64,000 bases of DNA, from NCBI GenBank assembly GCA_028284065.1, contig JANQSJ010000014.1, positions 372,001 through 436,000 of the forward strand, given 5' to 3'. Both the position numbers and the translations under genes were made by a program. The notes beneath the pieces were generated by a model. It saw only the letters and a list, made by a program, of their open reading frames with translations. It had not been told where the DNA came from and searched no databases. The stretch's first letter is position 1; each line of letters begins with the position of its first letter. Source of the DNA: Parvularculaceae bacterium. GTDB lineage: Bacteria; Pseudomonadota; Alphaproteobacteria; Caulobacterales; Parvularculaceae. Positions 1-64,000 of this stretch are shown here, in pieces.

Positions 1-227
1 CGCAGGGCGTGTCGATCAAGCCGGCTCATGGCCAGAAACTCCGGCGCGTACCGGCGCCCCGAATGGGGCGAGGCGTAGATGAGCGGGCTTGTTCGCGACG
101 CCGGCTCGACCACCTCCACGACGGGCCGCGCCGCTTCGCCCCGTTCGTCATTGGCGGGCTTCTCCGACGCGCCATCAGCGCGGCGCGGGCCGCGATCCTT
201 ACCAGGGTCGGAAAAGCGTTCGTTCAT
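1..227 (-). CDS. N-formylglutamate amidohydrolase family protein (partial, N-terminus only)
   Basis: An open frame begins with ATG at 227 and runs off the left edge, giving about 75 residues. After a charged, probably disordered 45-residue leader it reads PLIYASPHSGRRYAPEFL, which matches the N-terminal metal-site region (SPHSGR) of the HutG-like N-formylglutamate amidohydrolase family. The family removes formate from N-formylglutamate or related substrates; the substrate here is not known. It is divergent from cpdR, an arrangement I recall from other alphaproteobacteria. The C-terminal part with the remaining metal ligands is outside the window. Confidence 0.8.
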   Translation of the reverse strand, partial: MNERFSDPGKDRGPRRADGASEKPANDERGEAARPVVEVVEPASRTSPLIYASPHSGRRYAPEFLAMSRLDRHAL

Positions 228-416
228 ACTTCGCCGTTTAGCATGGTTTCAGAAACCGCACGCTAGACAAGATTCGTTAACGTCCAGGCGACGCAGTCAA
301 GCCCAGGGGCCGCAGCCCTCCCCGCGCAAGCGCCGCCTCGCTGACAAATTGCCTTTCATCGCCGAACCAAGCTACCTGCAACGAGTGTTTGGCGCCTGCG
401 CGAAGGACCGGAGACC

Positions 417-773
417 ATGGCGACAATCCTATTGGCCGAAGACGATGAGTCCATGCGGCGTTTCCTTCGCAAGGCGCTTGAGCGCGCAGGCCATATCGTC
501 ATCGACGCGAGCCAGGGCGACGAGGCGCTGACCGAACTGCAGTTGCGGGAGTTCGACCTGCTCCTGACTGACATCGTCATGCCCGTTATGGACGGCATCG
601 AGCTCGCCCGCCGCGCCGCGGAGATCGACCCGGAAATGAAGATCATGTTCATCACCGGCTTCGCCGCCGTGGCCCTTAACCCGGTCAATAAAGCGCCCGA
701 AGACGCCAAGGTCCTCTCAAAGCCATTCCACCTGAAGGACCTCGTAGCGGAGGTGGAACGGGCGGTCGCCTGA
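417..773 (+). CDS. cpdR: Response regulator CpdR
   Basis: This is a 118-residue stand-alone receiver domain. It has the acidic pocket EDD at residues 8-10, phospho-acceptor D52 in LLTDIVMPVMDG, and K102 in LSKPF. The stretch KIMFITGFAAVALNP is highly characteristic of CpdR. In Caulobacter, unphosphorylated CpdR localises ClpXP to the cell pole and primes degradation of cell-cycle substrates; the CckA-ChpT phosphorelay controls it. There is no output domain. Its position between an amidohydrolase gene and a tRNA-Val gene fits the usual alphaproteobacterial context. Identification is strong on length and motif; the role in this organism is inferred from the family. Confidence 0.95.
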   Translation: MATILLAEDDESMRRFLRKALERAGHIVIDASQGDEALTELQLREFDLLLTDIVMPVMDGIELARRAAEIDPEMKIMFITGFAAVALNPVNKAPEDAKVLSKPFHLKDLVAEVERAVA

Positions 774-869
774 CCCTTCGTCCGTCGAGGCCCGCCGCAG
801 TTCGGCGCCGCCGCCCCTGAAATCCCGCTTGAACGCTCACGCTCGGTCCGCTAATGACCCGCGTCTGGC

Positions 870-944
870 GGGCGTATAGCTCAGCGGGAGAGCGCTACCT
901 TGACACGGTAGAGGTCCCAAGTTCGATCCTTGGTACGCCCACCA
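870..944 (+). tRNA. tRNA-Val (GAC anticodon)
   Basis: The sequence folds as a full cloverleaf. The acceptor arm is GGGCGTA paired with TACGCCC, the D-arm is GCTC/GAGC, the anticodon stem CTACC/GGTAG carries loop TTGACAC (anticodon GAC), and the T-arm is CCAAG/CTTGG with loop TTCGATC. The CCA end is encoded at 942-944. Confidence 0.97.
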
Positions 945-1219
945 TGTTTTCCGACCGCAGGAAATACGCCGCCTCACGTCTGCAATTGGGTGAGACAACC
1001 GAGCGAGGCCCGCTCGGGCGTCGACCAAGGCGAGACGTATCTTCGTCTGAATGCGCGACCTTATCGCTGATGGCGCTCCGCCGACGGTCAATGGCAAGAG
1101 CGCTTCGCGGACAAGTGTGTCTCCATTACTCGCAGCAGGAGCGCGTCAAGAAGACAGTCCAGGGCCGTTGAGCGAATTAGAAGGAACGCGAAAAGCTCCG
1201 GTCAGCGGCATCCAAACAA

Positions 1220-2662
1220 TCAGGAAACGAGACGGAGTTGCGCGCGGCTGTCTCCATCGCCTTCGTCGCCAAACCCGAAGTCGGCGTCCGGCGCTGCATC
1301 GTCTTCGGGCGCCGCGCGTTCGGCGATCCGCAGCGTAAAGACGTTGAGGCCGCCGCCGGCGTCGTCAACGCGCCGGAACGTCAGCCCGCCGCCGCAGACC
1401 TCCGCGGCGCGTCGCGCAATGCGCAGGCCCATCGGCATCGACGCGCCCGTGGCGTTGAGATGGTCCGCCATTTCCGTCAACGGCATCGACAGGCGCTCAA
1501 ACGCCTCCTCCGAGAACGCCGGCCCGTCATCGGAAATCTCAATCAGCGCGCCGCCCTCATCGCGCGATAGGCGGAAGCGGATCGCCTGAGCCTCGCCTGC
1601 GTGGGCGTTCAAATTCTCCGCAAGACGTTCAAGCGCGGCGCGAAGCGCCGACGCGTTAGTGCGCAAGACAAAGCGCGGCGCGTCGATAGCCACCTTTTCA
1701 TATGCCTCGACGCCATCGGCGGCGTCGCGAACGAGGTCGCTGAGATCCACCGGGTCCGGCTCGCCCGCTCGGTCCATTTCATCGAGCCGATGATACTCCA
1801 GAAGTCGGGAGACGTTCGCCAGCAGGTCTTTCGACGCCGTTTTGATGAAACCCGCCGACTCAATGCAGCCGTCGCTCTCCGTGTCCCCCGCAGACGCGGA
1901 TTGAAGATGGGCGAGAACGACGTCCGTAAACCCGGAAATCTGGTGAATAGGCGTACGGATGAAATGCACCAGCAACGACATCGCGGCGACTTTGCGCTGA
2001 TTGTCGAGACGCTCGGCCGCCAGCATCTCCTCCAGTTTGTCTTTCTGTGTCCGGATTATCATCGCCTTGATAAAGTCAGCGCGATGCAGATGCTCGAGAT
2101 AATAGACCCCGACGGCGCTTACCGCGAAAACGCTGACCAGGGCCACGGACTGGGCGAACGCCTTTTCCGACGCCACTTCGCCGCTGACCGCAAACACGAA
2201 GGCCGAACCCGTGACGACAAAGACCGCCAAGGATCTCAGAAACGTTATGCGGAATATGTACCCGAAAATGACGGCACCCTGCATGAAGCCGAAATAGTAG
2301 ACGTCAGAACTCTCCGGATGTCGCCAGATGATCGCATTGAAAGCGAAAGCGAGGATGATGACGATCGCCATCACGTTGCTTTCCTGGGACACAGGAAACC
2401 CCTCCCGCCTCAGGCCCAGGTAAAGCGGGACCGCCGAAAGAAGGGCGAGGCACCTTATGAACAGCGCCTCCAGGGGGTGCGGATAGAGAATCCAGTCAAC
2501 GACGTGAAAAGCGCCGATCAAGATAAACACGGCCCGGACGCCCATAAGATTTAGAGAGCGGTTACGCTCCCGGGCATGCGCCCGATAGGCGCCTTCAAGC
2601 TCCTTCGACGCGAATTTCGCATCGAGGAGGTTGATTCTTGTATTATCGCCGGGAGCGAGCAC
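1220..2662 (-). CDS. Membrane-bound sensor histidine kinase
   Basis: This 480-residue protein has five or six predicted hydrophobic segments between about residues 40 and 188. There is little periplasmic sequence, so the signal is probably sensed within or near the membrane. A short coiled coil (200-225) leads to a dimerisation helix with the phospho-acceptor H233 in LVHFIRTPIHQISGF. A HATPase domain follows at about 335-465, with N-box-like LAENLNAH and G1 box SDDGP. No receiver domain or cognate regulator gene lies alongside. It is transcribed away from the diiron/acyltransferase pair; a link to that pair is possible but unsupported. Confidence 0.85.
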   Translation of the reverse strand: MLAPGDNTRINLLDAKFASKELEGAYRAHARERNRSLNLMGVRAVFILIGAFHVVDWILYPHPLEALFIRCLALLSAVPLYLGLRREGFPVSQESNVMAIVIILAFAFNAIIWRHPESSDVYYFGFMQGAVIFGYIFRITFLRSLAVFVVTGSAFVFAVSGEVASEKAFAQSVALVSVFAVSAVGVYYLEHLHRADFIKAMIIRTQKDKLEEMLAAERLDNQRKVAAMSLLVHFIRTPIHQISGFTDVVLAHLQSASAGDTESDGCIESAGFIKTASKDLLANVSRLLEYHRLDEMDRAGEPDPVDLSDLVRDAADGVEAYEKVAIDAPRFVLRTNASALRAALERLAENLNAHAGEAQAIRFRLSRDEGGALIEISDDGPAFSEEAFERLSMPLTEMADHLNATGASMPMGLRIARRAAEVCGGGLTFRRVDDAGGGLNVFTLRIAERAAPEDDAAPDADFGFGDEGDGDSRAQLRLVS

Positions 2663-3057
2663 GGTGGGACCACTGTTTTTTCTGTTTCGCCCAAATTCTG
2701 ATAGATAAGTGAGCCTTCGCTTAATGGACTCACACGAAAACGAGCGTCGTTTTGCGCCGCCTGCGGTTCGGATTTCTTGACGCGTCGGGACGCCGAAGGC
2801 GGATTGACGGAGCTTCTCTCAAAATTCACCTGCACTGTCGTCATTACAGGGATTACATCTCGTATTCGAAATAATGGCTTGAACCGGGCATCAAAAGTTA
2901 ACGAGCCCCTCCATATCTCAACCTAGCGGCGCGATTTGCTCCGTACTCGCCTTAAGAAAAGACGTCCGCGCGCGATCACGCATTGATTCGCGTAGGTCAT
3001 ATGATTAGTTTCAATATGGTTAACGTGGGGGCGATCGGGGGTGATGAGGAGGCAATT
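2663..3057. other. Intergenic region between divergent genes
   Basis: This 395-base stretch separates the histidine kinase (minus strand) from the diiron-oxidase-like gene (plus strand). It is less GC-rich than the flanking genes and must hold both promoters. I see no clear operator palindrome or structured RNA. The sequence GAGGAGG at 3046-3052 is the ribosome-binding site of the downstream gene. Confidence 0.5.
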
Positions 3058-3810
3058 ATGGACTCTAGCGAAACGATGAACCGCCTGTTGGAGGCTTTTG
3101 AATCGACGCTTCAGGACTTCATGGCGTCGCCGACGATCGCCGCGCTCGCGCGCGGCGAAATGACCGTGGACGAGTACAGGTCAGTCACGCGTGAGCTCTA
3201 TCATCAGGTCCGCGAAACGCCGCAGCTGTTCGCCATGGCGACGACCAAGTTCAAAGGGCGCCAGCGAGACCTTGTGAAAATGGTCTTGAGCCACTGCATT
3301 TCCGAAATCGGCCATGAACAACTTGCGCTGAACGATTACGTGACGCTTGGCGGCGACGGCGACCGGATCCCCTACGAAACGCCCCTGCCCGCCACCACTG
3401 CCCTGTTCGGATACTGGCACTATCAGATCACCAATCTGCGGCCGATCGGGTTTCTCGGCTATGTCTTCTTTCTGGAGTTTCTGCCGACAAATGTCGGGAA
3501 CGGCCTGAAAGACATGCTTTTCAAGATTGGCGTGCCAGAAGCCGCCGTCTCGTTCCTTGCGGAGCACAATGAAGCGGATGTGCACCATAATAGGCTTATG
3601 GAAAAGTACGCCGAAGGATTGATCGTCAACGAGGCGGACTTCTCGGCGGTCGTATACGGCATGCAGACGACAAGCCGCCTCTACGCGCAGATGCTGCAGG
3701 CGGCGCGGGAAGACGTAGAGCGTCCGTTCGCACGCGGCTGGAACTGGTCTGAATTATACGCCGACGGGCTTACCCCCGAAGAGCTCGGCGCAGAAAGAAA
3801 GGTCGCTTGA
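3058..3810 (+). CDS. Haem-oxygenase-like iron-containing redox enzyme (HDO superfamily)
   Basis: The 250-residue, all-helical protein resembles the iron-containing redox enzyme/Haem_oxygenas_2 group. Carboxylate and histidine candidates for a dimetal site are E83 and H86 in SEIGHEQL and D174, H176 and H177 in EHNEADVHHNRLM, with E139 in a middle helix. Members of this superfamily (for example UndA, SznF and BesC) use Fe and O2 to oxidise fatty acids, guanidines or amino acids; the substrate here is unknown. The start at 3058 is chosen because AGGAGG lies five bases upstream; in-frame starts at 2983 and 3001 lack such a site. It sits 68 bases before the acyltransferase gene and is probably co-transcribed with it. 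Confidence 0.75.
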   Translation: MDSSETMNRLLEAFESTLQDFMASPTIAALARGEMTVDEYRSVTRELYHQVRETPQLFAMATTKFKGRQRDLVKMVLSHCISEIGHEQLALNDYVTLGGDGDRIPYETPLPATTALFGYWHYQITNLRPIGFLGYVFFLEFLPTNVGNGLKDMLFKIGVPEAAVSFLAEHNEADVHHNRLMEKYAEGLIVNEADFSAVVYGMQTTSRLYAQMLQAAREDVERPFARGWNWSELYADGLTPEELGAERKVA

Positions 3811-3878
3811 TAGCGGGGCAAAAGCTGGCGCCAAGCGCGACCATCCCTTGGCGCAGCGCCTCGCAGAGCGGAACGCAC

Positions 3879-4502
3879 ATGAAAATCTATACTGCAGCCC
3901 CTGGGACTCTAAGCCCTGAAAAGCTCCAACAGATCTACGAATTCCGCTATCAGATATACGTTGCTGAGCTGGAATTTCAGGACTCCCACGCCGACCACGA
4001 ACGCAAGATCGTTACGGATGCGTTTGATCCGGTCGCGTATCACTTCTACGCCGAAGAGGAACGGCCGAGCGGAAACGCCGAAATAGTCGGCGCCGGCCGT
4101 TTCAATGCCCTCAAGGACTATTGCGACGACAAGACCGCGGAGGTTTACCAGCTTGAATCGCTGACGCCGGACTATCGCGAGACCTGTCTCATCTCAAGCT
4201 TCATGATGGTGGGACCGGAGCATCGAGGCGGAACTCTGCCGATGGAAATCGCGATCGCGCAGTTAAAGGCGGCTAAGAAACTCGATGCGGATTGGTGTCT
4301 TGTCTCGTGCCACCTTGAGCGCAAGGGCTTTTTCCTGAGGATTGGCTTTGAGGAGTTCGTGCCGGAGTGCGTTCACCCGGACTTCGGCCGCGTTGCGCTG
4401 ATGAAGTTGGACCTGCGCGCCGCGATGATCCCCGACGTAAACGCCCCGAATCCCACAAAAGCGGCGCTTCAGAAAAAACGGGCCTCAATGGCGGCGGAGT
4501 AA
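3879..4502 (+). CDS. GNAT-fold N-acyltransferase related to LuxI/FeeM
   Basis: This 207-residue protein has the LuxI/FeeM-like N-terminal pattern: FRYQIYVAELEF at 22-33, then TDAFD at 46-50, then GAGRF at 71-75. A GNAT acyl-carrier binding loop follows (ISSFMMVGPEHRG, 105-117), then a C-terminal GFEEF strand. LuxI enzymes condense acyl-ACP with S-adenosylmethionine, and FeeM-type enzymes acylate amino acids. The conserved LuxI tryptophan in the first motif is absent, so I do not call it a homoserine-lactone synthase. A TTG at 3807 overlaps the upstream stop, but ATG 3879 gives the natural family N-terminus. No LuxR-type regulator is adjacent. Confidence 0.7.
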   Translation: MKIYTAAPGTLSPEKLQQIYEFRYQIYVAELEFQDSHADHERKIVTDAFDPVAYHFYAEEERPSGNAEIVGAGRFNALKDYCDDKTAEVYQLESLTPDYRETCLISSFMMVGPEHRGGTLPMEIAIAQLKAAKKLDADWCLVSCHLERKGFFLRIGFEEFVPECVHPDFGRVALMKLDLRAAMIPDVNAPNPTKAALQKKRASMAAE

Positions 4503-4613
4503 GAATCTGCGGTCTCGTTCGTCGCGAGGCCGCAGACGCGTCGGCGGAGCCGCACCGCCGCATGCGCTTCGCCGCGGATTGTATCCTCGGTCCATCTGGC
4601 CTAGGCCGAAGCC

Positions 4614-4904
4614 ATGGCGGACCAGAACGGCAATCGGGAGGCGTGGAGCGATCGCGTTGGCGACCTCGCAGACGTCGCGAACGCGCTCACCCGACGCTCG
4701 TCGGTGCGGCGGCTCGACGCCGAAGCGGCTGATGCGCCGTCGTCCGATGCAGCGACAAGGGACGAGCGAGTCCAAGCGCATAGCGGCGCAGGCATGCAAC
4801 ATGTCGACGCACGCGTCGCGGCGGCCGGCGCGGTCGGCCTCTCGAACATCTGCGAGACAATCCTCAATCGGTACGTCGACGCGCCGCCGCTGCGGACCGC
4901 TTGA
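4614..4904 (+). CDS. Small hypothetical protein, unrecognised
   Basis: An open frame of 96 residues starts with ATG at 4614 and stops 22 bases before the next gene. Its codons show the strong G/C third-position bias of the neighbours. The protein is acidic and alanine-rich, with a short possible helix DRVGDLADVANAL, and has no membrane segment or motif I know. The ribosome-binding site is weak. It fills most of a 424-base gap and could be co-transcribed with the YIP1-like gene, but it may also be chance. Confidence 0.4.
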   Translation: MADQNGNREAWSDRVGDLADVANALTRRSSVRRLDAEAADAPSSDAATRDERVQAHSGAGMQHVDARVAAAGAVGLSNICETILNRYVDAPPLRTA

Positions 4905-4926
4905 TCAGGTTCGCGAGGGGACGCAG

Positions 4927-5538
4927 ATGGAAAAGCTCCGATACGCCGCGGACCAGATCGCCGCCGTATGGAAAATGGCGGCGAACGACCCGGATTGGCG
5001 CGACCGGCTGGACGCAAGCGTCGATGGCGTCTTCCGATCGTTCGAGGCCGCCCTCTACGCAATCCCACTCAGCGTTGCGCTTTACGCCTTCACCCTACGC
5101 GCCGCCGCGCATACGGATGAATTTCCAACTGCGCCGCTCGTCAGCGCGCCGGCGCCAGCGTTCATTGGCGTGCAAACGATCGCCTATGCCGCGGAATGGG
5201 CGGCGAGCCTTGCGCTCCTCATCCTTGTCGCACGAACGCTCGGGGCCGACCGACGCGCCGCAACGCTCATCGCCGGCTATAACTGGGCGCAGGCCCCGAT
5301 CACCGCGATTCAGGCCGCCACCATGGGCGGGATCGCCTTTTCCGGATCGAGCGCGCTTGGCGGCGCGCTCGCCATTCCAGCGCTTGTTCTTCAAATCCTG
5401 ATCCTCTGGGGCGTTCTGCGGCGCGGTTATGAACGCGACGTCGGCGTGACGATCGCGATCCTTGGCGGGCTAATCCTCGTCAGCATCGTCGCCACGTCCC
5501 TCGTCGTCAGCGTGGGCGGCGCGATCTTTGGCGCCTGA
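4927..5538 (+). CDS. YIP1-family-like integral membrane protein
   Basis: This 203-residue protein has a soluble 40-residue N-terminus followed by about five hydrophobic segments (roughly 38-58, 85-112, 125-150, 155-170 and 178-200), including YNWAQAPITAIQAA. That layout resembles small YIP1/DUF1282-type membrane proteins of unknown function found in many proteobacteria. ATG 4927 is preceded by GAGGGG at a suitable distance. Its 3' end overlaps the 3' end of truA on the other strand by 69 bases, a convergent overlap. Confidence 0.6.
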   Translation: MEKLRYAADQIAAVWKMAANDPDWRDRLDASVDGVFRSFEAALYAIPLSVALYAFTLRAAAHTDEFPTAPLVSAPAPAFIGVQTIAYAAEWAASLALLILVARTLGADRRAATLIAGYNWAQAPITAIQAATMGGIAFSGSSALGGALAIPALVLQILILWGVLRRGYERDVGVTIAILGGLILVSIVATSLVVSVGGAIFGA

Positions 5539-6288
5539 GGCGTCCGCGCCTTCATACTCCGCCCACAGAAAGTATAGTCCTTCAGCCGGCGCGACGCGGC
5601 CGCAGACCCTTCGCTCGCGCGCCGCCAGCGCCGCGGCGACCCTTTCCGGCGCCCAGCGGCCGAGCCCGACCTCCACAAGACTGCCGGCGATCGACCGGAC
5701 CTGGTGGTGCAGGAATGATGGCGCGCGGGCGAATATCCGCACCCGATCGTCCATCGCCGTCACCTTTAGTTCGGAGAGGGTCTTCACCGGCGACGCCGCC
5801 TGGCATTGGGCGGCGCGAAAGGTCGTGAAGTCATGCTTGCCGATGAGCGCGGCGCCGGCGCGCGCCATGGCCTCGACGTCAATCGGCCCGGGGAGCCGCC
5901 AGGCCCGGCCCGCCGAGAGGGCAAGCGGCGCGCGTCGAGCGACGATCAGGTATTCATACGCCCGCGCCGTCGCCGAAAAACGCGCATGAAAGCCTTCGTC
6001 CGCGCGGGTAGCGGAGAGCGCCGCAACCGGGAGCGGCTTCAGGTGATGATTGACGGCGTCCCTGAGCACGCCTGGCTCGACGCTGCGCTCCAGATCCACA
6101 TGAACGGTCATCGCGCGGGCGTGGACGCCAGCGTCGGTGCGCCCGGCGGCGACGGCCGTGACGCGCTCGCCGCAGAATCTCTCCACTGCGTCTTCAAGCG
6201 CGCCTTGTACGGACGGCCCGTTCTCCTGGCGCTGCCAACCGACGAACGGCGCGCCGTCATATTCAACGATCAGACGAAAGCGGGGCAC
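5470..6288 (-). CDS. truA: tRNA pseudouridine(38-40) synthase TruA
   Basis: The 272-residue protein begins RLIVEYDGAPFVGWQRQ and carries the catalytic aspartate D52 in AAGRTDAGVHA. Downstream it has HHLKPLP, the FHARFSATARAYEY stretch and the FLHHQVRSIAG motif typical of TruA. It isomerises uridines 38-40 in the tRNA anticodon stem. About 25 acidic, low-complexity residues extend the C-terminus past the usual family end; this tail lies in the overlap with the YIP1-like gene. It is the last gene of a def-fmt-truA unit, with only 8 bases between fmt and truA. Confidence 0.96.
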   Translation of the reverse strand: MPRFRLIVEYDGAPFVGWQRQENGPSVQGALEDAVERFCGERVTAVAAGRTDAGVHARAMTVHVDLERSVEPGVLRDAVNHHLKPLPVAALSATRADEGFHARFSATARAYEYLIVARRAPLALSAGRAWRLPGPIDVEAMARAGAALIGKHDFTTFRAAQCQAASPVKTLSELKVTAMDDRVRIFARAPSFLHHQVRSIAGSLVEVGLGRWAPERVAAALAARERRVCGRVAPAEGLYFLWAEYEGADASGAKDRAAHADDEGRGDDADED

Positions 6289-6296
6289 TGCGAACG

Positions 6297-7235
6297 CTAG
6301 AGCCTGTCGCCGGGGGCGAGCGGGAAACCTCTGAGAAAGGCGGACGCATCCTGCGCGGACTTGCCCGCCCGCTGCAAGCGCACAAGCTCCACCGCGCCAT
6401 CGCCGCAGGCGACAATAAGCCTTTCATCCGCCTCAAGAACGGTTCCTGGCGCGACTTCGGCGCGATCGCAATCCGCAAGTGCGGACATCAACGCCTTGAC
6501 ACGCACCGCCTCGCCATCGCGCGCCGCCTCAGCCCACGCGCCAGGAAAGGGCGACAGGCCTCGAACATGGCGATCCACCTCAACGGCGGAACGCGTCCAG
6601 TCGATCCGCGCCTCTTCGGGCGAAATCTTCTCGGCGTAGGTGACGCCATCCGCGGATTGAGGCGCCTCCTCGATGCGGCCCTGTTCAAGCGCCGCCAGGA
6701 ACCGCGGCAGCAGCTCAGCGCCGATCCCAGCCAGACGATCGTGCAGGGTCGCGAATGTGTCGTCGGCGCAAATAGGCGTCGTCTCCGACAGCATGACGGG
6801 GCCGGTGTCGAGCCCCTCCTCCATGCGCATGACCTGAACGCCCGTCGTGGCGTCGCCCGCCATAATCGCGCGCTGTATTGGCGCTGCGCCGCGCCAGCGG
6901 GGAAGAAGAGATGCATGCAGATTAAAACAGCCAAGCCGCGTCGCCGCGAGGGCGGGCGCCGGCAGAATAACCCCGTACGCGACGACGATAGCGGCGTCCG
7001 CCTGAAGCGCAGTCAAGTCCTCCACGACCTCAGCCTTGCGGAAGCCTTTCGGGGTGCGCACGTCAAGCCCGCGTTCAAGCGCAATCTTGTGCGCCGGGCT
7101 CTTGCGTTCTTTCTTGCCGCGGCCCGCCGGCTGCGGCGCGCGGGTGTAGACCGCAGCGATATCATGGCCAGCGGCGATCAGCGCATCGAGACAGCGGGCG
7201 GCGAAGTCGGGCGTTCCCATGAAAACAAGGCGCAT
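6297..7235 (-). CDS. fmt: Methionyl-tRNA formyltransferase
   Basis: This 312-residue protein has the usual length and order. An N-terminal formyltransferase domain starts RLVFMGTPDFA and contains N105 and H107 in FNLHASLLPRWRGAAPIQRA, with D143 in the LDTGP loop. A C-terminal OB-like domain follows. It formylates Met-tRNA-fMet with 10-formyl-tetrahydrofolate. It is flanked by def upstream and truA downstream on the same strand, so initiator formylation and deformylation are encoded together. Confidence 0.97.
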   Translation of the reverse strand: MRLVFMGTPDFAARCLDALIAAGHDIAAVYTRAPQPAGRGKKERKSPAHKIALERGLDVRTPKGFRKAEVVEDLTALQADAAIVVAYGVILPAPALAATRLGCFNLHASLLPRWRGAAPIQRAIMAGDATTGVQVMRMEEGLDTGPVMLSETTPICADDTFATLHDRLAGIGAELLPRFLAALEQGRIEEAPQSADGVTYAEKISPEEARIDWTRSAVEVDRHVRGLSPFPGAWAEAARDGEAVRVKALMSALADCDRAEVAPGTVLEADERLIVACGDGAVELVRLQRAGKSAQDASAFLRGFPLAPGDRL

Positions 7236-7301
7236 GACGGCGACGTTCCGGGTTCTAAATGGCGGAAGAAGCCTCGGCTCGTGCGGGCGCGGGCGCGCGC
7301 G

Positions 7302-7820
7302 CTATCCCGTCGCCGCGAGCCGCTGCTCTTTCTTGAGCTTCTTCAGGATACGGTCGCGTTTGAGGCGCGACAGATGGTCGACGAACAAGACGCCGTTCAG
7401 GTGATCCATTTCGTGCTGAACGCAGACGGCGAACAGCCCTTCTGCGTCTTCCTCCCGCGCCGTCCCGTCATAGTCGAGATAGGAAATGCGGCAGCGCAAA
7501 GGCCGCTCCACATCGTCATAAAAATCCGGCACCGAAAGGCACCCCTCCTGATAGGGGCCGGTATCGTCTGACGGATCAAGGATTTGCGGATTGACGAAAT
7601 AGCGCGGCGCAGGGTCCTCCCCTTCGCCCGCGAGATCCATCACGATGACGCGCTTGGGCACGCCAACCTGGATCGCAGCGAGGCCGATGCCGTTCGCCTC
7701 GTACATAGTCTCAAGCATATCGTCCATCAGCGCGCGCAAATCGTCATCGACGCCGTCGACGGGCTTCGAAACCTCGCGAAGGCGCGGGTCGGGCGCGATC
7801 AGGATCTCACGAACAGCCAT
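7302..7820 (-). CDS. def: Peptide deformylase
   Basis: The 172-residue protein shows all three deformylase motifs: GIGLAAIQ (44-51), EGCLSVP with metal ligand C94, and QHEMDHLNG with ligands H136 and H140 and catalytic E137. It removes the formyl group from nascent N-termini as a Fe2+/Zn2+ enzyme. It is the first gene of the def-fmt-truA unit; 66 bases separate it from fmt. The promoter must lie in the 200-base gap shared with the divergent gene at 8025. Confidence 0.97.
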
Positions 7821-7946
7821 GACCCGGAGGTAATTGCGGGCTCGCCGCCCGTCAACCGAACGAATGGAGCGCCAGTGCGCGCCGGCCGGGCCGATTCTCG
7901 CTCAACGGGCCCGCGCCTGCATAGCCGCGAAAGTCGGCGGAAAATC

Positions 7947-7995
7947 ACTTATTAACCAAACCCTTAACTGGCGATGCGGTTAATCTGTGTTAATA
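7947..7995. promoter_or_regulatory. TTAA-rich upstream region, possible CtrA-type binding
   Basis: Upstream of the gene at 8025 there are five TTAA elements within about 50 bases, including TTAACCAAACCCTTAAC. CtrA boxes in alphaproteobacteria are TTAA-N7-TTAA. The spacing here is N8 for the first pair and N6 for TTAATCTGTGTTAA, so this is a near match only. The local AT-rich patch is nonetheless conspicuous against the surrounding GC-rich DNA. Confidence 0.35.
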
Positions 7996-8024
7996 TTCGT
8001 CGTTGCGTTTAACAGGACTCCGCC

Positions 8025-10124
8025 ATGTCGATGCGAATGGGCGATCCGCCGACCAGGGACTTATCGCTTCTGCAATCCGCGCAGGATGAGGCGGCAGGCC
8101 CGCTCGACGGCGCTGAGACGCCGTCGACGGCGGACCGGGCCGGCGAGACGAATTTCGAAGGGACGCAAGAGCCTTCCGCGCCGCCGCTCTTCGACTCGCC
8201 GGCGCACATCATGTGGGCCGGCGTTCTCGGGACGCTGTTGATAATGGCGCTCATCTTCGTTCTCCTTTTGCGCGGACGCGCGAGCCGCGCGCGGGCGGAC
8301 AAGGCGGCGGCGAAGACAGATTTCTTCGCGCCGGCGGACGCCGACGACTTCGCGCCATCTCAGTCGAGGGACATTGAGCCTTACGACGACGATGCGGCCG
8401 CGGAGGAAGCGATCATCCTGACGGCGGAAGACACGGCCCCCGCCCCGCAAAAGCGCGCCGGCTTTTTCGGCGGCGGCGACCGCGCGAAGCGGCGCGAGGA
8501 GGCTGACGGCATTTCCCCGCCGCCGGCGCGAGCAGGCGACGAGGCTTCCTTTGACGGGGCCGGCGTGGGCCGTCGCCTGACCGAGCTTGAACGATCAATC
8601 GACGAGCGCATGGACGCTCGGCTGCGCAGGCTCGAAGACCGCATAGACGCCGGCATGCGTTCGCTGGCGGAAACCGGGGCCGGCGGCGCGGGCGGCGACG
8701 ACCTGTTTGGGCTTCTCAGCGGCGTCGAAGACGCGCTCGCCGCGCAAAGCGAGGGAATGAAGGCGGAGACGCGCAACCTTCTTGCGGACTTCGCCGGCCA
8801 ACTCGACCAGCGGCTTGTCGATCTTGGCGTCGGAGCGGCGGGGGGCGCGATGGGCCTCGCGGCTATCGATGGCGCAGGCGAAGCCGCCGGCATCGCGGAC
8901 AAGCTTGACCGCACGATGGCCGACCATGAGGCGGCGCTTGCGCGAGAGTTCGACGATCTGCGGGCGCGGATCGCGCGCCAGTCGACCCGGGTCGTCGGCG
9001 CAGGCGCCGCGTCGGCGCCGCGCGTCCAGCTCATCGACGCCATTCAGCGCGCCCTGCCGGCAGGCGCGTACCAGATCAACGCCGACCTCGATGGACGCGC
9101 CCGCGCGGACGCCCTCGTCCGCCTTGCGCCCCAGCGCCCGCCGGTCGCAATTGACGCGCAGTTCCCGCTTGAGGCCTTTGACGAACTCGATCGGGCGGAC
9201 TCATCCTTGGGGGAAGGCGGCGCGGCGAGCCCGCGGGAGGTGGAGCGCGCGGAACAGAATTTCCGGCGAGCGGCGCTCGGCCATGTGGTGCATGTGGGCG
9301 AACGCCTTGTGCTGCCGCCAAGGACGGTCGATAGCGCAATCCTGTTCCTTCCGTCTGAAGCAACGTATACGGAGCTTCAAACCCGGTTTCCCGACATCAT
9401 GCAGGACGCCGTGCGGGCGCGCGTGTGGATCGTCTCGCCGGCGAGCTTCGCCGCGACGCTCAACGTCGTTCGCGGGCTACTGCAATCCGGAGAAACGGGC
9501 GAAAGCCGCGATCACGATGCGCAATCGGCGGAACGGATTGCGGCGGCGCTCGATGGGCTGCGGCGACAGGTGGCGGCGCTTGAAACGCGGATCGCCCCCG
9601 GCGCGGCCCAGGCGCAAAGCGGCGCCGACGGCCGACGCCCGGGCGTCGGTTCCGGCGGCCACAGCGCCGGAGACGAGGGGATCGGCGCAGGCCGATCCGC
9701 GGCGCCGGCAGGACGCCGGCTTGGCGTGACCGAACGCGGCGTTGTTCGGCCCGCCGGCGCAACCGCGAATTGGCCGGAGGCAGCGCCCCCAGGCGCCGCG
9801 CGCCCGCCGCGCCATGGCGGACAACCCGCCCAATCGGTCGCCTCCGCCGCTGCGGACGCACGCGCCCCTGAGACACCGTCAGATGCTATCTCGGAGACGA
9901 CGGCGGCCGCGCGTGAGCCCTCCCCGCGCCGGGAGCCGCGCACTTTCACCGAGCCCTATTCCTCAAGCCTTTGGTCGTCTCGAGACGGACGAAGATTTGA
10001 CGAAAGCCGCGTCAATGACGCTGAGTCGGCGACAGATGATCGCGAGTCCGTCGACCAGACGCGACGCGACGCGACGCAATCGGACGCGCAATCCCCCGAT
10101 GAGCGACGGTTTCCGCTGCGCTAG
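8025..10124 (+). CDS. Membrane-anchored RmuC-like protein with degenerate nuclease motif
   Basis: The 699-residue protein has one transmembrane helix (about 64-83), then a long charged and partly coiled region. A domain at about 330-490 resembles RmuC: IDAQFPLEAFDEL, FLPSEATYTELQTRFPD and VWIVSPASFAATLN match RmuC-family blocks. A disordered tail of about 200 residues completes it. In RmuC the predicted PD-(D/E)xK core ends in DAK; here residues 377-379 are DAQ, so the catalytic lysine is missing. It converges on the intact rmuC gene with a 4-base overlap of stops. It may be a structural or regulatory paralogue of RmuC; the function is unknown. Confidence 0.7.
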   Translation: MSMRMGDPPTRDLSLLQSAQDEAAGPLDGAETPSTADRAGETNFEGTQEPSAPPLFDSPAHIMWAGVLGTLLIMALIFVLLLRGRASRARADKAAAKTDFFAPADADDFAPSQSRDIEPYDDDAAAEEAIILTAEDTAPAPQKRAGFFGGGDRAKRREEADGISPPPARAGDEASFDGAGVGRRLTELERSIDERMDARLRRLEDRIDAGMRSLAETGAGGAGGDDLFGLLSGVEDALAAQSEGMKAETRNLLADFAGQLDQRLVDLGVGAAGGAMGLAAIDGAGEAAGIADKLDRTMADHEAALAREFDDLRARIARQSTRVVGAGAASAPRVQLIDAIQRALPAGAYQINADLDGRARADALVRLAPQRPPVAIDAQFPLEAFDELDRADSSLGEGGAASPREVERAEQNFRRAALGHVVHVGERLVLPPRTVDSAILFLPSEATYTELQTRFPDIMQDAVRARVWIVSPASFAATLNVVRGLLQSGETGESRDHDAQSAERIAAALDGLRRQVAALETRIAPGAAQAQSGADGRRPGVGSGGHSAGDEGIGAGRSAAPAGRRLGVTERGVVRPAGATANWPEAAPPGAARPPRHGGQPAQSVASAAADARAPETPSDAISETTAAAREPSPRREPRTFTEPYSSSLWSSRDGRRFDESRVNDAESATDDRESVDQTRRDATQSDAQSPDERRFPLR

Positions 10125-11431
10125 GCGCCTTTCGCCGGCATGGCGCGCGCGCCCTTTGCGATTGGACCGCCTTCGATCGGGCTGCTCGGCCGAACGCCCG
10201 CATCGATCTCGCGCAGCGTCGGGATCGGTTCATCCGTCCCCGGCATTTCATACTCAGCGAATTTTCGCGCGCGCGAAAGCACCCGCGACTCGAAGCCGGC
10301 GGCGGTGGCGTTATAGGCCCCCGCGGCGCGCTCGATCGCGCGGCCGAGATCATCCATCCTGCCGGTCATCGTTTTGATGCTTGCGTAGAGATCTTTCGCC
10401 AGTCCGGCGACATCCTGCGCATGCGCGATAGCGTTTTCCTGGCGCCAGTTGAACGCCGCCGCCTTCAGAATCGCCACCAGCGTCGTCGGAGTCGCAATGA
10501 GTATCTTGCGGTCGAAGGCGTCCTGAAAAAGCTGCGGGCGCGCCTCCATGGCGGCGGCGAAATAGTTCTCTCCGGGCACGAACATCACGACGACATCGAG
10601 AGACGCTTTCAGCGATTCGGCGTAATCGCGCGCCGCGAGCGCCTTTACATGGGCCCACAGATCGTCTGCATGGCGCATCAGCAGCGTCTGACGGACGGAG
10701 GCGTCCTCCGTCTCGGTCGCGTCTAGATAGGCCGCGAGCGAGACCTTGGCGTCGACGGCGATCACCCTGCCGCCGGGAAGATTGACGACCATGTCCGGCG
10801 TCTTGCGCGACGCGCCGTCGGCGAGCGTCGCCTGCTCCACGAAGTCCACATGGGACGCCATGCCGGCGGTCTCGACGACATTGCGCAACTGCTCCTCGCC
10901 CCACCGCCCGCGCGTCTTCGGACCGGCGCGCAGCGCCGTCGACAGCTTGCGCGCTTCGGCGCGCATGTCGCTTGCCGACTTTGCGAGCTCTTCAATACGG
11001 CCGACGAGTTCGCCGCGGGCGCGGGTCTGCTCCGTATGCATCTCGGCGAGACCTTTCTCATACCGCGTCAACGTTTGCGCTATCGGCGCAATGAGCGCAT
11101 TCAGCGCAGCCTGGCGGCGCTCGGTCTCGGCGGCGCTCGCCTCCCGGTGACGGGCGAAGGTCTCATCGGCGCGCGTGAGAAAGGATGCGTGGGCGGCTTC
11201 AAGCAAACCCGCGGCCGTCGCCTTGAATTCCGCATCCATGCCGGCGCGCGCCTTCTCGTCAGTCTTTTCGCGCTCCGCCATACGGGCCTCCGCGGACGCG
11301 AGCGCGCCGCGCAGCCGCAACGCTTCGCGTCGCCAGGCGCGCGCGCGACTCGTTGTTTTCACCGCATGCAGAAGAAGCGCGCCGGCGGCGGCGAATGCGA
11401 GCCCGACCAACACCGCGAGCAGCGCGCTCAT
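10121..11431 (-). CDS. rmuC: DNA recombination protein RmuC
   Basis: The 436-residue protein has an N-terminal membrane helix (1-24) and a long coiled coil (about 30-170). The RmuC domain starts at GRWGEEQLRNVVE; the candidate nuclease core DMVVNLPGGRVIAVDAK includes D227 and K229, and VVMFVPGENYF and ILIATPTTLVAIL follow. RmuC is thought to limit inversions at short inverted repeats, with a nuclease-like fold but no firmly established reaction. Length and motif order are normal. It is convergent with the RmuC-like protein at 8025-10124. Confidence 0.93.
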   Translation of the reverse strand: MSALLAVLVGLAFAAAGALLLHAVKTTSRARAWRREALRLRGALASAEARMAEREKTDEKARAGMDAEFKATAAGLLEAAHASFLTRADETFARHREASAAETERRQAALNALIAPIAQTLTRYEKGLAEMHTEQTRARGELVGRIEELAKSASDMRAEARKLSTALRAGPKTRGRWGEEQLRNVVETAGMASHVDFVEQATLADGASRKTPDMVVNLPGGRVIAVDAKVSLAAYLDATETEDASVRQTLLMRHADDLWAHVKALAARDYAESLKASLDVVVMFVPGENYFAAAMEARPQLFQDAFDRKILIATPTTLVAILKAAAFNWRQENAIAHAQDVAGLAKDLYASIKTMTGRMDDLGRAIERAAGAYNATAAGFESRVLSRARKFAEYEMPGTDEPIPTLREIDAGVRPSSPIEGGPIAKGARAMPAKGA

Positions 11432-11550
11432 CGGGGCCGCCTCGTCAGGACGCGGTGAAACGCGCAGGCGTTCGGATGTGGAAATCTGGCGAACATCGCC
11501 CGAACGCTAGGCGAAGCGGGGCCTGATTCGGAAGCGGCGAATCGTTAACG

Positions 11551-12756
11551 TCAGGAAGCGAGGCGGTCCGACCCGCGCGCCCCGACATTCCGGACGGGAA
11601 ACTCCTCCCCCGTCCGCCGCGGCCGCTCCAGCAAGAGCGGCAGGCTTGGGTCGTCGGCTGGATGCGCCGAGGCGGTCATTGCGTCCGTCATGTCGGCCTC
11701 GTGCACTTCGTTTACGAAGTAAAGCGGACGGTTCTTGGTTTCATTGAAGACCCGGCCAAGGTACTCGCCGATAACGCCGAGCACCATCAACTGAACGCCG
11801 CCGAGGAACAACATCACGACAATGAGCGTTGGAAAGCCGGCGACCGGATCGCCGTAGACCAGCGTCTTGCCGACGACAAATGCGCCGAACGCGAAGGCGG
11901 CGAGCGCCGTAACGAAGCCGAGATAGGAAGACAGCGTAAGCGGCGCGAGCGTCGATGACGTGACGCCTTCAATTGACAGGTTCCAGAGCTTCCAGAAGTT
12001 CCACTTGGTTGCGCCGGCGCTGCGCGGGCGCGGGGTGAACGGAACCTCCTTGGACGGAAATCCGACCCAGGCGAAAACGCCCTTCATAAAGCGATGGCGC
12101 TCGCGCAGGGCGCAGATGGCGTCCACCGCCTTGCGGCTCAAGAGCCGAAAATCGCCGGCATTCTCCGGGATCGGCGTTTCTCCAATCTGGCGCATCAAGA
12201 CGTAGAACGCGCGGGCGGTAAGACGCTTCACCCATCCTTCATCCTTGCGCGTGACGCGCCTTGCGTAAACGACGTCATAACCCTCATGCCAGCCGCTGAT
12301 GAGATCGGGGATGACCTCGGGGGGATGCTGAAGGTCGGCGTCAATGACCACGACGGCGTCGCCTCGCGCATGATCGAGCCCGGCGGTTGTCGCGATCTCC
12401 TTGCCGAAATTCCGGCTAAGATCCACGATCGCGACGCCGCCATGCGCTGAGCGCAACGCCTGCATAACGCCGAGCGTCTGATCCGTACTGCCATCGTTTA
12501 CAAAGATGATTTCAAAGGGCTGGCGGATCTTCGCCATTTCCGCGCGCACTTCACGATCGAACGCGGCGAGAACGTCCTCTTCGTTGAACGCGGGACAGAC
12601 GATCGACAACAGCCGAGGCGCCTTTTGACGACGCGGCGCGATACGCGCGTCCTCATAAGACCTGCCGCCTCCGCGCGCAGGGGCGATCCGCTCGCCGGCG
12701 GCTTCTTCCGCAATTTTCTCGGCCAGCCAATCCGCCAACCTCGATTCCGCGCCCAT
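11551..12756 (-). CDS. GT2 polyprenyl-phosphate glycosyltransferase (DPM/GtrB-like)
   Basis: This 401-residue protein has a 45-residue charged extension and then a GT2 domain: LSIVCPAFNEE, IIFVNDGSTDQT and VVIDADLQHPPEVI (the DAD metal-binding motif). Two C-terminal membrane helices (about 270-295 and 305-335) and a polar tail follow. This architecture moves a sugar from a nucleotide donor to polyprenyl phosphate on the cytoplasmic face. The sugar cannot be read from sequence. The divergent neighbour at 12877 is a GT87-type membrane glycosyltransferase that would use such a lipid-linked sugar, so the pair may act in sequence. Confidence 0.88.
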   Translation of the reverse strand: MGAESRLADWLAEKIAEEAAGERIAPARGGGRSYEDARIAPRRQKAPRLLSIVCPAFNEEDVLAAFDREVRAEMAKIRQPFEIIFVNDGSTDQTLGVMQALRSAHGGVAIVDLSRNFGKEIATTAGLDHARGDAVVVIDADLQHPPEVIPDLISGWHEGYDVVYARRVTRKDEGWVKRLTARAFYVLMRQIGETPIPENAGDFRLLSRKAVDAICALRERHRFMKGVFAWVGFPSKEVPFTPRPRSAGATKWNFWKLWNLSIEGVTSSTLAPLTLSSYLGFVTALAAFAFGAFVVGKTLVYGDPVAGFPTLIVVMLFLGGVQLMVLGVIGEYLGRVFNETKNRPLYFVNEVHEADMTDAMTASAHPADDPSLPLLLERPRRTGEEFPVRNVGARGSDRLAS

Positions 12757-12876
12757 GAAGCGTCTCCCTTCGCCCGAACGTGCGGCCGGAAGAACCGGAG
12801 CGTCTCTGTCCGGCTAAACCGCGCGCGAGTGCGAACCTAAGGTTTTCTTTATTTAGGGAAGGTAACCACGCAGGCC

Positions 12877-14127
12877 ATGAATCGCCTCGTTGACGCCCTG
12901 GAAAGCGACCTGCCGCTGATTCACGCCGCCCTGACGCGCAATCTGCGCGTCACGCTGGCGGCGGTCGCGGTCTTCTTCATCGCTCTGCAATGGGGGTTCT
13001 ACGCGTTCGTCATCGCCGGGGCAGAGGGCTACGTCACGCGATTCGATCAGGTTATCGGCGGCGACTTCGTCGTCTTCCATGAAGCCGCAAAGGCGGCGTG
13101 GCGCGACCCGGCCGAATTCTACGGCTATGGCGTTCTGAACCCGCGCCTTGCGGAAACCTTCCCGGCCTATGGCCGCGACTTCGGCCTCGGCTGGCAATAT
13201 CCGCCGACCATTTATCTGTTTGTCGCGCCGCTGGCGGCGGCGCCCTATCCGGTTGCGTACGGACTATGGGTTGTCGGCGGCGTCGCCGCGTTCTGCTTCG
13301 CCGCGCGCAGGCTGTGGTCGGACCCGCTGGCGTTGGCGCTCCTCGCCGCAATGCCCGCCGTGTTCCAGACGTCCATCACCGGCCAGACCGGACTATTCAC
13401 CGGCGCGCTCTTCCTGTTGGCGGCGTATGCGCCGGACAAGCGCCCCATCGTCGCCGGGATCGCCGCGGGCCTCCTGACAATCAAACCGCAACTGGGACTG
13501 CTCATCCCCGTCGCGTTCGCCGCGGCGGGCGCTTGGCGGGCGTTCTTCGTCGCAGCGCTCACCGCCATATCAATGGCGCTCGCCGCCTACGGACTTTTTG
13601 GCGCCGAGACGTGGATCGCGTTCTACGAGGCGCTCACCGACCATGGCGGCAAGATGAGCGGCGTCACCGGGTTCCCGGTCAACAAATTGACGACCGTCTT
13701 CGGCTTTGTGACGACCGCCGGCGCGACGCCCGCAATCGCATTCGCGGCGCAGGCGGCGGGTTTTCTCGTCCTCGCCGCCATTGTCGCAGCCGTCTACAAG
13801 AGCGATGCGATCTCAGAGGCCAAGGCGGCGACGCTTATGACGGCGTCCCTCATGGCGGCGCCTTATGTGTTCTATTACGAATTGCCGATCGCCGCCGGCG
13901 CGCTCTTTCTGATTACGCGGGTCGCGGCGCGGGAAGGCGTGTCGCCAGGCGAGGGTCTAGCCATCGCCGCCTTGTGGGTCGCGCCGGCATTCATGCCGGG
14001 CGAAGCGGCGCCCGCGCTCCCGCTCGTCGCCATGGGCGCGATGGCGGCGTTCGCCTGCGCCGTGCGGAGAACGAATTTGTTCCCTTTACGGCTCAAAACC
14101 TTGGGCGGCCCGCCGGCAGGCGTCTAA
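12877..14127 (+). CDS. GT87/DUF2029-type integral membrane glycosyltransferase
   Basis: The 416-residue polytopic protein has about ten hydrophobic segments. The first periplasmic loop contains GGDFVVFHEAAKAA with the acidic pair typical of GT-C enzymes, followed by YPPTIYLF, and LLTIKPQLGLLIPVAF lies further on. These match the DUF2029/GT87 family, which uses polyprenyl-phosphate sugars (for example mannosyltransferases PimE in actinobacteria). The acceptor is unknown. It is divergent from the GT2 gene across a 120-base gap. Confidence 0.8.
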   Translation: MNRLVDALESDLPLIHAALTRNLRVTLAAVAVFFIALQWGFYAFVIAGAEGYVTRFDQVIGGDFVVFHEAAKAAWRDPAEFYGYGVLNPRLAETFPAYGRDFGLGWQYPPTIYLFVAPLAAAPYPVAYGLWVVGGVAAFCFAARRLWSDPLALALLAAMPAVFQTSITGQTGLFTGALFLLAAYAPDKRPIVAGIAAGLLTIKPQLGLLIPVAFAAAGAWRAFFVAALTAISMALAAYGLFGAETWIAFYEALTDHGGKMSGVTGFPVNKLTTVFGFVTTAGATPAIAFAAQAAGFLVLAAIVAAVYKSDAISEAKAATLMTASLMAAPYVFYYELPIAAGALFLITRVAAREGVSPGEGLAIAALWVAPAFMPGEAAPALPLVAMGAMAAFACAVRRTNLFPLRLKTLGGPPAGV

Positions 14128-14224
14128 AGCGATTCCAGGCCAAGTGCTTGCGGTTGGCCGTTCGGGCACGCGCCAGAACAACGCCTTAAAACGTCGTCCC
14201 GGTTCCGATTGACTAGACGACGCT

Positions 14225-14830
14225 TTAAGTGGGACGGCGCGCCTTCATCGCGGCGGCGATGGTGCCTTCGTCGAGATAGTCTAGCTCCCCGCCCACGGGG
14301 ACACCCTGACTCAATTGCGAGACCTTCACGCCAGAACCGGCGAGACTGTCCGCGACATAGTGCGCAGTCGTCTGGGCATCGACCGTCGCCGCAAGGGCGA
14401 GAATGACTTCCGTCACCGCCTCCTCGCTCGCCCGCGCAATAAGGCCGCCTATGTTCAGATCGTCCGGCCCCACCCCATCGAGCGGCGACAGGAGGCCGCC
14501 AAGCACGTGGTACCGGCCGCGATGGGCACCCGCCCGTTCCATCGCCCAGAGATCGCCGACGCTTTCAACGACGCAAATGACCGACGCGTCACGCGTCGCG
14601 TCAGCGCACACCGCGCACGGATTGATAGAATCGAGATTCCCGCAAATCTTGCACGTCTCGACCTTGTCCGCCGCTTCGGCGATGGCGAAGGCGAGCGGGC
14701 GCATCAAGGGCTCGCGCTTGTTGAGGAGATGCAGCGCGGCGCGCTTCGCCGACCGCGGACCAAGCCCTGGCAACTTCGCAAGCAAGTCGATCATGCGCTG
14801 GAGTTCAGGTCCTATGGGGGAGGAGGGCAT
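14225..14830 (-). CDS. recR: Recombination mediator protein RecR
   Basis: The 201-residue protein has the helix-hairpin-helix [17 protein letters not shown], a zinc finger with C60, C63, C72 and C75, and a Toprim domain beginning [10 protein letters not shown]. RecR acts with RecF or RecO to load RecA at gaps and ends. It closes the minus-strand run from the SRP RNA through dnaX and ybaB. Unusually, two small genes separate it from ybaB; its start is only 2 bases from the retropepsin gene stop. Confidence 0.97.
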
Positions 14831-14832
14831 AA

Positions 14833-15282
14833 TCAGACTTCAAACGAAAACTCGCCATTCCGACGAATGACCAAATCACCTTGCGAGACAGCATCCATGC
14901 CGAGCAGAATATCGAATGTAAATCCGTCCGAATTCAGTTCCGTCCCCGTGATCGGATTCGGCAAGGCGAAGAAGCCGCCAAGTTCGGATTGCGGCGGAGC
15001 CAGGACAGCGATCCGGAAATGATAGGTCTTGGCGCGGCGCACACCGTTCGCGGTCATGACATCGCATTTGCCTGTGGGCCGTAGCCCGAGACGGCGCGCC
15101 ACCGCCGGAGCAACGCTGGTCGAGGATGCGCCTGTGTCGATAAGGGCCGTTACAGGTTCGCTGAATACAGCCGCCGACGGATCAACGTGTTCGAATGAGC
15201 TCGCCTGACTGAAAGTTGCGTTCACCAATGCGACATCGAGAAGCAATCTGCGCCCGTCATGACGTCCCGTGATGATCGGCAT
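14833..15282 (-). CDS. Retropepsin-like aspartic protease (single domain)
   Basis: The 149-residue protein carries the aspartic protease signature in [16 protein letters not shown] and a second hydrophobic-Gly block, [15 protein letters not shown], as in clan AA retropepsins. One such domain supplies a single catalytic aspartate, so the active form would be a dimer. There is no signal peptide, so it is probably cytoplasmic. I place the start at ATG 15282; a TTG at 15297 is possible. Either start lies inside the 3' end of the preceding small gene, so translation is likely coupled. The substrate is unknown. Confidence 0.75.
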
Positions 15283-15526
15283 GGGAGAATATTCCAAGAT
15301 ACACTGGCTCGTCGGTCACTTCCTGAACCGAAAAGCGGTCATCGCCGTATAGCCGCCAACCGGCGCCGTGCGCCTCGGCGACGGTATCACAAATATCTCC
15401 GACCTCGCCATTTCTAACGATCGCGAACTTCCCTCGGTGCGCAGGCAAAAGAACGGGAAGCGCCTTCTTCAGCGCCTCGAAATTCCGGTCAAGTTCCTCA
15501 TCGGACAAAAGCGATTCAGCAGCCAT
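15257..15526 (-). CDS. Small DUF5678-like protein paired with the protease
   Basis: The 89-residue protein has a helical N-terminus (SDEELDRNFEALKKALP) and then a beta-rich core, HRGKFAIVRNGEVGDICD, that resembles the DUF5678 pattern (GKYIAIVNGEVV). The start at 15526 is supported by GGAGG six bases upstream; an upstream in-frame start has no such site. It overlaps the protease gene. Pairs of this kind suggest that the small protein is a partner or substrate of the protease; that is inference. Confidence 0.65.
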   Translation of the reverse strand: MAAESLLSDEELDRNFEALKKALPVLLPAHRGKFAIVRNGEVGDICDTVAEAHGAGWRLYGDDRFSVQEVTDEPVYLGIFSHADHHGTS

Positions 15527-15610
15527 CTGGAACCTCCAAGCCTTGTGGCGTAATCTGATTTGCTTGTTTCGCAACGCAGCTTCCGGGAGAGCCAATTCCT
15601 GACCTTCCCG

Positions 15611-15934
15611 CTAAAACGGCAGCTTCATGCCGGGCGGCAGGGGCAGGCCTTCAGTGAGCTTCGCCATTTCCGCCTGCATGCCGGCTTCGACCTTTGCCTT
15701 GGCGTCGTTAATCGCCGCGGCGATAAGGTCTTCCAAGACTTCCGTTTCCTCCGGGTCCATCAGCGCCTTGTCGACAGCGACGGCCTTGCAATAGCCCTTG
15801 CCGTTGATCGTCACCTTGACCATGCCGCCGCCGGAGACGCCTTCAGCCTCCATCGCGGCGACCTTCTCCTGCATCTCTTCCATTTTTGCCTGCATCTGGC
15901 CGGCCTGCTTCATCAGCTCGCCAATGTCTTTCAT
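15611..15934 (-). CDS. ybaB: YbaB/EbfC nucleoid-associated protein
   Basis: The 107-residue protein begins MKDIGELMKQAGQMQAKMEE and continues with VSGGGMVKVTINGKG and a helical C-terminus ending LPPGMKLPF, all typical of the YbaB/EbfC family. These small dimers bind DNA. It starts 4 bases after the dnaX stop, the usual dnaX-ybaB arrangement, and is almost certainly co-transcribed with dnaX. Confidence 0.95.
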   Translation of the reverse strand: MKDIGELMKQAGQMQAKMEEMQEKVAAMEAEGVSGGGMVKVTINGKGYCKAVAVDKALMDPEETEVLEDLIAAAINDAKAKVEAGMQAEMAKLTEGLPLPPGMKLPF

Positions 15935-15937
15935 GGC

Positions 15938-17776
15938 TTACATCTCTCCTTCGTCCCTGTCGGGATCATCAATATAGCCTTCCTGATCAGCTAGCGCTGG
16001 CGTTTCGGACCGTGTTTCAGGCGGCGCGTCATGGATCGCCATTATCTCGGCGTCCGGGAACAGCTCGAAGGCGCGTTTGACAATCGGGTCGGCCATCACG
16101 GCCGCAAGGCGCGCATCGCGGATCGTTTCTTCGCCGTCCGCCTGGGCGTTGACCGATACGATCCACGCCTCGCCCGTCCACTCTTTCAACCGCTGATGAA
16201 GCCGGCCGGCGAGACCGTCGGGCGCATCGTCCTTCAAACGGATTTCGATCTTGCCAGGCTCAAACGAGACAAGATGAATGAAGGTCTCAAGCTCCGCCTT
16301 GAATTTCAGGTCTCGCTGTTCCGCGGCATGGCGGGCGACGTCTGAAAAGCGTTCGAAGCGCGGCGCAGGCGCGCTTGTCGCAGGCGCTGGCTCAGGCGGA
16401 AGGACCGCCATCGGCGCCGGGTCCGCCGCAGCCGCTTCAGCGCCGCCGTGTCCGCCCCCAAACGCCCGCGGCGCGCGCGGTGACGACTGCGCCGCAGCGG
16501 CCGACCCAGGCGTGCGCGCATCGCGCGCGATCGAGCCGCCCGCGGGCGTCGGTGCGTCCGCGCCCCTGGCGTCGCCGCCGCCGCGCTTCAGCGCCCGCAA
16601 GGCTTCGTCCGGCGTCGGAAGGTCCGCCGCGTAGGCAAGTCGGATCAGCGCAACCTCGGCTGCAGCCGCCGGGTCGGGCGCGGCCTGCGCCTCCGACAGG
16701 CCCTTCATCAGCAGGCTCCAGGCGCGGGTAAGCGCGTTCATGGAAAGCCCGTCCGCAACCTCAATCGCGCGGTCCGCATCCGCCTCTCCGGCCGCGCCAT
16801 GGGAGGCCGCGGCGGGTCCCGCCGCTTTGACGCGCGCCGCAAGATGCGTCGCCTCAAGGAGATCGCGCAGAATGCTCGACGGCTCCGCGCCGGCGTCATA
16901 CTGGGTGCGGAATATCTCCATTGCAGGCGCGGCGTCGCCAGAAAGCGCCGCCTTCAGGAGGTCCCAGACAAGGGTTCGGTCCGCAAGGCCAAGCATGTCG
17001 CGGATCGCGTCGGCCTCAATTGCGTCGCCGCCAGCCTCTCCGGCATGATGCAAGAGCGCCTGATCGAGCATCGACAATGCGTCGCGTACGGAGCCCTCCG
17101 CCGCGCGGGCGATCATGGCGAGGCCTTCGGGCGCGACCGCGCCGCCTTCCTTTTCGGCGATGCGGCCGAGATGCTCCGCGAGCCGCGCCTCGTCGAGCCG
17201 GCGCAGATCGAACCGTTGGCAACGAGACAGAACGGTTACGGGGAGCTTGCGGATCTCAGTTGTCGCGAAAATGAACTTCACATGCGCCGGCGGCTCTTCG
17301 AGCGTCTTCAACAGCGCATTGAACGCCGCGGTCGACAACATGTGGACTTCGTCGATGATGTAGACCTTATAGCGCGCCTCCACCGGCGCGTAGCGCATGC
17401 CCTCGATCAGCTCGCGAATGTCGTTGACGCCGGTGCGCGAGGCGGCGTCCATCTCAAGGACGTCCGGATGGCGGCTTTCGGCGATCGCGCGGCAGTGCGC
17501 GCCCTCAACGGGCATGTCAATCGAAGGGCCGTGGTCTTCGCCCTCCGGGCCCACATAGTTCAGCGCGCGGGCTAAAATCCGCGCCGTCGTCGTCTTGCCG
17601 ACGCCGCGAACCCCGGTCAGCACCCAGGCGTGGGCGATGCGGCCGGTGGCGAACGCATTCCGGAGCGTGCGCACCATCGCCTCATGGCCGATAAGGTCAT
17701 CGAAGTTCTGTGGGCGGTATTTCCGCGCCAACACCTGATAGGCGGGCGCCGCGCTCTCGCCGGTCGGGTCTGTCAT
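15938..17776 (-). CDS. dnaX: DNA polymerase III subunit gamma/tau
   Basis: The 612-residue clamp-loader ATPase has Walker A GVRGVGKT (55-62), Walker B YIIDEVHML, and the sensor-1 region FIFATTEIRKLPVTVLSRCQ. A proline/alanine-rich linker and a C-terminal tau-like domain of about 130 residues follow. Start ATG 17776 gives MTDPTGE; an upstream in-frame start would overlap the YbjN-like gene. In the zinc-module region (about 72-98) only C95 remains instead of four cysteines, as I recall for some other alphaproteobacteria. No obvious slippery A-tract for frameshifting was seen. Confidence 0.95.
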   Translation of the reverse strand: MTDPTGESAAPAYQVLARKYRPQNFDDLIGHEAMVRTLRNAFATGRIAHAWVLTGVRGVGKTTTARILARALNYVGPEGEDHGPSIDMPVEGAHCRAIAESRHPDVLEMDAASRTGVNDIRELIEGMRYAPVEARYKVYIIDEVHMLSTAAFNALLKTLEEPPAHVKFIFATTEIRKLPVTVLSRCQRFDLRRLDEARLAEHLGRIAEKEGGAVAPEGLAMIARAAEGSVRDALSMLDQALLHHAGEAGGDAIEADAIRDMLGLADRTLVWDLLKAALSGDAAPAMEIFRTQYDAGAEPSSILRDLLEATHLAARVKAAGPAAASHGAAGEADADRAIEVADGLSMNALTRAWSLLMKGLSEAQAAPDPAAAAEVALIRLAYAADLPTPDEALRALKRGGGDARGADAPTPAGGSIARDARTPGSAAAAQSSPRAPRAFGGGHGGAEAAAADPAPMAVLPPEPAPATSAPAPRFERFSDVARHAAEQRDLKFKAELETFIHLVSFEPGKIEIRLKDDAPDGLAGRLHQRLKEWTGEAWIVSVNAQADGEETIRDARLAAVMADPIVKRAFELFPDAEIMAIHDAPPETRSETPALADQEGYIDDPDRDEGEM

Positions 17777-17822
17777 CGCCGCACTATGCGCGCATGCCGC
17801 GCCGGAAAAAAGACGCCGCCGC

Positions 17823-18554
17823 TTATCGCGATCGCCTCCGCAGACGCGGCGCATTGGCGCCGACGGCGTTCACGACCGGGTCGGGGACGAGCGAACTTGT
17901 GGAAAACGAAGGCGCAGCCGCGCCGCGCGCGCCGAAGGCGGCGATCTTGCCGCCGGACGCGAGGGACTGCGCCCCAGGAAAACTGACGCCCGATGCGGCG
18001 ACCGGGCTGATCGACGCGACGAAGTCGTCCGCGTCGGCGAGGAAGACATCCATCTGCGCCGTCAGGTTCTCGAAAGAGACCCCGCCCTGGAGAAAAATGC
18101 GGCGCGAAATGACGCCGTCGGTTTCCTGCAGGAGGATGGTCGACCCGACGACGACGCTTTGGTGCGCCGCATTGAGGGTCGACAAGGTGACGCCCTCGGG
18201 ATTGAAGAACGCGAACAGCTCCACCGTGCCGCAAGCGCCAGCGTCGCAATTGACGAGCGCGGCGTAGAACGCGCCGCCGCCCTCCACGTTCTCGCGCAAG
18301 ATGACCGCATTCTCGTCTTCGCGCTCCACCGCGACGTCATAGCCGGCTTCGCGGAAGAAATAGGTCATCGATTCTTTCGTGACCGTCCGGATCAAAGGCT
18401 GCGCGTCGCTTGGGAACTGGCGGAAGTAGCCGTCGCGGGCAAGTTCCAGGGTTGCGCTCGAACCATCGGCGGGCTCCTGCGCCGCCGCCGCGTCCGCAAG
18501 CACCGCAGCCGCTGCGATCGCCGCCAGACGCCGAATTCGCCTCACAATAGCCAT
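17823..18554 (-). CDS. Secreted YbjN-domain-like protein
   Basis: The 243-residue protein has a clear signal peptide (RRIRRLAAIAAAAVLADAAAAQ). A YbjN-like alpha/beta domain follows: residues about 37-175 contain MTYFFREAGYDV, then NCDAGACGTVELFAFF, then an FLQGGVSFENL strand and helix. The C-terminal 60 residues look disordered. YbjN-type proteins are fold relatives of type III secretion chaperones; their role is poorly known. ATG 18554 is preceded by AAGGGGAA. It separates the SRP RNA from dnaX. A second secreted protein of the same kind lies at 48274-48963. Confidence 0.7.
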   Translation of the reverse strand: MAIVRRIRRLAAIAAAAVLADAAAAQEPADGSSATLELARDGYFRQFPSDAQPLIRTVTKESMTYFFREAGYDVAVEREDENAVILRENVEGGGAFYAALVNCDAGACGTVELFAFFNPEGVTLSTLNAAHQSVVVGSTILLQETDGVISRRIFLQGGVSFENLTAQMDVFLADADDFVASISPVAASGVSFPGAQSLASGGKIAAFGARGAAAPSFSTSSLVPDPVVNAVGANAPRLRRRSR

Positions 18555-18732
18555 GCCCAATTCCCCTTCGACCCCCCGTCCACAAACCTGCCCGACGCCC
18601 CCGCACGACCCTAGCGCGCGACGTCAGCCGCGCAAAGCCGTCGCCGCCGCAGGCGCTGAGCCAGCAAACCGGCGCCGGCCGAGGAGGACGACTGGTGATT
18701 GGGCGATTAGCGACCTTGGCGGAAACCGAAAG

Positions 18733-18828
18733 GGTGGAAGGCTGAAACGACCCGAACCGAAACTCGTTACGGCTGCTTCCTTCCGGACCTGACCGGGTTG
18801 GCGAGGGGCCCGTCCGCCAGCCTTCCGG
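18733..18828 (-). ncRNA. ffs: Signal recognition particle RNA, small bacterial type
   Basis: Read on the minus strand, the segment contains CAGGTCCGGAAGGAAGCAGC (18774-18793 region), the near-invariant SRP RNA domain IV core. The ends pair as GGAAGGCTG with CAGCCTTCC, and internal strands close the rod. The product is about 96 bases, the small 4.5S type, and binds Ffh. It lies upstream of the YbjN-like gene and dnaX on the same strand, matching the common ffs-dnaX-ybaB-recR order. The exact ends are uncertain by a few bases. Confidence 0.93.
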
Positions 18829-18988
18829 GTCGGAATATCATACCTTCGCGCCTTGTAGACAAGGGTCCGTCGCTTCAGAGATTGGAAGGGCCCGCCGCCT
18901 CGGTTTGCCGAAATTGGACGTCGCCTGTAGACCGATGAGCCACCCGATGCGCCCGAAGCGCATTACGCAGGAACGAGGCGCACCAAAG

Positions 18989-20068
18989 ATGCCGGACATC
19001 GCCGCCCATTCGCCGGATGAATTCCTTCAGACGTTTCGCGAACAGCCCTTGAGCCCGCCGATTGCGCTTTACGCCGGCGCAGCACTGCATCGCGCCGGCC
19101 GCGTGGAGGAAGCGGTCGCGGTCTGGACGATCGGCGCTGACGCCGAACCGCTCTTGCGCAAGCTGCACGCGCATCCGGAGGCGAACGCCGAGCTTAAAGG
19201 GCATTCGAAGCTCGCTGACGACGCAATCGCTAAGCACTTCACTGACCTGCACCAACGGACCCTCGACGCTGTTGAGAAAGAGCGCGGGACCAGCCTGCCC
19301 CGCGTCAGAGCGGGGATTTGGCCTCACTTCGCGCAGGCGGCGTTTGACTATCGGACGCCGCTCCAGCGGCCGTTGATTTTCTACATGCCCGATCTTCCCG
19401 CCGCGCCTATTGCCCCCAGCGACGACCTTCCTTGGGCGGCCGCGATCGAGGCGGCGACCCAGGAGATCCTCGTCGAATATCAATCGGCGCTCTCGGCGCA
19501 AGCGGAGTTCAGTCCGTACGTCTTCGCCCAAATGGCCGGCCGTGAATGGGACCAGCTGCGCGAGAACCCCGACTGGTCCGCGCTCTATCTCTATTACGAC
19601 GCGGCGGAGACGGAGATGGTGAAGGCCTTCCCCAAAACCCTTGCGGCGCTTGAGAACGCCCCGCTCGTCAAGAGAGCGGGCGTGCCGCTCGAGACCTTCT
19701 TTTCCAGGTTGACGCCCGGAACGGCCATCCCGCCTCACTTTGGACTGACCAATACGCGCTTAACCGTTCACCTGCCTCTGATTATTCCGGATGCTGATGA
19801 CGACAAGCGTCCATGGATACGAGTCGGTGACGCAATCCACCATTGGCGGACAGGCGAACTTCTGGCCTTCGACGATTCCTTCGAGCACCAAGCGTCCAAT
19901 CCTACGAACGCTGACAGGACCGTACTGATTTTTGAAGTTCATCATCCGGACCTCAGCAGCGATGAGATCGCAGGCGTCGAGAGAGTCTACGAGGCCTTTG
20001 ACAATTGGGGACGCTCACGCCGTAGGCTCCTCGGCCTTGACGAGGCGAAAGACGCGCCGGCGCCTTAG
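18989..20068 (+). CDS. Aspartyl/asparaginyl beta-hydroxylase family dioxygenase
   Basis: The 359-residue protein has a helical N-terminal half (TPR-like, RAGRVEEAVAVWTIG) and a C-terminal Asp/Asn hydroxylase domain. Iron ligands are visible as the His of PPHFGLTN and the His of IFEVHHPDL; the HW..GE.LAFDDSFEHQA block sits between them and the Arg of TVLIFE binds 2-oxoglutarate. Such enzymes hydroxylate protein side chains or lipids with Fe2+ and 2-oxoglutarate. The start at 18989 gives the first conserved residues; an upstream frame to 18905 looks untranslated. The stop codon shares one base with the nudC start. Confidence 0.85.
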   Translation: MPDIAAHSPDEFLQTFREQPLSPPIALYAGAALHRAGRVEEAVAVWTIGADAEPLLRKLHAHPEANAELKGHSKLADDAIAKHFTDLHQRTLDAVEKERGTSLPRVRAGIWPHFAQAAFDYRTPLQRPLIFYMPDLPAAPIAPSDDLPWAAAIEAATQEILVEYQSALSAQAEFSPYVFAQMAGREWDQLRENPDWSALYLYYDAAETEMVKAFPKTLAALENAPLVKRAGVPLETFFSRLTPGTAIPPHFGLTNTRLTVHLPLIIPDADDDKRPWIRVGDAIHHWRTGELLAFDDSFEHQASNPTNADRTVLIFEVHHPDLSSDEIAGVERVYEAFDNWGRSRRRLLGLDEAKDAPAP

Positions 20069-21006
20069 TGTCAGATCCGCTCGGCATCTCTTGTTGCGCC
20101 TTCGCCGGCGCGCCGCTCAACCGCGCGACCGAAAATCGCGGAGACGCCGACTGGATGAGGGGGCGCAAAGCGCACGTAGACGCCCTGCTCCTGCCGCTCT
20201 GGCGGGGCGATCCCCTCATGGTCGACGGCGCGGCCGGCTGGCTGTCATTCGCAGCGCGACGCGAGTTTTCGCATTCTGCGCCGATCGTGTTTCTGGGCCT
20301 CGACATCGCAGGCGCGCGCGCCGGCCGGCCGCGCTTTGCCCTTGACTGCGGCGCGGGCCCGTCCCCCGACGAGGCGCCTTTCTCGGATATCGGCCAATAC
20401 GCGCCCTTGCGCGAGGCGATCCCATCTCTGTCCCCGGACGATCTCGCCATGGTGGGCCAGGCGCGCTGGCTTCTCGACTGGCATCGCCGGCATCAGTTCT
20501 GCGCAAATTGCGGCGCGCCGACAGACATGGCGGAAGGCGGCGCGAAACGCATTTGCCCCGACTGCGGGACGGAGCATTTCCCACGCTCCGACCCGGTGGC
20601 GATCGTCCTCGCCTTGCATGACGACGCGTGCCTCCTCGGACGCAACTCGCGCTTTCCGCCGAATTTCTACTCGGCCCTCGCCGGCTATGTGGAAGCGTGC
20701 GAGACGCCGGAGGAGTGCGCCGTGCGCGAACTAAATGAAGAGGCGGGCGTTACGCTTTCGAACGTCCGCTATCAGTTCAGCCAGCCCTGGCCGTTTCCAT
20801 CCTCGATGATGATGGGCTTCTTCGCCGATAGCAAAGACAGAAACCTCACTCTTGACGAGACCGAAATCGCCGACGCGGTCTGGCTGCCCAAGGATGACGC
20901 CCGCGCCATCATGGATGGGGCGCCGCGAGAGGTCGACGGCCGGACTGTTTTCCTGCCGCCGCGCTTCACGATAGCGAGGCGACTCATTGAAAAGTGGGTC
21001 GGCTAG
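20068..21006 (+). CDS. nudC: NAD+ diphosphatase NudC
   Basis: The 312-residue protein has a zinc ribbon (C145, C148, C163, C166), a canonical Nudix box at 206-228 ending RELNEEAGV, and the NADH-pyrophosphatase signature SQPWPFPSS. NudC hydrolyses NAD(H) to NMN(H) and AMP and removes NAD caps from RNA. It begins with GTG that overlaps the preceding TAG by one base, so translation is coupled to the hydroxylase. Its 3' end overlaps the TetR gene by 4 bases. Confidence 0.95.
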   Translation: MSDPLGISCCAFAGAPLNRATENRGDADWMRGRKAHVDALLLPLWRGDPLMVDGAAGWLSFAARREFSHSAPIVFLGLDIAGARAGRPRFALDCGAGPSPDEAPFSDIGQYAPLREAIPSLSPDDLAMVGQARWLLDWHRRHQFCANCGAPTDMAEGGAKRICPDCGTEHFPRSDPVAIVLALHDDACLLGRNSRFPPNFYSALAGYVEACETPEECAVRELNEEAGVTLSNVRYQFSQPWPFPSSMMMGFFADSKDRNLTLDETEIADAVWLPKDDARAIMDGAPREVDGRTVFLPPRFTIARRLIEKWVG

Positions 21007-21605
21007 CCAGGCGGACTTTTGATGGCGGCTTCAACAAGCGTCTCAAGCTGCGCAGGAAAGGCCTGCTTTAATGCTCTCGCGCCAGGTCCACCGAGAATGC
21101 CGCGCAGCGTCGGCGCAGAGATAGCGTAGTAGTTTACCGCGCCTAGCAATTGATAGACGAGCGCCAGGGCTTGCGCATCCGTCGCGTGCGACCATCCGGG
21201 CGCCTCCTTCGCCATTGCGATCAACGACTTCAAAAAGGGCTTCAGGCGCCAGACGCCGGCCGTTTCCGCCCTGTACCGATTGTCCAGCAACTCGCGCATC
21301 AACAGGCGCGCGCGAATCGCATCGTCCGCATCATCAGACACAAGCCGCGCGTAAAAGCGGCGCAGCCGCTGCGCCGGTTGCTCGCTCGACGCCGCAATTT
21401 CGGCGAGCAGCTCTTCCAACTCTCCGGAGATTTCTTTCAGGACCTCGCCATAAAGCTTCTCCTTGGTCGGAAAATGGTGCAGCAGCGCCTGTTTCGTCAG
21501 TCCAAGCTCGGTCGCGATATTGGCGATGCTGACGCCGTAAAAGCCGCGTTCAGCGAACAATTCGCGCGCCGTCACCAGCAATTGGCTGCGGGTCGAATGG
21601 GCCAT
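21003..21605 (-). CDS. TetR-family transcriptional regulator
   Basis: The 200-residue protein has a typical N-terminal helix-turn-helix (residues about 25-46, ANIATELGLTKQALLHHFP) and an all-helical ligand domain. I place the start at ATG 21605 because the preceding in-frame residues to 21692 run through the operator region. It is divergent from an enoyl-CoA hydratase family gene, with two matching palindromes between them. It probably represses that gene and itself, with an acyl-CoA or related ligand; the ligand is inferred only from the neighbour. Confidence 0.9.
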   Translation of the reverse strand: MAHSTRSQLLVTARELFAERGFYGVSIANIATELGLTKQALLHHFPTKEKLYGEVLKEISGELEELLAEIAASSEQPAQRLRRFYARLVSDDADDAIRARLLMRELLDNRYRAETAGVWRLKPFLKSLIAMAKEAPGWSHATDAQALALVYQLLGAVNYYAISAPTLRGILGGPGARALKQAFPAQLETLVEAAIKSPPG

Positions 21606-21637
21606 TCCGCACTCCTGTCTCTCGCAATCGGCTTGAC

Positions 21638-21679
21638 ACCTACCGATTGGTAAGTCAACATACCTACCGAATGGTAGGT
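21638..21679. promoter_or_regulatory. Tandem TetR operator palindromes
   Basis: Two 18-base elements, ACCTACCGATTGGTAAGT (21638-21655) and ACCTACCGAATGGTAGGT (21662-21679), differ at three positions and each is a near-perfect inverted repeat of the type bound by TetR dimers. Their centres are 24 bases apart. A TTGACA at 21633-21638 abuts the first site, so a bound repressor would cover the rightward promoter. They lie between the TetR gene and the hydratase it probably controls. Confidence 0.85.
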
Positions 21680-21736
21680 CTTCATTCGCCACGCATGAGC
21701 AAGGGAGGCGAGAGGACGCTTTGGAAGGAGGAAAAA

Positions 21737-22621
21737 ATGGGAAAAGACGCGCTCTACTCGAAGTCAGGCACCATCGCGACGATCACGCTCAACCGTCCCG
21801 ACAAATACAATACGTTGCGGCCGTCTCTACTCGCCGATCTCGAAGACGCGCTGCGCGAGGCGAATACGGACGGTGACGTAAAGGTCATTATCCTCGAGGG
21901 CGCCGGCGACGCCTTTTGCGCCGGCTTCGATTTCTCAGACGGCCTGGAGCACTTCGAGGGCATTATAGAAAGAGACTATGACCCCGGAACCGACGTGGAT
22001 ATGGTCATCAATCCGTATAAGTCGTATATGAGCCAGTTCATGGGCCTTTGGCGCGGGCTGAAGCCGACGATCGCCAAAGTGCACGGGTACTGCATGGGCG
22101 GCGGATCGGAGATGGCGCTATGCGCCGACCTTGTCGTCGCGTCGGACGATGCGCGCATCGGAACGCCTTATGCGCGCGTATGGGGCTGCCACTTGTCAGG
22201 CATGTGGGTTTATCGCCTGGGCCTTGCGAAAGCGAAATACTACGCGCTGACGGGCGAATCGGTAAGCGGCGAGGAGGCCGCCAAGATTGAGCTGATCAAT
22301 CAGTCAGTCCCACTGGAGGAGCTCGACCAGACAGTGCAGGCGCTCGCCGAAAAACTCGCGCGCATACCTTCCACGCAATTGATGGCCATGAAGCTGATCG
22401 TTAATCAGGCCTATGACAATATGGGCCTGCAAACCACCCAGACGATGGGCCCAATCCTTGACGGGATCATGCGCAACACGCCGGAAGGGCGCGAGTTTGT
22501 CCGCATCGCGAAGGATGAAGGCGTCAAGGCCGCGGTCATAAGCCGCGACGCTCCGTTTGGCGACTACAGCCAGGCGTCGAAGGATCGCCAGCCGCGCAAG
22601 AAGAGCGAACTCGGACTTTAG
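21737..22621 (+). CDS. Enoyl-CoA hydratase/isomerase (crotonase) family protein
   Basis: The 294-residue protein has crotonase oxyanion-hole regions AFCAGFDFSDG and HGYCMGGGSEMALCAD. The second catalytic loop TPYARVWGCHLSGM does not show the paired glutamates of mitochondrial-type hydratase in an obvious place, so the exact reaction (hydratase, isomerase or other) is open. Start ATG 21737 has GGAGGA eight bases upstream. The twin operators in its upstream region indicate control by the divergent TetR protein. It ends with a lysine/arginine-rich tail. Confidence 0.85.
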   Translation: MGKDALYSKSGTIATITLNRPDKYNTLRPSLLADLEDALREANTDGDVKVIILEGAGDAFCAGFDFSDGLEHFEGIIERDYDPGTDVDMVINPYKSYMSQFMGLWRGLKPTIAKVHGYCMGGGSEMALCADLVVASDDARIGTPYARVWGCHLSGMWVYRLGLAKAKYYALTGESVSGEEAAKIELINQSVPLEELDQTVQALAEKLARIPSTQLMAMKLIVNQAYDNMGLQTTQTMGPILDGIMRNTPEGREFVRIAKDEGVKAAVISRDAPFGDYSQASKDRQPRKKSELGL

Positions 22622-22662
22622 CTGAGCGAGGCCTGGCGCGCGACGAAGGCGACGCGCGCCAA

Positions 22663-24822
22663 TTACGAACAGACGAAAGCGCCGTCCGTCTCGCTGCACC
22701 CCTTTGGAGGTCCGTGCGCCCGCCATACGTCGGCGAGGCCGATGCGCTCGGCGAACGCCGGGAAGTCCGCGTGCCGGCGCAGGCCGGCTGTGCGTTCGCG
22801 GGCGTCCCACAACAGGTTGAGCACAAACGTCGCCCCGCCGAACTGACGCGCTTCGAACATCCGCATAAAGAGTTCATACTCGCCCGCCTGCAGCATGACG
22901 CCGAATGCGGCGGGGTTAAGCGCGGCGTTCGGGTCCCCGGCCACCCGGTCCAGCCCCGCCCTCACCGCTTCCCGCGCGCGAGGGTCGTCGCCATAGAGCG
23001 CCGCGGCGACAAGCTGCGCCGCTTCGGCGTCAGAGGCTGACTGACCCGCGAATTGCGCGCGGAAAGCCGGATTTGTCATCTCGAACGCGGCGGCGAACTG
23101 GCGCGCGGCCACGTCCGCGCGCCCCTCAAGCGCGGCGATCTGCGGGCGGATCATGATAGCCGGCGTATGCCCGAGCTCGGCCGCGCGCGCGAGGAGCCGA
23201 CCCGCCTCGCCAAGGTCGCCGGCGTTCATCTTGGCGACGCCAAGGGTAAAGAGGTTCGAAACATTGATTGGATCAAGCTCGACCGCTCGCTCAAGGAACG
23301 GGATCGCGCGATCCGGCCGCCCCACATAGGACCAGTAATAACCGACGGCCCCGACAATGTCGGCGTCTTCGGAATCAAGCTCCATCGCCCGCGAAAGCGA
23401 CTTGTATGTGTCGACGAATTCGCCGCGATAACTGTGGACGCCCGCCCTGGCGAGATAGGCGCGCGCAAGGCTCGGGTCGAGCTTCAGCGCCGCCGCAGCA
23501 GCCTCTTCCGACCGCGCGAGATAGGCGTCAGCGTTCGCGACCGGCATGTATTGCGGCAGAAAATAACTAGCGCGGGCGAGCTCGGCCCAAGCCTCCGCGA
23601 ACTGAGGGTCAAGCGCGACCGCCTTTTCCAGGAAGTCGATCGCGGTCGGCAGCGTGTCCTCGCCAAATCGGGGCGCGACGAGCGCGCGGGCGCGCAGGAA
23701 AAAATCGTAAGCGTCGCGATTTTCGGTGAGGCGCTTGGCGAGGCGCTGCGCGCCTTCGACGTCCAGCACCACGGCGAGTTCGTCCGCGACGCTGCGCGCG
23801 ATGCGCTCCTGCAATTCGAAAATGTCGTCAAGCGAGCCGTCGAAAGCGGCGGACCACAGATCATAGCCGTCGGACGTTTGCACAAGCTGCGCCGTCACGC
23901 GCACGGCGTCCCCCTGCTTCCGGACCGATCCCTCAAGAACCGCGCCGACATTCAATTCTCGGCCTGCCTCGCGCAAGTCGAGGTTCTTGTCCTTGAACGC
24001 GAAAGACGATGTCCGGGCCGCGACGCGAAGGCCGGGCGCGCGCGACAGGGCGTTGCGGATCTCTTCCGCGACGCCATCGGAGAAATACGCCTGGTCGCCT
24101 TGTGGACTCATGTCCGCGAACGGCAGAACCGCGATCGATTTCGGTGACGAGGCCGGCTTTGGCTGGGACGACGCGAGGTCAGTGGCGCGGGCCGCGCCGG
24201 GATCGCTACTCGGGCCGTCAGCGCGGAGGATCAGGTAAACGGCGGCGGCGGCTGCGATCAGCATGCCGGCGAGGCTCGCAATCCGGAGCGCGACGGGCCG
24301 TCGATACGGCGTCGGCGCCGAAGGCGGCGTAGCTCCAACAGAAGATGCGGGCGCGCGGTCTATCTCCGCCGGCGCAATGCGGGCCGGTTCGCTGCGGGCA
24401 GCGTCCAGGTCCGATTCCTTAGGCTCGGGCCCTTCCTGCGCGCGCGCGAGCGCTGGAGGCGGCGCGCTGCGCCTGAGCACCGGCTTCAGAAACCGGTATC
24501 CCTTGCCATGGGCGGTTTCGATCCACTCGGGCGTTCGCGCCGCGTCGCCCAGCGCCTGGCGCGCTTCCTTCACGGCGGTGGTCAACACCGCATCGCCGAC
24601 GGCAAGGCCCTCCCAGACCGTCTCGAACAACGCTTCCTTTGTAACGAGCGTTTGCGGCCGTCCCATCAACGCCAGAAGCAATGCGTAGGGCTTGGGCGAT
24701 AGATGCAGCGGCCGGCCGTCGAGGAACGCGCGCTCATCCTCCCGGTCAAGCGTCAACGGACCGGCGATCAGGTACCGATCTCCCGCGGGGCCATCCACTG
24801 CGCCCTCTCCCCTATCCGTCAT
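22663..24822 (-). CDS. CadC-like winged-helix regulator with FlgO/TolB-like and TPR domains
   Basis: The 719-residue protein has an OmpR-type winged helix at about 15-115 (LHLSPKPYALLLALMG, ETAHGKGYRF), a proline-rich linker, one membrane helix near 178-200, and a domain starting KSIAVLPFADMSPQGDQAYFSDGVAEEI. That domain is typical of TolB/FlgO-like proteins with TPR repeats. About seven TPR-like helix pairs follow to about 600. DNA binding would be cytoplasmic and the rest periplasmic, as in ToxR/CadC. No receiver domain is present and the target genes are unknown. Confidence 0.85.
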   Translation of the reverse strand: MTDRGEGAVDGPAGDRYLIAGPLTLDREDERAFLDGRPLHLSPKPYALLLALMGRPQTLVTKEALFETVWEGLAVGDAVLTTAVKEARQALGDAARTPEWIETAHGKGYRFLKPVLRRSAPPPALARAQEGPEPKESDLDAARSEPARIAPAEIDRAPASSVGATPPSAPTPYRRPVALRIASLAGMLIAAAAAVYLILRADGPSSDPGAARATDLASSQPKPASSPKSIAVLPFADMSPQGDQAYFSDGVAEEIRNALSRAPGLRVAARTSSFAFKDKNLDLREAGRELNVGAVLEGSVRKQGDAVRVTAQLVQTSDGYDLWSAAFDGSLDDIFELQERIARSVADELAVVLDVEGAQRLAKRLTENRDAYDFFLRARALVAPRFGEDTLPTAIDFLEKAVALDPQFAEAWAELARASYFLPQYMPVANADAYLARSEEAAAAALKLDPSLARAYLARAGVHSYRGEFVDTYKSLSRAMELDSEDADIVGAVGYYWSYVGRPDRAIPFLERAVELDPINVSNLFTLGVAKMNAGDLGEAGRLLARAAELGHTPAIMIRPQIAALEGRADVAARQFAAAFEMTNPAFRAQFAGQSASDAEAAQLVAAALYGDDPRAREAVRAGLDRVAGDPNAALNPAAFGVMLQAGEYELFMRMFEARQFGGATFVLNLLWDARERTAGLRRHADFPAFAERIGLADVWRAHGPPKGCSETDGAFVCS

Positions 24823-25106
24823 GTCGGTGTCTCAGAATTCCCTCAGAGCCCGCTCATAACTCATCGCCGCCCCGAATTGTAGGCGAAATAGCCGCTAACC
24901 CATTGATTACTCGCGCCCTCAACCGATTGCGCGGATTAGTCCGCCGCCCAAATTCGCGCTCAGAACAAATCACAAAAGCTCCACGCCGCGCTCAAGCGCC
25001 GTCGAGGGTGGTTGGCGAGGATGGGTTCGTCGGCGGGGCGTTTGGAGAGCGCGCCGGGGCCGGCGGGACCTCGGGGGAGACTAAGGCCGGGGAGTTGGAG
25101 ACGAAG

Positions 25107-25424
25107 ATGACCGCAAGAATCGCCTACGGATACGAAGGAGCATGCGCGGGACGCCGGGGCGCGGCCGCCATGATTGCGATCCTCCTTGTTATGTCTGGCG
25201 TCGCGCTCGCTGATGAACGTGACGCCGACGCGACGCGCAGTCGCATCGCCCTTTCCGAGGACGCCGTGGGCTTGGTCGCCCCGGCTGCCGAAAGGCCTTC
25301 CGCGGCTCCGGCAATAGCCATGATCGAACGCGATCGCGCGGATCGCGCAGTTTTTCGTCGCCTCGCGAACGCCTCCACCCTTGAGGCGGCGAAGCCGCGG
25401 CGGGCGTCACGCCCCGACGCCTGA
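25107..25424 (+). CDS. Small secreted hypothetical protein
   Basis: The 105-residue protein has an arginine-rich N-terminus and a hydrophobic segment AAAMIAILLVMSGVALA, which looks like a signal peptide cleaved near residue 36. The rest is charged and alanine-rich with no motif I recognise. A GGAG sequence precedes ATG 25107. A perfect 12-base inverted repeat begins 18 bases after the stop, which supports a real transcription unit. The 284 bases upstream show nothing beyond a possible promoter region. Confidence 0.5.
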   Translation: MTARIAYGYEGACAGRRGAAAMIAILLVMSGVALADERDADATRSRIALSEDAVGLVAPAAERPSAAPAIAMIERDRADRAVFRRLANASTLEAAKPRRASRPDA

Positions 25425-25441
25425 CCGCGGCGATTTTCAAT

Positions 25442-25473
25442 GTCGCCCGTTCGAGGGAGAGCGAACGGGCGAC
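25442..25473 (+). terminator. Perfect 12-bp hairpin after the small secreted gene
   Basis: The arms GTCGCCCGTTCG and CGAACGGGCGAC pair perfectly around an 8-base loop. No T-tract follows, so it may be a weak intrinsic terminator or an mRNA 3'-end stabiliser. The remaining sequence to 25746, between this hairpin and the pheA stop, is GC-rich and shows no gene I can support. Confidence 0.55.
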
Positions 25474-25746
25474 CGCGCCCCGGATGGGACGGGGAGACCG
25501 ATGAGGAAGAGATTGCGCCGGGGAGAGCGCGAGCAAGGCCTGGGGGAGACCGCTTGGGGGAATGGCGGCGCGCGAGGAGACAAATGCGCAGGCGCGTAGT
25601 GACCGGCGCAAGCCGCCTCGCGCGCCGTCGGCGGCCAATAGGCCCCCAGGTATAAGGACCGGCCGAAGGGGAGAGCGGCTGGGGAAGCGCCGGAACGGGC
25701 CTCGCGACAGGGCCTCGCGCCGGCGCTTCCGCGCGTTCGCAAGCAA

Positions 25747-26604
25747 TTATCCTTCGCGGCGCGCGGCGGCGGCGCGATAGACCCCCACCACCTTGATCGA
25801 CGAAGAAAAGAACGACAGCTCTTCCAGCGCAAGGCGCACCGAGTCGTCTTCTGGGTGCCCCTCCACATCCGCGTAAAACATGGTTGCAGTGAACGATCCC
25901 TCACGCATGTAGCTTTCCAGCTTGGTCATATTGACGCCATTCGTGGCGAAGCCGCCGAGCGCCTTGTAGAGCGCGGCAGGGATATTGCGGACCTGGAAAA
26001 CGAACGACGTTATGGTCGCGCCGTCCGCCGGTTCGATATCGGCAGGCTCGCGCGCCATCTCCAGAAATCGCGTCGTGTTGTGGCCGGCGTCTTCGATGTT
26101 GGCGCGCGCGATGGTCAGCCCATAAATCTCCGCAGCGCGTTCCGAGGCGATCGCCGCTTCGTCCCGCGCGCCTGAATCGGCGAGGCGTCTCGCCGCGCCG
26201 GCGGTGTCGCCCGCGGCCTCGGCCTGCAGCCCCAGTTCGGCGATGACCGCGAGACACTGGCCAAGCGCCATTGGATGGCTGCGCACCCGCTTGACCTCTG
26301 CGAGGTCGACGCCCGGCGCGACCAGCAGCTGGTGACGGATCTGCAGGAAGTGTTCGGCGACGATCTGTAGGTCGGTCTCGGGCAAGAGCCGGTAAATGTC
26401 GCTCACGCGGCCGGCGAGCGAGTTCTCCACAGGCAACATCGCCCGCGCCGCCTCGCCGCGCGAGACCGCATCGAGCGCCGCTTCGAAGGACGCCCTCGCC
26501 ATCGGCTCATAGTTGGGCGCATACGCCGCGCAGGCGATCTCAGAATACGCTCCCGGCGATCCCTGGAATGCGATCTTTTCCTTAGATTTACCTCGATCGC
26601 CCAC
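25747..26604 (-). CDS. pheA: Prephenate dehydratase
   Basis: The 285-residue monofunctional enzyme has a PDT domain starting KIAFQGSPGAYSE, the PVENSLAGRV loop, and the catalytic-region motif HNTTRFLEM. A C-terminal ACT domain (about 195-275, GGFATNGVNMTKLESY) binds phenylalanine for feedback control. It converts prephenate to phenylpyruvate. No chorismate mutase domain is fused. It is divergent from a membrane cytochrome c gene, an arrangement I recall from other alphaproteobacteria. Confidence 0.95.
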   Translation of the reverse strand: MGDRGKSKEKIAFQGSPGAYSEIACAAYAPNYEPMARASFEAALDAVSRGEAARAMLPVENSLAGRVSDIYRLLPETDLQIVAEHFLQIRHQLLVAPGVDLAEVKRVRSHPMALGQCLAVIAELGLQAEAAGDTAGAARRLADSGARDEAAIASERAAEIYGLTIARANIEDAGHNTTRFLEMAREPADIEPADGATITSFVFQVRNIPAALYKALGGFATNGVNMTKLESYMREGSFTATMFYADVEGHPEDDSVRLALEELSFFSSSIKVVGVYRAAAARREG

Positions 26605-26814
26605 ACTAATCCCCTACAAAGCGCCGATTGCGCCGCACCTGCGCCGTTAGCGCCGCAGTATACAGGTCAGCGGCCGCCCGTCAGTTAATGAGGCCGGTCG
26701 GCGCGCGAAAGGACGCGGCGAACTGACCTTTCGACTCTCGCCGCATTGCGAATTGCGGGGGGCGACGATATTTGAGCCTCAAAAAAGACCGAACCGCAGC
26801 CACCGGATGTCCGA

Positions 26815-27411
26815 ATGCAAGACCCCCTTTTCACCAACAAGCTCGCCTTTGCGGTACTGAGTTCAATCTTGCTTATCGTCGGCCTGCCGCAGCTTACGAA
26901 CGCGCTGTTCGGCGGCGGCCATCACGGCCATGGCGAGCTGCATCTCGCCTATCCTATCGAATTCGAATCCGACGCGCCGGCGGAGGAAGCGCCGAGCGAA
27001 CCGCAGGTCAGTTTCGCGCAGCTGCTAGCGGACGCCTCGCCAAATGCCGGCGAGCGCCGGGCGGGCCTGTGCAAGTCCTGCCACTCCTTCGAGAAGGGCG
27101 GCGGCAACGGCACTGGACCCAACCTCTGGAATGTCGTCGGGCGCGCCGTGGCGGGGGTCGACGGCTTCGGATATTCAAGCGCGCTGAAGTCGGCCGGCGG
27201 CGAGTGGACCTATGAGCGCCTTGACGCCTATCTCGCCGACTCCCAGGGCTACGTTCCCGGCACCGCCATGGTGCAGCGGATCGGCAAAGAAACTCAGCGC
27301 GCGGAGATTATATCCTATCTGCGCTCGCTCGCCGACGACCCTGCGCCCCTGCCCGAAGTCGAATCCGCCGCTGGCGAGCCCGAGGCGCGCCACGCTGCGG
27401 TTGAAGAATAG
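26815..27411 (+). CDS. Membrane-anchored class I cytochrome c (CycM-like)
   Basis: The 198-residue protein has an uncleaved N-terminal anchor (residues 10-31), a His-rich and acidic linker, and one haem c domain: C86-K-S-C89-H90, axial M152 in VPGTAMVQRI, and a helical end KETQRAEIISYLRSL. A 25-residue acidic tail follows. Family members such as CycM carry electrons between the bc1 complex and terminal oxidase at the periplasmic face. It is divergent from pheA. Confidence 0.9.
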   Translation: MQDPLFTNKLAFAVLSSILLIVGLPQLTNALFGGGHHGHGELHLAYPIEFESDAPAEEAPSEPQVSFAQLLADASPNAGERRAGLCKSCHSFEKGGGNGTGPNLWNVVGRAVAGVDGFGYSSALKSAGGEWTYERLDAYLADSQGYVPGTAMVQRIGKETQRAEIISYLRSLADDPAPLPEVESAAGEPEARHAAVEE

Positions 27412-27821
27412 GCTACGACGTCTGAGCAAGACGGCGCACTGCCGTCGTTAGGCGCCAGAGCAGGCGCGGCCTGCGTCCGCCGGCGCGCTGCGGCGGCGAT
27501 CCCTGGCATTTTCCATCTAGCCGAATCCATATAGCCGCGCGCCGCCCCTCCCGCGCCGCTCGGGCAATATATTCTGTGTACATTTAAAATATGTAGTCGC
27601 GCTTTCACTCATCCGACAATCTGGAGCGCCGCCGGTTCACACGCGCTTTGTCGCCAAGCTCGTAACGCATTTTTGCTAGCGTAAGAGATCTATCAATCTC
27701 GCTTTCGATCCGCCTTTCAAATTAATCCGCATAGCCCTCAATCGCGTTCACCGGTCCGCAACCATAATGCGGGATAAGGCCGCGTCGACATCAATGAACA
27801 CGCCTGGAGGCCAGCGCGCCC
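27412..27821. other. Intergenic region, 410 bases
   Basis: This stretch precedes the hybrid kinase gene. It contains an AT-rich patch around 27568-27598 (ATATTCTGTGTACATTTAAA) that could hold a promoter. I see no convincing gene, repeat or terminator. Confidence 0.4.
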
Positions 27822-30815
27822 GTGACCCGGTCCGCCTCTCGCATATCGGTCAAGACGCAGCTCTTCACGACGCTCGCCCTCATCGCCGGCGCGACCTGCG
27901 TCATCGCGGGATGGGCCGCCTTTGCGCTCGCGACCGGGCATGTGGCCAAGCGAACCGTCGAAGACGAAACCCGTTTCATGGTCGAGCGCGGGCGCGGCGT
28001 CGACCTTCCATTTGATCAGATCGCATTCGCTCACCAGGCCGCGGAAAAGTCGTTCACGCAGTTGCAAGCGTCGCTTGACGACCAATCAGTCGACGCGCTC
28101 TTCAAAGAAGCCTTTCGCAAACGCGACGACGGCACCTACCGCCTGCCTGAAAGCTATTTCGATGGCGCGACGCTCGGCGGGCGTCCAATTTTCGGGATGG
28201 CCGGATATGTCTCGCCAAAGCCGATGACGCCGGCGCGCAAACGCGCAATCATCGCTGGTCTTGAGGCCGTAAGGAGCGTCGGCGCCAGCTTCGAAGGCGC
28301 GGTCGCTTCACTGGCGCTGGCGCTGCCGGATAACGATCTCCTGATCTTCGCGCCTGACCGGCCGGACCGACTGACGTTCTACCGCGAGGACGCCCCAGCG
28401 GATTTCGGCGTTTGGCGGCATGTTGAGAACCTCAAGCGCAACGCTGAATGGCCGCGCGGGTCGATTTGCGACGGCCTCGCTCAGGTAGGCTGGGACCCGA
28501 CCGGGCGCTCGCTCGCCGCCACCTGCCAGACCGCGACCCTGCGCGAAGGACGCGCGATCGGCGTATGGGACACCACGATACCGCTGAACCGGCGGATGCT
28601 TGATCTTCTCAACACGGAATCGCGCGCTGCGTCTTCGCTGGTGGCGACGCAGGCGGGAGCGCTTGTGCTGGCGCCCGAACTTGGATTCGCGGCGACCGCC
28701 GACGCGAAAGATGTCGCTGCGGCGTCGGAACGCTATGGCGTCGCGTCGATCGTCGCGCAGGCCATGGCGCGCGATGCGAAGGCGGGCGCGTTCATCACCA
28801 AGGACCGCCACTGGCTCGCCCGCTTCCACAAGTTCGATAATCCGGACTGGGTGCTGATCGACCTCGTTCCGCAAAGCGAGCTTATGCTGACGGAGATCAG
28901 GGCCCCGGCCGCAATCGTGGTCATTCTGCTATTCAGCCTTCTCTTCCAGGCGCTCGCCGCGAGCGTCGTCACGCAGCGCCAGGTGATTCATCCGATCAAC
29001 ATTCTCATCGGGCGCTTCACGCGTGAAGGCGCGATTGAGCCTGAGAAGGAGTGCGTCGAGGCGGAAGCGGTCTCAATGCGCAAGGATGAAATAGGCGAGC
29101 TGTCGCGCACGCTTTCCGACGCGCGCCGGAGTTACGATGACCTCATCGCCGATCTTGAGGAGCGGGTCCGTGAACGGACAGAGAAGCACCAGCGCGCCAG
29201 CGAAGCCAAGTCGGCGTTCCTGGCGAACATGAGCCATGAAATCCGGACGCCAATGAATGGCATTCTCGGAATGGCGGAGCTTCTGATGAACACGGACATG
29301 GACGATAAACAGTCCGTTTACGCGTCGACAATTTACAGCTCGGGATCGGCGCTATTGACGATCCTCAACGACATTCTCGACTTCTCCAAGATTGAGGCCG
29401 GCAAGCTTGAGCTTGATCCGCATCCGTTCAATCTGCGCCAGGCCGTCGAAGATGTGGCGACGCTTCTTGGGCCGGTCGCCCGAAGCAAGGGCGTCGAACT
29501 CGTTATGAGGTACGCGCCGGAACTGCCGGAACATGTGGTCGGCGACGCCGGCCGCATTCGCCAGATTCTGACAAATCTCGTGGGCAATGCGATCAAGTTC
29601 ACCCATGAGGGACATGTCATCATCGACTTCAGCGGCGCGGAAGAGAACGGCGCCGCAGCCATCAGGGTCGACGTCATCGACACCGGCATCGGCGTCGCGC
29701 CGGACAAGCTGGAGGTGATCTTCGAGCAGTTCACCCAGTCGGACGGCGCGACAACGCGCAAGTTCGGCGGCACCGGACTGGGCCTGTCGATCACAAAGAG
29801 CCTCGTGTGCGCCATGCAAGGCGAGATCGGCGCAACGTCGACGCTCGGAGAAGGGTCGACATTCTGGTTCACCCTGCGGCTGCCTACGACGACCCCGCTG
29901 GCGCCGCGATCGCCAAAAATCGGGGATTTGTCAGGCGTCTCGGCGCTTGTCGTCGACGATCTCGAAATCAACCGACAGATCCTGAAAGAGCAACTGGCGA
30001 TTTGGGGGGTCGCGACGACCTGCGTCGACAGCGCCGAAGACGCGATCGCCCGGCTGGAGGAAGTCAAGGCGTCCGGCGCGCCGGCGCCGATAATCCTCTT
30101 GGACTATCAAATGCCCGGAATGGACGGACTTCAGTTCGCGCGACAACTCCGCGCGTCGCAATCAGACCGAACTGATGGCGTCGATGTGCGGTTCATCGTG
30201 CTGTCGTCCGCCGACGACGACCGCGTCGCCGGCGAGTTCAAGGCGCTTGGCGCGACGGACGTCCTGTCGAAACCCGTCGCCATGCAGGCGTTGGCCGGCG
30301 CCATTTCGGCAGCCGCAGCGATCGACGGAAACAGCGAGGGCGACGCCGCGGACGACGAGAGCGCGTCCAGCGCGACTCTTCCGGCCGCAAGTCCACCGCC
30401 GGCGCCCGCTGAGGACAGACGAAAGATTCTTGTCGCGGACGACAATGCGGTCAACCGCATGGTCATCGAACACATGGTCGACCGCCGCCGGTTCGAACTT
30501 CTGTTTGCTGAAGACGGGCGCGAGGCGGTCAACATCTTCCGAAGCGAGACGATCGATCTCGTCTTGATGGACATCTCCATGCCGGAAATGGACGGCGTCG
30601 AGGCGACCAAGGCTATTCGCTCGCTCGAGGCGAAGGCGAAGCGCCGCGCAACGCCGATCATCGCGCTCACCGCTCACGCCATGAGCGACGACCGGGCGCG
30701 CTTTCTGAGTGCAGGCATGGACGATTACCTGCCGAAGCCTGTGAGCCAGACCGCCCTTTCGCGATCGATCGGCAAATGGCTTTGCAGCGACGACGACGCT
30801 TCTGAAGTCGCCTGA
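27822..30815 (+). CDS. Hybrid sensor histidine kinase with two receiver domains
   Basis: The 997-residue protein starts with GTG. It has a first membrane helix (about 13-38), a long periplasmic sensor region to about 360, a second helix (about 364-386), and a HAMP-like linker with a coiled coil to about 455. The kinase core has H472 in NMSHEIRTPMNG and a HATPase domain with DTGIGVAPDKL and KFGGTGLGLSI. Two receiver domains follow, with phospho-acceptors near D761 (LLDYQMPGMDG) and D917 (LMDISMPEMDG). No HPt domain is fused, so phosphate would pass to a separate protein. The ligand is unknown. Confidence 0.92.
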   Translation: MTRSASRISVKTQLFTTLALIAGATCVIAGWAAFALATGHVAKRTVEDETRFMVERGRGVDLPFDQIAFAHQAAEKSFTQLQASLDDQSVDALFKEAFRKRDDGTYRLPESYFDGATLGGRPIFGMAGYVSPKPMTPARKRAIIAGLEAVRSVGASFEGAVASLALALPDNDLLIFAPDRPDRLTFYREDAPADFGVWRHVENLKRNAEWPRGSICDGLAQVGWDPTGRSLAATCQTATLREGRAIGVWDTTIPLNRRMLDLLNTESRAASSLVATQAGALVLAPELGFAATADAKDVAAASERYGVASIVAQAMARDAKAGAFITKDRHWLARFHKFDNPDWVLIDLVPQSELMLTEIRAPAAIVVILLFSLLFQALAASVVTQRQVIHPINILIGRFTREGAIEPEKECVEAEAVSMRKDEIGELSRTLSDARRSYDDLIADLEERVRERTEKHQRASEAKSAFLANMSHEIRTPMNGILGMAELLMNTDMDDKQSVYASTIYSSGSALLTILNDILDFSKIEAGKLELDPHPFNLRQAVEDVATLLGPVARSKGVELVMRYAPELPEHVVGDAGRIRQILTNLVGNAIKFTHEGHVIIDFSGAEENGAAAIRVDVIDTGIGVAPDKLEVIFEQFTQSDGATTRKFGGTGLGLSITKSLVCAMQGEIGATSTLGEGSTFWFTLRLPTTTPLAPRSPKIGDLSGVSALVVDDLEINRQILKEQLAIWGVATTCVDSAEDAIARLEEVKASGAPAPIILLDYQMPGMDGLQFARQLRASQSDRTDGVDVRFIVLSSADDDRVAGEFKALGATDVLSKPVAMQALAGAISAAAAIDGNSEGDAADDESASSATLPAASPPPAPAEDRRKILVADDNAVNRMVIEHMVDRRRFELLFAEDGREAVNIFRSETIDLVLMDISMPEMDGVEATKAIRSLEAKAKRRATPIIALTAHAMSDDRARFLSAGMDDYLPKPVSQTALSRSIGKWLCSDDDASEVA

Positions 30816-30831
30816 CCGCTGTTTCCGTCAT

Positions 30832-30905
30832 GATCAAGGGGGGCCGCACAAGCGTCGCGCCTTCGGGTGCGTATACTCCCCTCGGCCGATTGGCCCCCCT
30901 TGATC
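30832..30905. repeat. 14-bp perfect inverted repeat enclosing 46 bases
   Basis: GATCAAGGGGGGCC at 30832-30845 is the exact reverse complement of GGCCCCCCTTGATC at 30892-30905. Inside, CGCAC and GTGCG can pair, which would give a branched RNA or DNA structure. It begins 17 bases after the hybrid kinase stop. It may end that transcript, but there is no T-tract. Protein-binding or small-RNA roles cannot be excluded. Confidence 0.6.
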
Positions 30906-31136
30906 GCCCTCCCCGCCCTGAGCATCCAGCCCAAGAGCCGGTTTGAGAATCGCCGCGCCCCATCAAGCGATAGACAATCAGGCGTTCATTTCCGCGCGAC
31001 GCTATGGTTCAGGCTTTCAGTCTCTAATGAATTGAGCGCGAACCAGTCATTGCGTCGGCCACGGCGCGTCCGATTATCCGATCGCGCAAGACTCTGCTGG
31101 CTTCTTTAGTCGGGGCCCTAAGGACGCGGGCGGATG

Positions 31137-31157
31137 CGAGCGCCCATACGGCGCTCG
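31137..31157. repeat. 8-bp hairpin upstream of the ECF-like gene
   Basis: CGAGCGCC (31137-31144) pairs exactly with GGCGCTCG (31150-31157) around a 5-base loop and is followed by TCATATATCT. It lies 140 bases before the start at 31297. It could be a terminator for upstream read-through or part of a leader. I looked for cobalamin, TPP and other riboswitch cores in 30906-31296 and did not find them. Confidence 0.4.
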
Positions 31158-31296
31158 TCATATATCTGAGGCATTAGTGTGATTAGTCGCCGTGCCGCGA
31201 TGACGAGGGCGTCGCGCGGCGGCGGCGCGCGCGGCGCTTCCGCCAACCGACCGTCCCCAGTTGCTGTAATCGCCTGAGACTGGAGCGTCCGGAAGC

Positions 31297-33366
31297 ATGA
31301 GCGAGACCATCGCGCCGTCGAGATCCATGGCTGTCCTTGGCGTCGTGGCGGTGGTGTTTTTCCTCGCGCTCCTGCCGTTCGAATTGATTCCCGAAATCCC
31401 CGTCGACATCGACGCCAAGCCGTTTTTCCTGCCGCTCGCCTTTTGCGCGCTCCTGCCGGCGCGGAAAACGGCGTTGGCGATCGGACTCGGCGTCGCGCTT
31501 GGCGAAGGCCTGCGTGACCTTATGGAAGGCTATGAGCTCGACGACCCGATCGGCTTTATCGGCTATGTCATCGGCTTCTGGGCGGCGAGCCATTTCTATG
31601 CGCTGGGACCAACGAACAAGCTGATCCTTGCCGTGGGTGCCATCCTCTGCGCCTTCATTCAGGCGTCGTTCGAAGCCTCCAGTTTCCTGATATTCGGCGC
31701 CGAGGCCGTAAGCGTCGCCGCGTGGAGCGCGTTTGGCAATACGATCAGCCATGGGATTATCTGGGGCGCAATCCCGCTGTTCTTTCTCACGCCCGCTCTC
31801 CACGGCCGGTTTGAGCGTCATCTCGGCTTTGAGCCGCGCGGAACGCCGGCTCCTGAGCCGCTCGAAATCGCGATTGACGCGCCTGTCGTATTGCTCAGCG
31901 GCGTCTCCTTTCGACCGCCGGGCAAAGTTGAACCAGTCCTTGTGGGCGTCTCAATAGAAATTCGTCCCGGCGAGTGCATTGGCGTCCTGTCCGCGAATGA
32001 TGCAACGGATACGGACGGCGCCGCGCAATGGCTCGCCCGTATCGCCGCCGGCGTCGCGCCAACTGCGACCGGCGGCGACATTGTCGGCCATGTGGGTGCG
32101 GCGGCGCGCGCCTCTTTCGTGTCGGGGCGCCCTGCGGACCTTTTCACCCAACCGCGCGCGGTGCAGGAGGTCGCCGCGGCGCTCATCGCCGACGGCGCCG
32201 CGCCCGCCGAAGCGCTCGCCCGCGGCCGTGAGGCGCTCCTGGGCGTTGACTTGGGCGACGACAAGGCCGACGCCTATGTGTGGGAGCTCGATCGGCGCGA
32301 ACAGGCGCTCGTTCTCGTCGCGGCCGCGAAAGTACGGGAAGCGGATCTTCTCGTCATCGACACTATCGCCGACGCCATCGGGCCCGACTGGCGCGATGCG
32401 CTGGCGCCGCTTCTGGCGGCGCGGCCCGAAGGCGCGGCGACCATCCTGATTGACCGCGAGCCGTCTCGGCTCGAGGGCCTCGTCAATCGAACGATTGCGC
32501 TTAAAACGGGGACGCTCGTCGATCCGCCCGTCTTTGAGGACGCGCATCCGCCGAACGCCGTTCCGGATACTGAAATCATGATGCGCGTTCGGGACGCGGC
32601 GCCGGAAGACGCTCGTGGAGCGCCTGAGGACGGACCCGTCCGGGTGCCGACGCTGCAGACGAGCCGCAGCAGATGGTGGGCGGCGCGCGATCCGCGGGTG
32701 AAATGGCTGATCTTCGTCGCGCTCCTTATGATGATCTATCTTGCGCCCGACTGGCGCTGGATGGCGGGCGTGTGCGCGCTCGGCCTCGTGATGGTCCGCA
32801 CCGCGCAGCCGCCGCTCGGCTGGCTCGGCTTCGCGCTTTTCGTTCAGGTCCCGAACGTTATCGGCCTTCTCCTCCTGCCGCTGCTTGGCGGCGGCGCGGC
32901 GACGGGCGAGGAGTTCGCGTTCGGATTGCGGCTCGGCTTCGGCTGGGTCGCGGCGATCCTGTTCGGCGTCAGCCTTTTGTCGACCATGGACCCGCCAGCG
33001 ATCGCCGCGGGGCTGCGAGGCGTCGGCTTGCCGCGGCGGTTCTCGTTCTCCGTGGGTTACGCCTTCGTGCTGATTTACCTGAGCGCGGCGGACTTCATTA
33101 AGGCGATGTCGGCGACCGGGCTCGACGACGGCCGTCTGTCCCTGAAGCGGCCGTTCGCGTTGATACGTTCGGCCCCTTCCCTTGTCGCGCCGGTGGTCGA
33201 AACCGTCGCCCGGCGCGGCGGCGTCATGGCCATCGCGCTTGAGGCGAACAAGGCTGATCGCCGACCCGCCCCCCATGCGTTCGGCGCCCCAGCGGTTTCG
33301 GATTTCGCCCTCGCTCTTGGCGCGCTAACGCTTCTTGGAGCGGCCGTCGCAGCGCGCCTCGGATGA
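31297..33366 (+). CDS. Single-chain ECF-type transporter-like protein with degenerate ATPase domain
   Basis: The 689-residue protein has three parts. Residues 10-170 are five or six membrane helices resembling an ECF S-component. Residues about 195-410 look like an ABC ATPase (VLLSGVSFRPPG...IRPGECIGVL) but lack function motifs: the P-loop site reads LSANDATDTDG, the signature site reads LDRREQALVL, and Walker B reads LLVIDTIADA without the catalytic Glu. Residues about 460-689 match EcfT/CbiQ (ARDPRVKWLIFVALL, GLRGVGLPRRFSF), with ALEANKAD where the coupling Ala-Arg-Gly motif is expected. It should be membrane-bound. Substrate and energy source are unknown; an ATPase from elsewhere may be needed. 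Confidence 0.75.
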   Translation: MSETIAPSRSMAVLGVVAVVFFLALLPFELIPEIPVDIDAKPFFLPLAFCALLPARKTALAIGLGVALGEGLRDLMEGYELDDPIGFIGYVIGFWAASHFYALGPTNKLILAVGAILCAFIQASFEASSFLIFGAEAVSVAAWSAFGNTISHGIIWGAIPLFFLTPALHGRFERHLGFEPRGTPAPEPLEIAIDAPVVLLSGVSFRPPGKVEPVLVGVSIEIRPGECIGVLSANDATDTDGAAQWLARIAAGVAPTATGGDIVGHVGAAARASFVSGRPADLFTQPRAVQEVAAALIADGAAPAEALARGREALLGVDLGDDKADAYVWELDRREQALVLVAAAKVREADLLVIDTIADAIGPDWRDALAPLLAARPEGAATILIDREPSRLEGLVNRTIALKTGTLVDPPVFEDAHPPNAVPDTEIMMRVRDAAPEDARGAPEDGPVRVPTLQTSRSRWWAARDPRVKWLIFVALLMMIYLAPDWRWMAGVCALGLVMVRTAQPPLGWLGFALFVQVPNVIGLLLLPLLGGGAATGEEFAFGLRLGFGWVAAILFGVSLLSTMDPPAIAAGLRGVGLPRRFSFSVGYAFVLIYLSAADFIKAMSATGLDDGRLSLKRPFALIRSAPSLVAPVVETVARRGGVMAIALEANKADRRPAPHAFGAPAVSDFALALGALTLLGAAVAARLG

Positions 33367-33377
33367 CGCGCGGCGCC

Positions 33378-34565
33378 TTATTGCGATGCGATGAGCTGCG
33401 CCGCGGCGTCGGCGATGACTTTCTCTTCGTCTGTCGGAATAACCCACGCCGACGGCGCGCCGGCTCCGGCGGAGATCCGTCGCGCGCCGACGCCTTCGTT
33501 TGCGTTGGCGTCGAGCGCAAGCCCCAGCCATGCGCACCGCTCAACGACGCGCGCGCGGGTCAACGCGGAGTTTTCGCCGATCCCAGCCGTGAAGACGATA
33601 GACTGCGCGCCGCCGAGAACCGCCGCAAGTCGGCCAATCTCCGCAGCAATATGATAGACGAAGTAGTCGATCGCCTCCTGCGCGCGCGGATCGTCGCTCG
33701 CTTCAAGATCTCGCATGTCGCCGCTGATTCCCGACAACCCGAGAAGCCCCGATTGCTTATATAGACAGGCGGCCACTTCGTCGGCGGACATACCGCGATC
33801 AGTCAGGAAACTGAGAATGACGCCAGGATCGAGCGCGCCGCAGCGCGTGCCCATGGGCAGGCCGTCAAGCGCAGTGAAGCCCATCGTCGTGGCGACGCTT
33901 CGCCCGCGCTTGATCGCGCACATGGACGCCCCGGCGCCGAGATGCGCGACGATCATCCGCTCCCGTTCCCCGTCGGGGATCAACTCACGCGCTGCGTTCG
34001 CGATGTAGTCATAAGATAATCCGTGGAACCCATACCTCAAAACGCCCTCATCGAAGTACCGCCGCGGCAGGGCGAACATTTGCGACACCCGTGGCTGCGT
34101 TCGGTGAAAGGCGGTGTCGAAGCAGGCGATCTGAGGCGCGTCCGGCCAGACGTCGGCCGCCGCCCTGACGCCGGCGAGATTGTGGGGCTGGTGGCCGGGC
34201 GCGAGCGGAATGAGTTCGGCGAGCTTCGACTGATTTTCCGCGGTGAGGCGCACGGGTTCGGCGAAATCCCGCCCCCCATGGACGATCCGGTGGCCGACCC
34301 CGGCGATCCGCTCGCCACGAAGGGCATCGCGGATGTGGCCGAGCGAGAAACGAAGCGCCGCCCCATGGTCCGCGCCTGACGCCGCGTCAACGGGGACGGC
34401 CCGCGCCGCGCCGCCAACCTCGATCTCGAACGCCGGACTTGCGCCAAGGCCGGAAAAGTGCGCCTTCAGCGCGCGCGTAGCGGCGGCGCCCCTCCCATCG
34501 AACCGAAAGGCGGCCGCCTTGATGCTCGACGAGCCAACATTCAGTATCAGGATGGCGCCGCTCAA
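33378..34565 (-). CDS. ackA: Acetate kinase family protein
   Basis: The 395-residue protein has the N-terminal signature ILILNVGSSSIKAAAF with N9, GVGHRIVHGG around the substrate arginine, the phosphate-binding VAHLGAGASMCAI, and FTAGIGENSALTR near the C-terminus. It interconverts acetyl phosphate and ADP with acetate and ATP. It overlaps the preceding maoC-pta fusion by 4 bases and is its likely partner. Acid specificity (acetate, propionate or butyrate) cannot be read with certainty. It converges on the ECF-like gene. Confidence 0.94.
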   Translation of the reverse strand: MSGAILILNVGSSSIKAAAFRFDGRGAAATRALKAHFSGLGASPAFEIEVGGAARAVPVDAASGADHGAALRFSLGHIRDALRGERIAGVGHRIVHGGRDFAEPVRLTAENQSKLAELIPLAPGHQPHNLAGVRAAADVWPDAPQIACFDTAFHRTQPRVSQMFALPRRYFDEGVLRYGFHGLSYDYIANAARELIPDGERERMIVAHLGAGASMCAIKRGRSVATTMGFTALDGLPMGTRCGALDPGVILSFLTDRGMSADEVAACLYKQSGLLGLSGISGDMRDLEASDDPRAQEAIDYFVYHIAAEIGRLAAVLGGAQSIVFTAGIGENSALTRARVVERCAWLGLALDANANEGVGARRISAGAGAPSAWVIPTDEEKVIADAAAQLIASQ

Positions 34566-35983
34566 TGACCTAAACCCCCGGCGTCTTTGGCAGCTTGAGC
34601 GGCCGCCTTGTGCGCAGCGAACAGCTTGGCGAGCGCGCTCGCCGCAACGCGGGCCTCGACGCCTTCGGCGCGGCTTGTCAGGATGATCGGCGCGGCCGCG
34701 CCGACGACGACGCCCGCAGCCACGGCGCCCGCTAGATAGTCAAGCTGCTTCGCCACCATATTCCCGGCCTCAAGGTCAGGCACGAGCAGGATGTCCGCGT
34801 CGCCGGCAACGTCGGACGTGATGCCCTTCGCCGCCACGACCTCCGGCGAGACCGCATTGTCGAAGGCGAGCGGGCCGTCAATCAGCCCTCCGACAATCTG
34901 GCCTCGATCGGCCATTTTGCAAAGCGCCGCCGCATCTATGGTGGAGGCGACCGGCGGATAGACGGTCTCCACGGCGGAGAGGACGGCGAGCTTCGGCGTC
35001 TCGACGCCGAGCGCGCAGGCGAGATCGATCGCGTTCTGGGCGATATCGCGCTTTGCGTCGAGGTCGGGCGCGATATTGATTGCGGCGTCGCTGATATAGA
35101 GCAGTTTCGGATAAGCGGGCGCGTCCATTACATAGACATGGCTGACCCGCCGGTCGGTGCGAATGCCATTGGCGCGCGAAACGACCGCGCCCATCAGCTC
35201 GTCCGTATGCAGCGCGCCCTTCATGAGCGCTGCGACATCCCGCTCACGGACAAGCGCCACGGCTGTCTCGGCCGCGGCGTGGCTGTGGGGCGCATCGACA
35301 ATCTCAAAACCTGAGATGTCGGCGTCGGCCGCCGCGGCCGCCATCGCAATTTTGGCTTTGGGCCCGACGAAAACGGGCGCTATCAGGTTGCGCGTCGCCG
35401 CCGCCAACGCGCCCTTGATGGAGATCGCATTGGTCGGATGGACGATCGCGGTCCGCAAAGGCTCGCCAGCCTCGGCGCGCGCCACGAGGTCTTTCAGACG
35501 ACTGCCCGTCTCATGCACATAGGCTTCGGGACGCTTGATCGCAGGCCGGGAGATCTTTTCGGACGGCGCGATAACCTCCGCCTCGCCAACTATAACATCC
35601 TCGCCCGCCTGGTTGACGCAAGCGCATTCGAAGACGATCCGGCCGCCCGCTTTTTTTTCCGCCGCCCGGACCCTGACCGTCAGTTCATCACCCACCCGCA
35701 CCGGCCGGCGGAAAGACAGGTTCTGCGACACATAAATTGTTCCCGGCCCCGGCAGCTCCACGCCGAGCACGGTTGAAATGAGCGCGCCGCCCCACATGCC
35801 GTGCCCGATGACGCCGTCGAACCCGGCGTCGCGGGCGTAGGCTTCGTCGAGATGAGCGGGGTTCACATCGCCCGACATGCCGGCGAAGAGGGCGATATCG
35901 TTGTCGGTCAGAATACGGCGGATCGAGGCGACGTCGCCCACCGCAATCTCGTCATAGGTCCTGTTCTCAATCATCTCCGACAT
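34562..35983 (-). CDS. Bifunctional MaoC-type enoyl-CoA hydratase/phosphate acyltransferase
   Basis: The 473-residue fusion has a MaoC hot-dog domain at about 5-140, with the hydratase motif ALFAGMSGDVNPAHLDEAYA, and a phosphotransacetylase domain at about 170-465 (VGPKAKIAMA, LMKGALHTDELMGAV, VLSAVETV). The first part may hydrate crotonyl-type CoAs; the second exchanges acyl-CoA and acyl phosphate. The fusion is common in alphaproteobacteria, where it sits with ackA and fabI, as here. Overlap with ackA indicates coupled translation. Confidence 0.92.
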   Translation of the reverse strand: MSEMIENRTYDEIAVGDVASIRRILTDNDIALFAGMSGDVNPAHLDEAYARDAGFDGVIGHGMWGGALISTVLGVELPGPGTIYVSQNLSFRRPVRVGDELTVRVRAAEKKAGGRIVFECACVNQAGEDVIVGEAEVIAPSEKISRPAIKRPEAYVHETGSRLKDLVARAEAGEPLRTAIVHPTNAISIKGALAAATRNLIAPVFVGPKAKIAMAAAAADADISGFEIVDAPHSHAAAETAVALVRERDVAALMKGALHTDELMGAVVSRANGIRTDRRVSHVYVMDAPAYPKLLYISDAAINIAPDLDAKRDIAQNAIDLACALGVETPKLAVLSAVETVYPPVASTIDAAALCKMADRGQIVGGLIDGPLAFDNAVSPEVVAAKGITSDVAGDADILLVPDLEAGNMVAKQLDYLAGAVAAGVVVGAAAPIILTSRAEGVEARVAASALAKLFAAHKAAAQAAKDAGGLGH

Positions 35984-36040
35984 GGCGGACGTCTCCTCAA
36001 GGCGCGGGGGCGCAGGGCGTCTCGCGCCGGCGCAGCGATA

Positions 36041-36802
36041 TTAGGCGATGGTGTTAACGCCGTAATCCACATAGTGCACGCCGCCGGTGATGGCACGGGC
36101 GCCATCGCCGGCGAGGAACGCGGCGAGCGCTCCTACTTCTTCGATTGTCGCAAGCCGGCCGCCCGGGGCCTCGGCGGCGGCCGCTTCCATCAGTTCATCG
36201 AAATAGGCGATGCCGGACGCGGCGCGCGTCTGGATAGGGCCCGGCGAGATCGCGTTGACGCGCACGCCGCGCGCGCCGAGATCGGCGGCGAGATAGCGCA
36301 CCGACGCTTCAAGCGCGGCCTTCACCGGTCCCATAATGTTGTAATGATCCACGACGCGTTCCGCGCCATAATAGGAAAATGTGAGGATCGATCCGCCCTC
36401 GGGCATGAGCGCCGCCGCCATCCGCGAGAGGCGGATGAACGAGTAGCAGGAGACGTTCATCGCGGTCGCGAACCCCTCCTCGGAGCAGTCGACCACCGAA
36501 GCGTGCAGGTCGTCTTTCGGGCAGAAAGCGACCGAATGAACGAGGAAATCTATCCGCCCCCAGACCTCTTCGATCCGCGCGCGCGCCGACTCGATGTCGG
36601 CCTCAAGCGAGACGTCGACCTGAAGCAGGTCGCGGGCGCCCACCGCCTCTGCGACCGGAGCGGCGTAAGCCCTCGCCTTGTCGCTCTGGCAGGTGAGCAT
36701 CAACTCCGACCCTGCGTCCGCGAAGGCGCGCGCGCATCCCGCCGCGATCGACTGCTCGTTGGCGACGCCCACAATGAGACCGCGCTTGCCCTGCAGCGAC
36801 AT
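36041..36802 (-). CDS. fabI: Enoyl-ACP reductase FabI
   Basis: The 253-residue protein is an SDR-fold enoyl reductase. It has the FabI-type nucleotide motif GLIVGVANEQSIAAG, the active-site run HYNIMGPVKAALE with Tyr and Lys spaced as in FabI, and VRVNAISPGPIQTRAASGI. It reduces enoyl-ACP with NADH in type II fatty-acid synthesis. Start ATG 36802 has AGGATGGA upstream; ATG 36811 is also possible. It heads a fabI, maoC-pta, ackA unit with 57 bases to the next gene, so it may be a second, specialised FabI. Confidence 0.92.
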   Translation of the reverse strand: MSLQGKRGLIVGVANEQSIAAGCARAFADAGSELMLTCQSDKARAYAAPVAEAVGARDLLQVDVSLEADIESARARIEEVWGRIDFLVHSVAFCPKDDLHASVVDCSEEGFATAMNVSCYSFIRLSRMAAALMPEGGSILTFSYYGAERVVDHYNIMGPVKAALEASVRYLAADLGARGVRVNAISPGPIQTRAASGIAYFDELMEAAAAEAPGGRLATIEEVGALAAFLAGDGARAITGGVHYVDYGVNTIA

Positions 36803-36889
36803 GGTTTCCATCCTGATTACAACTCTATCCAATCGCGGAGCAGTCAGCCGTCAGGTCGAAGCAGCTCCGCGCGCTGGCGCGCGCAACGC

Positions 36890-38089
36890 CTATTGGCCGA
36901 GCCGCGCCCACAAATCGCTATAGGCTTCGCAATAGGCGTTGCCGGTGGCCACATATGGCTGACATGCGACGACGTAATTCTCATAGGTCGTCGCGCCGCC
37001 GCCGCAAAGGGATTGGAACGCGCGCGCCTGAGTCTGAAACGCGGCGATCGACGCATTGTACTCTTCAAGGTCGCGATTGTAACGCTCCAGCATGTTGCGT
37101 ACGGATGCGGGCGGCTGGCGTCGATCGCGCTCGTATCGCTTTGAGCGGCGCTCATAGTCTTCGCGCAGGGCGTCCAGCTCCACGCGGCGCGCGTCGATAT
37201 TGTCGCGCGCGGCGGTGAGGTCCGCCGCAGAAGCGGCGCACCCGGAAAGCTGGCCGACGGTGAGGCTCGGCGGCGCGGGCGCCTGCGGCGCAGCGGGCGC
37301 GCCCGGCTGTGCGCCTGATGTTGCGCCCTCCTGCGGCGGGACAGACCTCGACGTCACAAGTTCAAACCGTATCGGCAGCTTGAAGGCGAGTTCGTTATAG
37401 GCGGTGCCGTCCGGGAAGCTCGGCAGACGACGGACCCTGCGGATCGACCTGCGAATTTCGCGGTCGAGGACCTCAAACCCGGTTCCGTATTCGAAGTACC
37501 AGTCGGAGATGCGGCCGTCGCGGGTCGCCGTGATCACCACCATGGCGCTCCCCGACGCCTCCTGGCGGCGCGCCTCCTCCGGATAAGACAGCTCCCGCAG
37601 CACGGCGAGCCGCGCATCGGACAGCCATTCCTGAAGCAGGAGGTATTCATCGAGCGACAGGCTGCCGCCGCTGCCGCCGCCAAGCCACATTTCCGGCACC
37701 GCCTGTGGCTGGATATCGGGAAGGTCGGGCGTCTCGCGCGGTTTGTCCGGCGGCGCGGGCGGGGGCGAATCCGAGGCGCGCTCCTCGATGACGGGGATCT
37801 CTTCCTCCGGCTCCGGCGGCGGCGGCGCTTCGGCCTCCGGCGGCTGCACCAGGGGGGCAAGGCGCACGCCGATTTCATTGACCGGCGCGTCGGCGACGCC
37901 GACATCCTCTGGCGTCGGATCAATCGGCGGCAGGAATGGGAGAGCGGCGGCAAGGTGCATTGCAAGGGCCGCCCCCGCTCCAAAAAGCCAGAAGCGCACG
38001 CTTGGTTCCGGCGAGGAATCGTCGCTCCAGTGTCGCTCTGCGGCTCCCGGCGTCGCCTCGCCAGACCTGACCGTTTCAGGACGCGCCAT
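36890..38089 (-). CDS. TonB-like energy-transducing protein with C-terminal coiled-coil/cysteine extension
   Basis: The 399-residue protein has one N-terminal membrane helix (about 32-53), a proline- and glutamate-rich spacer (60-130), and a TonB C-terminal-type domain at about 150-245 (LSYPEEARRQEASGSAMVVI, FPDGTAYNELAFKLPIRF). An added region at about 270-399 contains a coiled coil rich in Arg/Glu and four cysteines (C276, C357, C374 and C384, approximate). TonB normally ends after its domain, so this extension is unusual. The start overlaps the exbD stop by one base (TGATG). Confidence 0.8.
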   Translation of the reverse strand: MARPETVRSGEATPGAAERHWSDDSSPEPSVRFWLFGAGAALAMHLAAALPFLPPIDPTPEDVGVADAPVNEIGVRLAPLVQPPEAEAPPPPEPEEEIPVIEERASDSPPPAPPDKPRETPDLPDIQPQAVPEMWLGGGSGGSLSLDEYLLLQEWLSDARLAVLRELSYPEEARRQEASGSAMVVITATRDGRISDWYFEYGTGFEVLDREIRRSIRRVRRLPSFPDGTAYNELAFKLPIRFELVTSRSVPPQEGATSGAQPGAPAAPQAPAPPSLTVGQLSGCAASAADLTAARDNIDARRVELDALREDYERRSKRYERDRRQPPASVRNMLERYNRDLEEYNASIAAFQTQARAFQSLCGGGATTYENYVVACQPYVATGNAYCEAYSDLWARLGQ

Positions 38090-38496
38090 CACGCGCCCCC
38101 GCCGACGGTGACGAGGGCCAAATACTGCGCGCCCGCCTCGCGCAGAAGCTCCATGACTTCAATTACCCTCGCCGCATCCGCGTCGGCGTCCGCCTTTAAC
38201 TGGATCGAACTGTCTGGCCGCACCGCAAACCACAAGGTCGCGGCGCGCACGAACTCGCCGTCATCCGGCATCACCTGGCCCTGGAAGGCGACATCGCCGT
38301 CCGCGCCGACCAGCACCACAACGTCCTCGACTTCGCTAGCAAGCTCGGTGTCCGAACGCGGCGGCGTCACCGCCACGGGCGCCGGACGCTCAATCGCGCC
38401 CGCCAGCATGAAGAAGACGAGCAGTATAAAGACGACGTCGATCAGCGGCGTGATGTTCACAAGTTCGCGGGGCGGGCGCGGCGCGACGATCTTCAT
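38089..38496 (-). CDS. ExbD/TolR-type biopolymer transport protein (second copy)
   Basis: The 135-residue protein has a short cytoplasmic N-terminus, one membrane helix, and a periplasmic domain. The proton-channel aspartate is D20 in NITPLIDVVFILLVFFML. It works with ExbB to use the proton motive force on TonB. Its start overlaps the previous exbD by 4 bases and its stop touches tonB, so the unit is translationally coupled. Confidence 0.92.
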   Translation of the reverse strand: MKIVAPRPPRELVNITPLIDVVFILLVFFMLAGAIERPAPVAVTPPRSDTELASEVEDVVVLVGADGDVAFQGQVMPDDGEFVRAATLWFAVRPDSSIQLKADADADAARVIEVMELLREAGAQYLALVTVGGGA

Positions 38497-38906
38497 GGCG
38501 CGCCTCCGGCCTCTTCGGGACCGGAAAAGGACACCGACCGCGCGCCGGCGCGACGCGCCGCGTCATAGATGCGGATGGCGTCCTGGAGCGGCACGCCCTC
38601 TTCAGGCCGCACGAGAAAGACCCTGCCCGGATCGATCGCGACAATCTCCGCCACGGCGGGGCCGAGATCCGATTCGTCGATTGGACGGGTGTCAAACGTG
38701 AACGACCCATCGGGCTCAAGCCCGATGACGATAGCGCCTTCGCTGGTCTTGACGATTTCGGTTTCGCGCGGCGTTTCCACCCGGATCAGCCGATAACTCG
38801 CGAAACTCGTCGCCAGCATGAAGAACACAAGGAGAATGAACACCACGTCGATGAGCGGCGTAATGTTCAGGACCCTGACCGCATCTTGCGCGCGCCGGAT
38901 ACGCAT
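38493..38906 (-). CDS. ExbD/TolR-type biopolymer transport protein (first copy)
   Basis: The 137-residue protein shares the core NITPLIDVVFILLVFFML (D20) with the next gene but has a different periplasmic domain that includes VFLVRPEEGVPLQDAIRIYD. Two different ExbD proteins in one operon suggest mixed ExbD dimers within a single ExbB pentamer. It starts 25 bases after the exbB stop. Confidence 0.92.
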   Translation of the reverse strand: MRIRRAQDAVRVLNITPLIDVVFILLVFFMLATSFASYRLIRVETPRETEIVKTSEGAIVIGLEPDGSFTFDTRPIDESDLGPAVAEIVAIDPGRVFLVRPEEGVPLQDAIRIYDAARRAGARSVSFSGPEEAGGAP

Positions 38907-38931
38907 GGCGTCAACCCTTTCGCGAGCAGCT

Positions 38932-40026
38932 TCAGTCGTCGCTCTCTTTCGGCGCCCGCCGGCCGGTGGCGTAGAGATCGGCGGTGAAGACGCGCGTCGC
39001 CGCGTTCTCCATGTGCTGGCCCGCGACGTCGACCGTGCGCTGAAGCCAGGTGAAGAACGCCGCCGCCGGGATCGCGACGCTGAGGCCCGCCGCCGTCGTC
39101 AGAAGCGCCTCCCAGATGCCGCCCGACAGGATAGCAGGGTCGACCCGATCGCCGGCGTTCTCAAGCTGCTGGAACGCTTCGATCATGCCAAGAACGGTGC
39201 CGAGCAGCCCAAGCAAGGGGCTGATCGTTGCGATCAGGCTGAGGAGCGGCAGGCCGCGCTCCAGCCCGTCGAGCTTGATCTGGGCGATGCGCTGCACCTC
39301 CTCGCGCACCTGCGCGTCGGCTGCGCCGAGCGACTTGCCGCGCAGCGCCGTCTCCATCACTCGCGCAACGACCCCGCGCCGGCGCGCGACGAAATCGAGA
39401 GCATCGTCCGTGCGCCCTTTTTCGATCATGCTTCCGGCTTTTTCGATAAAGCGATGGTCACCGGCGCGCGCCGCAGCGAATTGCAGCAACTTCACAACAA
39501 TAATCGCAAGGCTGACGATTGAGAGAAGCGCCAGAATGACGATGATTGGACCGCCCGCCTCGACCAAATCCGCCGCCGGTTGCAGCCGACCCCAGTCGCG
39601 GGCCGTCGCCTCGTCTTCCGCGGCGAGGGCGCCTTCGTCGTCGACCGGGCCGACGCCTTCCTGAAGCGCATCGGCGATATCTCCGGAGTCCGGCGCGTCC
39701 GAGGCCGCCGTCTCGCCGGGGTCATCCAAGTCGCCGTCGCGCGGTTCGCCGTCCATCTGATCGCCGGGCGCTTCATCGCTGATCAGCTCCGCGCCCTCTG
39801 TCTGGGCGGCGGGCTTCAGCAAGGGATCATTATCTGCATCTGGATCGTCCGTGAGCGTTGCGGCGGAAGCCTCCGCCGCCGTCTCGTCCACGAGCGCCGC
39901 CGTTTGCGGCCCGTCGTCACGCGCGTCATCCTGCGCAGCCGCCTGAACGCCGACGCAGAAAATTGCGCATGAAGCCATTAGAGCCGCGGCCCAATCCCGC
40001 GACCGATTGGTCTGATGCTTCGCCAT
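38932..40026 (-). CDS. ExbB/MotA/TolQ-family proton channel protein
   Basis: The 364-residue protein has a signal-like segment at about 12-32 and a very acidic periplasmic region of about 110 residues rich in Asp, Glu and Ala. The three-helix ExbB core follows (first helix about 158-183; second and third in LLSLIATISPLLGLLGTVLGMIEAF and LLTTAAGLSVAIPAAAFF). The acidic pre-domain is much longer than in E. coli ExbB (244 residues). I place the start at ATG 40026; 40056 is also in frame. It heads the exbB-exbD-exbD-tonB operon. Confidence 0.9.
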   Translation of the reverse strand: MAKHQTNRSRDWAAALMASCAIFCVGVQAAAQDDARDDGPQTAALVDETAAEASAATLTDDPDADNDPLLKPAAQTEGAELISDEAPGDQMDGEPRDGDLDDPGETAASDAPDSGDIADALQEGVGPVDDEGALAAEDEATARDWGRLQPAADLVEAGGPIIVILALLSIVSLAIIVVKLLQFAAARAGDHRFIEKAGSMIEKGRTDDALDFVARRRGVVARVMETALRGKSLGAADAQVREEVQRIAQIKLDGLERGLPLLSLIATISPLLGLLGTVLGMIEAFQQLENAGDRVDPAILSGGIWEALLTTAAGLSVAIPAAAFFTWLQRTVDVAGQHMENAATRVFTADLYATGRRAPKESDD

Positions 40027-40168
40027 AGCCCCCGCCCGATTTACTCCCGTTCCCAAATGCCACTCTTTGTTGACACTGGTATGTCAACTGCAAGTCATTG
40101 TCATTAGCGGACGGCGCCAATCCCATCCTCGGATGACGCGCGAAGCGCGGACCTTGCTCCAAAGGGGA

Positions 40169-41980
40169 TCATCCGAAGACGTAGACGCCCGGCGCCTCGT
40201 CGCAGCGCTCGTCCGCGCCGATGAGATTGCCTTGCGCCTTCGCAGCGCGCGCCGCCGGCGGGGCGACGAGATCGCCTGAGGACTTCGCGTCGAGCCATGC
40301 GGCCCAGGTCGGCCACCATGACCCTTCAATGCGTTCGGCGTGCTCCAACCAGTCGTCGGGCGAGACGTAGTGGTCCTGGTCCGCCTTGCTAAGAATGCGA
40401 TGGCTGCGCCGCGGCCTGCCGGGCTCGCTGACGACGCCGGCGTTATGCCCGCCGGTCGTCAATGCGAAGGTCACGTCTACGTCAGCGAAAAGGTGTATCT
40501 TGAATACTGACCGCCAGGGCGCGACGTGGTCTTTCTCGGTACCGAGAGCGAAAATCGGCGCGCGGATGTCCGAGACGGCGACAGGCGCGCCATCGACGAT
40601 AAAGCGCCCTTGAACGAAATCATTGTCGAGAAAGAGACGCCGCAGATACTCCGAATGCATGCGAAACGGCATGCGCGTGACGTCCTCGTTCCATACGGAA
40701 AGATCGAATTCCGCATCGCGTTCGCCGAGGAAATAGGCGCGCTGCATCCGACGCCAGACGAGATCGCGCGAGCGCAGCATCTGAAACGCCCAGCCCATCT
40801 GTTCGCCTTTGAGGACGCCGCTCGACTTCATCGCCGCGTCAAGCCATTGCAGCTGGTCTTCATCGATGAAGACGGAAAGCTCGCCCGGATCGCGAAAGTC
40901 CGTCTGTGCGGCGAGAAGGGTCAGGCTGGCGAGGCGGGCGTCGCCGCGCCGCGCGAGCGCCGCCGCCGCAATGGCCAGAAGCGTGCCGCCAAGGCAATAC
41001 CCCACCGCGTGGATCTTCGATGCGCCGGAGACATCCGAAATCGCGTCGAGCGCCGCCTCAACGCCGAGCAAGCGGTAGTCGTCGAAAGACAGGTCGGCGT
41101 CGTCCGGCCCCGGATTGCGCCAGGAAATCGTATAGACGGTAAAGCCTTCTTCCGTCAGATACTTTACAAGCGAGTTTTTCGGCGACAGATCGAGAATGTA
41201 GTATTTCATGATCCAGGCCGGCGTAATCAGGATGGGCTCCGACCTCACCTTGTCAGCAGCCGGCCTGTACTGAATGAGTTCGATGAGCTCGTTGCGGTAG
41301 ACGACGTCGCCGGGCGTCGCCGCCAGATCGACCCCGACCTTGAGGCTCGGCTCCGCGCGCGGCCCCTCCCCTTGCGCCAGCGCCATTTGGCCGGCGTCCC
41401 GCAGCCAGTTCGTATATCCCTGTACGAACGACGCGCCGCGCGTCTCGAACCCGCGCGACAACGCTTGTTCATTCGTCAGGGGATAATTGTCGGGCCGATA
41501 GAATTCGAGCTGTTGACGGAACGCAAACCGCATCAGCTCGCGGCTTTTTTTCGACGCGCCCGCGGCGCCGTCGACGAGATCGTCGATGAGCGCGTCATAA
41601 TCGTCCACCGCGCCCCGCCAAGCGCGCAACGGCGCAAAGCGCGCGGCGGCGCCGCCGCCATCGTTGCGCGCCGAAAGCGCGGCGCCGCTCATCAGGCGCG
41701 TCCAGAAACCTAGACCGATGCGCCCGGCCTCAGCGGCGATCTCCGCCGACCGCGCCGGACTTACCGCCATGTGCGCAGCCCAGTCGGTATAGGCGGTGAG
41801 AAGCGACAGATTCGAAACGCCGTTCGACTGCCGCACCGCCGTCTGGCGGAGCCATTCATCAAACATCTGAGACAGTCTCGGCCGGTCCGCCATCGCCTCT
41901 TCACGGCCTTCGCGGTCGGCCTGGTCACCCGTTTTCGCCGCAGCGCCGTCCTTCGGCGTGAATCCAACATCGCCGTCCAT
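40169..41980 (-). CDS. phaC: Class I poly(3-hydroxyalkanoate) synthase
   Basis: The 603-residue protein has the PHA synthase lipase-like box AVGYCLGGTLLAI with catalytic Cys near residue 329, an Asp in ALGTEKDHVAPW and a His in LTTGGHNAGVV. The N-terminal PhaC_N domain (NYPLTNEQALSRG, VYRNELIELIQY) and the length fit class I enzymes, which polymerise short-chain 3-hydroxyacyl-CoA into storage granules. A charged 35-residue leader is specific to this protein. It starts 29 bases after the P-type ATPase stop, so the two are probably co-transcribed. No phaA, phaB, phaR or phasin gene is nearby. Confidence 0.95.
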   Translation of the reverse strand: MDGDVGFTPKDGAAAKTGDQADREGREEAMADRPRLSQMFDEWLRQTAVRQSNGVSNLSLLTAYTDWAAHMAVSPARSAEIAAEAGRIGLGFWTRLMSGAALSARNDGGGAAARFAPLRAWRGAVDDYDALIDDLVDGAAGASKKSRELMRFAFRQQLEFYRPDNYPLTNEQALSRGFETRGASFVQGYTNWLRDAGQMALAQGEGPRAEPSLKVGVDLAATPGDVVYRNELIELIQYRPAADKVRSEPILITPAWIMKYYILDLSPKNSLVKYLTEEGFTVYTISWRNPGPDDADLSFDDYRLLGVEAALDAISDVSGASKIHAVGYCLGGTLLAIAAAALARRGDARLASLTLLAAQTDFRDPGELSVFIDEDQLQWLDAAMKSSGVLKGEQMGWAFQMLRSRDLVWRRMQRAYFLGERDAEFDLSVWNEDVTRMPFRMHSEYLRRLFLDNDFVQGRFIVDGAPVAVSDIRAPIFALGTEKDHVAPWRSVFKIHLFADVDVTFALTTGGHNAGVVSEPGRPRRSHRILSKADQDHYVSPDDWLEHAERIEGSWWPTWAAWLDAKSSGDLVAPPAARAAKAQGNLIGADERCDEAPGVYVFG

Positions 41981-42009
41981 GGCTTCTCAACTCCTGGATA
42001 ATAATCTGA

Positions 42010-44784
42010 CTACGTACTCATTTGCGCATCGTGGCGCGCCGCGCCGCGCGCGCTCCATCTCCGGATCGCAAATTTGTGGACCTCCTCGGCAAAGAAGAAG
42101 CACAAAGCGACGCCGACAAGCGACAGAAATGTCGGCAAAGGAATCGGCGACAGCTGCAAGACGTCGCTCAGGACCGGCGCGCGCATGGCGGCCAAGTGAA
42201 TTAGGAGCGCTCCCGGCACGGCGAGCGCTAGGAACCGGTTCCCGAACGGCGCCATGGAGAAGAGCGACTTCGTCTCCGACCGGCTCTGCAGAGCGTGGGC
42301 GTTGCCGAATAGGACCATCAGCATCAGCGTGGTGTTGCGCGCCGCCTCTTCCGACGCGCCGGCCGCCAAGATGCTTGAGAACACTGTGAAGGCGAGCGCG
42401 CCCATGATGGTCCCGGCGACAAGCACATGCTCGATAATATGACGTTCAAAGATCGGTTCGGCGGGATCGCGGGGCGGCCGCGAAAGCTCGCCGCCCTCCT
42501 TCGGCTCGAAGGCGAGCGCTACGTCCTGAAGCCCGTTTGCAACGAGATTTAGCCAGAGCAGCTGCACCGCCGTCAGCGGCATTGGCAGGCCGGCGGCGAC
42601 GCTGAGGAAGAAAAGCAAAATCGCGGAAAAGCCCGTCGCCGTCAGGAGCGCGATCACCTTGCGGATATTGTTGTAGACAATGCGTCCCTGCTCGACGCCG
42701 GCGACGATGGACGCAAAGTTATCGTCCGTGATGATGAGATCGGCCGCATCCTTGGCGACTTCGGTGCCGCTCTTGCCCATGGCGACGCCAGCGTTCGCGC
42801 GGCGCATCGCTGGCGCGTCGTTTACGCCGTCGCCGGTGACGGCTACGAAATGGCCGTCCTTCATGAACGTCTCAACGATAAGCTCTTTCTGGACCGGCTC
42901 AATTCGAGCGAAGATCCGGCTCGGGAGGATCAGCACCTCCAAAGCGCCGGCGCCCTCAGTCTCCGCCGTGCGGATCATATCGCCGGTAACCACCTCTGCG
43001 TCGGCGGGGCAAAGACCAAGATCGACCCCGATGGCGCGCGCGGTGAGCGGATGGTCGCCCGTCACCATGGCGACGCCGATGCCGCCCCGCTTGCACCGCT
43101 CGATCGCTTCGCGCGCCTCGGGCCGAACGGGATCGATGATGGCGGCGAGGCCGAGGAAGGTGAGGTCGCGCAGATCATCCCCATCGCCATCTTCCGTATC
43201 GGGAACGTCGCCGCGTTTCGCTAGCGCGATGACCCGGTAACCTTGCGCGGCGAGGTCGCGAAACTGGCCCTCAATCATCGCAGCGTCGACGGGGCGCAAT
43301 TCGCCGTCCAGGTCCATATGGGTCGCGCCCGCGAGAATTTTCTCCGGACTGCCTTTCACATAGAGCGCCGCGGCGCCGTCTTCTCCATTGACGCTGCCGC
43401 TAAAGGCGCGCTCAGATTCATAGGGGATTAGACGACGGCGGCGGCGCTCGCGGCGCACGTCGGCTAGAGAAAAGCCGTACTTCTTCGCGAACACCAGAAA
43501 CGCGACATCCACAATATCGCCGTCGGCGCGCCAGTCGACGCCAGCGTAATCGAGATGGCCTTCGTTTGCGAGCACCCCAGTCACGCAAAGCTCGCGCAGG
43601 TGCTCGCGCGCCTCGCCGGTCACCGCCCCGGGCGCCACGCCGGCGCCTTCCGCCCTGTACTCGCGCCCGCTCGGGAGAAGGATCTTGTCGATCGTCAGCT
43701 CATTGACCGTCAATGTGCCCGTCTTGTCGGAACAAATAAACGTGCACGAACCGAGGGCCTCAACCGCGACCAGCTTCCGAATAATCACATTGTTGGCCGC
43801 CATGCGGCGCATGCCGATCGCGAGCGCCACGGTGAGAGCCGCCGGCAGGCCCTCCGGAATCGTGGAGACGGCCAAGCCAATCGCCATCATCGACATTTCG
43901 ACGGGACCATAGCCGCCGCGCGCGGCCATCAACGCCACGAGCAACACGATCGCCGCCATAATCGCGCCCGCGACCTGATAGGTGAACCGCCGGATGCGGA
44001 TCATCAGCGGCGGCTCAGAGACGCGCCTGCGCGACACCCGCGAGGCGATCCGCCCCAGCTCGGTGTCGAGAGCCGTCGCGCGGACAATGCCCCTACCCCT
44101 GCCCTTGGTGATAATGCTGCCCGCGAAGCAGCGATCGGCGCGGTCAGTGATCGGCGCGTCGTCCGCTATCTTGCTCGCAGCGTCGAGGGCGGCCGCCTTT
44201 CGCACCTCCACTGACTCTCCCGTCAACATCGATTCGTCGACGGACAGATTATCGGCGCTTAGGAGGTCGATGTCCGCCGGCGCACGGTCGCCCGAAGACA
44301 ACAACACGACGTCGCCGACGACGATCTCCTCGAAATCCACGGCCTTCGGCGCGCCGTCGCGGACGACGTGGGCGACGCCGCGCACCATGTCCTTCAGCGC
44401 TTCCGCGGAACGCTGGGCCGCGACCTCCTGCACCGCGCCGATCGCGGCGTTCAGAAGCAGGACGGCGAAAATGAAAATCGCGCTCGGCGTCTGGCCAACC
44501 AGAAGGGAGGCGATTGCGGCGACCAGAAGAATATAGATGAAAGGGCTGAGGAACTGACGCGCGAAGATTTCCGCAACGCTCGCCGGCCGGCGCTCCGGAA
44601 GCTTGTTCGGCCCGTCCTCAGCGAGACGCGCCGCAGCGGCTTCGGACGTCAGCCCCGCCGCCGCGTCCACCGTCGGACCGCCGTTACGCGCGTCGCCGTC
44701 GCCTGGGCCGCCGGTCGGCGCGGATTCGGCTTCGATCTCCCGCGGCGGGCGCTCCCGCGCGTCGCTTGCGCTATCGAGCGCCAC
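42010..44784 (-). CDS. P2-type cation-transporting ATPase
   Basis: The 924-residue protein has a cation_ATPase_N domain (about 45-90) and the actuator motif LTGESV. Phosphorylation D353 lies in CSDKTGTLT, the nucleotide site includes YVKGSPEKIL, and the hinge is VTGDGVNDAPA. Ten membrane helices are expected. M4 reads STIPEGLPAAL as in calcium pumps. M6 reads LNLVANGLQDVALAFEP, where SERCA has the NxxTDG calcium ligands, so the Asp ligand is absent and the ion is uncertain. The first 40 residues are acidic and disordered. It lies upstream of phaC with a 29-base gap. Confidence 0.92.
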   Translation of the reverse strand: MALDSASDARERPPREIEAESAPTGGPGDGDARNGGPTVDAAAGLTSEAAAARLAEDGPNKLPERRPASVAEIFARQFLSPFIYILLVAAIASLLVGQTPSAIFIFAVLLLNAAIGAVQEVAAQRSAEALKDMVRGVAHVVRDGAPKAVDFEEIVVGDVVLLSSGDRAPADIDLLSADNLSVDESMLTGESVEVRKAAALDAASKIADDAPITDRADRCFAGSIITKGRGRGIVRATALDTELGRIASRVSRRRVSEPPLMIRIRRFTYQVAGAIMAAIVLLVALMAARGGYGPVEMSMMAIGLAVSTIPEGLPAALTVALAIGMRRMAANNVIIRKLVAVEALGSCTFICSDKTGTLTVNELTIDKILLPSGREYRAEGAGVAPGAVTGEAREHLRELCVTGVLANEGHLDYAGVDWRADGDIVDVAFLVFAKKYGFSLADVRRERRRRRLIPYESERAFSGSVNGEDGAAALYVKGSPEKILAGATHMDLDGELRPVDAAMIEGQFRDLAAQGYRVIALAKRGDVPDTEDGDGDDLRDLTFLGLAAIIDPVRPEAREAIERCKRGGIGVAMVTGDHPLTARAIGVDLGLCPADAEVVTGDMIRTAETEGAGALEVLILPSRIFARIEPVQKELIVETFMKDGHFVAVTGDGVNDAPAMRRANAGVAMGKSGTEVAKDAADLIITDDNFASIVAGVEQGRIVYNNIRKVIALLTATGFSAILLFFLSVAAGLPMPLTAVQLLWLNLVANGLQDVALAFEPKEGGELSRPPRDPAEPIFERHIIEHVLVAGTIMGALAFTVFSSILAAGASEEAARNTTLMLMVLFGNAHALQSRSETKSLFSMAPFGNRFLALAVPGALLIHLAAMRAPVLSDVLQLSPIPLPTFLSLVGVALCFFFAEEVHKFAIRRWSARGAARHDAQMST

Positions 44785-45214
44785 GGACCTGCCTTCCTTT
44801 ACGGGGCATATCTTTCGCCTTCTCTTGCTCTCCAGCCGCTGCTTTCAAGCGGCGAAATCGCTTTCGCGAACCGTCTCCTGGAAATCTGCCGCCGGCGCGC
44901 CTGCCGAGGCCTGCTGCGCCGCCGCTCGGCTCTCCGAATGTCAATCCGAGTTGACGGCCGGAGGCTAACACCGCTCAATTTTGGCGTGCATGAAATTTTT
45001 GTTGCAGTACAGCATGTCAAGCTGCGCTAAAAAAAGATGCGCGTGCGACGCAATTGCATAACTTGGGTGGATGAGCGGCGAGCCGCCTGTCGCGCCGCGC
45101 CGGTCAAACAAGAAGTCGGTATTCGCGTCCGTAAGATGCTGAGGCGTCAGCCGGCGACCATGTCGTTGGACTCGGCTGATCGGCTGATACGCCGTCAGCA
45201 AAACGGGAAATCGC
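44785..45214. other. Intergenic region upstream of the P-type ATPase
   Basis: This 430-base stretch holds the ATPase promoter on the minus strand. A consensus-like -35 box TTGACA lies at 45015-45020 (minus strand), with an AT-rich run following toward 44990. I find no supportable gene; a frame reading into the tRNA-Gly is an artefact. Confidence 0.4.
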
Positions 45215-45288
45215 TGGAGCGGGTGAAGGGAATCGAACCCTCGTCTTAAGCTTGGGAAGCTCCTGCTCTACCATTGAGCTACACCCGC
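45215..45288 (-). tRNA. tRNA-Gly (CCC anticodon)
   Basis: On the minus strand the acceptor GCGGGTG pairs with CACCCGC. The D-arm is GCTC/GAGC, the anticodon loop is TTCCCAA (anticodon CCC), and the T-arm is GAGGG/CCCTT with loop TTCGATT. CCA is encoded at 45217-45215. The first anticodon-stem pair is a G-A mismatch, but the overall sequence matches alphaproteobacterial tRNA-Gly(CCC). Confidence 0.95.
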
Positions 45289-45529
45289 CAAAGGGCGCTC
45301 ATCTGCGCGGGCGGGCGCGCGCTTGTCAATTGCGTCGGGCCGCGCGTCAGGAACGCGAGGCCTCTTGGCGGCGCGCGCGAACACGCCCACTTTCCCCACA
45401 TTTCCACAGCCTCGCCCCAAAATTGACGGGATGGGGGCGATGCTTCGCCGGCGTCGATAACGAATTGGCCGCACTTGCCTTCGCGCCAAGCTGACAACGC
45501 GCCGCCGAATCGAACACAAGGAGACCGCG

Positions 45530-46384
45530 ATGAAACCGAGTCTTTCACGCCGCGACGCGTTAGCGGGCGCGCTTGCGGGCGTCGCCGCCGCAGGCGCAAG
45601 CCTCGCGCCGGCCGCCGCAGGCGAGCCGCGCACCGAAGCGACGGAGCTTGTCGAGGATGCGACCGAGACGGCGCTCTACTTTGCGGCCGATTCCGCCTTT
45701 GAACCCATGTGGGACCTCGCCAAGGACGCAAAGGCGATCGTCGTCATCCCCGAGAAGTTTCGCGCCGGGTTCATCATCGGCGGCTCGGCGGGCGACGCCG
45801 CGATGCTGGCCAAGAACAAGGACGGCACCTGGTCGCAGCCGACCTTCCTCACCGTCGGATCGCTCTCGTTCGGCTTTCAGGTTGGGGCCGAAGCCTCCGA
45901 AATCGTCCTGCTCGTCATGACGGAACAGGGAAAGGCGGGCATGCTCGGCTCCAGCGTCAAATTGGGCGGCGACATATCGATCGCTGCGGGGCCGATCGGC
46001 GCCGGCGCCAAGGCCCAGACGACGGACGTTCTCGCCTTCTCCCGCTCGCGCGGCCTCTATGGCGGCGTCAGCCTCGAAGGCGCGATCCTGAAGTCGCGGA
46101 CGAACTGGAACCGGGCTTACTACGACGCCGACGTCAGCCCGGCGGACGTCGTCTATCTTGGCGAAGCCTATAACCCCGCCTCCGCGCCGCTGCAGAACGC
46201 GATTTGGGGCCTCGCCAACAAGTCCGCGCCCGAGGCGGCTCCCGCGGCGTTGTCCTATGCGGACGATCCCGCTACCGAAGCCGCGATTCGCGATCTGGAA
46301 GGCGGCGCGCCCTTGAAGCCTGACGGGTTCTACGAAGACGACGACGCCTGGGCTGAGCCGGCCCGCGCCGAAGGCGGCCAGTAG
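45530..46384 (+). CDS. Secreted SYLF/YSC84-domain lipid-binding-like protein
   Basis: The 284-residue protein starts with a Tat-like signal (SRRDALAGALAGVAAAGA). A SYLF domain follows: AKAIVVIPEKFRAGFIIGGS, FGFQVGAEASEIVLLVMTEQG, GADISIAAGPIGAGAKA-type glycine-rich strands and SRGLYGGVSLEGA. SYLF/YSC84 proteins bind phosphoinositides in eukaryotes; in bacteria the role is unclear. The last 60 residues are acidic and probably flexible. The gene ends before a strong hairpin at 46421-46464. Confidence 0.85.
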   Translation: MKPSLSRRDALAGALAGVAAAGASLAPAAAGEPRTEATELVEDATETALYFAADSAFEPMWDLAKDAKAIVVIPEKFRAGFIIGGSAGDAAMLAKNKDGTWSQPTFLTVGSLSFGFQVGAEASEIVLLVMTEQGKAGMLGSSVKLGGDISIAAGPIGAGAKAQTTDVLAFSRSRGLYGGVSLEGAILKSRTNWNRAYYDADVSPADVVYLGEAYNPASAPLQNAIWGLANKSAPEAAPAALSYADDPATEAAIRDLEGGAPLKPDGFYEDDDAWAEPARAEGGQ

Positions 46385-46420
46385 CCGCCGACGCGCCGCT
46401 CGCTTCCTTGAGGCCAACCT

Positions 46421-46464
46421 AACGCAAAAGTGACGCGGGGCGTGGCCCCGCGTCACTTGCGTTT
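46421..46464 (+). terminator. Strong intrinsic-terminator-like hairpin
   Basis: AGTGACGCGGGG and CCCCGCGTCACT pair perfectly around CGTGG. The flanking AACGCA and TGCGTT extend the stem with a 2-base bulge, and GTTTG follows. It stands 37 bases after the SYLF gene stop and before the radical SAM gene. Confidence 0.8.
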
Positions 46465-46524
46465 GGGCGGCGGGTTTCGTTCCCTCCGCCGCTGGAGCGG
46501 CCAATTGGAAGGGACTGGCGCCGA

Positions 46525-47526
46525 ATGGCTGAAGGCTCTCGACACAATTGTGAGCTGGACGAGGCGGAGCGCGAACGCGCAGCAGCCGTTTCGCGATTGC
46601 GCGCCTTCGCCGATCCGGTCGTAACAGCGGACGGGGAACGCCGTGCGCGGGTCGATTTCGCCGGACTTCAAACGCTCTGGGTCAACACCGGCACCCTGTG
46701 CAATCTCGCCTGCGCTACCTGCTATATTGAAAGTTCGCCCACGAACGATTCGCTCATCTATCCGACTGCGGACGAGGTCTCGCCGTTTCTGAGCGAGGCG
46801 AAGGCGATGGGCGCCGATGAAATCGGCTTCACCGGCGGCGAGCCGTTTCTCAACCCACACGCGCCGGACATGATCGATGACGCGCTTGACCGGGGCTTTT
46901 CGGTACTTGTGCTGACAAACGCCATGCGTCCGATGATGCGCCGACGCGTGGCTGACCGCCTCCTCGCCGCGAAGACGCGCCATGGCGATCGCCTTTCCCT
47001 GCGGGTCAGCCTCGACAGCCATGACGCGGCGGCGCATGACGCCGAACGCGGCGCAGGCGGGTTCAGCGTCTCTCTTGAAGGCCTGAAATGGCTGTCGGCG
47101 AACGACTTCAGCGTGTCGGTCGCCGCGCGCCTCCTGACGAACGAGACCGAGGCCGACGCGCGGTCGGGCTTCGGGCTCCTGTTTGCGCAGGAGGGCCTAG
47201 CGCTCAATGCATCGTCTCCGGACGATTTGACGGTATTCCCCCAGATGGACGCGAGCGCGCCAACGCCGGAAATAACCGAAGCATGCTGGTCAATCCTCGG
47301 CAAGCGCCCTGAAGACGTCATGTGCGCATCGTCGCGGATGATCGTGAAGCGAAAGGGCGCTGCGGCCCCTTCCGTGGTCGCCTGCACGCTTATCACCAAG
47401 GACCCGGCCTTCGAACTCGGCGCGACGCTGAGCGAAGGAACGGCGGCGGCGGTCCCGCTGAACCATCCGCACTGTTCGCGATTCTGCGTGCTTGGCGGCG
47501 CGAGCTGTTCCGGGGGCGGCGGATGA
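46525..47526 (+). CDS. Radical SAM protein with cysteine-rich C-terminus
   Basis: The 333-residue protein has the radical SAM motif CNLACATC (C59, C63, C66), GFTGGEPFLNP for SAM binding, and LRVSLDSHD. The C-terminal third has further cysteines: one in VMCASSR, one in VVACTL, and CSRFC then ASC near the end. These could bind an auxiliary iron-sulfur cluster as in SPASM-type enzymes, although the spacing is not classical. The substrate is unknown. Its stop overlaps the start of the DUF938 methyltransferase gene (ATGA), so the two act in one operon. Confidence 0.85.
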   Translation: MAEGSRHNCELDEAERERAAAVSRLRAFADPVVTADGERRARVDFAGLQTLWVNTGTLCNLACATCYIESSPTNDSLIYPTADEVSPFLSEAKAMGADEIGFTGGEPFLNPHAPDMIDDALDRGFSVLVLTNAMRPMMRRRVADRLLAAKTRHGDRLSLRVSLDSHDAAAHDAERGAGGFSVSLEGLKWLSANDFSVSVAARLLTNETEADARSGFGLLFAQEGLALNASSPDDLTVFPQMDASAPTPEITEACWSILGKRPEDVMCASSRMIVKRKGAAAPSVVACTLITKDPAFELGATLSEGTAAAVPLNHPHCSRFCVLGGASCSGGGG

Positions 47527-48203
47527 GCGGTAAGCCGAAGAAAGAGATTGCGCTCGAGGCGCGGACCGCAGCCATTGATCGGCTTTTCTCGCCGTCCGCG
47601 TCGCGAAACAGGGGCGTTATAGCAACGGCGATCATCGACCTGATGCCCCACAATGGAACCATCATTGAGATCGCCTCAGGGACTGGCGAGCATGTCGCGG
47701 CCTTCGCCAAGGCGCTGCCGGAAGTCCGCTGGGCACCGGGCGATCCGGATGAGGCGTCGCGGCGATCGATCGCGGCCTGGACCGCGCATCTGGGCCTTGC
47801 GAATGTCGCGACGCCGCATGCGATCGACGTCGCCGGCGCGGCCTGGCGATCCGGCGACCTGACCCTTCCCGCGCCAATGGACGCGTCGGCTGACGGAATC
47901 GTCTGCATAAATATGATTCACATCGCGCCTGTCTGCGCGGCCGAGGGGCTCATCGAAGGGGCGGGACGGCGGCTCGCGCCGGGCGGACGGCTATTCCTGT
48001 ACGGCCCATTCGCCCGCGACGGCGCGCACACCGCGCCGTCAAATGCGGAATTCGACGCAACGCTCAAGGCGCGTAACCCGAGCTGGGGCGTGCGCGACCT
48101 CGAGCAGGAGATTGAGCCTCTCGCCGACGCCGCCGGACTTCGGCGCGTCGAGGCGCGCGCGATGCCGGCGAACAATCTCACAGTCGTTTTCGAGAAGGCT
48201 TGA
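47523..48203 (+). CDS. DUF938 SAM-dependent methyltransferase-like protein
   Basis: The 226-residue protein starts with SxxxNRGVIA-type sequence typical of DUF938 (PSASRNRGVIATAIIDLMP). Motif I is IIEIASGTGEHVAAFA and INMIHIAP and LFLYGPFARDG follow. The fold is a class I methyltransferase; the substrate is unknown. ATG 47523 overlaps the radical SAM stop by 4 bases. Confidence 0.88.
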   Translation: MSGKPKKEIALEARTAAIDRLFSPSASRNRGVIATAIIDLMPHNGTIIEIASGTGEHVAAFAKALPEVRWAPGDPDEASRRSIAAWTAHLGLANVATPHAIDVAGAAWRSGDLTLPAPMDASADGIVCINMIHIAPVCAAEGLIEGAGRRLAPGGRLFLYGPFARDGAHTAPSNAEFDATLKARNPSWGVRDLEQEIEPLADAAGLRRVEARAMPANNLTVVFEKA

Positions 48204-48273
48204 CCGCCGGCCCGCCGCATCCCCGAAGCGACAGCGCCGCCGAACCGCGGGGCGTCTGCGCCGCGCGGGCGGA

Positions 48274-48963
48274 TCAGTTCCCGGAGAAAAGGTCCACGGC
48301 GATCCAGTCCTTAAGGCGGGTCGCGCCAACGCCTTCGAGGCCATGTTCCTCGCTATCCGGCGAAAAGGAAACAGCGCGCGGGGCCTGCATCTCCGGGGCG
48401 TCCGACTGCGCTATCTTGTTCGAGACCTGGACCGCGCCGCCGGCCCCATTCAGCGCCTCGATATAACGATCCGCAGCGCCCAGAAAATTCCCGATGCTCA
48501 CCGCGACCGTCCCGCGCGCGCAGCCGAAGTCGCAGAAAGTGTAGCGCGTCATCATCGACGTGCCATCGGCGGCGGTCGTCGCGTAGCCGACAAATGCGCC
48601 CGCATTGAAGTCGTTGAGCGCCGAGAGGGACAGCGACTTGGGGAAAAACATCCAGTGATAAAGCCCGGCGCAATTCGTCTGCGTACCGTCGTCGCAGGCG
48701 TTCGGCGCGAGGACCAGGATCTTTCCGCCAAATGCGATCCGCAAGGCGGGCCGGCCGAAGATCGTCGTCCGCTGCACGTCCGACGACAGCTCCCGCGCAA
48801 TCGGCTCGATAGAATTAAGGTCGAAATTTCGGATTAGGTTCGACGGCTGCGACACCGGCCCCTGAGAAAGCTGTGCGGCCGCCTCGCCCGCCGCGATCGC
48901 GAAGGCCGCCAATCCGCCTGCGGCCACGCCGGCCGCGCGAAGGTTCTTGAAGAATTTTGTCAT
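48274..48963 (-). CDS. Secreted YbjN-domain-like protein (second)
   Basis: The 229-residue protein has a signal peptide (AAGVAAGGLAAFAIAAGEAAA) and a YbjN-like domain with a central cysteine-bearing part: ACDDGTQTNCAGLYHWMFF, then ALNDFNAGAFVGYAT, then CDFGCARGTVAVSIGNFLGAA. The order matches the protein at 17823-18554 (NCDAGACG, then LNAAHQS, then GGVSFENL), so they are probably distant paralogues. Six cysteines could form periplasmic disulfides. The function is unknown. Confidence 0.65.
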   Translation of the reverse strand: MTKFFKNLRAAGVAAGGLAAFAIAAGEAAAQLSQGPVSQPSNLIRNFDLNSIEPIARELSSDVQRTTIFGRPALRIAFGGKILVLAPNACDDGTQTNCAGLYHWMFFPKSLSLSALNDFNAGAFVGYATTAADGTSMMTRYTFCDFGCARGTVAVSIGNFLGAADRYIEALNGAGGAVQVSNKIAQSDAPEMQAPRAVSFSPDSEEHGLEGVGATRLKDWIAVDLFSGN

Positions 48964-49037
48964 GGTGTCCCCTGTTCATATCTCCGAAGGCTCGCCCATC
49001 GACGCGGCGAAGGCAAGCCGAGGAGAGCGCGCAAAGT

Positions 49038-49439
49038 TCAGCGCGCGTCGGCGCGGCGAGGGTCAAGGCAATAGTTTGAGGTCAGACGTCCGCCGCTTTC
49101 GCGCAACGCGCGCACGCGGTATCGCTTGCCGTAGTCGAAGGCGAGCCCGCACTCCGACGGCCGCGTTGAATGGTACACCTTTATCGTCCCCGTGACCGCG
49201 CTGTCGCTTGACGATATCACCTGAAAGACCGTCGCCTGCTCCGGCAGGACGCTCAGCCCGTCCGGACCAATGCGCAACTCAGCATCCTGAACGACGCCGT
49301 CGATTTCAATCACGCCAGAAGGCTCCGCGGCGGAGCAGACGCACGCCGCATAAGGGTCCGGGCGAATGATCTCCGGCGGGCCGGACGGAACGGCAGGAGC
49401 GGTCTGGGCGATCGCAAGGGCGACGAGAAGCGAGGGCAT
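49038..49439 (-). CDS. Small secreted hypothetical protein
   Basis: The 133-residue protein has a short signal-like N-terminus (SLLVALAIAQTAPAVPSG). A beta-rich domain follows with cysteines in AACVCSAAEPSG, SECGLAFDYGKRYRVRA and SNYCLDP, suitable for disulfides. I do not recognise the family. It lies 32 bases downstream of dcd on the same strand and could be read from the same transcript. Confidence 0.6.
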   Translation of the reverse strand: MPSLLVALAIAQTAPAVPSGPPEIIRPDPYAACVCSAAEPSGVIEIDGVVQDAELRIGPDGLSVLPEQATVFQVISSSDSAVTGTIKVYHSTRPSECGLAFDYGKRYRVRALRESGGRLTSNYCLDPRRADAR

Positions 49440-49471
49440 CCGCTGGGTACTCCAAGTATCGGCCCTCCAGG

Positions 49472-50587
49472 TCAGGGCGCGCGAAAGTGCTTTGAGAGCT
49501 TAAGCGACTGGCCCTGATAATTCGAGGCCATGTCGTCGCCATAGAGAACGCCTGGCCGCGCCGCCATGCGCTCATAGGCGAGGCGCGCGACCGCTTGGCC
49601 ATGTTCAAGGATAAAGGGCGCATCGTGGCTGCGCACTTCAAGCACCGCCCGCGCCCCATTTGCGCCGGCGCGCCCCTGTCCGCGGTCCGGCGACCAGCCG
49701 AAGCCTGGATCGAAGAAGCCGGCATAGTGGGCGCGGAATTCTCCCAGGCCGGGGCTGATCGCCGCCATCTCAGCCGCGCAGTCCGGCGGCACCCCGAGCG
49801 CCTCTTTTGACGCAAGGATATAGAATTCGTCAGGGTCAAGAATGAGAAACCCCTGGCCCGGCCGCGCGATCGGATCGAAGTAATCTTCGGGGGCGCATGC
49901 GCCGGGCGCGTCGACATCAATGAGCGCGGCGTGGCGTCGCGCGCGCCAGCCGATCGGGCGGTCGTCGCCGGCGCCCACTAGGTCCACCGAGACATGCAGG
50001 CCGCCATCGATATGGGCCGTTCCGTCGACCAGCGGGTCACGGGCGTGCAAGTCGGCGAGGGAGCGGTCGTCGAGAACCGATCCGCCGCGTTTGAAACGAG
50101 CCTGATTAAGGCTCGAGCCCTCGCGCACAACGATGGAAAAAGTGCGCGGACAGACCTCCGCGTAGAGGGGTCCGTCATAGCCGGCCGGAATCTCGTCGAA
50201 CGCGGCGCGCCGCGCACCCGCCCCTTCCGTGACGAGCCGAACGAAAACGTCGATCCTGCCGGTCGAGCTTTTCGGGTTCGCCGCGCCGGCCACCTCCCGC
50301 GGCAGCTTAAGCCGCTCGCGCACCTCCACGAGGTAGACGCACCCCCGCTCGAGCACCGCGCCGCTCGCAAGGTCGATCTCGTGCATCGAAAGGCCGTCAT
50401 GGAGGCGCTCGCGAACGCTGCGGCCAGCTCCCGGCAGGAACGACGCCCGAGCGCGCCAGGCGCGCCGGCCGAGGGTCAGATCGAGGGACGCCGGCTGAAG
50501 CTGACGCGGCGCGGGCGCGCCGGCCAGCGCGATCCCGCCTGAAGCGATGAGTCCTTCGATCGATTCCCTCGGCAGGACGCCTGACAT
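49472..50587 (-). CDS. dcd: Double-length 2'-deoxycytidine 5'-triphosphate deaminase
   Basis: The 371-residue protein is about twice the size of E. coli Dcd (193 residues). The first half includes LQPASLDLTLG and the active-site block ANPKSSTGRIDVFVRL. The second half repeats the dUTPase-like fold with FLILDPDEFYILASKEALG and FRAHYAGFFDPGFGW. It converts dCTP to dUTP for thymidylate synthesis. This tandem form is known in alphaproteobacteria. Start ATG 50587 gives MSGVLPRES; 50632 is also in frame. Confidence 0.92.
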   Translation of the reverse strand: MSGVLPRESIEGLIASGGIALAGAPAPRQLQPASLDLTLGRRAWRARASFLPGAGRSVRERLHDGLSMHEIDLASGAVLERGCVYLVEVRERLKLPREVAGAANPKSSTGRIDVFVRLVTEGAGARRAAFDEIPAGYDGPLYAEVCPRTFSIVVREGSSLNQARFKRGGSVLDDRSLADLHARDPLVDGTAHIDGGLHVSVDLVGAGDDRPIGWRARRHAALIDVDAPGACAPEDYFDPIARPGQGFLILDPDEFYILASKEALGVPPDCAAEMAAISPGLGEFRAHYAGFFDPGFGWSPDRGQGRAGANGARAVLEVRSHDAPFILEHGQAVARLAYERMAARPGVLYGDDMASNYQGQSLKLSKHFRAP

Positions 50588-50786
50588 GGCGCCAGCGCCC
50601 CGCTCAGAATCATTCTCATTGGCGTCCGTCACGCTGTCAGGTCGGCTCCCGAGACTTCGCCTTCGGCCCGTTCACTATCGCGATGGCGGGCCGGCGCGCA
50701 ATTGACCGGTTAAGTCCGCGCGAAAGATTCCCATTTGGTTCGATTGGAAACCGCGATAGGATTGTCGCCGTGACGGAGTCTGAGCC

Positions 50787-51179
50787 ATGTATGAGCGCAT
50801 CACCCGCGGCATCCGCGTCCGCGTAGAGCCGCATTTTCTGGACGACCAATCCGACCCGGAGGAGGATCACTACGTCTGGGCCTATACCGTTCGCATCGAA
50901 AACGATTCCGACAAAACGGTGCAGTTGCGCAATCGCGAGTGGACGATCACCGACGCCAGCGGTCAGACCGAGACGGTCGCGGGCGAAGGCGTCGTCGGCG
51001 AACAACCGGTCATCCGGCCGGGAGAAGGCTTTGAATACACCTCAGGCGCTCCTCTCGCGACGCCGTCGGGACTCATGGTCGGCAGGTACGGAATGGAGAC
51101 CACCGACGGCGACGCGTTTGAGGTCGATATTCCCGCATTTTCGCTCGACAGCCCGCACGAGAATCGCCAGATCCACTGA
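50787..51179 (+). CDS. apaG: ApaG (CorD-like) protein
   Basis: The 130-residue protein has the ApaG fold: GIRVRVEPHFLD at the N-terminus, YVWAYTVRIENDSDKTVQLRNREW, GVVGEQPVIRPGEGFEYTSG and GRYGMETTDGDAFEVDIPAF. ApaG proteins are fibronectin-III-like; the biochemical role is unclear, and they have been tied to Co2+ resistance and low Ap4A. It lies between divergent dcd and trkH without an operon partner. Confidence 0.95.
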   Translation: MYERITRGIRVRVEPHFLDDQSDPEEDHYVWAYTVRIENDSDKTVQLRNREWTITDASGQTETVAGEGVVGEQPVIRPGEGFEYTSGAPLATPSGLMVGRYGMETTDGDAFEVDIPAFSLDSPHENRQIH

Positions 51180-51295
51180 CCATCGTGAAAAATGGCGACC
51201 GCCATACGGCCGAGCGCATTGGCGGCGTGACGCGCGCGCAAACGAGCGCCGCTTCATTCGCCGCGCGTTAACCAACCGCCTTCAGACAATCTGAC

Positions 51296-52768
51296 ATGGT
51301 TGAGCTGCGGCCCATTCTGCTCGTCGTCGGCGCGCTCGTGGCGGCGCTAGGAGTGACCATGGCGATCCCGACGATCGCCGACCTTCTCGCCGACGATCCC
51401 ATCGACCGCAAGGACTGGGCGGCGTTCGCCACCTCGGGATTTGTGTGCGTGCTTACCGGCGGCGGGGTCGCAGCGGCCAATTGGGGCCGCTTCTCGTCGA
51501 TCGGCGTGCGCCAGGGCTTTCTGCTGACGACGGCGAGTTGGCTCGCGCTGGTCGCATTTGCGGCGCTTCCTTTCAATCTGGGCGCGCTCGACATGACCTA
51601 CACGGACGCCTTCTTCGAGGCGATGTCTGGCCTGACGACCACAGGCTCGACCGTCGTCTCGGGCCTAGACGCCGCGCCGCCGGGATTTCTGCTCTGGCGG
51701 TCGATGCTGCAATGGTTCGGGGGCGTAGGGATCATCATCATGGCCTTCGCCGTCCTGCCCGCCCTGCGCGTCGGCGGCATGCAGATATTCAGAAGCGAAG
51801 CGTGGGATACGTCGGAAAAATTTGTCGCGAACGCCGCACAGTATTCTGCGTCCCTGACGACGATTTACGCTGTCCTCACAGCGGTTTGCTTCATGTGCCT
51901 GTGGGCGATGGGCATGGGCGCGTTCGATGCGGCGAACCACGCGATGACGACGGTGGCGACCGGCGGGTTCTCCACCAAGGACGCATCGCTCGGTTATTTC
52001 CTGTCCGCTGGCGACGCGCCCATCGACCTAGTCGTCGCGGCTTTCATGATTGTCGGCAGCCTGCCCTTCGGGCTATTTCTTGCGGTCATTTTGCGAGGTG
52101 AGGTATCTCGGCTCACTGGCGACAGCCAGGTGCGGTTCTTCCTCATGGTGTTGGCGGGACTGACGCTCCTTATGCTGATTTACGTTTATGACCGATTTAA
52201 TATCGACCTCTTCACGGCGTTCCGACTCTCCCTCTTCAATGTCACGTCGATTATCACCGGCACCGGCTACGCGACGACGGCCTATGACGTATGGGGCGGG
52301 TTCGCGCTCGGGTTCTTCTTCTGCATTATGTTCATCGGCGGCTGCGCGGGATCGACGTCCTGCGGGCTGAAGATCTTCCGCTTCCAGGTGGCGCTCGCTG
52401 CGGCGCGCCTCTATGCAAAGCGCCTCGCCCATCCGCACGGCGTCTTTGTCGCCCGCTACAACCAGCGCCCGATAAAGGACGACGTATTTATTTCAGTGCT
52501 GAGCTTCTTCTTTGTCTATTTCGCGAGCTTTGCGACGCTCTCGGTGCTCCTCGCTGGCTTCGGGCTCGACACGCTGACGGCAATCTCATCCGCCGGCACG
52601 GCGATCGCAAATGTGGGGCCCGGCCTCGGGCCGGTCGTCGGTCCGTCGGGAAACTTCGCGAGCCTTCCGGACGGCGCAAAATGGCTGATGTCCGCCGGCA
52701 TGCTTCTCGGGCGGCTTGAGTTCTTCACGTTATTCGTGCTGCTCTCGCCGGGGTTCTGGCGGCGCTGA
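51296..52768 (+). CDS. trkH: TrkH-family potassium uptake protein
   Basis: The 490-residue polytopic protein has four pore-loop repeats. The first includes SGLTTTGSTVVSGLD, the second TTVATGGFSTKDASLGYF, the third IITGTGYATTAYD, and the fourth GTAIANVGPGLGPV, each with the filter glycine. TrkH moves K+ with a TrkA-type RCK partner, which is not in this window. Its 117-base upstream gap separates it from apaG. Confidence 0.93.
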   Translation: MVELRPILLVVGALVAALGVTMAIPTIADLLADDPIDRKDWAAFATSGFVCVLTGGGVAAANWGRFSSIGVRQGFLLTTASWLALVAFAALPFNLGALDMTYTDAFFEAMSGLTTTGSTVVSGLDAAPPGFLLWRSMLQWFGGVGIIIMAFAVLPALRVGGMQIFRSEAWDTSEKFVANAAQYSASLTTIYAVLTAVCFMCLWAMGMGAFDAANHAMTTVATGGFSTKDASLGYFLSAGDAPIDLVVAAFMIVGSLPFGLFLAVILRGEVSRLTGDSQVRFFLMVLAGLTLLMLIYVYDRFNIDLFTAFRLSLFNVTSIITGTGYATTAYDVWGGFALGFFFCIMFIGGCAGSTSCGLKIFRFQVALAAARLYAKRLAHPHGVFVARYNQRPIKDDVFISVLSFFFVYFASFATLSVLLAGFGLDTLTAISSAGTAIANVGPGLGPVVGPSGNFASLPDGAKWLMSAGMLLGRLEFFTLFVLLSPGFWRR

Positions 52769-52797
52769 CCCGCAGGACCGCGCAATGGAGTTAGCCC

Positions 52798-53373
52798 ATG
52801 ACGGTTGCTGAAGCCCCTCGCGTTTATCACGCCTTTCGCAGCCCCTATTCGCGGCTAGGCCTTCATATTTTGAAACGCGCCGGACTTAACCCGCCGGTCA
52901 TCCCATTCACGGGGCCGCCCGACGGAGTCCCGTTCAGCGATCCGGCGCAGAACAAGCCAAAGCGAAAGTATTACAGTCAGGACGCACCGCGGATGACCCT
53001 GCGCATGGGACTGCAAATCGCGCCGCCACGGCCTTTTGATATCGACTTTGATCCGGCGAACCGCACGCTTGCGGCGGCGAACGAAGCCGGGCGGGGTCTT
53101 GAGTTCGCCATCGCCGTTTCCGACGCGCGCTGGGGCCGCGGCGAAAACATCTCCGACCTCGACGTCCTGCGCCGCGCAGCAACGGAGATCGGCTGGTCAA
53201 CTGACGCAGTCGACGATGCGCAGGCGAGCGAGCGCGTCGACGCGCTCCTTGCCGACCACCGAAAGCTCATCGAGGCCGACGGCGTTTTTGGGGTCCCGTT
53301 CGCGGTCTTCGGCGAAAACAAATATTGGGGCCACGACCGCTTCGAGTTGTTCGTGGAGGATTTTTCGCAGTAG
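52798..53373 (+). CDS. DsbA-family thioredoxin-fold oxidoreductase (HCCA-isomerase-like)
   Basis: The 191-residue protein starts VYHAFRSPYSRLGLHIL, where serine replaces the first Cys of a CxxC. That pattern is typical of the 2-hydroxychromene-2-carboxylate isomerase/kappa-GST branch. A helical insertion follows, then the cis-Pro loop GVFGVPFAVFGENKYWGHDR. It has no signal peptide. It probably acts with glutathione in the cytoplasm; the substrate is unknown. Confidence 0.82.
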   Translation: MTVAEAPRVYHAFRSPYSRLGLHILKRAGLNPPVIPFTGPPDGVPFSDPAQNKPKRKYYSQDAPRMTLRMGLQIAPPRPFDIDFDPANRTLAAANEAGRGLEFAIAVSDARWGRGENISDLDVLRRAATEIGWSTDAVDDAQASERVDALLADHRKLIEADGVFGVPFAVFGENKYWGHDRFELFVEDFSQ

Positions 53374-53389
53374 CCGAATAGCCGTTCGT

Positions 53390-53851
53390 TCACGCGCACC
53401 AGTTTCGCGGATCGCCATAAGGCCGGGCGAGCCGCGCCGCGAGAAGCGCTGCGCCCAAGTCTGCGCCGTCCGCAGTTTCGATGCGCGCAACGATGCGGCG
53501 GGCGTACTTGCCGCGCTCGATTTCGCGGAGACGCACGGCTCCGCCTTCAATACGCCGCCGCACGAACTCCCGCGCCGCATGGCCAAGGCGTCGCTCCGCC
53601 GGGCAGCGGGCGCCGGCAATCTCCGGCGTATCGACGCCCGCCAGCCGAACCGCGGCCGCCACTTCAAGATCGAGCCAGATGCGCGCCGTCACTTCAACGG
53701 TATCGCCGTCGATAACGCGGTCCACCGTGGCGAGAACAGGACCCTGAAGCGGCGTGACAGGCCCGCCAGCGGCCGCAGCGGGGGCAAGCGCCATCGTCGC
53801 TGCGCACAGGAAGCGCACCGAATTTCTCGGAAAGCGTGAATCTTGCAGCAT
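53390..53851 (-). CDS. Secreted thermonuclease-family (SNase-like) nuclease
   Basis: The 153-residue protein has a signal peptide (VRFLCAATMALAPAAAAG). An SNase OB-fold follows with VIDGDTVEV, VRLAGVDTPEIAG (catalytic Arg and metal-binding Asp), CPAERRLG and YARRIVARI (second Arg). Start ATG 53851 is chosen because it begins the signal peptide; an in-frame start at 53911 adds 20 atypical residues. A Cys pair (GARC and NWCA) may form a disulfide. Confidence 0.85.
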   Translation of the reverse strand: MLQDSRFPRNSVRFLCAATMALAPAAAAGGPVTPLQGPVLATVDRVIDGDTVEVTARIWLDLEVAAAVRLAGVDTPEIAGARCPAERRLGHAAREFVRRRIEGGAVRLREIERGKYARRIVARIETADGADLGAALLAARLARPYGDPRNWCA

Positions 53852-53923
53852 GCACAGCCAATTGACCGTGAATGGGCGATTCGTCCAGTCGGGCGCATGG
53901 GCCGCAGTCAATCGGAATCCAAA

Positions 53924-54157
53924 TCAGCTGAAATCAACCGCTCGGCCCTTGCGCTCCCAATCACCATAGCGGGTGGGTTCAGGGCCAGAAGGCCCGCCCT
54001 TCTCCGCCGCCCTCTTCGCTTCAGCTTCGGCTTTCGCCCGACGCTCGGCGGCTTCGGCGAGGGCGCGCTGCGCCGCGGGCGGTAGATCGGACCGCGCCTT
54101 CGAGGCCGTATCAGCTTCAGGTTCTTTCGCGCCAGAGTCGTCGGCGGGACCGGTCAT
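53924..54157 (-). CDS. DUF1674 protein, SDHAF4-like
   Basis: The 77-residue protein ends with the family signature GPEPTRYGDWERKGRAVDF. The eukaryotic relative SDHAF4 binds flavinylated SdhA during succinate dehydrogenase assembly. The N-terminal 45 residues are charged and helical (LAEAAERRAKAEAEAKRAAE). It is divergent from htpX with a short 59-base gap. Start ATG 54157 is preferred over 54199. Confidence 0.9.
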   Translation of the reverse strand: MTGPADDSGAKEPEADTASKARSDLPPAAQRALAEAAERRAKAEAEAKRAAEKGGPSGPEPTRYGDWERKGRAVDFS

Positions 54158-54216
54158 ATTGAAGGCTCCTGTTACCGGCCACATATAAGCGCGGCCCAAC
54201 CAACGGACAAAAGGAC

Positions 54217-55128
54217 ATGATGAACCACCTGCGCACAGGCATTCTTCTGGCGGCGTTGACCGCCCTCTTCGGCGTCATCGGCATGATGCTCGGCGGCGCG
54301 GGCGGGATGCTGATGGCGCTCGTTTTTGCGGCGGGGACGAACCTCTTCGCCTACTGGAACGCCGACAAGATCGTCTTGCGCATGTACAAGGCCGAAGAGG
54401 TTGATGAGACGCATGCCTCCGGTCTTATCCGGCGCTACGCGGAGATGACCAAGGCGCTCGCCCGCAACGCCGGCATGCCGATCCCGAAGATTTATGTCGT
54501 CGACAACCCACAGCCGAACGCCTTCGCGACGGGCCGCAATCCCGAGAACGCGGCGGTCGCCGCGACTACCGGCCTTCTCAGCATGCTGACGGAGGAGGAA
54601 GTCGCGGGCGTAATGGCGCATGAGCTCGCGCACGTGAAGAACCGCGACACCCTGACCATGACCGTGACCGCAACCATCGCCGGCGCAATTACGACTCTCG
54701 CCAACTTCGCGATGTTCTTCGGGGGCGGAAACCGGAATGGCGGCGGGATCATCGGCGCGCTCGCCATCATGATCCTCGCGCCAATGGCGGCGGGGCTGGT
54801 GCAGATGGCGATCAGCCGCGGCCGTGAATACGAGGCCGACGCTCTTGGGGCGGAGATCTGCGGACGCCCGGAATGGCTCGCCTCGGCGCTCGCCAAAATT
54901 TCCAACGGCGCAGCGCAAATTCCGAACGAGACCGCCGAAATGCATCCGGAAACCGGCCAGCTCATGATTATCAACCCGCTCGCCGGCGGCGGTCGCGACA
55001 ACCTCTTCTCCACGCACCCGGCGACCCAGAATCGCATCGACCGACTGATGGCGATGAGGGGCGGCGGCGGGTCCGTCCGCATGGGATCGGTCCCGAACGC
55101 CGGCGCAGGCGCCGGTCCGTGGGGGTAG
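54217..55128 (+). CDS. htpX: Zinc metalloprotease HtpX
   Basis: The 303-residue membrane protease has two N-terminal helices (about 6-30 and 31-48), the zinc motif HELAH (H135, E136, H139), two more helices at about 145-200, and the third ligand in [12 protein letters not shown] glycine-rich tail follows. HtpX degrades damaged membrane proteins with FtsH and is often stress-induced. It is divergent from the DUF1674 gene. Confidence 0.96.
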
Positions 55129-55211
55129 ATTTCTTCTCCGGCCGTTGGGTCGGCGGAGACCTTGAACTCCGAAGCGCGCGTCGCCATAGACGAAGCTGAG
55201 GATTTCGCTCC

Positions 55212-55658
55212 ATGGAAATGATCAACCCATCCCACCTCGTCGGGGAGGTGATTCAGCTCGCGCTCGCCCCGGCTTTCCTGCTGGTGGCGATCGGGTCGTT
55301 CCTGAATGTCGTCACGCAAAGGCTCGCCCGCGTCATTGACCGGGCGCGAGCGCTCGAGGAACGCTGCCGTCTTGAGCCGGACGCGTTGGAGGAACCAGGC
55401 ATGCGCGGCGAACTTGGCGCCCTCGATCGCCGCATCGTCTACGCCCAGTGGGCGATCAACTTCTGCGCCGTCGCCGCGCTCCTCGTGGCGTTCCTGGTGG
55501 TGATTCTGTTCCTCGCCGACCTGGTGCGGGTGAACGCCGCGGCGCCCATCGCCGTCCTCTTCAGCCTCGCCATGGCGGCGCTTATCTCGGCGCTTGTGGC
55601 GTTCATGGTGGAGATCTTAATCGCCACCCGCACAATCCGTGTCAGGACGGGCGTTTGA
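55212..55658 (+). CDS. DUF2721 membrane protein
   Basis: The 148-residue protein has a first membrane helix (about 14-36), a charged helix QRLARVIDRARALEERC, and two further helices (about 80-106 and 113-138). This pattern matches DUF2721. The function is unknown. Its 3' end overlaps that of the following minus-strand gene by 17 bases. Confidence 0.85.
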   Translation: MEMINPSHLVGEVIQLALAPAFLLVAIGSFLNVVTQRLARVIDRARALEERCRLEPDALEEPGMRGELGALDRRIVYAQWAINFCAVAALLVAFLVVILFLADLVRVNAAAPIAVLFSLAMAALISALVAFMVEILIATRTIRVRTGV

Positions 55659-56166
55659 CGCCTTTCTCAACCGCACGAGCGCGCCTGGTAAAGAAAGAAA
55701 TCGGCGCAGCAAACACGGCAATGCCAGCAGCTAAGGCCCCTACAAGGGTGATACGATCAACAGTCGACCTCGTATGTTCAACTTTCCAGCCGTAACTCTC
55801 TCGCCATTCTTCGCTTTCCCGGTAGCTTTCTTTCCAGGCTTCGTGTTCTTCCGGAGTCATTTTAGAGCCTCCGCTGCAACTACCTGCGGCATTCGAATAG
55901 TATGCCTCGATCCATATTTCGCCTTTTGGACGTTGGGGGCTATCAACAAGCCTGAGGAATGTGTCTTTTGAGTTTCCTTCTCGAAGGAGCTGAGCGGAGC
56001 CAACGCACTTGCCAAAATCAAGCGCATCTTCCCTCGCGTTGTCGGCGGCTTCGTCAAGCGTCTCGCCTTTTCCAAGCGCCCATCCACCAGCGATTGCGGC
56101 GTTCGTCCAAATCAAAAAAGGAAGGACAATAAAAGATACGATTGATATTCTACAGTGGTAATTCAT
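55642..56166 (-). CDS. Low-GC orphan: secreted or membrane-anchored protein
   Basis: The 174-residue protein has a signal-like segment (IVSFIVLPFLIWTNAAIAGG) and a domain with cysteines (GKCVGSAQLLREG, GSCSGGSKM). A strongly charged helix MTPEEHEAWKESYRESEEW and a C-terminal membrane helix ending in a basic tail (RRARAVEKGVKR) follow. I do not recognise the family. The gene and its upstream DNA are visibly lower in GC than the rest of the window, which suggests recent acquisition. GAGGG precedes ATG 56166 and a good promoter lies upstream. Confidence 0.7.
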   Translation of the reverse strand: MNYHCRISIVSFIVLPFLIWTNAAIAGGWALGKGETLDEAADNAREDALDFGKCVGSAQLLREGNSKDTFLRLVDSPQRPKGEIWIEAYYSNAAGSCSGGSKMTPEEHEAWKESYRESEEWRESYGWKVEHTRSTVDRITLVGALAAGIAVFAAPISFFTRRARAVEKGVKRPS

Positions 56167-56200
56167 AACTTTCCCTCTAAATAAAGTAAGCCCATTTACC

Positions 56201-56229
56201 CTTAAATTCCAAATTTTGGGAAGAGTCAA
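56201..56229 (-). promoter_or_regulatory. Sigma-70-like promoter for the low-GC orphan
   Basis: On the minus strand, TTGACT (56229-56224) and TTTAAG (56206-56201) are separated by 17 bases, and the gene start follows 35 bases downstream at 56166. The spacing is ideal and the -35 box matches at five of six positions. The rest of 56230-56390, up to the polA stop, is AT-rich without a gene. Confidence 0.6.
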
Positions 56230-56390
56230 TTTTTACAAAATGATGTCAAACTTATGAATGCAGACCATTTTCTTAGCGCTGAAAGCAGCTGAAAATCATA
56301 TTCTTATACTTGGTCATAACTTCTACTTCCAGGGGTCAATCTCGAGCATTCAAATTTCTTGGCGTCTCGCGCAACGCCAGCACGCCAAAC

Positions 56391-59171
56391 CTAATGCGCC
56401 TCGTCCCAGCTCCTCCCAACGCCAGCCTCAACGACGAGGGGCACGGAGAGCTTCATCGCGGGCTCGGGCGCGCCGGACATGACCTTTGAAATGACGGCGC
56501 AAGCATCGTCCGCCTCGGCCTTCGGGACTTCGAAGACGAGTTCGTCATGCACTTGCAGCAGCATCCGGGCGGAGAGCTTCGCTTTGGCGAGCGCGGCCGG
56601 CATGCGCGCCATCGCGCGACGGATAACGTCCGCCGCCGCGCCCTGGATCGGCGCGTTGATCGCCTGGCGCTCCGCATACCCGCGCATCGCAGGGTTCTTG
56701 TCGTTGATGCCGCCCACATAGGTCCGTCGACCGAATATGGTTTCCACATAGCCCGCCGCCTTTGCGCCGGCGATCGTTTCGTCCATGTATTTTCGGATGC
56801 CGGGAAACTTCTCAAGATAGCTGTCGATATAGTCCTTCGCCTCGCTGCGGGAGATGCCCAGCTGATTGGCGAGGCCGAAGGCGGAGATGCCGTAGATAAT
56901 GCCGAAATTGATCGCCTTGGCGCGCCGGCGGACCATCGGGTCCATCCCCTCAATTGGTACGCCGAACATTTCAGACGCCGTCATGGCGTGGATGTCCGCG
57001 CCGCCAGCGAACGCGTCCTTCATGGACTTCAGGTCCGCGATGTGCGCCAGCAGCCTCAGCTCAATCTGGCTATAGTCGGCGGAAATGAGCACATTGCCCT
57101 TTTCGGCGATGAAGGCGGTACGAATTTTGCGCCCGTCCTCTGTGCGGATGGGAATATTCTGCAGGTTGGGCTCATTCGACGCGAGACGCCCCGTCGTCGT
57201 CGCCGCCAGCGAATAGGACGTGTGGATGCGGCCCGTCTCCGCGTTGATCGCCTGCGGCAAGGCGTCCGTGTACGTGCTTTTCAGCTTCGAAAGGCTGCGC
57301 CAGTCAAGGATCGCGCGCGGCAGGTCGTGTCCCTCGACGGCGAGCTCCTCCAGCACATCCGCCTTGGTCGACCAGGCGCCTTTCGCGGTCTTCTTGCCCC
57401 CCGGCAGCCCCAGCTTGCCGAACAGAATCTCCGCGATCTGCTTCGGCGAGCCCATATTGAAAGCCTCGCCCGCAAGCTCATGGGCTTCCGCCTCATGCCC
57501 CGCCATGCGCTGAGCGAAATCGGCGGAGAGGCGGGCCAGAACCTTCACGTCCACTTTGACGCCCTCGCGCTCCATGTCAGCGATCACCTGAACGAGCGGA
57601 CGCTCCAGCGTTTGGTATACGGTTGTTTTTCCTTCGGGGGACAAACGCGGCTTCAAGACACTGTGCAGGCGCAGCGTGATGTCGGCGTCCTCCGCCGCGT
57701 AACGCGTCGCTTCATTGATCGGAATCTGGTCGAAGGTCTTCTGCTTCTTGCCGGTTCCGGCGATGTCGGAAAACTTGATCGTCTCATGCCCGAGATGGCG
57801 GCCCGAAAGCTCGTCCATGCCGTGCCCGCCCCGACCGCAATCAAGGGCGTATGACAAGAGCATGGTGTCATCGACCGGCGCGACATTCACGCCGTACCGC
57901 CGCAGCACATTGAGATCGTACTTGAAATTCTGGCCTATTTTCAGCACCGACGGGTCCGACAGGATTGGCTTCAGGATTTCCAGCGCCCTGCCAACCTCCA
58001 TCTGTCGGCTGACGTCGGCGTCTCCATCGTCGAGATCCAACCCATCGGCGCCATGGCCAAGCGGCACATAGCATGCTTCCCCCGGCGCGGTCGCAAGGCA
58101 GACGCCGACAAGGTTCGCCGCCATGGCGTTCAGGCTATCCGTCTCCGTATCGATCGCCAGGAGCCCGCGCCGCCGCGCGCGCGCAACGAACGCCTCCAAC
58201 TCCTTCGGGTCGAAAATCGTCGCGTATCCGTCCGTATCCGGCGCGCCGCCGGCGGACGGAACGGCGTCAGCGTCCCCATCAACCCCGAGGTCAACCTCCA
58301 CACGCCGGGTGATGGTCGTGAACTCCATCTCCTTGAAGAACGCCACCAGCGGCGCGGGATCGATGGGCCTGATCGCCAGATCATCTATCGGCTCGGGCAA
58401 TGGCACGTCGTCCTTCAGCGCCACGAGCGTCTTCGAGATGCGGGCGTCCTCGGCGAACTCGATGAGGTTCTCGCGGCGCTTTTTCTGTTTGATGTCTTCG
58501 GCTTGCGCCAACAGCGTTTCTAGGTCGCCATATTCTTCAATCAGCTGCGCAGCTGTCTTAACGCCGATGCCCGGCACGCCTGGCACATTGTCGACGCTGT
58601 CGCCGGCGAGCGCCTGCACCTCAACGACTTTCTCCGGCCCCAGACCGAACTTCTCGACGACCTCCTCCCGGCCGATGCGGCGGTTCTTCATGGTGTCGAA
58701 CATCGTCACGCGGTCGGTGACCAGCTGCATCAAATCCTTGTCGGAGGAGATGATGACGCACTCGCCACCTTCACGCTCGATCTCCCGGGCGTAGGAAGCG
58801 ATGACGTCGTCCGCCTCGACGTCGGGCACTTCTAGACACGGCACGCCGAAGGCCCGCGTCGCGTCGCGCACCAACGGAAACTGCGGGGCGAGATCCTCCG
58901 GCGGCGGCGGCCGATTCGCCTTGTATTCCTTGTAAAGATCGTTCCTGAAGCTCTTTGAAGAGTAATCGAAGATCACGGCGAAATGCGTCGGGTCATGCTC
59001 GTCCCTCATGTCGGTGAGGAGCTTGTAGAGCATGTTGCAGAAGCCGGAGACCGCGCCCACCGGCAGCCCGTCAGACTTGCGCGTCAGCGGCGGCAGCGCA
59101 TGATAGGCTCTAAAAATATAGGCGGAGCCGTCGACAAGATAGAGGCGGCGGTCACTCTTCGCGGCGGTCAT
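56391..59171 (-). CDS. polA: DNA polymerase I
   Basis: The 926-residue protein has the full three-domain layout. The 5'-nuclease is at about 1-300 (YLVDGSAYIFRAYHAL, ISSDKDLMQLV). The 3'-5' exonuclease is at about 330-520 and keeps LLAIDTETDSLN and the YAAEDADITLRL Asp, so proofreading is probably active. The polymerase has SADYSQIELRLLAHI, RRRAKAINFGIIYG and LLQVHDELVFEVP. ATG 59171 starts MTAAKSDRR; the long in-frame stretch upstream to 59531 is antisense to the VOC gene and not protein-like. Confidence 0.96.
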   Translation of the reverse strand: MTAAKSDRRLYLVDGSAYIFRAYHALPPLTRKSDGLPVGAVSGFCNMLYKLLTDMRDEHDPTHFAVIFDYSSKSFRNDLYKEYKANRPPPPEDLAPQFPLVRDATRAFGVPCLEVPDVEADDVIASYAREIEREGGECVIISSDKDLMQLVTDRVTMFDTMKNRRIGREEVVEKFGLGPEKVVEVQALAGDSVDNVPGVPGIGVKTAAQLIEEYGDLETLLAQAEDIKQKKRRENLIEFAEDARISKTLVALKDDVPLPEPIDDLAIRPIDPAPLVAFFKEMEFTTITRRVEVDLGVDGDADAVPSAGGAPDTDGYATIFDPKELEAFVARARRRGLLAIDTETDSLNAMAANLVGVCLATAPGEACYVPLGHGADGLDLDDGDADVSRQMEVGRALEILKPILSDPSVLKIGQNFKYDLNVLRRYGVNVAPVDDTMLLSYALDCGRGGHGMDELSGRHLGHETIKFSDIAGTGKKQKTFDQIPINEATRYAAEDADITLRLHSVLKPRLSPEGKTTVYQTLERPLVQVIADMEREGVKVDVKVLARLSADFAQRMAGHEAEAHELAGEAFNMGSPKQIAEILFGKLGLPGGKKTAKGAWSTKADVLEELAVEGHDLPRAILDWRSLSKLKSTYTDALPQAINAETGRIHTSYSLAATTTGRLASNEPNLQNIPIRTEDGRKIRTAFIAEKGNVLISADYSQIELRLLAHIADLKSMKDAFAGGADIHAMTASEMFGVPIEGMDPMVRRRAKAINFGIIYGISAFGLANQLGISRSEAKDYIDSYLEKFPGIRKYMDETIAGAKAAGYVETIFGRRTYVGGINDKNPAMRGYAERQAINAPIQGAAADVIRRAMARMPAALAKAKLSARMLLQVHDELVFEVPKAEADDACAVISKVMSGAPEPAMKLSVPLVVEAGVGRSWDEAH

Positions 59172-59301
59172 CGTGTGGTCCTTCGAAGGGCGGCAGGGCG
59201 CACGCGTTCGCCCGGGCGGGAAACGTCGTTTATGGCGGCGCGCGGACGCCGCGACAAGCAAGGCCCTTGAACGGGTGGGCCTCACGGGAAGGGAACGGGT
59301 T

Positions 59302-59682
59302 ATGAAACCATTGGGCATTCGGTTCTGCCGCGTCGCGAAACGTGACGATGCGGAAAGGCTCGCCGATGCGCTGCGCGGCCTTGGGCTCGACGAGCGTGCG
59401 CTCGAAGCGCCGCCGGATGCGGAGGGCTTTAATGGGGCGATCTTTCCCGTGGCCGGCGACGGCGAGGGCTCATGGGTGGAGATCTGGCCAGCCGGCGCGA
59501 ACATGCCGGAACTCGTCATGTTGCAGATCATCGTCGAAGATGCGGACGCCGTCGCCGACGCTGCGCGCAGGAACGGCCTTGACCCAAAGGGCCCGGACGA
59601 CGCCCATGGCGAGCGGATCTATTATCTGGAAGGGCCGGACGGCCTGCCGATTTCGTTTCAGTCGAAGGTCGCAGACGATTGA
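59302..59682 (+). CDS. VOC/glyoxalase-like small protein
   Basis: The 126-residue protein starts MKPLGIRFCRVAKRDDAERLAD and contains GFNGAIFPVAGDGEGSWVEIWP, VMLQIIVEDADAVADAARRNG and YYLEGPDGLPISFQS. This two-unit beta-alpha-beta pattern fits the vicinal-oxygen-chelate fold, though metal ligands are not obvious. The function is unknown. It is divergent from polA, with a 130-base gap. Confidence 0.65.
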   Translation: MKPLGIRFCRVAKRDDAERLADALRGLGLDERALEAPPDAEGFNGAIFPVAGDGEGSWVEIWPAGANMPELVMLQIIVEDADAVADAARRNGLDPKGPDDAHGERIYYLEGPDGLPISFQSKVADD

Positions 59683-59737
59683 GACATCTTCGCTGACGCC
59701 GCGCCAGCCGCGAGACGTCTCCGCCCATAACAGAGAA

Positions 59738-59756
59738 GGGCGGCCGAGGGCCGCCC
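59738..59756. terminator. Hairpin between convergent genes
   Basis: GGGCGGCC and GGCCGCCC pair perfectly around GAG. It stands between the stop of the VOC gene and the stop of the secreted protein gene on the other strand, so it can serve as a bidirectional terminator. Only short T-runs flank it. Confidence 0.55.
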
Positions 59757-59807
59757 GTACTCTACTCACTTCGTTTCGCGCCAAATCAGCGCGCATGCAT
59801 CCGCCGC

Positions 59808-60137
59808 TTAGTCGCCAGCGCGCAGGTGGCGCTCCATCTGCTCAGCCAGATCAATCCTGAGGGCGCGAGCGACATCGGCGCGGGCGTCCGACACCAGGGA
59901 CGCGAGGCAAATGCGGCCGGCCGCCGCCATCTCGCCGTCGACCCCGTCGCAGAGCGCAACGGCGTCCATGCGAAGACCGGTCGTCATGGCCTCCGCGACG
60001 ATAGCGGCGTCTCCGGTCGGCCGGTCGAAACTGAACACATGCGCCGGCGGCAGGACCGGCTTCGCGCCCGCGGACGTCGCGCAGACCGAGCAAATCGAAG
60101 CGATGGCGAGGGCGCCGACAAAAGTGGATTTCCGCAT
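59808..60137 (-). CDS. Small secreted hypothetical protein
   Basis: The 109-residue protein has a signal peptide (KSTFVGALAIASICSVCATSAGA). A mature part follows with helices IVAEAMTTGLRMDAVALCDG and DARADVARALRIDLAEQME and a possible Cys pair. I do not recognise the family. Start ATG 60137 or 60152 is possible. It ends close to the hairpin at 59738-59756. Confidence 0.55.
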   Translation of the reverse strand: MRKSTFVGALAIASICSVCATSAGAKPVLPPAHVFSFDRPTGDAAIVAEAMTTGLRMDAVALCDGVDGEMAAAGRICLASLVSDARADVARALRIDLAEQMERHLRAGD

Positions 60138-60669
60138 CAGGTTCTCTCCCATTCTAGAGTTTCGTCGCCGTACCGATCCGTCATGGTTTGGACGGTGACA
60201 GGGAGAGAATGGCCAAGGGCGACGGGGAAGGCTTGATGACGGCCTGAGGCGCGCCTGAAAGATTCTGAGGGGGGTCTGAGCGAATCTTTTGCTTAGTTAA
60301 AACAGCGGCATAGGAAGACGTCCAAGGACCGCCCCCTTTTCGAAGAGGCGGCGATATTCGCGCTATATGGCTAGCGCCGCCTTTCGCATGAGCTTGGGCC
60401 TTGAAAACTCTTGGATCCTAGGAAAGCATCACGCTTGGGGATTGGGAAATCGAACCCGGCGAAAAGTAGATTAGGCGTGTCGATCCGTAATCGGCGCACG
60501 CGCTCTTGAAGCGTATGAAACGCGTTACTGTCGTTTCTTTCATACGTCACCTGATGGCATTGGGCGCGCGGCGCTAACTGACATTTTTGGGATGATCCCC
60601 GCAGGCCCGGAAACGACTTGCCGGCGAGGCGAGCCGCGTCCGGCATTCTTAGAGAGCGGAGGGCCGGCT
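60138..60669. other. Intergenic region, about 530 bases
   Basis: I see no convincing gene here. The sequence is of mixed composition with AT-rich patches near 60285-60305. An open frame on the minus strand at 60371-60646 has no recognisable protein pattern. In-frame codons from 60592 precede the lipoprotein start at 60670 but look non-coding. Confidence 0.4.
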
Positions 60670-61332
60670 ATGCGCCGCATTTTGGCCGCAACACTTTTCT
60701 TGGCCGCTTTGCTGGCTTGCAGCAATTTTCTCGCAAGCCGCCGTGTGGACCATTGGACCCATCAGTTGATTGAGGCGGAGGCCCCCGGACGCTCCGATCA
60801 TCTCGTCGTCATTGTCCACGGCTGGATGAGCTTTGAAGGCGGCCTCACCGACGCGCCGCCGGTCGTCGCCGAAGCATTCGGCGACCCCGCCCGGCCTCCC
60901 GATGTCGCCGCATTTTTCTGGGACGACAGTTTTTTCTCGAACGCCGATCCGTCGACCATGGGAGCGAAGCTGAATGCCGATCTAGACCGTCTCGTTCGCG
61001 AACGCGGATACGAGACTATCACGCTTGTCGGGCATTCAGTTGGCGCGCTGCTGGTCCGCCGCGCGCTTCTATATGGACGCGGCGTCGGAGCGGACCATCC
61101 CGGGGACCTCATCCCCCGCACCAGTTGGACCGACAAGGTGGACCGCATCGTCCTGCTGGCCGGCATGAACAAGGGTTGGGCCCGCCCCAAGAGCCTCATC
61201 GCCGACTTTTTGCTTGGCCTGACCGGCCTGACGGGCAATGCGAAACTCGCCTTCGACGTTGAGCGCGGCAGTTCATTCATTGGCGACATGCGCATCGAAT
61301 GGCTTCGTGAGAACCGCATGAGCGGCAAGTGA
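60670..61332 (+). CDS. Alpha/beta-hydrolase lipoprotein, probably C-terminally truncated
   Basis: The 220-residue protein has a lipoprotein-type signal (AATLFLAALLACSN, lipid-Cys17) and an alpha/beta-hydrolase core. HLVVIVHGWMSFEGG is followed by the nucleophile elbow LVGHSVGALLVRRALLYG and RIVLLAGMNKG. The frame stops right after RIEWLRENRMSG, where an Asp and His would still be expected. In another frame the next codons read APMVQPLF, which looks like a continuation, and the insertion sequence starts about 45 bases later. I infer a frameshift or truncation next to the IS. Confidence 0.65.
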   Translation: MRRILAATLFLAALLACSNFLASRRVDHWTHQLIEAEAPGRSDHLVVIVHGWMSFEGGLTDAPPVVAEAFGDPARPPDVAAFFWDDSFFSNADPSTMGAKLNADLDRLVRERGYETITLVGHSVGALLVRRALLYGRGVGADHPGDLIPRTSWTDKVDRIVLLAGMNKGWARPKSLIADFLLGLTGLTGNAKLAFDVERGSSFIGDMRIEWLRENRMSGK

Positions 61333-61366
61333 GGAAGCCCCGATGGTGCAGCCACTTTTTATGTAA

Positions 61367-61379
61367 CCATGAGATTGGC
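61367..61379. repeat. Left copy of imperfect direct repeat flanking the IS
   Basis: CCATGAGATTGGC at 61367-61379 and CCATGAATTGGC at 62750-62761 abut the two ends of the insertion sequence. They differ by one inserted base. IS3-family elements normally duplicate only 3-5 bases, so this may be a chance or composite repeat. Confidence 0.45.
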
Positions 61380-61408
61380 TGGTCGTCCCCCCGATTTGCG
61401 TCCAGGCG

Positions 61409-62290
61409 TCACGCAACTCTTCGGGCTTGTTGAGTCTGATCCCTAAAAGCGCTCGGGGTCAAATTTCCGAGCGCTGAGTGTGGTCTGTCCGTGTTGTGCG
61501 CCTCCTTCCACTCACGCAACCTTAGGCGTGCATCGTCCAGCGATAGGAACCAGGACGCGTTCAGACACTCTGCTCTGAGCCGGGCGTTGAAAGACTCGAT
61601 ATAGCGTTCGCCGCTTCGCGCCTCACGCCGTGGGTTTCCCGGGCCTTGAGAAGTCTAGTTCAACGCCATTATGGTACGCCCACTGATCGAGAAGCTTGCC
61701 GGCAAATTCCGGTCCATTGTCGACGCGGATGGACTTGGGAACGCCGCGCTTGGCGACAGCTTCATTGAGAACGTCAACGACATTGAGCGCTCGGAACTTG
61801 CGCTTAGGCTCGATCGCAAGCGACTCGCGACTGAAGCAGTCCATTAGCGCCAATATCCGGAATGGTCGTTGATCGAAAAGTCGTTCTGAGACGAAGTCCA
61901 TCGCCCAGACGTCATTCAAAATTTCGATCTCAGGTCTGCCTTCTCGGTAGAGCGCAGTTCGTCTGCGCCGGGGCGTTCGACATATCCGTCTCACTCGTCC
62001 TTATTCCAAGCCCTTCTTCGCGATAGAGACGGTAGACGCGTTTGTGATTTACGCCCAAGCCCTCGCGGTTCAAAAGCAGGCAGATACGCTTGTAGCCGTA
62101 GCGCACACGCGACGCGGCCAGATCTTTAATTCGAATGCGTAACTCTGTCTGCGGATCACGTCTTGATCGATAGCGATGCGATCCTCGATCAAAGCCTGTG
62201 GCTCGACAGGCCCGTCGTTCGCTAACGTCGTAAGCTCCTTGCAGATGCTGGACGACGTCGCGGCGCCTGACGGGCTGTTCGCCGGAAATT
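61409..62290 (-). pseudogene. IS3-family transposase OrfB, frameshifted
   Basis: Reading through frame changes gives an HTH_21-like start (RRRDVVQHLQGAYDVSERRA), then RVRYGYKRICLLLNREGLGV, then the integrase core. The core has the first Asp in VWAMDFVSERLFD, the second in RVDNGPEFAGKLLD, and IESFNARLRAECLN with the Glu. The core is broken near 61623 (after DFSRPGKPT) and again near 61985. The protein ends HSALGNLTPSAF at 61409. All DDE residues survive but not in one frame. Confidence 0.85.
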
Positions 62291-62329
62291 GATCCACTGG
62301 ATCAATTTCCAATCGGCTCCAGAACACTT

Positions 62330-62672
62330 TTTTTGATCACGTCCTGCAGCATGGTTTTGTCGAGGTTGATCGTATTCGATCAACAGTCGGCGACCAATTG
62401 TCTTATCTTCTTATTGTTCGTCAGCTGCGTTTCCTCCGGAAACGGTCCGCCTCACTCTTCCAGCTACTTCAGCCGCCGGATCTCAGAGACGCCCATCGCT
62501 ACAAACTTGTTAGAAGCTATCCGCTTCTAACTCCACCTGTAAAAAGTGGGTTCTGCGATCCCCGTCCAAAGCTTCGCTTTGAACTGCGGCATATCCCTGT
62601 GACCGGCGTTCCGGTCTCCGCCTGACGCAGCGCAAAGGCGATTTGCTCGTTCGTATATTGCTTCTTCGGCAT
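62330..62672 (-). pseudogene. IS3-family OrfA, frameshifted and with stops
   Basis: ATG 62672 begins MPKKQYTNEQIAFALRQAE, a typical IS3 OrfA helix-turn-helix start. After GICR the frame is lost. The continuation is seen as EPTFYRW, then GVSEIRRLK with in-frame stops, then RQLVADC and LDKTMLQDVIKK near 62340-62375. This is a decayed orfA with several lesions. Confidence 0.8.
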
Positions 62673-62749
62673 CCAAACCTCCGTTCCAAGGTAACAGGAT
62701 GCCCGAAAAAATTGCACTCAAACTGGAGGTGAATTCAGGGAGAAGACCA

Positions 62750-63219
62750 CCATGAATTGGCGGGCTGGTCTATCGAGCTCGGCTGTATCGCACGCCGTAC
62801 GCTCGAGAATGTCCGATAACAGAACTTATCGGCTTTAACGCTATCCGGCCTCGTTTAGGGTTTTCATGAAGCCGCTCTAAACCATATCAAGCGACCTTTC
62901 TGATCAGACCAATCAGACGCCAAAGACTGACTGTTTGCCTAGATCACTGGCGACTAAGCCAAGTCCGCCAGCAGTCGCCTTCGTTCGGGCCAATCACGCC
63001 GTTGGACTTTAGCGCGATCATTTCTCGGCCTACTGCTCGACTCCGCGCGAGAACCGATGGGTGACACAGGGCGTGGCGAGGAATGCTCCCGAGCTCTTTT
63101 CCATAGGAACAAATCAGATCGGCCGACGCGAGCTGTTACCTATGTGTTACCTAACCGAACAAAGGGAACGGAAAGAGAACGCCCGCTTTCGTCCAAGTCA
63201 CTGAGTTTACTTAGGAAAA
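62750..63219. other. Gene-poor region between IS and tRNA-Thr
   Basis: This 470-base stretch starts with the right copy of the IS-flanking repeat (62750-62761). It shows no coding pattern I can support. It lies immediately 3' of the tRNA-Thr, a position often used by integrative elements, but I find no repeat of the tRNA 3' end here. Confidence 0.4.
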
Positions 63220-63295
63220 TGGTGCCGCATGCCGGACTCGAACCAGCGACCCCCTCATTACGAATGAGATGCTCTACCAACTGAGCTAATGCGGC
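63220..63295 (-). tRNA. tRNA-Thr (CGT anticodon)
   Basis: On the minus strand GCCGCAT pairs with ATGCGGC. The D-arm is GCTC/GAGC, the anticodon loop is TTCGTAA (anticodon CGT) on stem TCTCA/TGAGG, the T-loop is TTCGAGT, and CCA is encoded at 63222-63220. The sequence matches alphaproteobacterial tRNA-Thr(CGT). Confidence 0.95.
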
Positions 63296-63725
63296 GGCGA
63301 AGAGTCGAATAGGGTTTGCGCGCGCGAGGCGCAAGCAAAAAGGCGGCGGAGATTTCAAGCGCCGGCGCGGCCCGTTTCTGAATACGAGTTGGAAAGGGAA
63401 TGCCGCCTCGTCAGGCCTATAGGGCGAAAGGGACGCCCGTTTCTCGATGAGACGCGTTCGGATACTGGGACGCGATGGCGTCGCCGCATCCAATGCTAGG
63501 TCGTGGAGGTCAAAGGGTGATTTCACTCAAACTTTGCGAGATATGATTTGATTTTTGTGGAGCGAAGTAGCGGTCCCGCAGGAACGTTTAAGACGCCTCA
63601 TTGCGGCCCAGGAACGCGCTCTCGACGTCCTTTCTGACGCTGCACCAGATTCATGGAAGGCTGCTGCAGAGCGCGACGACCGCTAAGTTTTCGAGCGCCT
63701 TCTGGATTTGGGTCAAAGGCCGCCC
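63296..63725. other. Intergenic region, 430 bases
   Basis: I see no gene I can support. A short frame near 63555-63686 reads like a helix (VPQERLRRLIAAQERALDVL) but has only a TTG start and no ribosome-binding site, so I do not call it. Confidence 0.35.
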
Positions 63726-64000
63726 TTAACGGACCAACTCCTCCGTGTACAGTTCACTGGGCGCGAGATAGACCGGAAATGGGACAGAAACAAAGACTTC
63801 GGCGTCTTTGGCTTCCGGAATGACGCGCTCATCAAACGCTGTCCCGAATGCGCCGACGATTTCTTCATCCGTCCACGGCGCGCCATTGAGGCGGGCGTTA
63901 CGAAATTGGAGGACAGGAAAAACAGGAGGCCTTCCCTGGCAATAGGCTCGGGAATGTCGGCGCAGGGCCATAAGCTCCGCCCGGCCGGGGCTATCTGAAC
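63726..64000 (-). CDS. Partial CDS running off the right edge, unrecognised
   Basis: On the minus strand a frame is open from the window edge to a stop at 63726, giving at least 90 residues. The readable part includes APWTDEEIVGAFGTAFDERV and VFVSVPFPVYLAPSELYTEE, with codon choice like the organism's genes. I do not recognise it. A competing plus-strand frame (63708-63998) has less typical codon use, so the call is tentative. Confidence 0.4.
   Translation of the reverse strand, partial: SDSPGRAELMALRRHSRAYCQGRPPVFPVLQFRNARLNGAPWTDEEIVGAFGTAFDERVIPEAKDAEVFVSVPFPVYLAPSELYTEELVR

Follow-up and report, generated by a model that had tools for sequence, protein, structure and literature searches.

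We analyzed a 64,000-nucleotide stretch of a Parvularculaceae bacterium contig (JANQSJ010000014.1), hereafter the window, in which positions 31297-33366 of the forward strand form one uninterrupted open reading frame (ORF) with no internal stop. The encoded 689-residue chain carries, in this order, an S-component-like domain, an ABC ATPase domain (A), and an EcfT domain (T), and the intact 689-codon frame together with the domain assignments confirmed the single-chain S-A-T arrangement reported in a preliminary description of this DNA. The GC3 of the S, A, and T domains (0.75-0.83) was similar to that of the neighboring genes (0.77-0.78), and all indels of the ORF were in frame in the alignment. 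A set of ExbB, ExbD, ExbD, and TonB genes (36890-40056, minus strand) lies 3.5 kb from the fusion gene. The features are as follows:

31297-33366, plus strand: S-A1-T fusion ORF, 689 aa (open frame; GC3 0.75-0.83 in S, A1, and T)
31297-31836, plus strand: S-component-like domain, residues ~1-180, about six predicted helices (identity to relatives; 43/48 invariant positions kept)
31882-32520, plus strand: degenerate ABC ATPase domain, A1 ortholog, residues ~196-408 (A1 match; ABC fold; 23/40 invariant positions kept)
31987-32019, plus strand: P-loop destroyed, reading LSANDATDTDG at residues 231-241, five residues inserted (alignment)
32281-32304, plus strand: destroyed signature WELDRREQ, residues 329-336 (alignment)
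32347-32364, plus strand: Walker B LLVIDT without the catalytic Glu, D355-T356 (alignment; haloarchaeal A1 likewise D-T)
32521-32637, plus strand: linker in place of the relatives' A2 domain (A2 present in P0002, L044, L045, and L035-L038)
32638-33363, plus strand: EcfT domain, residues 448-689, joint at the old EcfT start (family profile; 42/54 invariant positions kept)
33118-33129, plus strand: first coupling-helix tip, residues 608-611, RLKG/KVKG in relatives and GLDD here (alignment)
33232-33252, plus strand: second coupling-helix tip, residues 646-652, LEARG/LxMRG in relatives and LEANK here (alignment)
36890-38092, minus strand: TonB-like protein (PF03544, 5e-8)
38089-38496, minus strand: second ExbD copy, ~50% identity with its counterpart at the loci of the relatives (Pfam, identity)
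38493-38906, minus strand: first ExbD copy, 48-49% identity with its counterpart at the loci of the relatives (Pfam, identity)
38932-40056, minus strand: ExbB, 60-64% identical to ExbB at three relatives' ECF loci (Pfam, identity)

The isolated T domain matched Pfam CbiQ at an E value of 2.6e-5, just below the curated cut-off, and a profile built from six family members matched the solved EcfT chains 4huq_T (3e-10) and 5d3m_D (9e-6). These profile matches firmly support the assignment of the T part as a true EcfT homolog. The middle domain had no match to Pfam ABC_tran, and its NCBIfam ABC matches were weak. The strand and helix order of this domain in the AF2 model, the overall confidence of which was low (51.9), was of the ABC type, and Foldseek returned 571 PDB matches at E<=0.001, with the 50 listed all being ABC proteins; the ABC fold proposed earlier for the middle region was thus upheld within the confidence of that model. 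The AF2 models were built from four and seven sequences, and both were of low confidence. The middle domain matched the A1 domain of the Parasphingopyxis relative with 35% identity and 100 bits but the A2 domain of that relative with only 35 bits, and the single ATPase domain was therefore assigned as A1, not A2.

The helical membrane S domain (residues ~1-180) had no Pfam, NCBIfam, or PDB sequence match, and a profile search detected no PF12822 S-component in the genome. The identity of the S domain was 60-68% to three alphaproteobacterial relatives, 51% to Rubrobacter, and ~40% to haloarchaea. It shares an operon with A and T in the relatives and, in Rubrobacter and the haloarchaea, stands alone as a ~190-aa gene directly upstream of the AA and T genes. 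The four best Foldseek matches of a low-confidence S model (pLDDT 48.7) were all ECF S-components, at E values (0.65-0.86) that are not statistically significant. The AxxxA site of helix 1 reads AVLFA in haloarchaea and AVLFF or AVVFF in the alphaproteobacterial set and is non-canonical in the window protein. The relatives reveal what appears to be an unannotated S-component family that spans Alphaproteobacteria, Rubrobacter, and haloarchaea.

One full relative, from a Parasphingopyxis MAG (L031/L047), was obtained in a scan of public genome contigs, and two more (L044 and L045) were obtained from 300 relatives of the Parasphingopyxis genome. In these three Sphingomonadales-type relatives, S, A1, and A2 form one ORF, and EcfT is encoded by a gene of its own directly behind it, the start codon (ATG) of which overlaps the stop codon of the S-A1-A2 ORF. 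Plasmid records added five loci, from Rubrobacter radiotolerans, Haladaptatus halobius, Halorussus limi (two), and H. aquaticus, at which S, AA, and T occupy three neighboring genes, with S annotated as "hypothetical protein" (S genes in an operon with AA and T at L035 6986-7552, L036 6926-7525, L037 6935-7528, and L038 6935-7528). No relative was found in viral contigs, and the S profile had no match in 397 other genomes of the window's order or in 384 others of its class.

The three Sphingomonadales-type loci share with the window orthologous S, A1, and T together with a linked ExbB-ExbD-ExbD-TonB set, but their EcfT is separate and keeps the ARG motif, A2 is still present, and each of the two ATPase domains has its P-loop lysine. 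The Rubrobacter and Haladaptatus/Halorussus plasmid operons (L035-L039) contain the same S family (40-51% identity) and the same T family, but they consist of separate genes, with LSGGQ in A1, a DE Walker B in A2, and no Ton set seen. The A2 domain is absent from the window ORF, and a close A2 copy was not found in the genome. The joint falls exactly where EcfT begins in the relatives (V-RVPTLQT in the window versus M-KVPTLHT). An ancestral S-A1-A2 plus EcfT lineage is a well-supported explanation of the window protein as judged from these comparisons. Such a locus, linked to an ExbB-ExbD-ExbD-TonB set, would have lost its A2 domain, the remaining S-A1 would have been joined in frame to the EcfT start, and A1 would have lost nucleotide binding; we infer this order of A2 loss, fusion, and motif losses. 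The S-A-T order is real but derived, and the architecture of its relatives was missed in the preliminary description, which also overlooked the A2 loss. In other respects, its interpretation stood in part: the data support a dead ATPase and a degraded EcfT coupling motif within an S-A-T fusion.

The P-loop of the relatives ends in (A/S)-G-K-(S/T), whereas the window protein reads SANDATDTDG with an in-frame insertion of five residues, and the signature reads WELDRREQ instead of WELSGGQ or WELPxxxQ. The alignment thus agrees with the earlier reading that both the P-loop lysine and the signature motif have been lost. The loss of the catalytic Glu was also correctly noted, but it is unspecific: the A1 domains of Rubrobacter and the haloarchaea already have D-S or D-T after Walker B with LSGGQ intact, whereas their A2 domains have D-E and a degenerate signature. 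The competent Walker B of these members therefore sits in A2, and the window protein kept the other half. P-loop lysines were intact in all the compared relatives, including 7/7 A1 domains, and the S-A-T order was found only once. Homologs with an intact lysine had been named beforehand as evidence that would count against the proposal; they were present, but rather than refuting the loss, they show that it is, by alignment, specific to the lineage of the window protein. In L044 (9534-11744) and L045 (9784-12057), the catalytic Glu after Walker B of A2 is replaced by Lys or Arg, and A1 has no LSGGQ. These ATPases may be impaired too, and ATPase residues may have been lost repeatedly in the alphaproteobacterial clade, of which the sample is tiny.

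The earlier claim that the Ala-Arg-Gly coupling motif is lacking from the EcfT part was borne out and can be extended, because the basic tip of the first coupling helix is gone as well. The invariant T positions that were lost include the K, G, R, and G of both tips. The identity between the window protein and its Parasphingopyxis relative was 34% in the coupling-helix stretch and 56% in the preceding membrane part, whereas the corresponding values between Parasphingopyxis and the other two alphaproteobacterial relatives were ~60% and 70-73%. Solved structures of ECF complexes show that arginines at the CH2 and CH3 ends bind aspartates of EcfA/A' (PMC4820897). The loss of both tips fits the loss of the ATPase because the tip arginines make these contacts, and the predicted losses of ATPase, nucleotide binding, and contact points are mutually consistent. 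Three defining features of ATP-driven ECF transporters were found to be absent, namely two ABC ATPase domains (only one in the window ORF), the Walker A lysine with the signature motif, and basic residues at both coupling-helix tips (GLDD and LEANK here). The window protein is therefore not a complete ATP-driven ECF transporter, although it descended from one, and we infer from its motifs that it is probably unable to hydrolyze ATP.

The S domain kept 43 of the 48 positions that were invariant in the other seven sequences, the T domain kept 42 of 54, and A1 kept 23 of 40; the binding domain has therefore been held, and the ATPase has not. On the window branch, changes at codon positions 1 and 2 amounted to 0.17 in S, 0.19 in the T membrane helices, 0.35 in A1, and 0.41 in the coupling helices, and they were below those at position 3 in every domain. 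The branch lengths of the window protein were 0.35 for S, 1.20 for A1, and 0.86 for T (Parasphingopyxis paths, ~0.19, 0.65, and 0.47). Branch length was rejected as a marker of ATPase decay because it is long in all three domains and does not single out the ATPase, as the count of invariant positions does.

On the basis of these findings, it is probable that the fusion protein has a function of some kind, and we lean, by a small measure, toward a de-energized ECF protein that would act as an ATP-independent carrier or a binding protein. The S domain, tethered to the T scaffold through a structural A1 remnant, would bind the substrate, which would then cross the inner membrane down its gradient unless the protein acts only as a binding protein; the linked TonB-ExbBD set would serve the outer-membrane step for the same substrate. 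Some S-components, such as solitary BioY and BtuM, have been reported to transport without an ECF module (PMC11109136), and by analogy with these precedents, ATP-independent carriage by an S-T protein is conceivable. A more specific form, an ATPase-free ECF unit in which S and T are covalently joined through a dead ATPase scaffold and mediate ATP-independent uptake, possibly by using a periplasmic substrate gradient built by TonB-ExbBD, is a tentative proposal that we hold somewhat more likely to be wrong than right. The single S-A-T case, the long branches in all domains, and the AF2 confidence of 51.9 weigh against the de-energized reading.

The main rival is a decaying gene that became non-functional after the A2 loss, its fused frame being a relic kept open by chance and a GC-rich composition. 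This explanation is unlikely but deserves serious weight: the fused state was seen once and offers no second case by which to gauge its conservation, every ATP-related motif is gone, S has also evolved faster on the window branch than on the Parasphingopyxis branch, and the A domains of relatives already vary at catalytic positions, two of them having Lys or Arg in place of the A2 Glu. In simulations of neutral drift, a GC-rich A1 stayed stop-free in 4-26% of cases at 50-65% residual identity, a chance that is not negligible, and the open frame is therefore not decisive. Nevertheless, 689 stop-free codons with indels all in frame, a GC3 resembling that of active neighbors, the deficit of position 1 and 2 changes in each domain, and the unequal retention of invariant positions, which points to continued selection on S, argue against decay. 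Artificial joining of S-A1 to T during sequencing or assembly is hardly credible; the S-A-T order is known from one genome only, but the genome is near-complete and the gene is placed 31 kb within a contig of 436 kb, the motif losses are spread across A1 and T beyond the joint, and the genome offers no second related sequence for mis-joining.

Two further alternatives accept a functional protein. If the S-T membrane unit were a receptor or transceptor, it would sense the substrate and signal without transport. The S-component fold is common to 5TMR receptors (PMC11109136), and the upstream gene encodes a hybrid histidine kinase (27822-30815); however, this kinase has no counterpart at the relatives' loci and is separated from the fusion gene by a 480-bp gap, sensing does not need EcfT, and no signaling domain is fused, which makes a receptor improbable. 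The idea, raised in the preliminary description, that another cellular ABC ATPase drives the T domain is disfavored and more improbable still. ATPase sharing is possible among ECF systems (PMC9973259), and the genome has 25 matches to the EcfA model, but all of them fall below its cut-off (TIGR04520), the lost A2 finds its best genome matches in ordinary ABC proteins (26-40% identity), and T has lost both basic tips. Genome-wide profile searches also detected no other PF02361 protein (EcfT).

The preliminary description stated that no accessory gene is adjacent, which is literally correct but passes over the conserved ExbB-ExbD-ExbD-TonB set. The same set directly adjoins the ECF genes in the three nearest relatives, divergently in two and co-oriented upstream in one. 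Short local matches aside, the next best ExbB in the 40 genomes of the family and order that were searched was only 43-44% identical. Because the Ton set and the ECF gene are jointly conserved, these data point to one putative system. Service of the outer-membrane step by this set would fit its absence at the Rubrobacter and haloarchaeal loci. ExbB, ExbD, and TonB are present and co-conserved; no receptor gene was noticed beside the ECF genes. The ExbB relatives in G008 and G064 were rejected as ECF-linked, as they sit with a TonB-receptor-like gene and others and with no ECF gene. In haloarchaea, the neighbors of the ECF genes include PhoU, PstSCAB, alkaline phosphatase D, and arsenic genes, which hints at a substrate that may be connected with phosphorus supply. 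No upstream riboswitch reached a curated threshold, the one ALIL match (E 0.37) being at chance level. The literature searched contained nothing on haloarchaeal phosphate-linked ECF or on Ton-linked ECF in Sphingomonadales.

On the current view, ECF systems, which are uptake systems of the vitamin type, require ATP to reset the S-component on the module. Group I ECF transporters (BioMNY and CbiMNQO type) resemble the window system in having a dedicated S with its own T and A, but the window protein lacks a competent ATPase and carries S and T on a single chain with what remains of A. The absence of an ATPase module is shared with solitary S-components (some BioY; BtuM); these lack T, whereas the window protein retains it covalently. 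We know of no settled transport mechanism for solitary S-components. The Listeria EetB-FmnA FAD exporter also repurposes ECF-type S and T subunits but still needs EcfA/EcfA' (PMC9973259). If the de-energized reading is true, a natural S-T fusion with a dismantled ATPase would provide a single-chain test of T's help in ATP-less translocation. The S family also merits attention for its phosphate-stress neighbors in haloarchaea and its dedicated Ton set in Gram-negative members.

Several minor observations were made at these loci. The interval from the ECF gene to the Ton set (window 33378-36832) holds genes for acetate kinase, MaoC-Pta, and FabI; this region is variable, because acetate kinase was not found in a well-covered genome of the same genus (G001). 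Within the family and order of the window, related ExbB-ExbD-ExbD sets (L079 8601-12230 and L080 8272-11797) lie beside TonB-dependent receptor-like, ApbE-like, and other genes and apparently belong to a different uptake system. In the haloarchaeal operons, EcfT is followed by a small conserved membrane protein without a Pfam match (L037 10214-10660, L036 10122-10568, and L038 10115-10561), which is a possible extra subunit.
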